Source of the DNA: Lachnospiraceae bacterium
GTDB lineage: Bacteria > Bacillota > Clostridia > Lachnospirales > Lachnospiraceae
Assembly (NCBI GenBank): GCA_017395635.1
Contig: JAFQOE010000018.1
Span: 1-38,282 of the forward strand
Direction: 5' to 3'
Length of the DNA stretch: 38,282 nucleotides
The notes below the pieces were generated by a model that was not told where the DNA came from, made no database searches, and saw only the letters and a list, made by a program, of their open reading frames with translations. Made by a program: the position numbers and the translations under genes. Position 1 is the first letter of the stretch. Every line of letters begins with the position of its first letter. Shown here one piece after another: positions 1-38,282 of this stretch.

Positions 1-37
1 AGATAAAAATTACAAAATGAGAAGTGCAGAGCTGATT

Positions 38-65
38 AAGACCATAGAAATTTCTATGGTCTTTT
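38..65 (+). terminator. Intrinsic terminator of a gene upstream of the window
   Basis: A perfect 13-bp inverted repeat (AAGACCATAGAAA / its complement at 51-63) runs directly into a short T-run. The T-run is on the plus strand, so it most likely ends a plus-strand gene lying before base 1. The opposite strand has no comparable T-tail. Confidence 0.75.
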
Positions 66-166
66 CTCTTGTATAACCTTATTTCTCCAAGAAAGTATAA
101 CTTGGATATTAGTATGTTGATAAGCAATTCGAATTTGATGATTTGGGAAAGGAAGAAATGAATGTT

Positions 167-196
167 TTGAGGTACTAAAAATTTTTAGTACCTCAA
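167..196. repeat. 30-bp perfect palindrome
   Basis: TTGAGGTACTAAAAA (167-181) is followed without a spacer by its exact reverse complement (182-196). It lies about 100 bp past the end of the minus-strand gene at 299-565. It could act as a transcript end for that gene, but neither strand shows a T-tract after the stem, so it is not a standard intrinsic terminator. The rest of 66-298 shows no gene or other structure that I can support. Confidence 0.6.
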
Positions 197-298
197 GAAA
201 CGGAGTGAATAATTTCAAAAAACGTAGAAAAAATATATAAAGGTGTATTGAAAATGACAAAGAATATATTTTTAAGTCTAGAGTGTAAGTTTTTTCAT

Positions 299-565
299 TT
301 AGTGAAAAAATCCCATTAACATATCCACTTTTTGTTGTTCGGCAGGTGACATACCTTCCTTTAGAATACTTACGAGAAGATTGGTCTCTGCCTTGGTAAA
401 GTTGAGATTTCGTTTGGATAATTCTTTGTTGATGGACATGATTTTGGGTAGCATGGATTCGATGGAAGCATTTTGGCTGTTAGATGCGACCTCTTTAATG
501 ATTTGTTGTTTGATTGGGTGTAATTTCTGAAATTCCGGTGTGGAAAGTAATTCTTCGTAGTTCAT
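299..565 (-). CDS. Conserved-looking small protein of unknown function (88 aa)
   Basis: I do not recognise this protein. It is 88 residues, soluble and predicted mostly helical, with no signal peptide, membrane segment or cysteine cluster. Two short helical blocks stand out: one around PIKQQIIKEV near residue 18 and a C-terminal one around MSPAEQQKVDMLMGF. The start is well supported: AGGAGG lies 7 bases before the ATG. It follows the gene at 594-1163 by 28 bp on the same strand, so the two are probably co-transcribed. The MSPxxxxxxxxxxM pattern at its C-terminus loosely recalls a GMSPDLLKTIFSMMD stretch in that neighbour, suggesting both may belong to one helical scaffold type. That resemblance is by eye only. 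Confidence 0.75.
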   Translation of the reverse strand: MNYEELLSTPEFQKLHPIKQQIIKEVASNSQNASIESMLPKIMSINKELSKRNLNFTKAETNLLVSILKEGMSPAEQQKVDMLMGFFH

Positions 566-593
566 GATAAACCTCCTGATATAATTAAGATAT

Positions 594-1163
594 TTATGTG
601 TCTAACTCGCCATTGTAGTTAGCAGCTTGCTCTAAGTCGTATTGTGCAAGTATGTTTTGTATATTTTGTTCAAAGTCATTGGTACAATCACTCGAAAATT
701 GGTGTGTAGGTGAGTTGTTATTGTGATTTGTGTTTTCAGAAGTGTTTGCGGATGTTTGAGATTGCATGTTTTGAAATAGGTTCATCATATTACTAAGATT
801 GTTGGAAGAACAATCATAATTATTGGATGAACCACAAGAATTATCGGTATTGTTAAATAAATCAGAAAACATATTATTGTTGCCGTCCATCATGGAGAAT
901 ATTGTTTTTAATAAATCCGGGGACATACCGGTGAGTGCGCATATCATATCCATTGGATCACTTGTTACGTTATGTAAACCTAGTCGGGTTAGGTTGTCAA
1001 TGGAACGAAAACATTGGATGATAAGCCGAATTTCGCTAAATTTAATAAAAAGAGCTAATGGCAGTTTTAAAGAAGGTTCTACAAATGGAATCAGAACTTC
1101 CAGCATGGAAAGATTTTCATATCCATCGATTGCATTTAATGGGTGACGGTTTTTGAAATCCAT
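594..1163 (-). CDS. Unknown protein with Asn/Ser-rich C-terminal half (189 aa)
   Basis: Unrecognised family. The N-terminal ~85 residues look folded: a hydrophobic helical stretch (LEVLIPFVEPSLKLPLALF, about residues 21-39) and then helices ending in a GMSPDLLKTIFSMMD block. From about residue 94 on, the protein is low-complexity, dominated by Asn, Ser, Thr and Gln with a few Cys, before a short acidic helical tail (about 163-180). The split between an ordered head and an Asn-rich tail suggests a structural or surface-associated role, but nothing shows which. The start ATG has a weak AAGGG 7 bases upstream. It is the first gene of a probable two-gene unit with the 88-aa gene 28 bp downstream, transcribed divergently from glgB. 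Confidence 0.75.
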   Translation of the reverse strand: MDFKNRHPLNAIDGYENLSMLEVLIPFVEPSLKLPLALFIKFSEIRLIIQCFRSIDNLTRLGLHNVTSDPMDMICALTGMSPDLLKTIFSMMDGNNNMFSDLFNNTDNSCGSSNNYDCSSNNLSNMMNLFQNMQSQTSANTSENTNHNNNSPTHQFSSDCTNDFEQNIQNILAQYDLEQAANYNGELDT

Positions 1164-1210
1164 GTAACAACCCTTAGTCTTTTCTGTTTAGTATATGCAT
1201 GAAGTTGACG

Positions 1211-1238
1211 ATTATGAAAGATTTTCTTATAATGACAA
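1211..1238 (-). promoter_or_regulatory. Candidate sigma-A promoter for the 189-aa/88-aa gene pair
   Basis: Read on the minus strand: TTGTCA (plus 1233-1238), 16-bp spacer, CATAAT (plus 1211-1216), about 50 bp before the start codon of the 189-aa gene. The boxes are near consensus but this is motif evidence only. Confidence 0.45.
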
Positions 1239-1328
1239 GGTATCGTTGGTAAAAAATAGTGTAAAATAGAAGTATAATACATTCGTATACATAGAGTGTG
1301 ATTAGTTTGATGAAATTAGGTGATAGAC

Positions 1329-3140
1329 ATGAATTTACAAGAGTATTATAACGGGAATGAATGGTTTGCATATAAATATTTTGGTGCGCATGTAGAAAAT
1401 GAGGGAGTGCGCTTCACTGTCTATGCGCCGAAAGCGAAGAAGGTTACTTTAATTGGAGAGTTTAGTTGTTGGCATGACTTGGAAATGACCAATACCGGCA
1501 GAGGTGGAGTATATAGCATTTTGGTTGCAAATGCGAAGGTTGGTCAGATGTATAAGTATCGGATTTATCATCATGACGGAACAAGAACGGATAAAGCAGA
1601 CCCGTATGGTTTTGGAATGGAGCTTCGCCCATGTTCAGCATCTATCATTCGAGATATGAGTGCTTATCATTTTACCGATGGTGTCTGGATGGAGCAGCGG
1701 GATAAGAATTATAATCAACCGATGCATATATATGAATTGCATTTTGGATCTTGGCGTGCAAATGGTGATAGATGGTATCGTTACGAAGAACTGGCAGAGG
1801 TGTTGATTCCTTATCTGAAAGAAATGGGTTATACCCATGTTGAGATTATGCCCCTTTCGGAACATCCCTTAGATCAGTCATGGGGTTATCAAAGTACCGG
1901 TTTCTTTGCACCGACCGCCAGATATGGTGATTGTGATGGTTTGAAAGAATTTATCAATCGGTGTCATATGGCAGGGATTGGCGTATTGCTTGACTTTGTA
2001 ATGGTTCATTTTGCGGTGGATGATTATGGATTGGGATACTTTGACGGTTCACCTTTGTATGAGATTCCCTTTGAGGATAGCAAGAGAAGTGAATGGGGGT
2101 CTTACCAGTTTGGTCATGGAAAACCTGAAGTAGCAAGTTTCTTGAAGTCTTGTGCTAATTACTGGCTTGCGGAATATCATTTTGATGGACTTCGAATGGA
2201 TGCGATTTCGAATATGATTTATTGGAAAGGGCGACAGGATTATGGAGTCAATAATGAAGCACTTTATTTCGTACAAGCGCTGAATGAAGGTTTGCATCAT
2301 CTTCATCCGACGGCAATGTTGGTAGCGGAAGATTCTACCAGCTTTTTGAAAGTGACAGCACCCGTAGCTTATGGTGGTCTGGGTTTTGATTACAAATGGG
2401 ATCTTGGATGGATGCATGATACGCTACAGTTTTTTGGGTATGCACCTGATGTAAGAAAAGGACATTATCAGGATATTTTATTTTCTATGCATTATTTTTA
2501 TAGTGAATTGTACCTGTTGGCGCTTTCGCATGACGAGGTGGTGCACGGAAAGAAGACAATTTTGGACAAAATGCATGGTACCTATGAAGAGAAGTTTGCT
2601 CAGTGCAGAGCAATGTTTTTGTATATGATGACACATCCGGGAAAAAAGCTGAATTTCATGGGTAATGAGATTGGACAGTTCCGTGAATGGGCAGAATATC
2701 GCCCGCAGGACTTTGATGTGTTAGAGCAATTTCCGATGCATACAATGTTCAAACGCTTCTTTAGGGATTTGAATCGAGTATATATGTCACATGTGGCATT
2801 ATATAATGAGGAATATAATCGTGATTGCTTTCAATATGTGATAGCAGATAAACCACAGGATTTGGTGTATGCATATACGCGAAGTGCAGGCGGAGAACAA
2901 ATGTTAGCAGTCTTTAACTTTAGTAATGAAAAGTTTTATAATTATGAAGTGCGTTTATCTGGAAATCATATGTTAAAAGAGCTGGTGAATAGTGCTTCTG
3001 ACATATATGGTGGAAATGCTAGTCATAGTGGGACACAAGGAAGTGGTCAATTTGCAGGTGGCTTGGAGATTCCGGTAAGAAACGGATATTGCCAGATGGA
3101 TTTGGAGGCATATTCCGGAAGGTTGTTTCAAGTGCTATAA
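1329..3140 (+). CDS. glgB: 1,4-alpha-glucan branching enzyme (GH13)
   Basis: Cytoplasmic enzyme that cuts alpha-1,4-glucan and re-attaches the piece by an alpha-1,6 bond, making branches in glycogen. An N-terminal CBM48-like beta domain (about residues 12-110) precedes the GH13 barrel. Conserved regions are visible: LLDFVMVHF near 220, FDGLRMDA with nucleophile D291, LVAED with acid/base E334, and LSHDEVVHG with H401-D402. The HDE and GLRMDAxSNMIYW signatures favour branching enzyme over amylase. Length of 603 aa is normal. ATG 1329 is chosen because AGGTGA sits 5 bases upstream; an in-frame GTG at 1320 overlaps that site. No other glycogen gene is adjacent, so here it is a stand-alone glg gene. 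It is followed 107 bp later by a PAP2 phosphatase. Confidence 0.95.
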   Translation: MNLQEYYNGNEWFAYKYFGAHVENEGVRFTVYAPKAKKVTLIGEFSCWHDLEMTNTGRGGVYSILVANAKVGQMYKYRIYHHDGTRTDKADPYGFGMELRPCSASIIRDMSAYHFTDGVWMEQRDKNYNQPMHIYELHFGSWRANGDRWYRYEELAEVLIPYLKEMGYTHVEIMPLSEHPLDQSWGYQSTGFFAPTARYGDCDGLKEFINRCHMAGIGVLLDFVMVHFAVDDYGLGYFDGSPLYEIPFEDSKRSEWGSYQFGHGKPEVASFLKSCANYWLAEYHFDGLRMDAISNMIYWKGRQDYGVNNEALYFVQALNEGLHHLHPTAMLVAEDSTSFLKVTAPVAYGGLGFDYKWDLGWMHDTLQFFGYAPDVRKGHYQDILFSMHYFYSELYLLALSHDEVVHGKKTILDKMHGTYEEKFAQCRAMFLYMMTHPGKKLNFMGNEIGQFREWAEYRPQDFDVLEQFPMHTMFKRFFRDLNRVYMSHVALYNEEYNRDCFQYVIADKPQDLVYAYTRSAGGEQMLAVFNFSNEKFYNYEVRLSGNHMLKELVNSASDIYGGNASHSGTQGSGQFAGGLEIPVRNGYCQMDLEAYSGRLFQVL

Positions 3141-3247
3141 AGGATGTTTTATAAACGGATAAATGCTGACCTGGAGTGGGTGTTATGTTGACTCAAAGGG
3201 CGTAGCATTGTATTCGTTGATAGAGGAATTAGAAAAGAGGATAGATT

Positions 3248-3805
3248 ATGTTAAGTGATTGGATTGTGGAAATCGACTTGAATGTGTTGAATTGGATTCA
3301 AGAGAATTTGAAAAGTGATGTGCTGGATAGGATTGTTCCCATCATTACTTTTTTGGGCGATAAAGGGTTGATATATATTCTTATTGCTGTAATATTATTA
3401 ACAATTCCAAAGACTCGTATGTGGGGGACAAAGGTTGCTACCAGTTTGATACTAGGTATTGTGTTTGGGAATATGTTGATAAAAAATGTAGTGGCTCGAA
3501 TTCGACCATATGATGTAGTAGATAATATTACCTTGCTTGTAGATAAGCTAAGTGATTATTCGTTTCCGTCCGGTCATACTCTTGCAGCTTTTGAATTATT
3601 AGCAGTAGTTTGCTATATGCCGATTAAAAAAGTTTATAAAGTACTGGTAGGATGTTTTGCGTTTGCAATGGCGTTTTCCAGACTCTATTTATATGTACAT
3701 TATCCGACAGATGTGTTTGGAGGTATGGTTCTTGGTACGCTGTTTGGAATTATGGGAGTGCGTATTGTAGATATGATTTATGAGGAAAGAAAAGCGAAGA
3801 AGTAA
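3248..3805 (+). CDS. PAP2-family membrane phosphatase
   Basis: Integral membrane phosphatase of the PAP2/acid-phosphatase superfamily. It likely acts on a lipid phosphate such as phosphatidic acid, phosphatidylglycerol phosphate or undecaprenyl pyrophosphate. The three-part active site is intact: K79-x6-R86-P87, P107-S-G-H110, and S144-R-x5-H151-x3-D155. Several hydrophobic helices surround these motifs, with a short basic C-terminal tail. 185 aa is typical of the small bacterial form. The start ATG has GAGG 7 bases upstream. Substrate cannot be told from sequence. No signal peptide or extra domain. The gene ends just before a strong terminator that separates it from the convergent aminotransferase gene. 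Confidence 0.9.
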   Translation: MLSDWIVEIDLNVLNWIQENLKSDVLDRIVPIITFLGDKGLIYILIAVILLTIPKTRMWGTKVATSLILGIVFGNMLIKNVVARIRPYDVVDNITLLVDKLSDYSFPSGHTLAAFELLAVVCYMPIKKVYKVLVGCFAFAMAFSRLYLYVHYPTDVFGGMVLGTLFGIMGVRIVDMIYEERKAKK

Positions 3806-3825
3806 CGCACAAGCTTATTAGAACT

Positions 3826-3874
3826 AAAAATGAGAACATATTCAAAGTGAAGTGAATATGTTCTCATTTTTTTC
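3826..3874. terminator. Strong, probably bidirectional intrinsic terminator
   Basis: An 18-bp perfect stem (3826-3843 with 3854-3871), 10-nt loop, A-run before and T-run after. It ends the PAP2 transcript. The A/T symmetry means it could also stop minus-strand transcripts that run through the R3 element. Confidence 0.9.
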
Positions 3875-3893
3875 TTATTGTTTATTTAGGTGA

Positions 3894-4086
3894 TTGCGAA
3901 ACTCTCAAAAACTGTTATTTGCTTGTGAAAGTTTAACAAGTACCATAAGCAGGTGCTTCACAATCCGTCGGTACTTAGTGAGACATTGTCGAACTTAGTA
4001 CCGTTACGCATTGTGGCAAGTGCAAACGTCCTGCGTTGGTATGTTAAACTTGCACAAGCATTACAATACAAACTGGAGTTTCGCAA
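3894..4086. repeat. R3 element: ~190-bp nested inverted repeat (full copy)
   Basis: The whole space between the PAP2 terminator and the end of alaA folds into one long imperfect hairpin. The outer arm TTGCGAAACTC (3894-3904) pairs with 4076-4086. A 17-nt arm at 3921-3937 pairs with 4043-4059 with one mismatch. GCAGG (3949-3953) pairs with CCTGC (4029-4033). An inner arm at about 3953-3974 pairs with about 3998-4023. It encodes no protein. A partial relative lies at 11028-11097. This looks like a small non-autonomous palindromic repeat, but I see no target duplication. Confidence 0.7.
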
Positions 4087-4093
4087 CTAACGG

Positions 4094-5308
4094 TTATTGT
4101 CTATAATGTGCTAAGAAATCACTCAAACGTTCAGTTGCAACTTTCAAATCCTCTAATCTAGGCAAGTACACAATACGGAAGTGATCTGGTGAGTGCCAGT
4201 TAAATCCGGTTCCCTGTACAATCAGTACATGTTTTTCACGCAAGAAGTCTAAAGCGAATTTCTCATCGTTGGTGATGTTGAATTTCTTTACATCTAACTT
4301 AGGAAAGATGTAAAATGCAGCATCCGGTTTGGTTGCGCTGACACCCGGGATATCATTTAATGCCTTGTATATGTATTCGCGTTGTTCGTAAATTCTTCCA
4401 CCTGGAAGCAACAATTCATCTGCACTCTGTGTTCCACCTAAAGCAGTCTGAATAATGGACTGGGCAGGAACGTTGGAACAAAGTCGCATAGAGGATAGCA
4501 TGTTAAGTCCTTCAATGTAACCTTTGCAACGTGACTTGTCACCACTTAGACTCATCCAGCCACTTCTAAAACCTGCGATACGGTGGGATTTGGAAAGTCC
4601 GTTAAATGTTACGCACATTAAGTCTGGTGCGAGAGAAGCGATGGAAATGTGTTTTTTTCCATCCATCACTAAACGGTCGTAGATTTCATCAGAAAAAATA
4701 ATTAATTCATATTTTCGTGCAAGGTTAACGATATCTTCTAACACTTCTTTTGGGTAGAGCGCACCGGTTGGATTATTAGGGTTAATGATAACAATACCTT
4801 TGGTACGATCTGTAATCTTGCTTTCCATATCCTTGATATCTGGATACCAGTTTGCCTGCTCATCACAGATATAGTGTACCGGTTTACCACCTGCAAGGTT
4901 AGCAGCAGCAGTCCACAATGGATAGTCAGGTGCTGGAACTAGGATTTCGTCTCCGTCATCAAGAAGTCCCTGCATACTCATGGTAATTAATTCGGATGCA
5001 CCATTGCCTGTATAGATATCATTGATTCCGACATTTGGAATCTTTTTTAATTGACAATATTGCATAATTGCTTTTCTGGCAGCAAAGATTCCTTTGGAAT
5101 CCGAGTAGCCTTGAGAGTCCAATAGGTTATACTGGATATCTTGAATGATTTCATTTGGTGCGTTGAATCCAAATGGATATGGATTACCTATATTTAACTT
5201 CAAGATATCAATATTATTATCTATCATGCGGTTTGCTTCTTCTACAACGGGACCGCGAACGTCATAACATACATTATCTAATTTGTGTGATTTCTCAAAT
5301 AGTCTCAT
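4094..5308 (-). CDS. alaA: Alanine-type aminotransferase (PLP, fold type I; AlaA-like)
   Basis: Cytoplasmic PLP enzyme, closely similar along its length (404 aa) to Escherichia coli AlaA, which makes alanine from pyruvate using glutamate as amino donor. Recognisable blocks: KLDNVCYDVRGPV at 9-21, LNIGNPYPFGF at 38-48, NPNNPTGA with N178, SDEIYD with D207 and Y210, PLP lysine K240 in FNGLSKSHRIAGFRSGW, and SSMRLCSNVPAQ. These blocks are more specific than a generic aspB call. It is monocistronic, convergent with PAP2 and divergent from the GntR/ABC operon. A TATAAT-like -10 box lies at about 5391-5396 on the minus strand, without a clear -35. Substrate specificity (alanine versus aspartate) is inferred from similarity. 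Confidence 0.88.
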   Translation of the reverse strand: MRLFEKSHKLDNVCYDVRGPVVEEANRMIDNNIDILKLNIGNPYPFGFNAPNEIIQDIQYNLLDSQGYSDSKGIFAARKAIMQYCQLKKIPNVGINDIYTGNGASELITMSMQGLLDDGDEILVPAPDYPLWTAAANLAGGKPVHYICDEQANWYPDIKDMESKITDRTKGIVIINPNNPTGALYPKEVLEDIVNLARKYELIIFSDEIYDRLVMDGKKHISIASLAPDLMCVTFNGLSKSHRIAGFRSGWMSLSGDKSRCKGYIEGLNMLSSMRLCSNVPAQSIIQTALGGTQSADELLLPGGRIYEQREYIYKALNDIPGVSATKPDAAFYIFPKLDVKKFNITNDEKFALDFLREKHVLIVQGTGFNWHSPDHFRIVYLPRLEDLKVATERLSDFLAHYRQ

Positions 5309-5521
5309 TTTGTTTCACCTCGAAAAAATTAGTGGTTGCATATTAACAACATGGAACAATATTCCAATTGTAAAAGGACAACCAAAAAACATTATAGTCT
5401 TTTTTTCTTTTTTTGTATATGGTTCAAATGATATTTTGTGAAAAATAATGATAGGTAAACATCTAATTCACATTATCATGTTTTTATGAGTTCGGTGTTT
5501 TTAAGGAACAGACAAAACATA

Positions 5522-5550
5522 TTGACAACAAGAATACAGTGTGTTATAAC
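5522..5550 (+). promoter_or_regulatory. Sigma-A promoter of the GntR/ABC operon
   Basis: Consensus TTGACA (5522-5527), 17-bp spacer, TATAAC (5545-5550). The ribosome binding site GGAAGGAGG and ATG 5599 follow after about 40 bases. The -10 box overlaps the left edge of the palindrome at 5548-5574, so a bound regulator would block this promoter. Confidence 0.8.
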
Positions 5551-5574
5551 TGTACCATAACGAATGGTACAGTT
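5548..5574. promoter_or_regulatory. Operator palindrome, probable GntR/YtrA binding site
   Basis: AACTGTACCAT (5548-5558), 5-base spacer, ATGGTACAGTT (5564-5574): perfect 11-bp arms covering the -10 edge and the likely transcription start. Its position directly in front of a YtrA-type regulator suggests autoregulation, as in the B. subtilis ytr operon. The binding itself is inferred. Confidence 0.75.
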
Positions 5575-5598
5575 GATACAGTGGGAAGGAGGAGTTTG

Positions 5599-5979
5599 AT
5601 GATTTTATTGGATTATAAGAGTAGTAAACCGATTTATGAGCAGATTATTGAACAGATTAAGTTGAATGTAATGAAACAATATTTGAAACCTGGTGATGCA
5701 ATTCCGTCGGTTCGAAAGTTGGCTTTGGAGTTAGAGATTACTCCGGGAACAGTTGCGAAAGCCTATCAGGAATTGGAACGTCAGCAGATTATTGAAACAA
5801 TACGAGGTAAGGGAACATTTATTGCAGGTGAGATTGAACTGAAGCCGGATGAGAAGAAGGTATTAGAAATAAAGAAACGCTTACAGACGGAATTGATGGA
5901 ATTGAAGATGATGGGATACAGCAAGAATATGGTTGTGGATTTAGTTGTGGGGATATATGAGGAGATGTGCGTATGTTAG
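5599..5979 (+). CDS. GntR-family regulator, YtrA subfamily
   Basis: Short transcription factor (126 aa) with an N-terminal winged helix of the GntR type: YEQIIEQIKLNVMKQYLKPGDAIPS leads into SVRKLALELEITPGTVAKAYQELE, the helix-turn-helix, and then the wing GKGTFIA. The C-terminal tail is only about 50 residues and helical, too short for a FadR, HutC or MocR effector domain; this is the YtrA pattern. YtrA members usually repress ABC transporter operons they belong to and respond to cell-envelope-active compounds. ATG 5599 is chosen because GGAAGGAGG precedes it; an upstream in-frame extension would run through the operator. It overlaps the ATPase gene by 7 bases, indicating coupling. Confidence 0.9.
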   Translation: MILLDYKSSKPIYEQIIEQIKLNVMKQYLKPGDAIPSVRKLALELEITPGTVAKAYQELERQQIIETIRGKGTFIAGEIELKPDEKKVLEIKKRLQTELMELKMMGYSKNMVVDLVVGIYEEMCVC

Positions 5980-6851
5980 AAGTAAAGAATATATACAAAA
6001 GTTATAATAAGAATCAGGTGGTAAAGGATGTTAGTTTGACGGTAATGCCTGGTGAAATTCATGGATTGATTGGAGAGAATAGTGCGGGCAAAACTACATT
6101 GATTAAATGTGTAACAGGCATATATAAAGCGGATAAGGGCGATGTATTATATGATGAAAAACCTGTTTATGACAATCCGGAAGTGAAGGAAAAGATTGGA
6201 TATGTAGCAGATTATAATGAGTATATTAAATACTATACTATTTCACAAATGGTACATATGTATGAAAAGTTTTATCCGGCCTTCAATAAGGAGAAATTTA
6301 ACGATTTTAATCAGATATTTAAATTGCCGGTGGATAAGAGAATTATGACTCTTTCTAAGGGGCAGAAGATGCGCTTGGCATTTATGTTAGAGACTGCAAA
6401 AGAGCCGGATTATTTGATTTTGGATGAACCGACATCAGGTTTAGATCCGGTGGCAAAGGCAAAGTTTTTTGAATTGCTAATCAATGAAGTAGAGCAAAGA
6501 GAAATCGGTGTATTGATTAGTTCCCACCACTTAGACGGCTTGGAGAAAATATGTGATTCTGTGACTATGATGCACGAAGGTGTGGTGGAGCGTCAGATGT
6601 CTATGGAGGATATGAAGAGTGAGCTTGTGAAGCTGAATGTAGTATTTGAAGGTGGTGCAGGTAAAGCGGTATATGATTTGCCACAGATTCTTCGTATCAG
6701 CAATGTAGGAAGCATTTACACTATGGTAGTGAAGGAATATGATGAATCCTTTGATAAGAAGCTTCGTGAATTAGGAGCAAGCTTAGTGGAGCCGGTTGAT
6801 ATTTCGTTGGAAGAGTTGTTTGTAGTACTGGAGGAAGCAAAGGAAGATTAG
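5973..6851 (+). CDS. ABC transporter ATP-binding protein
   Basis: Cytoplasmic ATPase subunit of the operon's ABC system. Walker A is GENSAGKT (34-41), with a less usual Ser in place of the common Gly. The signature is LSKGQ, Walker B is YLILDEP, and the H-loop is in SSHHLDGLEK. The C-terminal 80 residues form a small accessory region typical of drug/peptide exporter ATPases such as YtrB or CcmA-like proteins. Start: AGGAGA lies 7 bases before ATG 5973; the GTG two codons earlier is too close to it. It is translationally coupled to the GntR gene and followed by two membrane subunits. The exported substrate is unknown; the YtrA link suggests defence against, or export of, an envelope-active compound. 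Confidence 0.92.
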   Translation: MLEVKNIYKSYNKNQVVKDVSLTVMPGEIHGLIGENSAGKTTLIKCVTGIYKADKGDVLYDEKPVYDNPEVKEKIGYVADYNEYIKYYTISQMVHMYEKFYPAFNKEKFNDFNQIFKLPVDKRIMTLSKGQKMRLAFMLETAKEPDYLILDEPTSGLDPVAKAKFFELLINEVEQREIGVLISSHHLDGLEKICDSVTMMHEGVVERQMSMEDMKSELVKLNVVFEGGAGKAVYDLPQILRISNVGSIYTMVVKEYDESFDKKLRELGASLVEPVDISLEELFVVLEEAKED

Positions 6852-6862
6852 GAGGGGTGAGA

Positions 6863-8023
6863 ATGAATAGTTTTGGACGTTTGCTGGCAGTATCCCGACG
6901 TTTCTATCTTTGTACATTGGCAATTATAGTGGTGTTTGTTTTGATAGATTGTATGTTGCTTTGTAATGACCGAGAAGTTTGTTTGACAAAATCAGAAGTG
7001 AAACAAATGGTACAAACCAACTTGACGGAAGAAAATGGTGTTTATCTTGTTGAAAATCACTATTTATCTTTTGAGGATATTGCTAAGGAAAGAGGAACGG
7101 AGCTGTTTGGTTTGTTTGTGGTTATGCTAGGCGTAATGAGTTTGCTTTTTGCAAGAGAAATTGCTTTTGCGGATACGCGTACACAAGAATTTCGCTGTAT
7201 GTGGCCAATTAAGAATTGGGTTCGGGAACTCTATGATTATGTTGCGATGTTGCTGGTTATTGTGTTGGGTTTGATTTTAGAAATAGTAATTTTGTTACTG
7301 ATACAGATTCGGTATAACGGTTTGGTTATAGAAGTATTGGTGGAACAGGGGCTTACATCGAAGGTAACAGATATGATGGCTGCTAGTAATCAGCATTTTT
7401 TGCTAGGTATGGCTTGTTATTTGATTGCAATTGTTACTTCTTATACATGGATTAGTCTTGGTATGAGTTTGGCAAAGAATTCAATTGTGGGAGCAATCGT
7501 ATCGGTGATAGTGAAAGGATTGGTACAATTGGTGTGGGATTGGTTTTCGTGGAGTGTAATACTAGACTATACAAGTAGTCTGGATTCTACACAGTTGGAT
7601 TATTATAATGTCTTTGCTAATTTTGTAGTAGATATCGGAGATTGTTTATTAATAAATGGGTATTTTTTCGATGGAATGGATGTAAAAAACGGAAGTGTAT
7701 ATGGTTTAGGAAATGTATTTACTGTTTTTCATTGGATGATTGCACAAGCATTATTCTGTCTATTATTTATAATAGGTTTGATTATTTCTGCGAAGAGAAA
7801 AGATTTGGCAAAGGGGACAATGTTATATTTCCCAATGCTTGGTTACCCATTGGGACTCATGGTAGGTATTGGGGTTTTTGTGATTTGTTATGACTGGTTG
7901 TATTGGATTTATGATTTTGAAGTGATTGTATCAGTGGTGCTTAGTTTGAGTGCGGCAATCGGTACTTTCTTGTTATGTCGACCGGTTTCGAAAAGTAAGC
8001 CCTTGTGTCTGGAGGTGAAATAA
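6863..8023 (+). CDS. ABC transporter membrane protein, first of two
   Basis: Multi-pass membrane protein (386 aa) with a hydrophobic helix near the N-terminus (about residues 12-32), a soluble loop to about residue 78, and then roughly six to seven more segments. I recognise no finer family; the layout matches ABC-2-like permeases encoded after YtrA-type regulators. The motif FADTRTQEFRCMWPIKNWVRELYDY in the first cytosolic loop resembles the coupling region of such permeases. ATG 6863 is preferred over GTG 6857, which lies inside the GGAGGGG ribosome binding site. One base separates its stop from the next start. Confidence 0.78.
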   Translation: MNSFGRLLAVSRRFYLCTLAIIVVFVLIDCMLLCNDREVCLTKSEVKQMVQTNLTEENGVYLVENHYLSFEDIAKERGTELFGLFVVMLGVMSLLFAREIAFADTRTQEFRCMWPIKNWVRELYDYVAMLLVIVLGLILEIVILLLIQIRYNGLVIEVLVEQGLTSKVTDMMAASNQHFLLGMACYLIAIVTSYTWISLGMSLAKNSIVGAIVSVIVKGLVQLVWDWFSWSVILDYTSSLDSTQLDYYNVFANFVVDIGDCLLINGYFFDGMDVKNGSVYGLGNVFTVFHWMIAQALFCLLFIIGLIISAKRKDLAKGTMLYFPMLGYPLGLMVGIGVFVICYDWLYWIYDFEVIVSVVLSLSAAIGTFLLCRPVSKSKPLCLEVK

Positions 8024-8024
8024 T

Positions 8025-9206
8025 ATGATCAAATTATGGAAACAAGAGTGGAAATATCATATATTTTTTATTGTATCGGTAATTGTAATATTAATAATAT
8101 CTTGTGATATGAGAGAAATGCTACGGGATGTTGCAGAATCGGTGCGGTACGCTGAAAGTGGCTCCAATTTAATGACGCATAATATTCAATGGTACATTAT
8201 CCGCCCGGTGGAATGGATGTGTGCTGCAGTTGAAATGGAATTTTGTGGTAAGGTAATATGGATTGTATTTGGTGGATTGCTGGTTAAGAAAAGTATGGTT
8301 TATTGGATTGAGAGAAATGCCTGTGGAAGGGAATTTTTTCAAAGCTTACCAATCCGTAAGAATGAGCGGATACGGTTTCATTTGCTGATGGATGTGTTAC
8401 TGGTAGTTATATGTGTTGTGGCATACATATATTACGAATATTCGCTCATAAGTTCTGGGTTGGAAATGTGTCAACTGGAAATGCCTTGGATAGGATCCGC
8501 TTGTGTGGGGATTGCATTGGTGTATGTAAGTTTTATGTGGATGGTGTTAGGTTGGTTGTATTTTATAGATAGCATCTGGGTAAGTGGAACAATGAAGTTA
8601 TCTGGTTTTGTTGGAAGTGTATTGATGATATTTGTAGTGTTATACAATACCTTTGATAGATTTGACGAAAGTAAAATTGCACAGACTCTATATGGTTTTT
8701 TTGCAATGAAATCGGTAGGAGGAAATTACTATTCGTTGGAAGAAAGGAATCTTTTTTCGTCAGGTTTTCGGTATGAATGGGTGCATGATCTCTTTGAGGT
8801 TCCTATATTGTATAAAGGTGAAGGGTTTGGTCTTGCAATCGTTCAAGATACGGAAGGTTGGATGTGTGAAGCAGAATCTTTGTGCAGATTGTACGATTTT
8901 ACACAGCCTTCTACATATGTCTGTCATGTGATAGGTTATTTGTTGATAGGAGTGCTGTTGCTTGTGATTTCATATAGCTTGTCATCAAAGCAGGAGTTAT
9001 CCAAGGGAACCTTCTATTTTAAGTTTGGCAGATATTTGTTCAGTGGAATGATGGCAGTGACATTTTACGCAATGATTATGGATGCTCAAGTTTATGTTTG
9101 GCAGAAAATTGTGAATATCGTGGCTGCAATTATTGTGTTTGTTATATTGATGTATCTATTGGATGAGGATAGAAAGCCGTTAAGGAGGCATAAGATAGCA
9201 GGGTAA
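8025..9206 (+). CDS. ABC transporter membrane protein, second of two
   Basis: A second multi-pass membrane protein (393 aa) of the same general plan as its neighbour: an N-terminal KLWKQEWKYHIFF amphipathic start running into a first helix, a long outer loop, then helices, ending in a Lys/Arg-rich tail (DEDRKPLRRHKIAG). A cytosolic FFQSLPIRKNERIRFH segment matches the position of the coupling motif in the first permease, so the two probably form a heterodimer on the ATPase. GGAGGTG provides the ribosome binding site. It is the last gene of the operon and is followed by a terminator at 9257. Confidence 0.78.
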   Translation: MIKLWKQEWKYHIFFIVSVIVILIISCDMREMLRDVAESVRYAESGSNLMTHNIQWYIIRPVEWMCAAVEMEFCGKVIWIVFGGLLVKKSMVYWIERNACGREFFQSLPIRKNERIRFHLLMDVLLVVICVVAYIYYEYSLISSGLEMCQLEMPWIGSACVGIALVYVSFMWMVLGWLYFIDSIWVSGTMKLSGFVGSVLMIFVVLYNTFDRFDESKIAQTLYGFFAMKSVGGNYYSLEERNLFSSGFRYEWVHDLFEVPILYKGEGFGLAIVQDTEGWMCEAESLCRLYDFTQPSTYVCHVIGYLLIGVLLLVISYSLSSKQELSKGTFYFKFGRYLFSGMMAVTFYAMIMDAQVYVWQKIVNIVAAIIVFVILMYLLDEDRKPLRRHKIAG

Positions 9207-9256
9207 GAAGTGCAACGAATATTTCTAATAAAATGAAAAAGATTTTGATGAGATGG

Positions 9257-9305
9257 AAGACGTATTGGAGAATGTTAAGGTGGACATTTGAAGATACGTC
9301 TTTTT
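9257..9305 (+). terminator. Terminator of the GntR/ABC operon
   Basis: AAGACGTAT (9257-9265) pairs with ATACGTCTT (9294-9302), followed by five Ts. The loop is about 28 nt. The T-run is shared with the reduced R2 repeat that starts here. Confidence 0.75.
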
Positions 9306-9330
9306 GTGTTAACAACGAGCCTACTCGATT
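9299..9330. repeat. R2 element, internally deleted copy
   Basis: Bases 9299-9321 match 21265-21287 in 22 of 23 positions (TCTTTTTGTGTTAACAA then a one-base change then GAGCC). Bases 9319-9330 (GCCTACTCGATT) match 21388-21399 exactly. The intervening ~103 bases of the full element are missing, with the join at a shared AGCC. Both copies start in the T-run of an intrinsic terminator. Confidence 0.7.
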
Positions 9331-9387
9331 ATGTTGCATAAAGCATTTCATTTCTGTTCTGGTTAGATATATAGCGAAGATTTCCTA

Positions 9388-9415
9388 TTGAAATATATAG
9401 AAAATACACTATAAT
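9388..9415 (+). promoter_or_regulatory. Candidate promoter of the hydrogenase-like gene
   Basis: TTGAAA (9388-9393), 16-bp spacer, TATAAT (9410-9415). The leader to GTG 9501 would be about 80 nt and contains a small GAAAG...CTTTC hairpin. Confidence 0.6.
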
Positions 9416-9500
9416 TATGAATAGAATGTTTTGAATTAAGAAAGTATGATTGTGCTTTCTATGAATAGAATAATATGGGTACGGAGAAGGAGATAATTCG

Positions 9501-11009
9501 GTGAGAAATCTAGAAACGAATGTTAAACGATTAAGAAGACAGGTGTTCACGGAGGTTGCGAATGTGGCATATAATTCGGAGAACATTATTGATGATATTG
9601 AGGCAATTCCTTATAAAATTACACCGGGAGATGCACCACAGTACTGTGAAAGTATATATAGAGAGCGTGCGATTACAAGAGAAAGAATTCGTTTGGCGAT
9701 GGGTATGTCTCTTCGCCCGGAGGATAAGCCGGTACATTTAACACAAGGAATTGAAGAAAGCAACATTGATGAAAAGTATTATGAACCGCCACTTATGCAG
9801 GTTATTCCTGCTGCATGTAATGCTTGTGAGCATAATGTGTATGAAGTGAGTAATCAGTGTAAGGGTTGTGTAGCGCATCCTTGTAGAGAGGTTTGTCCGG
9901 TAGGGGCAATTCGTATGGAGAATGGGAAATCGGTAATTGACAAGTCAGTTTGTATCAAATGTGGTAAGTGTAAGAATAGTTGTCCATATGATGCAATTGC
10001 ACATTTGCGTCGTCCATGTGCAGATGCTTGTGGAGTAAATGCGATTATTAGTGATGATTTGGGACGTGCCAAGATTGATGAGAAGAAATGTGTGTCATGT
10101 GGTCAGTGTATGGTGAACTGTCCATTTGGTGCCATTGCGGATAAGTCACAGATTTTCCAGTTGATACGGGCACTTCGTTCTGGTAGGGAAATCTACGCAG
10201 AGATTGCACCGGCATTTGTTGGTCAGTTTGGAGAGCATGCTACACCGGACAAGATTAAAGCAGCACTTATCAAGCTTGGATTCAAAGATGTATATGAAGT
10301 AGCAATTGGTGCGGATATGGGCTGTGTGGAAGAAGCGAAGCATTATGTGGAAGAAGTTGCAACCGGAAATGTACCATTTTTGTTGACCTCTTGTTGTCCA
10401 TCGTGGGCGATGCTTTCGAAGAAGCATTTTCCGGAAACTATAGATAATATTTCGAATGCGTTAACACCAATGGTTGCAACTGCAAGGTTGATAAAGAAGG
10501 AACATCCGAATGCATCCGTTGTATTCATCGGACCTTGTGCTGCAAAGAAATTAGAGGCGATGAGAAGAACAATTCGAAGTGATGTGGATTTTGTAATTAC
10601 ATTTGAAGAGTTGGATGCTATGTTTGTGGCGAGAGATATAGAGTTTGATGATTTCCGTGTAGGCGTTCCGATGGAAGATGCTACCGGTGCCGGTCGTGGA
10701 TATGCGCTGGCAGGTGGAGTTGCTAAGGCGGTGGAAGCTTGCATTAATGAGTATTATCCTGGTACGGAAGTGCATATTGAACATGCGGAAGGATTGGATG
10801 AGTGTCGTAAGATGCTTATGCTGGCGAAAGCGGGTAAGAAGAATGGTTGTTTGATTGAAGGTATGGCATGTCCGGGTGGTTGTGTTGCAGGAGCCGGGAC
10901 GAATATTCCGATTAATAAAGCTACTGTTCAGGTTCGCAATTTTGTAAATTCTACAAAGAATACGTTGCCAAAGCAGGATGTTCTTAATGATTATTATCCG
11001 GAAGAGTAA
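9501..11009 (+). CDS. Monomeric [FeFe]-hydrogenase-like iron-sulfur protein (group B-like)
   Basis: Cytoplasmic protein (502 aa) carrying an H-cluster domain and ferredoxin-like domains, so it probably oxidises or evolves H2 or senses it. Residues 1-100 are a family-specific N-terminus. A cysteine-rich part follows: C106/C109/C120/C123/C128/C132, then C151-x2-C-x2-C-x3-C161, C173/C177, and C197-x2-C-x2-C-x3-C207, enough for about three 4Fe-4S clusters. H-cluster motifs are L1 TSCCPSW (296-302), L2 GPCAAKK (344-350) and L3 MACPGGC (455-461); likely ligands are C299, C346, C457 and C461. L2 has Gly where the best-studied enzymes have Met (MPC), which fits my memory of group B enzymes such as CpIII. 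Start is GTG with AGGAG upstream. No hydEFG maturase or partner subunit lies here. Confidence 0.88.
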   Translation: MRNLETNVKRLRRQVFTEVANVAYNSENIIDDIEAIPYKITPGDAPQYCESIYRERAITRERIRLAMGMSLRPEDKPVHLTQGIEESNIDEKYYEPPLMQVIPAACNACEHNVYEVSNQCKGCVAHPCREVCPVGAIRMENGKSVIDKSVCIKCGKCKNSCPYDAIAHLRRPCADACGVNAIISDDLGRAKIDEKKCVSCGQCMVNCPFGAIADKSQIFQLIRALRSGREIYAEIAPAFVGQFGEHATPDKIKAALIKLGFKDVYEVAIGADMGCVEEAKHYVEEVATGNVPFLLTSCCPSWAMLSKKHFPETIDNISNALTPMVATARLIKKEHPNASVVFIGPCAAKKLEAMRRTIRSDVDFVITFEELDAMFVARDIEFDDFRVGVPMEDATGAGRGYALAGGVAKAVEACINEYYPGTEVHIEHAEGLDECRKMLMLAKAGKKNGCLIEGMACPGGCVAGAGTNIPINKATVQVRNFVNSTKNTLPKQDVLNDYYPEE

Positions 11010-11027
11010 TCACATATGTATTAGAAA

Positions 11028-11097
11028 GGAGTTTCGCAGATGCGAAACTCCAATTTATGTTGTGAAGCGCATATAAGTTTAACAAACTAATGCAGGT
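11028..11097. repeat. R3 element, partial copy with compact hairpin
   Basis: GGAGTTTCGCA (11028-11038), 2 bases, then its exact complement (11041-11051) form a hairpin just after the hydrogenase gene. Downstream, three blocks match the full R3 copy in order: TGCGAAACTC, then exactly 24 bases, AAGTTTAACAA, then GCAGGT. The hairpin looks like the right end of one element joined to the left end of another. No T-tract follows, so a terminator role is doubtful. Confidence 0.55.
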
Positions 11098-11189
11098 ACG
11101 ATTTTATTGTTCAAAATACAAAGTGTTTTTGAATGAAGTTGTGAATGATTGCAATTATTTATATAGAAAAAGGAAATGGAGAAGACAAG

Positions 11190-11345
11190 ATGTTTAATTT
11201 GATGTTAGCGTTGGCGCAGACTGGAGATAATTCAAAACCATGGTTGATAGCAATCTGTATGATTGTATCAATTGTTGTGGTAGTGGCTCTTTTTATCATT
11301 GGCCAGAAAGGTAAAAATGATGACGAAGATGATATTGAGGAGTAA
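11190..11345 (+). CDS. Small membrane protein with sortase-like QTGDNS motif (51 aa)
   Basis: A 51-residue protein: short N-terminus MFNLMLALA, then QTGDNSKPW, one strong membrane segment (about residues 18-37), then a Lys-containing and very acidic tail (QKGKNDDEDDIEE). The order TG-D-N, hydrophobic span, basic residue copies the cell-wall sorting signal of LPXTG-type proteins, but no exported domain precedes it, the Leu-Pro of the motif is absent, and the tail is acidic rather than purely basic. ATG 11190 has GGAGAAG 5 bases upstream; the longer in-frame form has no good ribosome binding site. It lies 5 bp before the AEC transporter gene and is likely co-transcribed. It may be a small transporter-associated subunit or an unrelated mini-membrane protein. 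Confidence 0.7.
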   Translation: MFNLMLALAQTGDNSKPWLIAICMIVSIVVVVALFIIGQKGKNDDEDDIEE

Positions 11346-11350
11346 TTCGG

Positions 11351-12298
11351 ATGGAGAATTTTATATATAGTATCAATGCTACTTTGCCGATTTTTTTAGT
11401 GATGATCCTTGGGTGGTGGCTGAAAAAGATTCATTTTTTGTCAGATGAGTTTGTAACAGTGGCAGACAAATTGGTTTTTAAGGTAGCACTTCCTGTTTTG
11501 GTTTTTCAGGATATTGCAGAAGCAAATTTATCGGAAGATTTTGACTGGAAATTTGTATTGTTTTGTTTTTTGGGAACCTGTGTATTCTTTGGTTTGACTT
11601 GGATTTTTGCTGAAGTGTTTATCCAGGATAAGAGTTTGATTGGTAGTTTTGTGCAGGGATGCTTTCGAGGTAGTGCGGCTATTTTGGGAATTGCATTTGC
11701 CGAGAATATATATGGTAATTCCGGTTTGGTTCCGATGATGATAGTAGCGTCGATACCATTGTTTAACATTTTTTCTGTTGTTGTGTTGATACGCAGCGCG
11801 AATGCAGGAGAGACAGATAAAAAAACATTGATAAAAAAGACGTTGAAAGGGATTGTAACCAATCCGATTATTATTGGCATTTTTGCAGGGATTCCGTTTG
11901 CGTTGTTTGAAGTTCAGTTTCCGGTGATTGTTAGTAAAGCGATGACGAGCGTGGCGAATATGTCAACGCCATTAGCGTTAGTTGCGATTGGTGCGGGATT
12001 TTCTACCGGAGCAGCACTTGCAAAGTGGAAACTGACTGCGGTTGCATCGGTAATTAAGTTGGTGCTGATTCCTGGATTTTTTCTCCCCTTGGCGATTGTT
12101 ATGGGATTTCGGAATGAAGAGTTGGTGGCATTATTGATATTAACAGGTGCACCGACCACGGTTAGTTCTTATATTATGGCAAAAAATATGGGCAATGATG
12201 GGGATTTGGCATCTGGCATTGTGGTTTTGACAACATTGTTATCTTCGGTGACATTGACCATTATTATTTTCGTATTGAAAAGTTGTGCGTATATTTAG
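11351..12298 (+). CDS. AEC-family transporter (auxin efflux carrier-like)
   Basis: Membrane transporter (315 aa) with about ten hydrophobic segments in two similar halves. Family traits visible: N-terminal PIFLVMILGWWLKKIHFLSDEFVTVADKLVFKVALPVLVF, typical of AEC permeases, and a second-half ANMSTPLALVAIGAGF block with the conserved loop between repeats. A late GAPTTVSSYIMAKNMGNDGDLASGIVVLTT segment is also characteristic. Bacterial AEC members export or exchange small organic anions such as malate; the substrate cannot be read here. Nearby carbon genes (Re-citrate synthase, icd) make an organic acid plausible, but they are in a separate transcription unit. Terminator at 12357. Confidence 0.88.
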   Translation: MENFIYSINATLPIFLVMILGWWLKKIHFLSDEFVTVADKLVFKVALPVLVFQDIAEANLSEDFDWKFVLFCFLGTCVFFGLTWIFAEVFIQDKSLIGSFVQGCFRGSAAILGIAFAENIYGNSGLVPMMIVASIPLFNIFSVVVLIRSANAGETDKKTLIKKTLKGIVTNPIIIGIFAGIPFALFEVQFPVIVSKAMTSVANMSTPLALVAIGAGFSTGAALAKWKLTAVASVIKLVLIPGFFLPLAIVMGFRNEELVALLILTGAPTTVSSYIMAKNMGNDGDLASGIVVLTTLLSSVTLTIIIFVLKSCAYI

Positions 12299-12356
12299 AA
12301 CAGATGAAACCTGTGAGTGTGTTGAATTGTTACAACAATTATATGAGTATTAGAAT

Positions 12357-12400
12357 AGAAAGTGCGCTTAATGTCAACATGGAGTGCACCTTCTTTTTTT
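12357..12400 (+). terminator. Intrinsic terminator after the AEC transporter gene
   Basis: AGAAAGTGC (12357-12365) pairs with GCACCTTCT (12386-12394) with one mismatch; a seven-T run follows. The T-run is also the left edge of the degenerate R1 copy. Confidence 0.7.
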
Positions 12401-12486
12401 GAAACGAGGAAATTCCGTTGATCTTGTCCTATAATGTGAAAAAAGTGTCGCAAGGAAGCGTAACTTGCGGAAAAGAAATATGTTTT
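12394..12486. repeat. R1 element, degenerate copy
   Basis: This begins in the terminator T-run, contains the AGGAAATTCC and TCCTATA blocks seen in the 28.1-kb copy, then an A-run and a decayed version of the conserved core: GTCGCAAGGAAGCG then ACTTGCGGAAAAGAAATATGT. The ACACC and GAGTTTGC hairpin ends of the intact copies are absent. The remaining ~190 bp to the promoter at 12679 are AT-rich and show nothing I can name. Confidence 0.55.
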
Positions 12487-12678
12487 TCAATATTGCTGTA
12501 CGTAATAAAGATAAGAATACCATGTTGAAACTTTAATAATTTAAGCGTGTGTCGTGCTAAATTTAATATAATTAAAATAAATATGTGTTTTCCTAATATA
12601 ATAATACAAACTCGTCAAATCACTTAATATTATATGAAAAAAAAGTACAACATAACTTGAAAATATTGCATGTTTGGT

Positions 12679-12707
12679 TTGACAGAAGACGGAAAATCCC
12701 ATAAAAT
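12679..12707 (+). promoter_or_regulatory. Promoter of the Re-citrate synthase gene
   Basis: TTGACA (12679-12684), 17-bp spacer, TAAAAT (12702-12707). Transcription would start near 12714, leaving a leader of about 20 nt before ATG 12733 with GAGAGG as ribosome binding site. There is no room for a riboswitch or attenuator. Confidence 0.75.
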
Positions 12708-12732
12708 AAGCGGGACGAAAGAGAGGTAAAGA

Positions 12733-14130
12733 ATGGAAAATCGTTTAGTAATTAATAATGAAAAAACCAATTTATTAGAATTAGAAGAGCATATGTATCA
12801 TTTGGTGGATGTAGATAAGCCAAATGTATTCCGCAATTTGTTTCCGTATGATGAGGTTCCGAAGATTGCGTTTAATGAGAGAATTGTGCCTCATAATATG
12901 CCTAAGGATATTTGGATTACAGATACTACTTTCCGTGATGGGCAACAGTCAAGAGAACCTTATACAACAGAACAGATAGTAACAATCTATGACTATTTAC
13001 ATAGACTTGGCGGACCGAATGGCTTGATTCGCCAGAGTGAGTTTTTCTTGTATAGCAAGAAGGATCGTGATGCAGTTTATAAGTGTTTGGAAAGAGGTTA
13101 TCGTTTTCCGGAGGTGACTAGTTGGATTCGTGCAACGAAGCAGGATTTTGAATTAGTGAAAGATATCGGATTGAAAGAAACAGGTATTTTGGTTTCTTGT
13201 TCCGACTATCATATTTTTTACAAGATGAAGAAAACCAGAAAACAGGCGCTGGAACAGTACTTGTCGGTTGTTCGTGATTGTTTGGAATTTGGAATTAGTC
13301 CAAGATGTCACTTGGAAGATATTACAAGAGCGGACATCTATGGTTTTGTTGTACCATTCTGTGTGGAATTGATGAAGTTGATGGATGAATACAAAATTCC
13401 TGTTAAGATTCGTGCTTGTGATACGATGGGATACGGTGTGAATTTTGCTGGTGCAGTGATTCCACGTTCGGTACAGGGAATCATTTATGCATTGAATAAA
13501 CATGCAGGTGTACCAAATGAGCTGTTAGAATGGCATGGACATAATGATTTCTATAAAGCAGTGACGAATTCCACAACAGCTTGGTTATATGGTGCTTGTG
13601 GTGTGAATTGTTCGCTATTTGGTATTGGTGAGCGTACCGGCAATACTCCTTTGGAGGCGATGGTGTTTGAATATGCACAGTTAAAGGGTACTTTGAATGG
13701 TGCGGATACTACAGTTATTACAGAACTTGCAGAGTATTACCAAAAGGAGCTTGATTTTGATGTTCCGGAACAGACTCCGTTTGTAGGTAAGAATTTTAAC
13801 ATTACAAGAGCAGGAATTCATGCTGATGGTTTGTTGAAGAATGAGGAAATTTACAATATTTTTGATACGGATAAATTCTTGAACCGTCCGGTACAGGTGG
13901 CGGTGTCTAATACTTCTGGTCTTGCCGGAATTGCACATTGGATTAATACACATTACAAACTTCGCGTGGAAAATAAGATTGATAAGAGTGAACCGATTGT
14001 TGCAGAAGTGAAGAAATGGGTAGATAAAGAATATGACGAGGGCCGTGTGACATCTATTACGGATGAGGAGTTGGAAAGAGTAGTGGCAGAAAATGCCCAA
14101 ACTTTGAATCTGACATTGCCAGAGCTTTAA
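12733..14130 (+). CDS. Re-type citrate synthase (HMGL/DRE-TIM family)
   Basis: Likely joins oxaloacetate and acetyl-CoA to citrate with the stereochemistry opposite to ordinary citrate synthase, as shown for the Clostridium kluyveri enzyme. The fold belongs to the isopropylmalate/homocitrate synthase family: WITDTTFRDGQQSREP (R68-D69 catalytic/metal pair), EWHGHND (metal ligands H268, H270), and GIGERTGN at 297-304. The length of 465 aa, the N-terminal extension before the TIM barrel and the absence of a LeuA allosteric domain separate it from LeuA (about 510 aa). The short family-specific blocks (QSEFFLYSKKDR, LEDITRADIYGFVVPF) match my memory of Re-citrate synthases. Encoded 100 bp before icd. 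Aconitase is not in the window. Automatic pipelines often call this 2-isopropylmalate synthase. Confidence 0.85.
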   Translation: MENRLVINNEKTNLLELEEHMYHLVDVDKPNVFRNLFPYDEVPKIAFNERIVPHNMPKDIWITDTTFRDGQQSREPYTTEQIVTIYDYLHRLGGPNGLIRQSEFFLYSKKDRDAVYKCLERGYRFPEVTSWIRATKQDFELVKDIGLKETGILVSCSDYHIFYKMKKTRKQALEQYLSVVRDCLEFGISPRCHLEDITRADIYGFVVPFCVELMKLMDEYKIPVKIRACDTMGYGVNFAGAVIPRSVQGIIYALNKHAGVPNELLEWHGHNDFYKAVTNSTTAWLYGACGVNCSLFGIGERTGNTPLEAMVFEYAQLKGTLNGADTTVITELAEYYQKELDFDVPEQTPFVGKNFNITRAGIHADGLLKNEEIYNIFDTDKFLNRPVQVAVSNTSGLAGIAHWINTHYKLRVENKIDKSEPIVAEVKKWVDKEYDEGRVTSITDEELERVVAENAQTLNLTLPEL

Positions 14131-14230
14131 TTTTTTGATATGCTATGAAATATGTGTCAGTTGCATTACAACGAAGCGATTGGTTATAGCATAACTACAG
14201 AATTACAATACATTTTAGGAGGATATCAAA

Positions 14231-15439
14231 GTGGATAAGATTAAAATGACAACCCCATTGGTAGAGATGGATGGAGACGAGATGACAAGAATTCTTTGGA
14301 AGATGATTAAGGATGAGCTTTTGGAGCCGTTCATTGATTTGAAGACAGAGTATTATGATTTGGGTCTTGAGTATAGAAATGAAACAGACGATCAGGTTAC
14401 AATTGATTCTGCAGAGGCAACTAAAAAGTATGGTGTAGCAGTTAAGTGTGCAACGATTACTCCGAATGCTGCACGTATGACAGAGTATAACTTGAAAGAA
14501 ATGTGGAAATCACCTAACGGAACCATTCGTGCGGCATTAGACGGTACCGTATTCCGTGCACCAATTGTTGTAAAAGGAATTGAGCCATGTGTTAAGAATT
14601 GGGTAAAGCCAATTACACTTGCAAGACATGCTTATGGTGATGTATATAAGAATACAGAGATTCGTGTTCCTGGAGCAGGTAAGGCTGAGTTAGTATTTAC
14701 AGCTGCGGATGGAACAGAAACAAGAGAAGTGATTCATGAGTTTAAGGGTGCAGGTATCCTTCAGGGTATGCACAATTTGGATGACTCAATTGAGAGTTTT
14801 GCAAGAGCATGTTTTAATTATGCATTAGATACGAAGCAGGATGTATGGTTTGCAACAAAAGATACGATTTCTAAGAAGTATGATCATACATTTAAGGATA
14901 TTTTCCAGGAAATCTATGATGCAGAGTATGATGAGAAGTTCAAAGCAGCAGGAATTGAGTATTTCTATACCTTGATTGATGATGCTGTAGCTCGTGTTAT
15001 GAAGGCAGAAGGTGGATTTATTTGGGCATGTAAGAACTATGATGGTGATGTTATGTCAGACATGGTATCAAGTGCATTTGGTTCTCTTGCAATGATGACT
15101 TCTGTACTGGTTTCTCCTTCTGGTGTTTATGAGTACGAAGCAGCTCACGGAACCGTACAGAGACATTACTATAAGCATTTAGCTGGTGAAGAGACTTCAA
15201 CAAACTCTGTAGCAACTATTTTTGCATGGACAGGAGCTCTTAGAAAGCGTGGAGAGCTTGATAATATTCCTGAGTTAATGACTTTTGCAGATAAGTTAGA
15301 GACTGCAACACTTGGAACAATTGAGTCTGGTAGAATGACAAAGGATTTGGCTTTGATTACAAGTATTGAGAATCCGACTGTATTGAATTCTGAGAATTTC
15401 ATTAAGGAGATTCGTAAGACTTTAGAGGCAACATTATAA
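14231..15439 (+). CDS. icd: NADP-dependent isocitrate dehydrogenase
   Basis: Oxidative decarboxylation of isocitrate to 2-oxoglutarate, giving NADPH. The protein is 402 aa and of the homodimeric type close to eukaryotic cytosolic enzymes, not the E. coli type: [13 protein letters not shown] at 11-23, [28 protein letters not shown], and [11 protein letters not shown] near residue 306 are hallmarks. The NADP preference is inferred from that subfamily. It starts with GTG after AGGAGGATATCAAA. With the upstream Re-citrate synthase it supplies 2-oxoglutarate for glutamate in an organism that probably lacks a full TCA cycle. The 100-bp gap holds a 7-bp inverted repeat (ATGCTAT...ATAGCAT) and a weak TTGGTT-18-TACAAT promoter match, so it may also be transcribed separately. 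Confidence 0.95.
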
Positions 15440-15455
15440 TTTAGAGTAAAACAGA

Positions 15456-15506
15456 AACGGACAATTTTGTGGGCTTTGAATTGCTTTCAAAATTGCCCGT
15501 TGTTTG
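15456..15506. terminator. Terminator after icd
   Basis: AACGGACAATTTTG (15456-15469) pairs with CAAAATTGCCCGTT (15488-15501) with one mismatch and is followed by a T-rich stretch. It lies between convergent genes and may serve both strands. Confidence 0.65.
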
Positions 15507-15542
15507 TTATATAGAGCAAAAACTTTAGAAGTGATAAGTAGT

Positions 15543-15818
15543 CTATAATTTCAATTTCTGCATAAGTGCTTCTTGTAGTAACTGAGAAAAGTTGATTCCG
15601 AGTTTGGTGGCCTCGTCATTCATCCATTCAGGAATAGTAAGAGTTTTCTTGACTGCCTTGTTGGAAAATCGTTTGCGATATTCTAATGTATCACATTTGA
15701 TGAGTGATACAAAGGATCGTTCATCTGTTTTTAGAATATGACAATCACTTGGAATCGGAATTGTTTTATCTTCTGTTTCGTATTGGTTTAATACAAGCGA
15801 AAGTGCATCCTTTGCCAT
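15543..15818 (-). pseudogene. Shortened HicB-like antitoxin (lacks N-terminal strands and HicA)
   Basis: The 91-residue product matches only the later part of HicB antitoxins: MAKDALSLVLNQYE corresponds to the helix of the HicB partial RNase-H fold, and the C-terminal half (KAVKKTLTIPEWMNDEATKLGINFSQLLQEAL) is a ribbon-helix-helix-like DNA-binding domain. The first ~40 residues of a typical HicB, which form the initial beta strands, are missing. No hicA toxin gene fits in the flanking 188 bp. The ATG has AGGAG 5 bases upstream, so a short protein could still be made; an in-frame extension of 10 residues upstream has no HicB similarity. I interpret it as a decayed antitoxin or a solitary regulator derived from one. 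Confidence 0.65.
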
Positions 15819-15963
15819 TGTTTCTCCTATAATAGGGCTGTACCACATATCATGTCTTTTTCCATGATATAGTAGGAATAATATATAAATGAAATTTAGA
15901 GTGAATGTACCATAGCAAGAATTTGTGTTTGATATGTGTATTGTTGTGAGAAAAATTTAGAAC

Positions 15964-16000
15964 TAAAAATACCATCAACATAAAAATATATTGATGGTAT
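15964..16000 (-). terminator. Terminator of the cysE/ABC-F operon
   Basis: Read on the minus strand, ATACCATCAA (plus 15991-16000) pairs with its complement at plus 15969-15978 and is followed by TTTTT. It lies about 36 bp past the ABC-F stop codon. Confidence 0.8.
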
Positions 16001-16036
16001 ATACATATTGCTATTTATGATTAAGTTAAAGAAATT

Positions 16037-17941
16037 TTATTCCTCTGAAAGTTCTTCCCATAACGCATAAAGCTGTTCTAGCTCTTCGTTTGCAACAGCT
16101 TGTTTTTCTGCAATCTCGTTAAGTTTTGCAGAATTGGTTGCGTTTTCTGGAAGAGACATCTCGTCGTTTAAGTCAGAGAGTAATTGCTCTAGTTCTTCAA
16201 TGCGAGCCTCGGTTTTCTTAATATCATTTTGACGTTTGCGTTCCTTAGCCTGTTCTTCCTTGGAGCGTTTCCAGTCTTTTTTGTTTTCGGTTTCCTCTTT
16301 TGTTACAACAACTTTTTCCTCCACACGAGACGTAGATACCAGTTGTTGCTCAATATAGTAATCATAGTTACCAATATAAGAAGTAATGCTTCCGTTATTC
16401 AAATCCAGAATTCTGGTTGCAGTCTGATTGATAAAGTAACGGTCATGGGAAACATAAAGAATGGTTCCGCTATAATTCTTTAGTGCGTTTTCCAGAATCT
16501 CTTTTGATGTGATATCCAAATGGTTGGTAGGCTCGTCTAATATTAAAAAGTTGGCGTTGGACAGCATAAGCTTTGCAAGACTGACGCGACCGCGTTCACC
16601 ACCGCTCAAGTCCTTGATTTCCTTGAATACATCTTCTCCGGTAAATAAAAATGCAGCCAACACATTACGGATTTTTGTATTGGTCATATTCGGATATGCA
16701 TCGTGTAATTCATCGAAAACTGTTTTGTCCGGGTGTAATACCTGATGTTCCTGGTCGTAGTAGCCAATATGGACTTGAGCACCTAATACAATCTTTCCGG
16801 CATCCTTTGGAATTAATTGGTTAATTATCTTGAGAATGGTAGTTTTTCCTGTTCCGTTATTACCAATTAAAGCAACATGTTCACCTCGCTTGATGTCCAT
16901 CCCGAGGTTGGTAAACAAAGCATTATCACCATAGGATTTAGCAAGACCGTCTACTAGCAAAACATCGTTACCGCTTTCGATATCCGGTGTGAGAGTAAGA
17001 CGCATTTCGTCGTGTACTTCTTGGGGTTTGTCTAATCGTTCGATTTTATCTAACATTTTTTCACGGCTTTCTGCACGCTTAATGGATTTCTCGCGGTTGA
17101 ATTGCTTGAGTTTTGCGATAACTTCTTCCTGGTGCTTGATTTCGGCCTGTTGGTTCATATAAGCACGATATTTAGATAAACGGACTTCCTCACGCTTTTT
17201 GGCATAATAACTGTAATTACCGTGATAAATGGTACTTTTAGTAAGCTCTAATTCCACAACCTTGGTGACAATTTTATCTAAGAAATAACGGTCATGGGAT
17301 ACAATGATGACTGCACCATCATAATTTTTTAAATAGTTCTCTAACCATGCAATGCTGTTCAAATCCAAGTGGTTAGTTGGTTCGTCAAGTAAAATGATAT
17401 CCGGGCGGGAGAGTAGAAGTCTACCTAGGGAAACTCTGGTCTTTTGACCACCTGAAAGTTCGGAAACCGGACGATTGAAGTCACTTTCTTCAAATCCAAG
17501 TCCTTTTAATATGCCAATAATCTGGCTTTCGAATGCGTATCCGTCCTGTTGCTCGAAGGTATGATTCATTCGGGTATAACGTTCTAAGGCGTTTTCTAAT
17601 TCCTGTCCATCTAGATGTTTCATATCCTGTTCAAGTTGGCGAATCTGTTCCTGTAAGTCAATTACATTTTGCTTCACACTTAATAACTCTTCGTAAATCG
17701 TTTTGTTGTAGTAGGAATTTTGATGTTGTGCAAGATAACCAATGGAAATATCTTTGCCGATAACAACCTGTCCTTCATCTGCTTCTTCTTCGTTCATAAT
17801 GATTTTGAGAAGAGTGGATTTGCCGGCACCGTTGATTCCGACAATTGCAAGCTTCTCCTTTGCTTCAATATGAAAATTAATGTTGTTTAATATCTCTGTT
17901 ATGCCGTAGGCCTTGGAGATATTTTGACATGCTAATACCAT
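16037..17941 (-). CDS. ABC-F family ATPase (ribosome-associated, YdiF-like)
   Basis: Soluble twin-ATPase (634 aa) of the ABC-F class, whose members bind the ribosomal E site and help stalled or antibiotic-blocked ribosomes. First nucleotide domain: GINGAGKST (35-43), LSGGQ, LLDEPTNHLD. A charged linker of about 80 residues (MNQQAEIKHQEEVIAKLKQFNREKS onward) follows. Second domain: GNNGTGKTT, LSGGERGR, LILDEPTNHLD. A C-terminal coiled coil (KKDWKRSKEEQAKERKR to the end) resembles B. subtilis YdiF rather than EttA. No membrane segment and no permease nearby. The linker is of the housekeeping length, not clearly that of an antibiotic-resistance member. It follows cysE by 33 bp, apparently in one operon. 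Confidence 0.9.
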   Translation of the reverse strand: MVLACQNISKAYGITEILNNINFHIEAKEKLAIVGINGAGKSTLLKIIMNEEEADEGQVVIGKDISIGYLAQHQNSYYNKTIYEELLSVKQNVIDLQEQIRQLEQDMKHLDGQELENALERYTRMNHTFEQQDGYAFESQIIGILKGLGFEESDFNRPVSELSGGQKTRVSLGRLLLSRPDIILLDEPTNHLDLNSIAWLENYLKNYDGAVIIVSHDRYFLDKIVTKVVELELTKSTIYHGNYSYYAKKREEVRLSKYRAYMNQQAEIKHQEEVIAKLKQFNREKSIKRAESREKMLDKIERLDKPQEVHDEMRLTLTPDIESGNDVLLVDGLAKSYGDNALFTNLGMDIKRGEHVALIGNNGTGKTTILKIINQLIPKDAGKIVLGAQVHIGYYDQEHQVLHPDKTVFDELHDAYPNMTNTKIRNVLAAFLFTGEDVFKEIKDLSGGERGRVSLAKLMLSNANFLILDEPTNHLDITSKEILENALKNYSGTILYVSHDRYFINQTATRILDLNNGSITSYIGNYDYYIEQQLVSTSRVEEKVVVTKEETENKKDWKRSKEEQAKERKRQNDIKKTEARIEELEQLLSDLNDEMSLPENATNSAKLNEIAEKQAVANEELEQLYALWEELSEE

Positions 17942-17974
17942 GTTAATCTAACCTCTTTATCTCTAAAATGTATA

Positions 17975-18919
17975 CTATATCTCGTATATATAAGACGTTG
18001 CTGAAAGTTCCGTCTTTGACTCGTTCTTGATGGATAGGTCTGGTGGTGTGACGGAAACTCGTGTTTTTGGTGGGATGGAGTTTGTAATAAATGCACCACC
18101 ACCAATCACTGACTCGCGTCCTATGACAGTTTCACCGCCCAGAATAGTTGCGTTGGAATAAATGGTAACGTTATCCTCAATGGTTGGATGACGACGTACA
18201 CCGGATAAGTGCTGACCGCCTCTGGTACTTAAAGCTCCAAGAGTAACACCTTGATAAAGTTTAACATAATCGCCGATTACAGTAGTTTCACCGATAACAA
18301 TACCGGTTCCGTGATCCATAAAGAAATATTTGCCGATAGTGGCACCGGCGTTAATATCAATACCGGTTTTGTTATGGGCATGTTCTGTCATAATCCTTGG
18401 AATAAATGGAACTTTCATATTGTATAATTCGTGTGCGATTCTGTATACAAAAATTGCATAAAAACCAGGATAGGAGAAGATGATTTGTTCTCTGCTGTCT
18501 GCTGCAGGGTCTCCGTCGTATCCTGCCTGTACGTCTAATAATAACATTTCCTGAATGATAGGAATAGCTGTGAGAAATCTGCAACACATATTTTCTGCAT
18601 TTTCTTGAATAATAGCAGAAGTGGAAGTAATATTCTCATCTTTATCGTAAGCAAGAGCTAATGCGATTTGTTTTTTTAGTTTGTGGTGAAGAGCAGATAA
18701 CATTTGACCTGCATAGTAGGATGCGTTATTAGCATCGATACGATCGGAACTGAAATAGCCCGGAAACATTAATTGTTTCAAATCGTTTAATATCTCTATG
18801 ATTATACTTCGCATAGGAAGTTGTTTGTCTGATTTACCGAGTAGTAAATCAGAGTTTGTGTAGTTATTGTTAATTGCTGTAACAATGTCAGGTAGAATTT
18901 TGTTAAAATGTTTTTCCAT
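17975..18919 (-). CDS. cysE: Serine O-acetyltransferase (EpsC/CysE family)
   Basis: Acetylates L-serine with acetyl-CoA to O-acetylserine, the entry step of cysteine synthesis. Length is 314 aa. The helical N-terminal domain (1-170) carries DPAADSREQIIFSYPGF, typical of the longer EpsC-like type. The left-handed beta-helix holds the hexapeptide repeats and the catalytic loop FFMDHGTGIVIGETTVIGD, followed by YQGVTLGALSTRGG and RHPTIEDNVTIYSNATILGG. ATG 18919 is chosen because GGAGGAT sits 6 bases before it; an extra 8 in-frame codons upstream overlap that site. It is the first gene of a unit with the ABC-F gene; the pairing has no obvious logic. No T-box leader is visible upstream. Confidence 0.92.
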   Translation of the reverse strand: MEKHFNKILPDIVTAINNNYTNSDLLLGKSDKQLPMRSIIIEILNDLKQLMFPGYFSSDRIDANNASYYAGQMLSALHHKLKKQIALALAYDKDENITSTSAIIQENAENMCCRFLTAIPIIQEMLLLDVQAGYDGDPAADSREQIIFSYPGFYAIFVYRIAHELYNMKVPFIPRIMTEHAHNKTGIDINAGATIGKYFFMDHGTGIVIGETTVIGDYVKLYQGVTLGALSTRGGQHLSGVRRHPTIEDNVTIYSNATILGGETVIGRESVIGGGAFITNSIPPKTRVSVTPPDLSIKNESKTELSATSYIYEI

Positions 18920-19017
18920 TTTATCCTCCAAAAGAAATAGCATATATTATAATTTTGTGAATCATAAACATTTGTTATTTTGTTATCATTATATGTTTAT
19001 ATGTATTATATGAAAAA

Positions 19018-19034
19018 AGAACAAAAGTTGTTCT
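19018..19034. promoter_or_regulatory. Small palindrome in the cysE/cheX divergent region
   Basis: AGAACAA, 3 bases, TTGTTCT (19018-19034), about 100 bp upstream of cysE and 155 bp before the cheX promoter. It could be an operator for cysE. The rest of the 341-bp region 18920-19260 is extremely AT-rich and, apart from the cheX promoter, shows nothing else I can name. Confidence 0.35.
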
Positions 19035-19190
19035 GATTAGCGTATCTAGTATAACATAGGAAGTGAAAAGAAAAAACAAAAAAATCAAAGTGAAAAAATC
19101 TGATAATTTTATAAAAAAAGACTTGCAAAAAAGAAAACAGATGATAAAATAAACAAATATCAAAAAATGTCAAAAACTTTGCTTTTTTAT

Positions 19191-19219
19191 TTGATAAGTA
19201 ACAATATTTCATGTATAAT
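19191..19219 (+). promoter_or_regulatory. Promoter of cheX-guaB
   Basis: TTGATA (19191-19196), 17-bp spacer, TATAAT (19214-19219), about 40 bases before ATG 19261 with AAAGAGGA as ribosome binding site. Confidence 0.75.
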
Positions 19220-19260
19220 AGTGTATTATGTAAAAGCTGATTTAGCGGAAAGAGGATAGT

Positions 19261-19737
19261 ATGAAGAAAGCTTTAGATGTGAACAATATTAATCCGTTTT
19301 TACAGTCTACTATTAGCGTGTTCAGTAGTGTTACACAATTGCAGTTGACTGTGGGTAAACCTTCGGTTGCAGAATTTTCTTTTGCTAGGCCGACTTACAC
19401 GATTACGGTAGGTGTCGTAGGGCAGATGAAAGGGCAAGCTGTATTGGCAATGGATGTAGAGAATGCGAAAATAATTGCCAGTAAGATGATGTTTGGTATG
19501 CCGATTGCTGAATTAGATGAGATGGCATGCTCAGCATTGAATGAATTAAGTAACATGATTATGGGTAATACAGCGACAGTATTTTCAACACAGGGTAAGC
19601 TTATTGATATTACCCCACCAATTTCTATGATTGGAAGTAATTTACAAGTGAAGGCAGACATTGCCCCAATCGCAGTTCCGCTGTTGTTAGATGGAGCAGA
19701 GTTTTTAAAGTTATACATATGTGTATACGAAGAATAA
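19261..19737 (+). CDS. cheX: CheX-like response-regulator phosphatase
   Basis: A 158-residue protein of the CheC/CheX/FliY phosphatase group. CheX dephosphorylates CheY-P or other response-regulator receiver domains. The diagnostic helix with the ExxN pair is intact: ALNELSNMIMGN, with E95 and N98. There is a single such motif, as in CheX, whereas CheC has two. The C-terminal GSNLQVKADIAPIAVPLL strand region also fits. No chemotaxis, flagellar or response-regulator gene is nearby; instead guaB follows 28 bp later, probably in the same transcript. The target regulator is therefore unknown and need not be CheY. Confidence 0.82.
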   Translation: MKKALDVNNINPFLQSTISVFSSVTQLQLTVGKPSVAEFSFARPTYTITVGVVGQMKGQAVLAMDVENAKIIASKMMFGMPIAELDEMACSALNELSNMIMGNTATVFSTQGKLIDITPPISMIGSNLQVKADIAPIAVPLLLDGAEFLKLYICVYEE

Positions 19738-19744
19738 CAACTAA

Positions 19745-21217
<1,473 letters not shown>

Positions 21218-21240
21218 ATTAGAGATTAATATGTATTTAG

Positions 21241-21271
21241 AAGAGAACCGATGTATGTTGGTTCTCTTTTT
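21241..21271 (+). terminator. Terminator of guaB
   Basis: AAGAGAACC (21241-21249), 10-nt loop, GGTTCTCTT (21260-21268), then Ts. The T-run is the first part of the R2 repeat. Confidence 0.85.
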
Positions 21272-21399
21272 GTGTTAACAATGAGCCAAGTGGATTCATG
21301 CTTGCATGAAAATCCATTTGGCGAATGTTCATCACTGAGCATGCTTTGCATGCGATGTGTGGTGTTAACTACATCGAGTAGGAGACAGCCTACTCGATT
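21265..21399. repeat. R2 element, full copy (135 bp, several hairpins)
   Basis: Starts in the guaB terminator T-run. GTTAAC occurs near both ends (21275-21280 and 21364-21369). Internal stems: GCCAAGTGGATT (21285-21296) pairs with a near-complement at about 21310-21322, with CATGC/GCATG inside; GCATGC repeats around TTT (21340-21354); GAGTAGG pairs with CCTACTC (21376-21395). It encodes nothing. The deleted relative is at 9299-9330. Confidence 0.7.
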
Positions 21400-21478
21400 T
21401 ATAAAAATACTCTACAAAGATGCATAATCTTTTTTGAATGGTCAATCCTTATATATATCGAAGAATAAGGAGGCTATT

Positions 21479-22075
21479 ATGGCAATTAATTTCAAAGACA
21501 GTAAAACCAAAGAGAACCTAATGAAAGCCTTTGTAGGAGAATCTCAGGCGAGAAATCGTTATACTTATGCTGCAGAACAGGCATGCGAACAGAATTTACA
21601 TGTATTAGAAGAGGTGTTTCGATTTACGGCAGAACAGGAGCGTGCACATGGAAAGGTGTTTTATGAGTTCTTGACGGATTTATCAGGTGAGAATATATCG
21701 ATTGAAGGAACTTATCCAATCGATATCAGTGAATCTTTAGAAGAATTACTAGGAATGGCAGAACACAATGAAAATGAGGAACATGATGTAGTGTACAAAG
21801 AATTTGAAGAGATTGCAAAAAAAGAGGGCTTTGATGATGTGGCAAGAGCGTTCTTTATGATTGGAAGAGTGGAGAAAATGCATGCAGAACGTTTTGCCAA
21901 GTTTAAGAAGTGGATGCGGGAAAATCAATTATTTGTATCGGATGTATCAACAGAATGGATGTGCTTGAATTGTGGACATACAATTCCTTCAAAGATTGCA
22001 CCGACGGAATGTCCTGTGTGTGGCGAGAATCAAGGGTATTTTGTACGTGTGAAATTAGCTCCATATACGGAATAG
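21479..22075 (+). CDS. rbr: Rubrerythrin
   Basis: Cytoplasmic peroxide-scavenging protein of anaerobes. A ferritin-like four-helix domain carries the diiron ligands in the usual places (ESQARNRY with the first Glu near residue 20, EEVFRFTAEQERAHGK, EEIAKKEGFDDVARAF, and EKMHAERF). A C-terminal rubredoxin-like domain has CLNCGHT and CPVCGENQGYF for one Fe(SCys)4 site. At 198 aa it is full length. ATG 21479 has AAGGAGG 5 bases upstream; the longer in-frame form starts with no site. Monocistronic, ending before a terminator at 22118. It fits an oxygen-sensitive metabolism. Confidence 0.96.
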   Translation: MAINFKDSKTKENLMKAFVGESQARNRYTYAAEQACEQNLHVLEEVFRFTAEQERAHGKVFYEFLTDLSGENISIEGTYPIDISESLEELLGMAEHNENEEHDVVYKEFEEIAKKEGFDDVARAFFMIGRVEKMHAERFAKFKKWMRENQLFVSDVSTEWMCLNCGHTIPSKIAPTECPVCGENQGYFVRVKLAPYTE

Positions 22076-22117
22076 AAAGAGTGTGAGTAATTAGGAAGGT
22101 GTTGAATAATTACGGAT

Positions 22118-22162
22118 ATGAGTTGTTTGTCGGGTTATATGGCTTGGTAAACAACTCATTTT
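22118..22162 (+). terminator. Terminator of rubrerythrin
   Basis: ATGAGTTGTTT (22118-22128) pairs exactly with AAACAACTCAT (22149-22159), followed by a T-rich tail. Confidence 0.8.
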
Positions 22163-22170
22163 CTTTCTTG

Positions 22171-22200
22171 TTGCATTTCTATGTTGATATAGACTACAAT
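22171..22200 (+). promoter_or_regulatory. Candidate promoter of the Nudix gene
   Basis: TTGCAT (22171-22176), 18-bp spacer, TACAAT (22195-22200), about 43 bases before the chosen start. Confidence 0.5.
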
Positions 22201-22243
22201 AACAACTAATAAAGCATATTGAAATGAATTGGAGGATAAATTG

Positions 22244-22735
22244 GTGAAACTTACGACTCTTTGTTATATTGAAAAAGATAATCGGTATTTGATGTTACAT
22301 AGAACGAAGAAAGAGAATGATCAAAGTCATGATAAATGGCTTGGGATTGGTGGCAAAATGGAACGGGATGAAAGTCCGGAAGATTGTATGAAACGTGAAA
22401 TACTGGAAGAAACAGGATTTACAGTAACGAGTTATAGGTTTGCAGGTGTGATAACATTTGTGTCGGATGTGTGGGAAACAGAGTATATGTTCTTGTATGT
22501 AGTGGATGGATTTACTGGAGAAATGATTACCTGCGATGAAGGGGATTTGCAATGGGTTCCGAAACAGGATGTTATGAAACTTAATTTGTGGGAAGGGGAT
22601 CGTATTTTTATTAATCGGTTATTAAATGAAGAATACGGGTTTTCGATTCGCTATGTATATGAGGGTGATGATTTGATTCAGGTAACAGGAACTGTAACGG
22701 ATGAGGATTGGGAGATTATTGAGCAATATCGATAA
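22244..22735 (+). CDS. Nudix hydrolase, MutT/8-oxo-dGTPase-like
   Basis: Hydrolyses a nucleoside diphosphate linked to another group; the closest recognisable type is the 8-oxo-dGTP diphosphatase that cleans the nucleotide pool. The Nudix box is complete: GGKMERDESPEDCMKREILEETGF holds G-x5-E-x7-REVLEETGF spacing with the catalytic RExxEE. 163 aa is usual. GTG 22244 is chosen, 8 bases after GGAGG; TTG 22241 is a possible alternative, while TTG 22229 overlaps the ribosome binding site. It lies just upstream of the pyr operon but has its own promoter, and the pyr promoter lies after it. True substrate is not determinable here. Confidence 0.85.
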   Translation: MKLTTLCYIEKDNRYLMLHRTKKENDQSHDKWLGIGGKMERDESPEDCMKREILEETGFTVTSYRFAGVITFVSDVWETEYMFLYVVDGFTGEMITCDEGDLQWVPKQDVMKLNLWEGDRIFINRLLNEEYGFSIRYVYEGDDLIQVTGTVTDEDWEIIEQYR

Positions 22736-22744
22736 AAATAACTC

Positions 22745-22772
22745 TTGTAGATAATTTCATTTAAGGTATAAT
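22745..22772 (+). promoter_or_regulatory. Promoter of the pyr operon
   Basis: TTGTAG (22745-22750), 16-bp spacer, TATAAT (22767-22772). The transcript would start near 22779 and has a leader of about 100 nt before pyrF. Confidence 0.6.
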
Positions 22773-22786
22773 AATATGTAGGTGTC

Positions 22787-22829
22787 GAAAGCGTGGAAAG
22801 TGCCTTTTGCAAGAGCTTTCTGTCTTTTT
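22787..22829 (+). terminator. Possible leader attenuator of the pyr operon
   Basis: GAAAGC (22787-22792) pairs with GCTTTC (22815-22820); an inner AAAG/CTTT stem closes part of the loop; TTTTT follows at 22825-22829. It lies between the promoter and pyrF, so termination here would control the operon. Alternatively it is the end of the Nudix transcript. I see no PyrR anti-antiterminator consensus. A small TGGACA-4-TGTCCA hairpin lies at 22849-22864 near the ribosome binding site. Confidence 0.4.
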
Positions 22830-22882
22830 GATGTAAAAATATAAAAGATGGACAAAAATGTCCAATCATATAGGAGGATAAC

Positions 22883-23809
22883 ATGATTAATACATTAGTA
22901 AACAAAATTGCAACTTTGAATGCACCGGTTGTTGTGGGTTTGGACCCAATGCTTTCTTATGTACCGGAACATATTCAGAAGGCAGCGTTTGAGCAGTATG
23001 GTGAAACTTTAGAGGGTGCGGCAGAAGCAATCTGGCAGTTTAATAAGGCGATTGTAGATGCGACTTATGATTTGATTCCGGCGGTTAAGCCACAGATTGC
23101 TATGTATGAGCAGTTTGGTGTTCCTGGACTTGCAGCATTTGAAAAGACATGTGCTTACTGTAAAGAAAAGGGTTTGGTTGTAATTGGAGATATTAAAAGA
23201 GGTGATATTGGTTCGACTTCTACGGCTTATGCGGTAGGACATATCGGAAAAGTACAGGTGGGTAGCAATACTTTCTCCGGATTTTCAGAGGATTTTGTAA
23301 CAGTTAATCCATATCTTGGTTCAGATGGTGTGAAGCCTTTTGTGGAAGTATGTAAGCAGGAGAATAAGGGTATTTTCGTTTTGGTTAAAACTTCGAATCC
23401 TTCTTCTGGTGAGTTCCAGAATCAGTTGGTTGATGGAACACCTCTTTATGAGTTGGTTGCCAAGAAAGTAGTTGAATGGGGCGAAGAGTGTATGGGAGAT
23501 ACATATAGCAATGTTGGTTGCGTAGTAGGTGCTACTTATCCGGAGATGGGTAAAGTTCTTCGTAAGATGATGCCTAAGACTTATATCTTGGTGCCTGGTT
23601 ATGGTGCACAAGGTGGTAAGGCAGAAGATTTGGTTCACTATTTTAATGCAGATGGTCTTGGTGCAATTGTTAACTCTTCAAGAGGAATTATTGCAGCATA
23701 CAAGCAGGAACAGTACGCAAAGTTTGGTGCGGAGAATTTTGCAGATGCTTCCCGTCAGGCAGTTATTGATATGGTAGAGGATATTACAGGGGCTATTGCG
23801 AAGCGATAA
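22883..23809 (+). CDS. pyrF: Orotidine-5'-phosphate decarboxylase (long form)
   Basis: Last step of UMP synthesis: decarboxylates OMP to UMP. The protein is 308 aa, the longer PyrF form common in Clostridia (the short type is about 235 aa). The active-site DxKxxD is present as GDIKRGDIGST with D103, K105 and D108; N-terminal PVVVGLDPM carries the first substrate Asp, and SSRGIIAAYK the phosphate-binding part. ATG has AGGAGG 5 bases upstream. It leads a four-gene cluster with pyrK, pyrD and pyrE. The gene order puts the last enzymes of the pathway first and leaves the early ones elsewhere. Confidence 0.95.
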   Translation: MINTLVNKIATLNAPVVVGLDPMLSYVPEHIQKAAFEQYGETLEGAAEAIWQFNKAIVDATYDLIPAVKPQIAMYEQFGVPGLAAFEKTCAYCKEKGLVVIGDIKRGDIGSTSTAYAVGHIGKVQVGSNTFSGFSEDFVTVNPYLGSDGVKPFVEVCKQENKGIFVLVKTSNPSSGEFQNQLVDGTPLYELVAKKVVEWGEECMGDTYSNVGCVVGATYPEMGKVLRKMMPKTYILVPGYGAQGGKAEDLVHYFNADGLGAIVNSSRGIIAAYKQEQYAKFGAENFADASRQAVIDMVEDITGAIAKR

Positions 23810-23888
23810 TTGTTATAATTGTATACGAATATACTGTGTGGCAGATTTTACAATTAACGTAGAAGAGATGTAGATAAGGAGAATAACA

Positions 23889-24653
23889 ATGAGTGGAGTG
23901 AAAGTGACCGCTAAGGTTAGAAGTCAGGAAAAGCTTGCGAGTGATATCTATAGTTTAGTTTTGCATGCACCGGAAATAGCTCGGATGGCGAAACCGGGAC
24001 AGTTTGTTTCTTTGTATAGCCAAAATGGGGCTAATTTGTTGCCGAGACCAATCAGTATATGTGAGTTTGATACTGAAGAAGGAACAGTTCGCCTTGTTTA
24101 TCGTGTTGTTGGTAAGGGAACAGAAGAATTCTCTTCATTGAAAGAGGGCGACAAGATTGAAGTAATGGGACCTCTTGGTAATGGATTTACATTAAAAGAT
24201 AAGAAGGCGATTTTGATTGGTGGTGGAATTGGTATTCCACCAATGGTAGAGTTGGCGAAATGGTTGAATTGCGAGAAGAGTATCGTATTAGGTTTCCGTG
24301 ATGAGACTTTCTTGTTGGAGGATTTAGAGCCGAGTGGAGAGGTGTATATCGCTAGTGAGGATGGACAACATGGAGTGAAAGGTAATGTGTTGGATGCCAT
24401 TCGAGAATATGAAATTGAAGGCGATATCATTTATGCTTGTGGACCAACACCGATGCTTCGTGCAATTAAAGAATATGCGATTGCTAATGGTATTGAGGCA
24501 CAGATTTCTATGGAAGAGAAAATGGCCTGTGGAATTGGTGCGTGTTTGGCATGTGTTTGTAAGTCCGAAGAAGTTGACCATCACACTCATGTGAATAATA
24601 AGAGAGTTTGTAAAGATGGACCGGTATTTGATGCACGGGAGGTGGAGTTATAA
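23889..24653 (+). CDS. pyrK: Dihydroorotate dehydrogenase electron-transfer subunit
   Basis: Iron-sulfur flavoprotein that passes electrons from PyrD to NAD. The N-terminal FAD-binding barrel includes LLPRPISICEF (R-P-x-S motif), and the NAD-binding domain begins at AILIGGGIGIPPM. The C-terminus carries the [2Fe-2S] ligands C214, C219, C222 and C241 in ACGIGACLACVCK...VCKDGP. 254 aa is normal. AAGGAG precedes the ATG. Its stop shares one base with the pyrD start (TAATG), indicating translational coupling as expected for two subunits of one heterotetramer. Confidence 0.95.
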   Translation: MSGVKVTAKVRSQEKLASDIYSLVLHAPEIARMAKPGQFVSLYSQNGANLLPRPISICEFDTEEGTVRLVYRVVGKGTEEFSSLKEGDKIEVMGPLGNGFTLKDKKAILIGGGIGIPPMVELAKWLNCEKSIVLGFRDETFLLEDLEPSGEVYIASEDGQHGVKGNVLDAIREYEIEGDIIYACGPTPMLRAIKEYAIANGIEAQISMEEKMACGIGACLACVCKSEEVDHHTHVNNKRVCKDGPVFDAREVEL

Positions 24654-25555
24654 TGAATCTTTCGGTGAATATTGCAGGTGTAGAATTTAAGAATCCGGTA
24701 ACGGTAGCATCCGGAACATTTGGTTCTGGCACAGAGTATGGGGATTTTGTTGGTTTAAGTAAGTTAGGTGCTGTTACTACTAAGGGTGTTGCGAATATTC
24801 CTTGGGCAGGTAATCCGACACCGCGTATAGCAGAAACTTATGGTGGCATGATGAATGCAGTTGGTTTGCAAAATCCTGGTATTGACGTGTTTTGTAAAAG
24901 AGATATTCCGTTTTTGCAACAACAAAATGCTAGTATTATTGTCAATGTATGTGGCAAATCAGAGCAGGATTATGTAGAGGTTGTAGAGCGTTTGGCAGAT
25001 GAAGATGTAGCATTGCTTGAAATTAATGTTTCGTGTCCGAATGTTAAAGAAGGTGGTATTGCATTTGGTCAGGATCCGAAGGCTTTGGAACAGATTACCA
25101 AGGCAGTTAAGGCGAAAGCAAAACAGCCAATCGTTATGAAATTAAGTCCGAATGTAACAGATATTACGGAGATGGCAAGAGCGGCAGAAGCCGGAGGTGC
25201 AGATGCTCTTTCGTTAATTAATACATTAACAGGTATGAAGATTGATATTAACCGTAGAAGCTTTGCGGTTGCTAATAAGACTGGTGGTGTGTCTGGACCG
25301 GCGATTAAACCAATAGCGGTGCGTATGGTATATCAGGTTGCTAATGCAGTGAAGTTGCCATTAATTGGTATGGGTGGCATTATGACTTATGAAGATGCGA
25401 TTGAGTTCATGATGGCGGGTGCGACTATGGTATCCGTTGGTACGGCGAACTTCCGTAATCCGTATGTAACACTTGAGATTATTGAAGGTATGAAGAAGTT
25501 TATGGAAGAAAAGGGAATTGAAGATATTAATGAAATTATCGGATGCGTGAAATAA
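24653..25555 (+). CDS. pyrD: Dihydroorotate dehydrogenase, class 1B catalytic subunit
   Basis: Oxidises dihydroorotate to orotate using FMN. The 300-aa protein has ASGTFGSG near the N-terminus, NVSCPNVKEGG with the catalytic Cys that marks class 1 enzymes, KLSPNVTDI, and GMGGIMTYEDAIEFMMAGA for FMN phosphate binding. Pairing with pyrK identifies it as the NAD-linked 1B type. It starts at the last base of pyrK and is followed by pyrE after 14 bp. Confidence 0.96.
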   Translation: MNLSVNIAGVEFKNPVTVASGTFGSGTEYGDFVGLSKLGAVTTKGVANIPWAGNPTPRIAETYGGMMNAVGLQNPGIDVFCKRDIPFLQQQNASIIVNVCGKSEQDYVEVVERLADEDVALLEINVSCPNVKEGGIAFGQDPKALEQITKAVKAKAKQPIVMKLSPNVTDITEMARAAEAGGADALSLINTLTGMKIDINRRSFAVANKTGGVSGPAIKPIAVRMVYQVANAVKLPLIGMGGIMTYEDAIEFMMAGATMVSVGTANFRNPYVTLEIIEGMKKFMEEKGIEDINEIIGCVK

Positions 25556-25569
25556 GGAGGAAATGATAG

Positions 25570-26247
25570 ATGGAACAGTATAAGAAAGAGTTTATTGAAT
25601 TTATGGTGGATTCAGACGTACTCAAATTTGGAGATTTTACATTAAAGAGTGGACGTAAGTCTCCATTTTTTATGAATGCAGGAGCATATGTGACAGGTTC
25701 ACAGCTTATGCGTTTGGGTGAGTATTATGCGAAGGCGATTCATGAGACGTATGGTGATGACTTTGATGTTTTGTTTGGACCGGCTTATAAGGGGATTCCG
25801 ATTAGTGTTGTGACAGCAGTTGCATATAGTCAGCTTTATGGTAAGGAAGTCCGTTATTGTTCTGATCGTAAGGAAGAAAAAGATCATGGAGCAGATAAGG
25901 GAAGTTTTCTTGGTAGTTCTTTAAAAGATGGAGATAGAGTTGTTATGATTGAGGATGTGACAACTTCTGGGAAGTCTATGGAAGAAACGGTGCCGAAGGT
26001 AAGAGGTGCAGCAAATGTTGAGATTGTTGGTCTTATGGTTTCTTTGAATCGTATGGAAAAGGGTAAAGGTACAAAGAGTGCTTTAGAGGAAATTAAGGAA
26101 TTGTATGGTTTTGAAACGGCTGCTATTGTTTCTATGGCGGAGGTGACAGAACATTTATATAATAAGCCATACAAGGACAAAGTTATAATTGATGATACCT
26201 TAAAAGCTGCGATTGATGCGTATTATGCAGAGTATGGAGTGCAGTAG
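25570..26247 (+). CDS. pyrE: Orotate phosphoribosyltransferase
   Basis: Joins orotate and PRPP to give OMP, the substrate of PyrF. The type I phosphoribosyltransferase fold is shown by FGPAYKGIPISV, the flexible-loop region RYCSDRKEEKDHG, and the PRPP motif VVMIEDVTTSGKSM. 225 aa is normal. AAGGAGGAAATG precedes it closely. Last gene of the pyr operon; the 101 bp after it hold no clear terminator, so transcription might continue into the small gene at 26349. Confidence 0.96.
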   Translation: MEQYKKEFIEFMVDSDVLKFGDFTLKSGRKSPFFMNAGAYVTGSQLMRLGEYYAKAIHETYGDDFDVLFGPAYKGIPISVVTAVAYSQLYGKEVRYCSDRKEEKDHGADKGSFLGSSLKDGDRVVMIEDVTTSGKSMEETVPKVRGAANVEIVGLMVSLNRMEKGKGTKSALEEIKELYGFETAAIVSMAEVTEHLYNKPYKDKVIIDDTLKAAIDAYYAEYGVQ

Positions 26248-26348
26248 GATAACTTCTGCAAGTTAGTATATTAGTAAGGATATGCAGGAATATTATATAA
26301 GATGATGCATAGGAAATGCAAAGCTTGGTATTAATATGGAGGTATCTT

Positions 26349-26501
26349 ATGAACGAAAAAGTATATAAGACGATGAAAAATATTGGTGGATGGAATATTG
26401 CTTTGGGAGTGGTTTTGATTGTGGTAAGTGTTGCAATTGGTGTGCTCCAGATTGTTCATGGTGGAAAATTATTGAATGATAAGAAAGATATTACATTCTA
26501 A
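26349..26501 (+). CDS. Small single-span membrane protein (50 aa)
   Basis: A 50-residue protein: basic N-terminus MNEKVYKTMKNIGGWN, one long hydrophobic span (about residues 17-38, IALGVVLIVVSVAIGVLQIVHGG), then a short KLLNDKKDITF tail. GGAGG lies 7 bases before the ATG. I recall similar short proteins with a GG..N...G and a KLL(x)DK tail in Lachnospiraceae but no known function. It lies 101 bp after pyrE and its stop is 17 bp before the truncated permease, so it marks the edge of the deletion that removed the front of that gene. Confidence 0.7.
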   Translation: MNEKVYKTMKNIGGWNIALGVVLIVVSVAIGVLQIVHGGKLLNDKKDITF

Positions 26502-26518
26502 AAAGTAATAGTGCATTT

Positions 26519-27493
26519 ATGAACCTAGAAAGTGGAATGGTAGATGCTATCTGTATGGATATAGGTGTTGCTCAGTTTCAGGTAGAGTCTAGAGGGGATG
26601 ACTATATAATCTTGGAAGAAAGAGTTTCTTCGGAAGCTTATGGTGTTGGGTTTAAATTAGGTAACAAAGAGCTTCGTGATCAGGTTCAAGAGACACTGAA
26701 AGAGATGGAAGAGGATGGTACATTTGCTTCAATTGCAGAAAAATGGGGATTGTTAGAGTGTATTTGTCTTGAAACGTCTTTTGCAGAAATGGAAGCGGGT
26801 AATGGAGATGTAGAAAATGGAGAGTCGGCAAATAGACACAAATTGGATGTTCTTTCAATTGTGAAACAGTTGGCGCAAGGGATGTTGGCAACTTTGGCGA
26901 TATTCTTTTTAACATTGCTGTTTGCGTTGCCACTTGGCTTATTGATTATGTTTATTCGAATAGCTACCTTTAAGCCGTTTCAGTGGATAGCAAAGTTATA
27001 CATATCTATTATGCGTGGTACGCCGTTGATGCTTCAGTTATTGGTAGTATTCTTTGGTCCTTATTATTTGTTTGGTGTACAGATGTCGAATAGTTATCGT
27101 TTTTATGCGGTTATTATTGGTTTTTCTTTGAACTATGCAGCATACTTTGCGGAAATATATCGTTCGGGTGTTCAGAGTATTTCGGTTGGACAGCGAGAGG
27201 CTGCATTGGTGCTTGGTTATAATAAGTCACAAACTTTTTCTAAAATTATTTTTCCTCAGATGACTAAGGTGGTTTTACCTTCGATAACAAATGAGGTGAT
27301 TACCTTGGTAAAGGATACTTCTCTAGCGTTTGCACTTGCGTATACAGAAATGTTTACATTGGCAAAGCAGATTGCAGCAGCAGAGACAAGTATTGTTCCG
27401 TTGTTTGTAGCGGGTGTTTTTTATTATATATTTAACTTCTTGGTAGCATTTGTAATGAATTGTATTGAGAAAAAAATGAATTATTACAGATAA
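26519..27493 (+). pseudogene. 5'-truncated fused amino-acid ABC binding protein/permease
   Basis: Polar amino-acid ABC transporter protein that should contain a substrate-binding protein followed by the permease. Only the second half of the binding domain remains (MNLESGMVDAICMD to FASIAEKWGL, about residues 1-82), joined to an intact permease from about 108 with RGTPLMLQ and the EAA loop SVGQREAALVLGY. The signal peptide and first lobe, roughly 150-200 residues, are missing. In-frame similarity extends a few codons before the ATG (SNSAF) up to near 26503, right after the previous gene's stop. There is no ribosome binding site before 26519. No ATPase gene follows. Probably inactive, unless the permease part is translated by coupling. 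Confidence 0.7.
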
Positions 27494-27735
27494 GTGGAGA
27501 TGTAATATAGAGATGATACAAAAAATAGTTGTCTCTAATTTAGTAAATGCAATGTTATGTATATTGGCATTTTGTATATTATGATTGTGCAAAAGGAACA
27601 AGTATAATCCGGATATGGAGATTAAGTAAAGGAAATATAAAAGAAATGTAGCGTGATTTAAGGGGTGTGTTGTGCAAAATATACAGTTGAAACTGGTAAA
27701 AATAAACAAAATAATTATTTACAGAATAGGAATTG

Positions 27736-27764
27736 TTGAAAAATACCAAAACGTATAGTATAAT
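27736..27764 (+). promoter_or_regulatory. Promoter of the 75-aa gene
   Basis: TTGAAA (27736-27741), 17-bp spacer, TATAAT (27759-27764), 42 bases before ATG 27807. The preceding AT-rich stretch 27494-27735 contains only a weak TAGAGA...TCTCTA hairpin. Confidence 0.65.
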
Positions 27765-27806
27765 ATGCATATAGCAAAGAACAAAAGAAATAGGGGGGGT
27801 GAGCAT

Positions 27807-28034
27807 ATGGCATTATTCGGAAAGAAAGAGGAGAAGAATTATATTGTATTTGACCCTACGGGTGAAGCAATAGCTGTATGCCTTACAAAGGAGGTTAAAC
27901 AGATTGCGAATGTACAACCTAGAGCATCGTATGTAGAGTGCACCTCTTATGAGTATTTTAAGTTTAAAGAGCATAATCAATTGCCGGAAGATATTGATAG
28001 GCGTAAGCACTTGTCGGCAAAAGAGATTAAGTAG
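27807..28034 (+). CDS. Small soluble protein of unknown function (75 aa)
   Basis: I do not recognise the family. 75 residues, no membrane span: MALFGKKEEKNYIVFDPTGEAI, then a central beta-rich part and a basic C-terminal end RRKHLSAKEIK. It contains two Cys (one in AVCLTKEVK, one in VECTSYEYF) that are not arranged as a metal site. Start is firmly set by an AGGGGGGGTGAG ribosome binding site and its own consensus promoter. It is monocistronic with a strong terminator at 28083. A good promoter, a strong ribosome binding site and a good terminator suggest that it is well expressed. Confidence 0.75.
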   Translation: MALFGKKEEKNYIVFDPTGEAIAVCLTKEVKQIANVQPRASYVECTSYEYFKFKEHNQLPEDIDRRKHLSAKEIK

Positions 28035-28082
28035 CGGAGAATTATTTTATATAGATTGTGTTACACATTTCCTTTCCTTCTT

Positions 28083-28123
28083 AGGCAGGTTCTATTTTAA
28101 GTATAGAACCTGCCTCCTTTTTT
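28083..28123 (+). terminator. Terminator of the 75-aa gene
   Basis: AGGCAGGTTCTAT (28083-28095) pairs exactly with 28103-28115, followed by CC and six Ts. Those Ts also form the left arm of the next stem, the variable part of R1. Confidence 0.9.
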
Positions 28124-28255
28124 GTGATATAGGAAATTCCTCTGTGAGGAACATCCTATATCACAAAAATGCTCCGCAAGGATGCGCAGCTCGCGGAAAA
28201 GAAATATGTCCTTTGGACACCGCTCGCGCGCGAAGAGTTTGCAAGCAAACTCTTT
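28118..28255. repeat. R1 element, intact copy A
   Basis: Two parts. A variable stem: 28119-28134 pairs over 16 bp with 28154-28169, its left arm being the terminator T-run. A conserved 86-bp core at 28170-28255 is 83/86 identical to 33882-33967. The core is GC-rich against its surroundings and holds small stems TCCGC...GCGGA, GTCC/GGAC and GAGTTTGC/GCAAACTC. No reading frame with a ribosome binding site spans it. The following ~115 bp to the GTPase gene are AT-rich. Confidence 0.8.
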
Positions 28256-28373
28256 ACTCTAAAATGTTTGTTTAGTGAACATTGACGAGTTTTGTGATTG
28301 TTTATATAATTTTAAAATATAGGATGAAACACTTAGAGGAAAGAAATGTGTTGTAAGAAAAGGGATTAGTAGA

Positions 28374-30950
28374 ATGAGAAAATTAGCAGTAGGCATTCTT
28401 GCTCATGTAGATGCAGGTAAAACTACATTATCGGAAAGTCTTTTGTATGAAAGTGGGATGATTAAGCAGATTGGAAGAGTGGATAATCAGAGCACATTTT
28501 TGGATACGGAAGAATTAGAAAGGGCCAGAGGTATTACGATTTTTTCAAAGCAGGCGGTTATGGAATGTGGAGATACGTTGATTACGTTGTTGGACACTCC
28601 GGGACATGTGGATTTTTCTGCGGAAATGGAGAGAACACTTTGGGTAATGGATTATGCTATTTTAGTAATTAGTGGTGCGGATGGCGTGCAAGGACATACT
28701 TTGACGTTATGGAGATTGCTGGAACGATATCATGTACCGACTTTTTTGTTTGTGAATAAAATGGATCAATTAGGAACGGACAAAGCAACTTTGTTGGCGA
28801 ATATTCGTAAGTGTTTTGGAGAATCGTGTATTGATTTTACTAGCTTGGATGAAGAGATGTTTTCGGAACACATCGCGGTTTGCGATGAAAAACTTTTGGA
28901 AGCATACTTAGAAGGGAAAAAGATTGTAGACGAAGACATTGTTAAACTTATTACTGAAAGAAAGGTATTTCCGTGTTATTTTGGCTCGGCTTTGAAATTG
29001 GAAGGTGTTAGTCGTTTTCTTTCGGAAATATTGAGATATACAAAGAATGATGCCGGAAGAAAAGAATTTGGGGCGAAAGTATTTAAGATTGTGAGAGATT
29101 CTCAAGGAAATCGTTTGACCTATATGAAAATAACGAGTGGAGAACTGAAGGTAAAGGATCTGGTGAAAGGTATGACAACTGAAGGTTGTTATGAGGAGAA
29201 GGTCAATCAGATACGTATTTATTCTGGGGATAAATATCAGACGAAACAAGTTGCATCAGCGGGAACAGTGTGTGCAGTTACAGGATTAACGAAAACATAT
29301 CCGGGAGAAGGATTGGGTGTGGAAAGGGATTCAGAATTACCGATGCTGGAACCGGTTCTGACATATTCTGTGGAGTTACCGGAAGAAGTAGATGCGGCAC
29401 ACATGTTGCCGTTATTAAAGCAATTGGAGGAAGAACAACCGGAATTGCATATTTTGTGGCAGGAAGAAACAAAGGATATACAGATTAAATTGATGGGAGA
29501 AGTACAGATTGATGTTCTGAAAAAGAGAATTCTTGATCGGTTTGGTGTAGAAGTATACTTTGGTGTCGGTAATATTGTTTATAAGGAAACTATAACGAAT
29601 GTGGTGGAAGGTGTTGGACATTTTGAACCACTGCGTCATTATGCGGAAGTACATTTGTTGTTGGAACCGGGCGAACAGGGAAGCGGAATGCAATTTATGA
29701 TAGATTGTAGCGAAGATGTGTTAGATAAGAATTGGCAGAGATTAATACTAACACATTTGGAGGAACGTGCACATGTGGGGGTTCTGACGGGATCGGAACT
29801 TACAGATATGAGAATTACGGTAGTGGCTGGACGGGCTCATACGAAGCATACGGAAGGTGGAGATTTTAGGCAAGCAACTTATCGTGCTATACGGCAAGGG
29901 TTAATGCAGGCGGAATCAATATTGTTAGAACCGTATTATGCATTTCGTGTTGTTGTTCCTCAAGATTTGGTGGGAAGAGCTATGACGGATATTAATCAGA
30001 TGTGTGGTGAGTTTGAGGGACCGATGATAGAAGGTGAACAAGCTGTTTTGGAAGGAGTGGTTCCGGTTGCCACTATGAGAGATTATCAAGTGACATTGAA
30101 TTCCTATACAAAAGGGCGTGGTACGTTGTTTTGTACTTTAAGTGGATATGGTCCGTGTCACAATCCGGAAGAAGTGATGGAGCAAATGGGGTATGATCCG
30201 GAGAAGGATACGATGAATCCGTCGGCATCAGTTTTTTGTTCGCATGGTGCGGGATTTATTGTACCATGGCATCAAGTGAAGGATTATATGCATGTGGAAG
30301 CTGTTTTGGAGAAGGATGATGTGGAAGAAGAGTTGGCTTTAGATATGTCGGAATTAACAAAGAGAAAAGCAGCTTTAGTAGATTATACGATTGATGAAGA
30401 ACAGATAGAAGAAATTATGAATCGTACTTTCCGTGCGAATGAAAAGGTTTCAAAACATTATTACAAGAAAAGGCAACCGAGGCTGGATATAACCTATAAA
30501 GGACAAATACAACCACGTTTTAAAGATAAATATTTAATTGTAGATGGCTATAATATTGTTCATGCCTGGGATGAGCTGAAAAGTCTGGTAAATGGTAATA
30601 TGGAAGGTGCCAGAATGAAACTGATGGATATGTTATCGAATTACCAGGGGTTCGTTAAATGCGAAGTGATTGTTGTATTTGATGCATATTTGGTAAAGGG
30701 AAACTTAGGAGAGATGTTTGATTATCAGAATATTCATGTTGTGTATACCAAAGAAGCGGAAACGGCGGATGCCTATATTGAGAAGTTGACTCATAAGATT
30801 TCAAAGGATTATCATGTGACAGTGGCTACCTCGGATGGTTTGATACAGTTGATAACACGTGGACAGAATTGTAGGATTATGTCTGCGAAAGAGTTGCAGA
30901 TAGAAATAGAACGTGTGAATAATGAGATAAGAGAATATTTGAATGATTAA
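28374..30950 (+). CDS. TetM/EF-G-like translational GTPase fused to a Rae1/YacP-like NYN nuclease domain
   Basis: One uninterrupted 858-aa frame. Residues 1-~650 are a ribosomal-protection/EF-G-like GTPase: G1 AHVDAGKT (10-17), RGITI (52-56), DTPGH (74-78), NKMD (128-131), then domains II-V. Near residue 490 the domain IV tip reads AHTKHTEGGDFRQ; from memory TetM has YSPVST then PADFR there, so the tetracycline-displacing loop is not conserved. After a charged linker (~650-715), residues 719-858 are an NYN/PIN-like nuclease domain matching B. subtilis Rae1 (YacP): IVDGYN with D724, VVFDAYLVKG with D770, TKEAETADAYIEKL with E796 and D799, ATSD with D821. All expected acidic residues are present. 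Rae1 cuts mRNA in the ribosomal A site, where TetM-like factors also bind. The joint function is inference. It is monocistronic, behind an R1 repeat. Confidence 0.9.
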   Translation: MRKLAVGILAHVDAGKTTLSESLLYESGMIKQIGRVDNQSTFLDTEELERARGITIFSKQAVMECGDTLITLLDTPGHVDFSAEMERTLWVMDYAILVISGADGVQGHTLTLWRLLERYHVPTFLFVNKMDQLGTDKATLLANIRKCFGESCIDFTSLDEEMFSEHIAVCDEKLLEAYLEGKKIVDEDIVKLITERKVFPCYFGSALKLEGVSRFLSEILRYTKNDAGRKEFGAKVFKIVRDSQGNRLTYMKITSGELKVKDLVKGMTTEGCYEEKVNQIRIYSGDKYQTKQVASAGTVCAVTGLTKTYPGEGLGVERDSELPMLEPVLTYSVELPEEVDAAHMLPLLKQLEEEQPELHILWQEETKDIQIKLMGEVQIDVLKKRILDRFGVEVYFGVGNIVYKETITNVVEGVGHFEPLRHYAEVHLLLEPGEQGSGMQFMIDCSEDVLDKNWQRLILTHLEERAHVGVLTGSELTDMRITVVAGRAHTKHTEGGDFRQATYRAIRQGLMQAESILLEPYYAFRVVVPQDLVGRAMTDINQMCGEFEGPMIEGEQAVLEGVVPVATMRDYQVTLNSYTKGRGTLFCTLSGYGPCHNPEEVMEQMGYDPEKDTMNPSASVFCSHGAGFIVPWHQVKDYMHVEAVLEKDDVEEELALDMSELTKRKAALVDYTIDEEQIEEIMNRTFRANEKVSKHYYKKRQPRLDITYKGQIQPRFKDKYLIVDGYNIVHAWDELKSLVNGNMEGARMKLMDMLSNYQGFVKCEVIVVFDAYLVKGNLGEMFDYQNIHVVYTKEAETADAYIEKLTHKISKDYHVTVATSDGLIQLITRGQNCRIMSAKELQIEIERVNNEIREYLND

Positions 30951-31030
30951 AAAGATGTAAGTATCAAAAAGACTGAAAAAGTGATTTTCTTTGTTGGAAA
31001 TACGTTTGCTTTGAGATACTTACATCTTTT
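30951..31030. terminator. Convergent terminator between the GTPase gene and maf
   Basis: A 15-bp perfect stem, 30951-30965 with 31015-31029, flanked by A- and T-runs so that either strand could use it. The loop is long (49 nt). Confidence 0.65.
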
Positions 31031-31041
31031 GTTTTCTGTTT

Positions 31042-31644
31042 TTAGAAGATGTTTAATTTCTTGAGTTCCATATAGAGTCGGCTGATTGGTAATCCGACTA
31101 CATTATAGTAATCGCCATTAATACATTTGATGTGTTTTGCAAAAGGTCCTTGGATGCCATATGCGCCGGCTTTGTCTAAACAGTCCTTTGTGGAAATGTA
31201 TTCTTTTAATTCATAATCGTTAATTGCTTGAAAAGTAACATCTGTTTTTTCGTTTAAAATGTAAGTTTGTTTTTCGCCGCCACATTTGTATAGTATTGTA
31301 ATACCGGTATATACTTGGTGGGTTCGGTCGGAAAGTAGCTTTAACATATCAAAAGCTTCTTGTTCGTCTTCTGGCTTTCCTAATATTTCGCCGTTGTAGC
31401 ATACTATGGTATCGGCTCCGATTACTATAAAATTTTTTCCTGTATAGTCCTTTTTGATGGTTTGATATACATCGTTTGCTTTTTGAAATGCGAGGTCTTC
31501 TACAATTTTATCAGGAGTTTCTGAAATGATAGTTTCTTCTACAGAAGAAGGGGTTACAGTAAATGTAAAACCTGCCTGTCTCATGAGTTCAGAACGTCTT
31601 GGTGAAGCAGAAGCTAGTATAATTGAAATGTCTTTTGAAAGCAT
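31042..31644 (-). CDS. maf: Maf family nucleotide pyrophosphatase
   Basis: Cytoplasmic house-cleaning enzyme that hydrolyses dTTP, UTP or modified nucleotides to monophosphates; historically called septum-formation inhibitor. The 200-aa protein has the Maf signature ILASASPRRSELM at 9-21, VIGADTIVCYNGEILGKP with the catalytic Asp, and DRTHQVYTGI. ATG with AGGAGG-like GGAGGAC upstream. It is convergent with the GTPase-nuclease gene and divergent from the transglutaminase-like gene. Confidence 0.93.
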   Translation of the reverse strand: MLSKDISIILASASPRRSELMRQAGFTFTVTPSSVEETIISETPDKIVEDLAFQKANDVYQTIKKDYTGKNFIVIGADTIVCYNGEILGKPEDEQEAFDMLKLLSDRTHQVYTGITILYKCGGEKQTYILNEKTDVTFQAINDYELKEYISTKDCLDKAGAYGIQGPFAKHIKCINGDYYNVVGLPISRLYMELKKLNIF

Positions 31645-31755
31645 AATAGTCCTCCTTTTTTGTACGTATGTGTTGATTTTATGATATATTTATTATATGC
31701 AAGTTGGACATGTTATGCAATCTCGGTTGATGAATTATGTATTTGGGAGATTTGT

Positions 31756-31784
31756 TTGCAAGAAATGTGCATCAATGATACAAT
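31756..31784 (+). promoter_or_regulatory. Promoter of the transglutaminase-like/DUF1700 pair
   Basis: TTGCAA (31756-31761), 17-bp spacer, TACAAT (31779-31784) with an extended -10 TG at 31776-31777, about 55 bases before ATG 31840. Confidence 0.6.
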
Positions 31785-31839
31785 CAAAAAATACGATTGA
31801 ATAATGAGATATAGATTAGGACTGTGAAAGGGTTTAGGT

Positions 31840-32949
31840 ATGAAGAGTCAGATTACTATATTTGTAATCATTTTAATATTAGCTGTTTTGGGTGTATATA
31901 GTTATTTTTATAATCCTTCGTTTCAAGAAAAGATTGCGACTTTTACGGAAGAAGGTTTTTCACAAGAGAATATATACTCGGATTTGGAGAGTTTGGCGCT
32001 TCGCTTGGATGAAGAGATTATGTCTGGTACAGAATCATTTACGATATATCTAAAAGATATGGATGTAAGTGCTATAGATAAAATCAATGATTCTTTAGAT
32101 GGTGTCTTTGGAAGTGGTTCTACCTATCAACAAGTTGGCGTAATAGGAAATACATACAAAAAAATTACCATTACCATTAAGAGAACAGCGAATTATTATG
32201 CGTTGAAAGCTTATACAGAAGGTTTGGTGATACCGGATAATGAGCCAAAAGCAAAGCAACTTTTTGAAAGGATAACTTGTATACTAGATGAATGTATCGA
32301 TGAATCCATGACTGATTTTGAAAAAGAATTGGCGTTGCATGATTATTTGGTGAAGAATTGCAAGTATAGTCAGAATGTATCGCAATCTGCGGGAAGTGAT
32401 ATCTATCGTGCGTATGGCGCATTGGTGAATGGGGATGCTGTGTGTAATGGATATACGGAAGCTTTACAGTTGCTATTTACATGCGTAGGTATCGAGTCGA
32501 GGTTCGTTATTGGTACGGCGGATGGAGTGGATCATGCGTGGAATTTAGTTCGATTAGATGGTGAGTGGTATCATTTGGATGCAACGTGGAATGACCCGGT
32601 GCCGGATAACGAGGAAGTGGCAATTCATTCGTTCTTCAATGTGACAGATACAATTATGGAAAAGAGTCATGCATGGGAGAAAAAAGATTATCCGGACGCA
32701 TCCGGTATGAATTATAATTATTATGTGTACAATAATTTGTATTTCGAGACTTTCGATGATTATCAAAATAAGGCTTATGAAATGATGGTTGATAACGCTC
32801 AGAGTCGTTTTGAGGCGGTAATAGAAAACTATCAGGAAACTAACGGTGATATGCAATTCATATTTCGTAATAATGATTTGTATGAGAGTATTAATTGGCA
32901 GACTTTCTGTGGAGAAGAATATAGTGTGTTAGTATTGCAGGCAGAGTAA
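31840..32949 (+). CDS. Membrane-anchored transglutaminase-like protein
   Basis: Secreted or surface-anchored protein (369 aa) with an N-terminal signal-anchor (about residues 5-24) and a transglutaminase-like cysteine-protease-fold domain in the second half. The catalytic triad is visible: Cys in GDAVCNGYTEAL near residue 202, His in VDHAWNLV near 231, Asp in YHLDATWNDP near 247. Such domains act as proteases, amidases or cross-linkers; the exact activity is unknown. The region before the catalytic domain (30-140) looks like a separate alpha/beta domain I cannot name. A DUF1700 protein follows after 10 bp in the same operon. Confidence 0.85.
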   Translation: MKSQITIFVIILILAVLGVYSYFYNPSFQEKIATFTEEGFSQENIYSDLESLALRLDEEIMSGTESFTIYLKDMDVSAIDKINDSLDGVFGSGSTYQQVGVIGNTYKKITITIKRTANYYALKAYTEGLVIPDNEPKAKQLFERITCILDECIDESMTDFEKELALHDYLVKNCKYSQNVSQSAGSDIYRAYGALVNGDAVCNGYTEALQLLFTCVGIESRFVIGTADGVDHAWNLVRLDGEWYHLDATWNDPVPDNEEVAIHSFFNVTDTIMEKSHAWEKKDYPDASGMNYNYYVYNNLYFETFDDYQNKAYEMMVDNAQSRFEAVIENYQETNGDMQFIFRNNDLYESINWQTFCGEEYSVLVLQAE

Positions 32950-32959
32950 GGAGGCAGAA

Positions 32960-33478
32960 ATGACCAAACAAGAATTTTTGGATGAATTAAGACAGGTGTT
33001 GTCAGGTGAGGTTTCATCTGAATGCATAATGGATTCGTATCGTTACTATTCCACATATATTGAAGAAAAAATGCGTGGTGGAAAAAGTGAGGAACAGGTT
33101 GTGGAAGAATTAGGAAGACCATCTTTGATTGCGCGTTCCATTATTGCAGCGCATTCAGGTGAAAGAGAAGTGGATGAAATATATACAGAGGATGGAAAGA
33201 CTCGGCGTGTTAAGAATAATCCGTTTGCACAGAGTAGCGTATTTGGATCGAAAGAAGACAAAGAACAGAAACAAGCACAGTCTAAGAGAGAAAAAAAACC
33301 TTTTGTGTTTGATTTTACAGCATGGTATGCAAAAGTACTATATGTATTAATATTTATATTGCTTATTTTAATTGTAGTTGGATTGATTCGGATTGGTATT
33401 TTGGTGCTTATCCGTTTTGGAATTCCGATTTTGCTAGTATTAGGCGTTATTTATTTGATAATGTATTTTATGAAATGA
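32960..33478 (+). CDS. DUF1700-family membrane protein
   Basis: 172 residues. The N-terminal part MTKQEFLDELRQVLSGEV...YYSTYIEEKMRGGKSEEQVVEELGRPSLIARSI (1-64) is the helical DUF1700/HAAS-like module: helix, EExxxxxYYxxYIxE, LGxPxxIAxxI. A charged linker follows, then one long or two short hydrophobic segments at the C-terminus (about 125-171). DUF1700 proteins usually sit beside PadR regulators in envelope-stress loci, where the helical module is thought to mediate protein contacts. Here the partner is the transglutaminase-like gene 10 bp upstream, with no PadR. GGAGG precedes the start. Confidence 0.85.
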   Translation: MTKQEFLDELRQVLSGEVSSECIMDSYRYYSTYIEEKMRGGKSEEQVVEELGRPSLIARSIIAAHSGEREVDEIYTEDGKTRRVKNNPFAQSSVFGSKEDKEQKQAQSKREKKPFVFDFTAWYAKVLYVLIFILLILIVVGLIRIGILVLIRFGIPILLVLGVIYLIMYFMK

Positions 33479-33598
33479 GTATAGGTTAGATGGTCTAAAA
33501 AACTTATTTTATAGGCTTCGAAAAACATTGATATAATAAGGGTTGTAAGGACTTTTAGTGAAATTAATAATTTTTTTGAAAAAAATTCAAATTAATGC

Positions 33599-33627
33599 TT
33601 GACAAATTGATGGATACATAATATACT
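33599..33627 (+). promoter_or_regulatory. Promoter of the tRNA-Val/tRNA-Met operon
   Basis: Consensus TTGACA (33599-33604), 17-bp spacer, TATACT (33622-33627), 23 bases before the first tRNA. Confidence 0.85.
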
Positions 33628-33650
33628 ATGATTCGTGTCAAGCACACAAT

Positions 33651-33723
33651 GGAATCTTAGCTCAGCTGGGAGAGCATCTGCCTTACAAGCAGAGGGTCAC
33701 AGGTTCGAGCCCTGTAGGTTCCA
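33651..33723 (+). tRNA. tRNA-Val (anticodon TAC)
   Basis: The 7-bp acceptor stem GGAATCT/AGGTTCC, D-arm GCTC...GAGC, anticodon stem TCTGC/GCAGA with loop CTTACAA (anticodon TAC), and T-arm ACAGG-TTCGAGC-CCTGT are all present. The discriminator is A; CCA is not encoded. Only four bases separate it from the next tRNA, so the two are processed from one transcript. Confidence 0.95.
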
Positions 33724-33727
33724 TTTT

Positions 33728-33801
33728 GGCGGGATAGCTCAGTTGGCTAGAGCACTTGGTTCATACCCAAGGTGTCGGGAGTTCAAATCTCTTTCCCGCT
33801 A
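33728..33801 (+). tRNA. tRNA-Met (anticodon CAT, elongator-like)
   Basis: Acceptor stem GGCGGGA/TCCCGCT including a G1-T72 wobble, D-arm GCTC...GAGC, anticodon stem CTTGG/CCAAG with loop TTCATAC (CAT). The T-stem GGGAG/CTCTT has two G-T pairs, so this is a rather weakly paired tRNA. A paired position 1 argues against an initiator tRNA; a lysidine-modified Ile tRNA cannot be fully excluded. CCA is not encoded. Confidence 0.92.
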
Positions 33802-33803
33802 CT

Positions 33804-33836
33804 AAAGGTCTTGCGAATTATCGCAAGACCTTTTTT
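33804..33836 (+). terminator. Terminator of the tRNA operon
   Basis: AAAGGTCTTGCGA (33804-33816), loop ATTA, exact complement (33821-33833), T-run to 33836. The T-run is also the left arm of the R1 variable stem. Confidence 0.92.
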
Positions 33837-33967
33837 GCTTTATAAGAAATTTCGTTGAAATTTTCCTATAAAGCAAAAAAATGCTCCGCAAGGATGCGCA
33901 GCTCGCGGAAAAGAAATAAGTCCTTTGGACACCACTCGAGCGCGAAGAGTTTGCAAGCAAACTCTTT
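33831..33967. repeat. R1 element, intact copy B
   Basis: Variable stem: TTTTTTGCTTTATA (33831-33844) pairs with 33867-33880, unrelated in sequence to the stem of copy A apart from the T/A runs. The conserved core 33882-33967 differs from copy A (28170-28255) at only three of 86 positions. The 3' end is the GAGTTTGC/GCAAACTC hairpin. From here to the protease gene (33968-34090) the DNA is AT-rich with no clear feature. Confidence 0.8.
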
Positions 33968-34105
33968 GTTCCTTTATAAAGATAAATGACATTTTCTAGA
34001 AGGAATGGTATAGTATTTTATTGGAAATATATATTAATAAGAATGATATGGTTACGTCTATGAGATTGATAGTGTTAAATAATATAGAAACAGGAGGTAA
34101 TAAGA

Positions 34106-37015
34106 TTGGATATTAGGAATTACACTGTGTTAAAGGAAGAACAGATTGAGGAATTGAATGGAACAGCATACCTTTTGCAACATGATAAGACAAAAGCAAG
34201 AGTTTTGCTTGTGATGAATGATGATACAAATAAGGTATTTAATATTGGCTTTCGTACACCACCATCTGATGATACAGGTGTTGCGCACATTACAGAGCAT
34301 TCTGTTTTGTGCGGGTCTAAGAAATTTCCGGCAAAGGATCCTTTTGTAGAACTTGCCAAGGGTTCACTTAATACTTTTTTGAATGCTATGACTTATCCGG
34401 ATAAAACAATCTATCCGATTGCGTCTGTGAATGATAAGGATTTTCACAATTTGATGGAAGTATATTTGGATGCTGTATTTTATCCAAATACGTATATCAA
34501 TGATAAGATATTAAAGCAGGAAGGCTGGCATTATCATTTAGAAGATGAAAAAGATGATATTACCTATGTAGGGGTTGTATACAATGAAATGAAGGGTGCA
34601 TATTCTTCTGCGGAGCAACAGTTGTTTGATGCAATTCAGACCTCTTTATTACCTGATACGACATATGGATGTGATTCGGGTGGTAATCCTACATCTATTC
34701 CGGATTTAACATATGAAGATTTTTTGAGTTTTCATAAGAAGTATTATCATCCGTCAAACAGTTATATTTATCTGTATGGTGATGTGGATGTGGAGAAGGA
34801 ACTTGCGTTTATAGACGAAGAATATTTGCAGCATTTTGACTATTTGGATGTAGATTCTGAAATTAAAGTCCAAAAAGGTTTTGAAGAAGTGAAAGAAGTT
34901 ACAATGTATTATCCGTTGTCTGATGCAGAAGAGGAAGAGGATAACACTTATTTGAGTTATAACCTTATTATTGGTAATGGCTTGGATCGTTGTGCAGATT
35001 TAACTGCAATGATTTTGGACTATGCATTGATTGATGTACCGGGAGCACCAATTCGTAAAGCGTTGGTGGATGCTGGGATTAGTAATGATGTATTCAGTTC
35101 CTATGAGAACAGCATGTTGCAACCGATGTATTCTATTGTAGCAAAGGGATGTAAAACAGAAGACAAAGAACGTTTTGTTCAGGTTATTGAAGATACTTTG
35201 GCGAAATTAATCCAAGATGGTTTGGAAGAGAGGATGTTAGCGGCATCTTTGAACCATTTTGAATTTAAATATAAAGAGGCGAATTATGGTCGTTATCCAA
35301 AGGGCTTGATGTATGGTTTAAATGCTTTTAATAGCTGGTTGTATGATGATAATGAACCATTCATGTGTTTGAAATATAATCAGGAATTCGAATTTTTGAA
35401 AGCACAGATTGGTACAGATTATTACGCTGATTTCTTAAAAGAACGAGTTCTTGATAATACACATAAGACAATTTTAGTTGGCTTGCCAAAGAAAGGTCTG
35501 AACAAGGAATTAGAGCAGAAAGTAGCAGATAAGTTAAAAGCATATAAAGAAAGCTTGAATACAGAAGAAATTGCTGAACTTGTTCGTCAGACAAAAGAAT
35601 TAGAACAATATCAGTCAGAGCCTTCGACGAAGGAAGATTTGGAAAAGATTCCTATGCTTGAATTAGAAGATATTGGAAAGAAGGCACTCACTCTAAAAAA
35701 TAGAGAATATTCGGTGGTGGGTATTCCTGTGGTGCAACACGATATATTTACAAATGGTATTGCCTATGTAGATTATCATTTTATGATGAATACGGTTCCG
35801 GTTCATTTATTACCTTATGTATCTTTACTTACAGCGCTATATAAAGAAGTGGATACAGAGGAAAGAAGTTATAATGAGCTTGCTAATGAAATTGATTTGA
35901 AGACTGGCGGGATTGGAATTGGTTTAAGTTCTGTTGGTGTGAAGCCGGAGATGGGTGAATACAAAGTATTCTTTACAATTCGCACAAAAGTGTTATACGA
36001 GAATTTGCAGGATGCGTTAGCACTTATGGAAGAGATATTGTTTGATTCTCATGTGACAGATAAGAAGAGAATGAAAGAAATCTTGGGTGAAATGGTTTCA
36101 CAGATGAAAATGAGTATCACAGATAGTGGTCATACAGCAATGGCAAATCGTGCGCTTTCTTATTTTGCGAAAGGGGCATATTTGAAAGAAATTTTAGAAG
36201 GAATTACTTTTTATGAATTTGCCAATGATTTGTATAAGCAATTTGACTTGAAATATGATGAGATTTGTGAAAATCTTCATGCGGCGTTACATGCGATTGC
36301 CAAAACTACCAATTTGGTTGTGTCATATACCGGATTAGAAGATATACAAAATGTGCTTGAAAACGCCTTGTCTTCGCTAAAACAACGCTTTAATAATGAT
36401 ACCAAGGATGTGGTTGAGCAGAAGTTTGATATTCAGATAAAAAATGAAGGTTTTAAAACTGCAAGTAAAGTACAATACGCTGCGCAAGCGGGACGTTTTA
36501 TGGAAAAAGGTGAAAAGTTCAATGCTTCGTTGAATGTATTGCAGGTTATTTTCTCATATGACTATTTGTGGATTAATGTGCGCGTTAAAGGTGGTGCGTA
36601 TGGATGTATGTGTAGTTTTAACCGTGTAGGTGATGGTTGTTTTATGTCGTATCGTGATCCGAATCTTACCAAGACATATAATGTATATAATGCTGCTACA
36701 GAATATGTGAAAAACTTTGATGCATCCGATAGAGATATGTTGAAATACATTATTGGTGCGATTGCGAAGTTAGATACACCTATGACACCGTCTGCAGAGG
36801 GAGCATTTAGTTTTAGCTGCTATTTGTCTGGTGTGTCAGATGCAGATTTGCAAAGTGACAGAGATGCGATTTTGGCAACAGATGTAAATGCAATTCGAGA
36901 CTTAGCACCTTGCATAGAGTCACTTTTGTCATATGATTGTATTGCAGCTTTGGGGGATGAGGATATAATTGCAAAAGAAAAAGCTCTATTTGAAGAAGTA
37001 AAAACTCTAAATTAA
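34106..37015 (+). CDS. M16C metallopeptidase (presequence protease/insulinase type)
   Basis: Large zinc peptidase (969 aa) of the PreP-like M16C group, a closed clamshell that degrades short peptides inside its chamber. The inverted zinc motif is H61-x2-E64-H65 in AHITEHSVLCGS, with the third ligand E161 in VVYNEMKGAYSS. The second half contains the inactive partner domain with the typical SGHTAMANRALSYF and RVKGGAYGCMCSFNR segment, which supplies the Arg/Tyr of the active site. The length fits full PreP. No signal peptide, so probably cytoplasmic peptide turnover. It starts with TTG, 8 bases after AGGAGG. Stands alone, with the DUF4349 lipoprotein gene 68 bp downstream. Confidence 0.93.
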   Translation: MDIRNYTVLKEEQIEELNGTAYLLQHDKTKARVLLVMNDDTNKVFNIGFRTPPSDDTGVAHITEHSVLCGSKKFPAKDPFVELAKGSLNTFLNAMTYPDKTIYPIASVNDKDFHNLMEVYLDAVFYPNTYINDKILKQEGWHYHLEDEKDDITYVGVVYNEMKGAYSSAEQQLFDAIQTSLLPDTTYGCDSGGNPTSIPDLTYEDFLSFHKKYYHPSNSYIYLYGDVDVEKELAFIDEEYLQHFDYLDVDSEIKVQKGFEEVKEVTMYYPLSDAEEEEDNTYLSYNLIIGNGLDRCADLTAMILDYALIDVPGAPIRKALVDAGISNDVFSSYENSMLQPMYSIVAKGCKTEDKERFVQVIEDTLAKLIQDGLEERMLAASLNHFEFKYKEANYGRYPKGLMYGLNAFNSWLYDDNEPFMCLKYNQEFEFLKAQIGTDYYADFLKERVLDNTHKTILVGLPKKGLNKELEQKVADKLKAYKESLNTEEIAELVRQTKELEQYQSEPSTKEDLEKIPMLELEDIGKKALTLKNREYSVVGIPVVQHDIFTNGIAYVDYHFMMNTVPVHLLPYVSLLTALYKEVDTEERSYNELANEIDLKTGGIGIGLSSVGVKPEMGEYKVFFTIRTKVLYENLQDALALMEEILFDSHVTDKKRMKEILGEMVSQMKMSITDSGHTAMANRALSYFAKGAYLKEILEGITFYEFANDLYKQFDLKYDEICENLHAALHAIAKTTNLVVSYTGLEDIQNVLENALSSLKQRFNNDTKDVVEQKFDIQIKNEGFKTASKVQYAAQAGRFMEKGEKFNASLNVLQVIFSYDYLWINVRVKGGAYGCMCSFNRVGDGCFMSYRDPNLTKTYNVYNAATEYVKNFDASDRDMLKYIIGAIAKLDTPMTPSAEGAFSFSCYLSGVSDADLQSDRDAILATDVNAIRDLAPCIESLLSYDCIAALGDEDIIAKEKALFEEVKTLN

Positions 37016-37083
37016 TGCAACACTTTTGATAAATGATATCACTTATTCTATAACAATGCTGATTGTGAAAGGAGAATGTGATT

Positions 37084-38181
37084 ATGAAAACAATGAAAAG
37101 ACAAACAAACAAAAATTTACTGGTGGTAAGCTTGGTACTGATGCTTGTGTGTGGTTTACTGACGGGATGTGCGGCGTCCGAAATGCGCAACGAGTCTGCA
37201 CGTGATTCTGTTTCGTCGGCAGGAGGCTCTGGAATGCAGTCTTATAATATGAATTATTCAATTAAGCAGTCGGAACAATCAGAGGAGTCAAAATCCGTTG
37301 AAATGTCAGAAGGTGCCAGTGATGAAGAGGCTCTTGATGAGGGGAATGGTTCGTCACTTAATAATGCGAACTCGGATAATGGAAAGAATTTGGCTCAGAA
37401 AATTATTAAACGATATGATTACAGGTATGAAACAGAGCATTTTGATGATGCATACGAGTATCTGAAAGGGCAGATTGTAACATATAATGGTTATATTTCT
37501 TCTTCGGAAATTACAGGGTCAAATTATAGTTCGGGTTATCGTACATTGTATTTAACAGCTCGAATTCCTGCTGAAAGTAGCGAGGCATTTGTTTCTGATA
37601 TGGGTCAGCTTGGGGTTGTTGTGCGACAATCTGAATCAGCAGAGGATGTTACGTTACAGTATAGTGACACAGAAAGCAGAATTGAATCTTTAAAGATAGA
37701 ACAGGATAATTTGAATAAGTTATTGGAGCAGGCGGATAGCTTGGAGACGATTATTGCGTTGCAAGATCGATTGACAGAAGTTCGATATGAATTAGAAAGT
37801 TATCAATCGAAGAAGAAATTATATGATAATTTGATTTCTTACAGTACTATAGATATCACTTTAGAGGAAGTTAATTATACGGTGGAACAGGATGATGGAA
37901 CGTTCCTTTCCAGAATTGCAAAAGGACTTGAACGTTCGCTTCGTGATATTGGAGAAGGATTAATTGGTTTTGTTGAGTGGTTCATTATTAATGTTCCGTA
38001 TTTTATTCTCTGGGGAATTATCATTTTTGTTATTGTAAGGGTGGTTCGCGTTTTGAGAAAGAGAAGACGTGATAAAAAGATGAAAAAGCAACAATTAAAG
38101 GAAGAACAACTAAAAGCGAAAGTAGCAACTTTGAATAATGTAGAAAATGTTCAGGTTGGGACAGAGGAAAAGCAAAAGTAA
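37084..38181 (+). CDS. DUF4349 lipoprotein
   Basis: Membrane lipoprotein (365 aa). A basic start and hydrophobic core lead to the lipobox LLTGC (about residues 26-30), then a Ser/Glu/Asn-rich spacer to about residue 100. The DUF4349 domain (about 105-270) follows: [40 protein letters not shown], and a coiled coil ([36 protein letters not shown]). A membrane span (about 300-325) and a strongly basic cytoplasmic tail come last. It is thus anchored at both ends. Function of DUF4349 is not known to me. ATG 37084 is chosen, 8 bases after AAGGAGA. era follows after 10 bp, so they are likely co-transcribed. Confidence 0.85.
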
Positions 38182-38191
38182 AGGAGATAAA

Positions 38192-38282
38192 ATGAGAGGA
38201 TTTAAGTCGGGATTTGTAACAATTATTGGAAGGCCGAATGTGGGAAAGTCTACATTGATGAATCATTTGATTAGTCAGAAAA
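38192..38282 (+). CDS. era: GTPase Era, N-terminal fragment (runs off the window)
   Basis: Only the first 30 codons are present: [20 protein letters not shown] then [19 protein letters not shown] is the G1 loop, and the opening [19 protein letters not shown] is diagnostic for Era, a ribosome-assembly GTPase that binds the 3' end of 16S rRNA. AAGGAGATAAAATG gives a strong start. The gene is cut by the window edge, not truncated in nature as far as can be seen. Confidence 0.92.

Follow-up and report, generated by a model that had tools for sequence, protein, structure and literature searches.

The window analysed here, a stretch of 38,282 nucleotides from a Lachnospiraceae bacterium, encodes a protein in which an EF-G/Tet-type translational GTPase is joined to a Rae1/YacP-type NYN nuclease. 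The fusion is real and conserved, and the reading that suits it best is that it has succeeded Rae1 in this group of Clostridia; on balance, we lean towards a one-piece ribosome-acting factor that replaces the stand-alone Rae1/YacP. Where the fusion has spread, a separate yacP is missing or ruined, and for that reason the protein looks like a working replacement and not like a tetracycline-resistance gene. Should this hold, a large share of gut Clostridia would handle paused ribosomes by means of a GTPase-nuclease chimera instead of a Bacillus-type Rae1. Moreover, the recognition of a ribosome's state and the cutting of mRNA, which are usually studied apart, would be joined in a single protein.

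The architecture itself is not new. In Atkinson 2015 (PMC4342817), Tet proteins of ten Clostridiales are described with an added YacP-like NYN domain, are filed under the tetracycline resistance proteins and are given a proposed resistance mechanism. The initial annotation of this DNA had pointed to no functional study of such proteins; none was found in the literature searched, but the fusion as such was already in print.

Architecture of the fusion gene

A single open reading frame had been proposed to carry both the GTPase and the nuclease, and this architecture was confirmed (Table 1). The promoter-like site upstream is weak by itself, as 12 such sites were found against a mean of 9.6 in shuffled sequence. 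At gathering cut-offs, Rfam returned two tRNAs only from the window and no regulatory RNA leader. The linker between the two halves was modelled as two low-confidence helices, with pLDDT below 50 for residues 689-716. An operon partner was considered and rejected: across 62 fused loci, 60 of them with a scorable centre, and with clusters in fewer than 4 loci left out, the commonest recurring neighbour cluster occurred in just 12 loci and lay within 1.5 kb in 4.

Table 1. Features of the fusion gene and of the sequence upstream of it, in window positions
Feature	Position	Strand	Basis
Terminator-like hairpin, 13 pairs and T run, between the fusion and the preceding gene	28083..28115	+	consensus scan only
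Promoter-like TTGACG-17-TATAAT, 11/12	28282..28310	+	consensus scan only
Translational GTPase-NYN nuclease fusion, 858 aa	28374..30950	+	ORF and domain profile matches
GTPase (G) domain, residues 4-224	28383..29045	+	domain profile; AHVDAGKT, RGITI, DTPGH, NKMD
Domain II, residues 232-307	29067..29294	+	domain profile
Domain III, residues 326-397	29349..29564	+	domain profile
Domain IV, residues 400-513	29571..29912	+	domain profile
Domain IV tip GRAHTKHTEGGDF, residues 486-498	29829..29867	+	alignment
Domain V, residues 517-597	29922..30164	+	domain profile
Extension CHN...SVFCSHGAGF.V.W..V..YMH, residues 595-640	30156..30293	+	alignment
Poorly conserved linker, residues 641-716 (~76 residues)	30294..30521	+	alignment, structure prediction
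Rae1/YacP NYN nuclease domain, residues 721-855	30534..30938	+	profile, alignment, predicted fold

The GTPase and its relatives

The N-terminal half is, as first suggested, a translational GTPase of the EF2/EF-G group, with the motifs and domains II-V present, and its predicted structure matches both EF-G and TetM. Separate EF-G-like genes exist in the fusion's own genome. At the tip of domain IV, residues K491, H492, T493, G495, G496, D497 and F498 are invariant in 31 aligned rows. The pattern KHTxGGDF occurs in 46 of 47 fused rows (L118 departs from it) and in 12 of 12 stand-alone relatives, and the tip is exactly KHTEGGDF in 40 fused rows and 8 stand-alone relatives. The comparison tips were HxVDSxEMAF in 4 of 4 EF-G rows and YSPVST in 6 of 10 Tet-like rows. 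Fused and stand-alone KHTxGGDF GTPases also have in common the CHN...YMH extension, which is absent from the EF-G and Tet-like rows compared and from one short row (L076). C595, C622 and W632, within the CHN...FCSHG part, are invariant in 31 fused and stand-alone rows; at position 624, H is the usual residue when the GTPase is fused, and K is seen in many of the stand-alone rows. The extension (residues 595-640) could possibly form a metal site or a disulphide.

A quick tree of 79 GTPase rows, with SH-aLRT support only, places all 64 KHTxGGDF-type rows in one clade (support 100); the alignment and tree omit the broken or partial L062, L063, L064, L066, L082, L083 and L097. Inside this clade are a stand-alone clade of 14 rows (support 98) and a group of 47 fused and 3 nuclease-less actinobacterial rows (support 93). 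This topology would fit a single fusion event, with the nuclease lost later in Actinomycetota. A single origin is not confirmed by the NYN tree (82 rows, bootstrap unsettled), where the fused rows are not one clade, several long fused rows lie at the base, and the labels fused and stand-alone change three times. At least two of these changes are forced by starred branches, and one is due to the mislabelled L053, a contig-edge piece of a fusion that is labelled stand-alone in the tree and fused in the residue and tail counts below.

GTPases without a nuclease were found as 12 stand-alone copies in 11 of the searched genomes, of which 3 lacked any yacP. The three actinobacterial relatives (L160, L155 and L159) come from Bifidobacterium avesanii, a Bifidobacterium MAG and a Collinsella MAG. 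No YacP domain was detected in the two Bifidobacterium genomes, and the Collinsella MAG has one separate match. A further nuclease-less relative (L225), with the altered tip SNVHTVGGDF, lies on a Ligilactobacillus salivarius plasmid. A simple check for motifs showed no nuclease remnants behind the actinobacterial and Ligilactobacillus GTPases.

The nuclease and its C-terminal tail

The assignment of the C-terminal part to Rae1/YacP is borne out by an above-cut-off match to the NYN_YacP profile (PF05991) and by a predicted Rae1 fold. This part was folded separately because, with the full-length model, the GTPase fills the list of structural matches, with no Rae1 among the matches listed. The expected acidic and catalytic residues are kept: D724, N727, D770, D799 and D821 are identical in 53/53 fused and 29/29 stand-alone rows, and E803 is kept in 50/53 and 29/29, respectively (L066 was left out of the NYN sets). 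From these alignments, the nuclease domain looks competent.

What is missing from the window's fusion is the C-terminal tail of Rae1 (LEKxR/WRR). The LEKxR tail is present in all 29 stand-alone rows and lost in 25 of 52 fused rows, L065 being omitted from the count (Fisher 1.7e-6, relatedness ignored). On a quick tree of the fused rows, tail loss requires 7 changes. The tail was also judged by Pfam coordinates. In the family, 56 of 119 fused copies (edge cases omitted) and 9 of 9 stand-alone copies reach profile position 163. Among class genomes, 41 of 41 stand-alone copies reach 159, while 32 of the 50 fused copies end by position 154. Of the 55 stand-alone copies in the phylum sample, 52 (counted by eye) reach 159. 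Three divergent stand-alone copies of family f74 end at 135-140, and tail loss is thus not strictly confined to fusions. The Bacillus subtilis Rae1 segment ends WRR, with position 166 as its last aligned residue. Work on efp suppressors isolated a B. subtilis Rae1 R166P change that was presumed to be a loss of function (PMC6613710). Most simply read, the tail loss would reflect a shift of docking to the GTPase; a changed role of the nuclease is possible.

Distribution and exclusion of stand-alone yacP

A survey of the fusion's frequency, proposed along with the initial annotation, revealed that it is widespread, and that fusion and stand-alone yacP are mutually exclusive in the family and class samples. 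"Fused" here means an NYN match inside a long frame, most cases being judged by frame length alone; the GTPase part was checked by BLAST in 31 of 126 family cases and, beyond the family, in 22 genomes of the class. In the family sample of 150 genomes, a PF05991 match occurred in 135. The match was fused in 126, a figure that includes 2 frame-broken and 7 contig-edge cases (G128 among the latter) and G135, whose 690-aa frame is short at the N-terminus, and it was stand-alone in 9. The remaining 15 genomes had no YacP domain and also no GTPase above the EF-G level. In the class sample of 137 genomes, 92 were matched, with 50 fusions, 1 frame-broken fusion (G193) and 41 stand-alone copies, and 45 had none. 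In the phylum sample, 63 of 101 genomes had a match, 62 of them over the cut-off; 7 of the 62 lay in frames of at least 875 aa, two of which (G000 and G178) were already in the class sample.

No clear case of a fusion together with a clear stand-alone yacP was found in the 150 family genomes, where G039 carries a fusion and a contig-edge YacP piece of ambiguous type. None of the 137 class genomes had two matches over the cut-off, the second hit of G269 (21.3 bits) falling below it. The initial annotation had asked whether fused genomes lack a stand-alone yacP; in the window's own genome, no second YacP domain was found in an assembly that is 91.7% complete. A co-occurrence of unfused GTPase with unfused yacP was also considered and rejected, the counts of 8/50 versus 3/35 not going beyond chance (p 0.51; 20 of the 45 yacP-less class genomes included).

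Fusion genes split by frame changes or stops, or shortened at the N-terminus, were seen in G042 (L062), G140 (L063), G135 (L064), G193 (L083) and G211, the last with two damaged copies (L082 and L097); these may represent either assembly error or recent decay. Two human-faecal scaffolds labelled "Bacteriophage sp.", MT835563.1 (L227, marked unverified) and MT835514.1, align over 98% of the fusion, with 55% and 51% identity, respectively. In L227 it is a single 878-aa frame that has both the tip and the NYN motifs. The gene may be carried by phages, or else these scaffolds are bacterial.

Probable replacement of the native yacP

Of 20 class loci, 18 have the stand-alone yacP directly behind rlmB, as do 7 of 9 loci in the family. 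In 16 of the 20 class loci yacP has rlmB on one side and a sigH match on the other (NCBIfam identifies the L128 copy as SigH). Since 7 of the 9 family copies sit after rlmB, an origin of these stand-alone genes from split fusions is not favoured. Two family copies with no rlmB nearby (L052 in G059 and L057 in G020) are possibly split or relocated yacP genes. In the window's own genome the order is cysS, a gene without an NCBIfam match that we take to be mrnC (mini-RNase III-like), rlmB and then a tyrosine-recombinase gene, and yacP is absent there. The recombinase gene (L140:8372-9472, G000:C65) begins a short way past rlmB, near the place expected for yacP, and a mobile element perhaps occupies the old yacP site or its vicinity.

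In 38 fused genomes (37 and the window's own), a search for yacP remnants with 29 stand-alone YacP queries covered at most 1.5 kb downstream of rlmB; two stretches were short (L260, 771 bases; L263, 267). None of the 38 had an intact yacP after rlmB. Remnants at E<=1e-3, calculated per query for 29 queries against a small database, were found in 5 of 38 (L231, L232, L233, L234 and L237; 4 at 1e-4), at loci of families f24, f19 and f47, versus none in the 38 upstream stretches and none in 190 codon-shuffled ones. In 9 of the 38, the ends of rlmB and the sigH match are at most 65 bases apart, so that yacP has no room there; in 18 of the 38, no sigH turned up within reach, leaving the yacP slot without an outer boundary.

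The exchange of yacP for the fusion is shown most directly in genus g177. There, G200 has rlmB-yacP-sigH and no fusion, while G269 and G171 carry the fusion (one contig each). G171 has a broken yacP between rlmB and sigH, in pieces in two frames that are 46% and 64% identical to the G200 protein, with the first 47 residues unmatched. Such a genus, in which some species carry the fusion and others do not, also provides a natural experiment.

From gene content we infer, and strongly so, that the fusion arrived and the native yacP then decayed; this order of events would in turn imply a shared function. Horizontal spread is suggested by trees in which fused rows of f7, f19, f20, f24 and f47 fall into clades that also hold fused rows from the window's family. 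These include an 18-row clade in the NYN tree (support 96/87) and, in the GTPase tree, a 10-row clade with L033 (support 100) nested in a 15-row clade (support 89).

The ancestral neighbourhood of yacP, next to the rRNA methylase gene rlmB and a mini-RNase III-like gene, could also point to rRNA/tRNA maturation or ribosome biogenesis, with the GTPase as a checkpoint and the NYN domain trimming precursor RNA. In Atkinson 2015, NYN domains are cited as proposed rRNA/tRNA maturation enzymes (PMC4342817). We consider such a role very unlikely, given the full EF-G/Tet domain order including domain IV and the description of Rae1 (PMC6613710) as cutting mRNA endonucleolytically in the A site of the ribosome.

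Tetracycline resistance as a competing explanation

The initial annotation held tetracycline protection to be unlikely since the YSPVST loop III is replaced by KHTEGGDF, and the curated models agree. The nearest NCBIfam model, tet_protect, gives 435.3 bits against a cut-off of 775, and the TetM/TetW/TetO/TetS model gives 291 against 1100. In the same assembly, a separate YSPVST ribosomal protection protein (G000:C81, L078:1487-3415, on a 3.9-kb contig) scores 1309 bits against that cut-off of 1100; tetracycline protection, if used, therefore has its own gene. The annotation had also mentioned TetM-family labels on similar long proteins of Clostridia. The fused gene of an Agathobacter rectalis record is annotated as a TetM/TetW/TetO/TetS family resistance protein, and that of a Monoglobus record reads translation factor GTPase.

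Atkinson 2015 and, by implication, these annotations would make the fusion a Tet-family resistance protein to which the nuclease adds a resistance mechanism, and the nearest profile, the sporadic occurrence of the stand-alone GTPase relatives and the TetM/TetW/TetO/TetS label, which the nuclease-less L. salivarius plasmid relative shares, are in keeping with that. We nevertheless regard this as improbable. The scores fall well below the curated cut-offs, the tip is a different conserved one, and the own assembly holds the separate protein just described; furthermore, the fusion is near-core in the family sample, and decay of the native yacP in fused genomes is unexpected for a resistance gene. 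A word of caution also applies to gut genomes, where tetracycline-resistance counts sometimes include this near-core gene.

Proposed mode of action

If the fusion has indeed replaced Rae1, its GTPase, with the KHTEGGDF tip, would enter the factor site of the ribosome, and domain IV would then probe the decoding centre. GTP hydrolysis would be followed by withdrawal of the GTPase. The NYN domain, tethered by ~76 residues, a length sufficient in principle for its reach, would enter once the GTPase is probably out of the way, and, where a ribosome is slow or paused, would cut its mRNA in the A site or close to it. The GTPase would supply the docking that Rae1 achieves with the aid of its own C-terminal tail. 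Shared function, ribosome binding, the mRNA substrate, gating by GTP and the order of events are what we infer.

Some observations weigh against a simple form of this scheme. The published Rae1 model is reported to place Rae1 in the ribosomal A site. Since domain IV and Rae1 would both claim that site, simultaneous occupancy is unlikely, and the NYN domain would have to arrive once domain IV has left, or be handed to an adjacent ribosome. Such predicted crowding is a point against the recruitment picture of the initial annotation. Tight coupling is argued against by the survival of the GTPase without a fused nuclease in several lineages and by the lack of significant co-occurrence of the unfused partners.

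A rival reading is that the chain carries two activities independent of each other: the NYN domain would do the job of Rae1 unaided, the GTPase would have an unrelated task in translation and the fusion would only fix their ratio. The linker looks flexible, both halves also occur alone, the unfused partners show no significant association, and 27 of 52 fused rows keep the Rae1 tail. We think this rather unlikely, as the fusion is retained in nearly all of one GTPase-tree clade across many families, the tail has been lost repeatedly in fused rows, and both parts come from families that act at the ribosomal A site.

A more far-reaching version of the replacement reading is a GTP-gated cleavage factor, which we put forward tentatively, as a possibility short of an even chance. 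Here the GTPase would sample the ribosome, its departure or rearrangement would place the NYN domain in the A site only under slow elongation, and hydrolysis would license the cut. Repeated tail loss would then record a transfer of ribosome recognition from nuclease to GTPase, and gut Clostridia would possess an enzyme devoted to quality control that databases partly conceal under tetracycline resistance.

Comparison with known systems

The Tet-YacP/NYN fusions of Atkinson 2015 have the same domain architecture and come from the same bacterial group as the window's fusion; compared by architecture only, the two are very likely the same family. The available portion of that article makes no mention of yacP replacement, tail loss or near-core spread. 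Rae1/YacP of B. subtilis (5mq8/5mq9) is stand-alone, is encoded beside rlmB (yacO) and has a tail ending WRR, whereas the window's protein is fused, encoded elsewhere in the genome and tail-less. In contrast to Tet(M)/Tet(O) (3j9y), the fusion has KHTEGGDF in place of YSPVST, scores below the curated cut-offs and carries a longer C-terminal extension and a nuclease. From EF-G, finally, it differs in the tip and in the addition of both the C-terminal extension and the nuclease.
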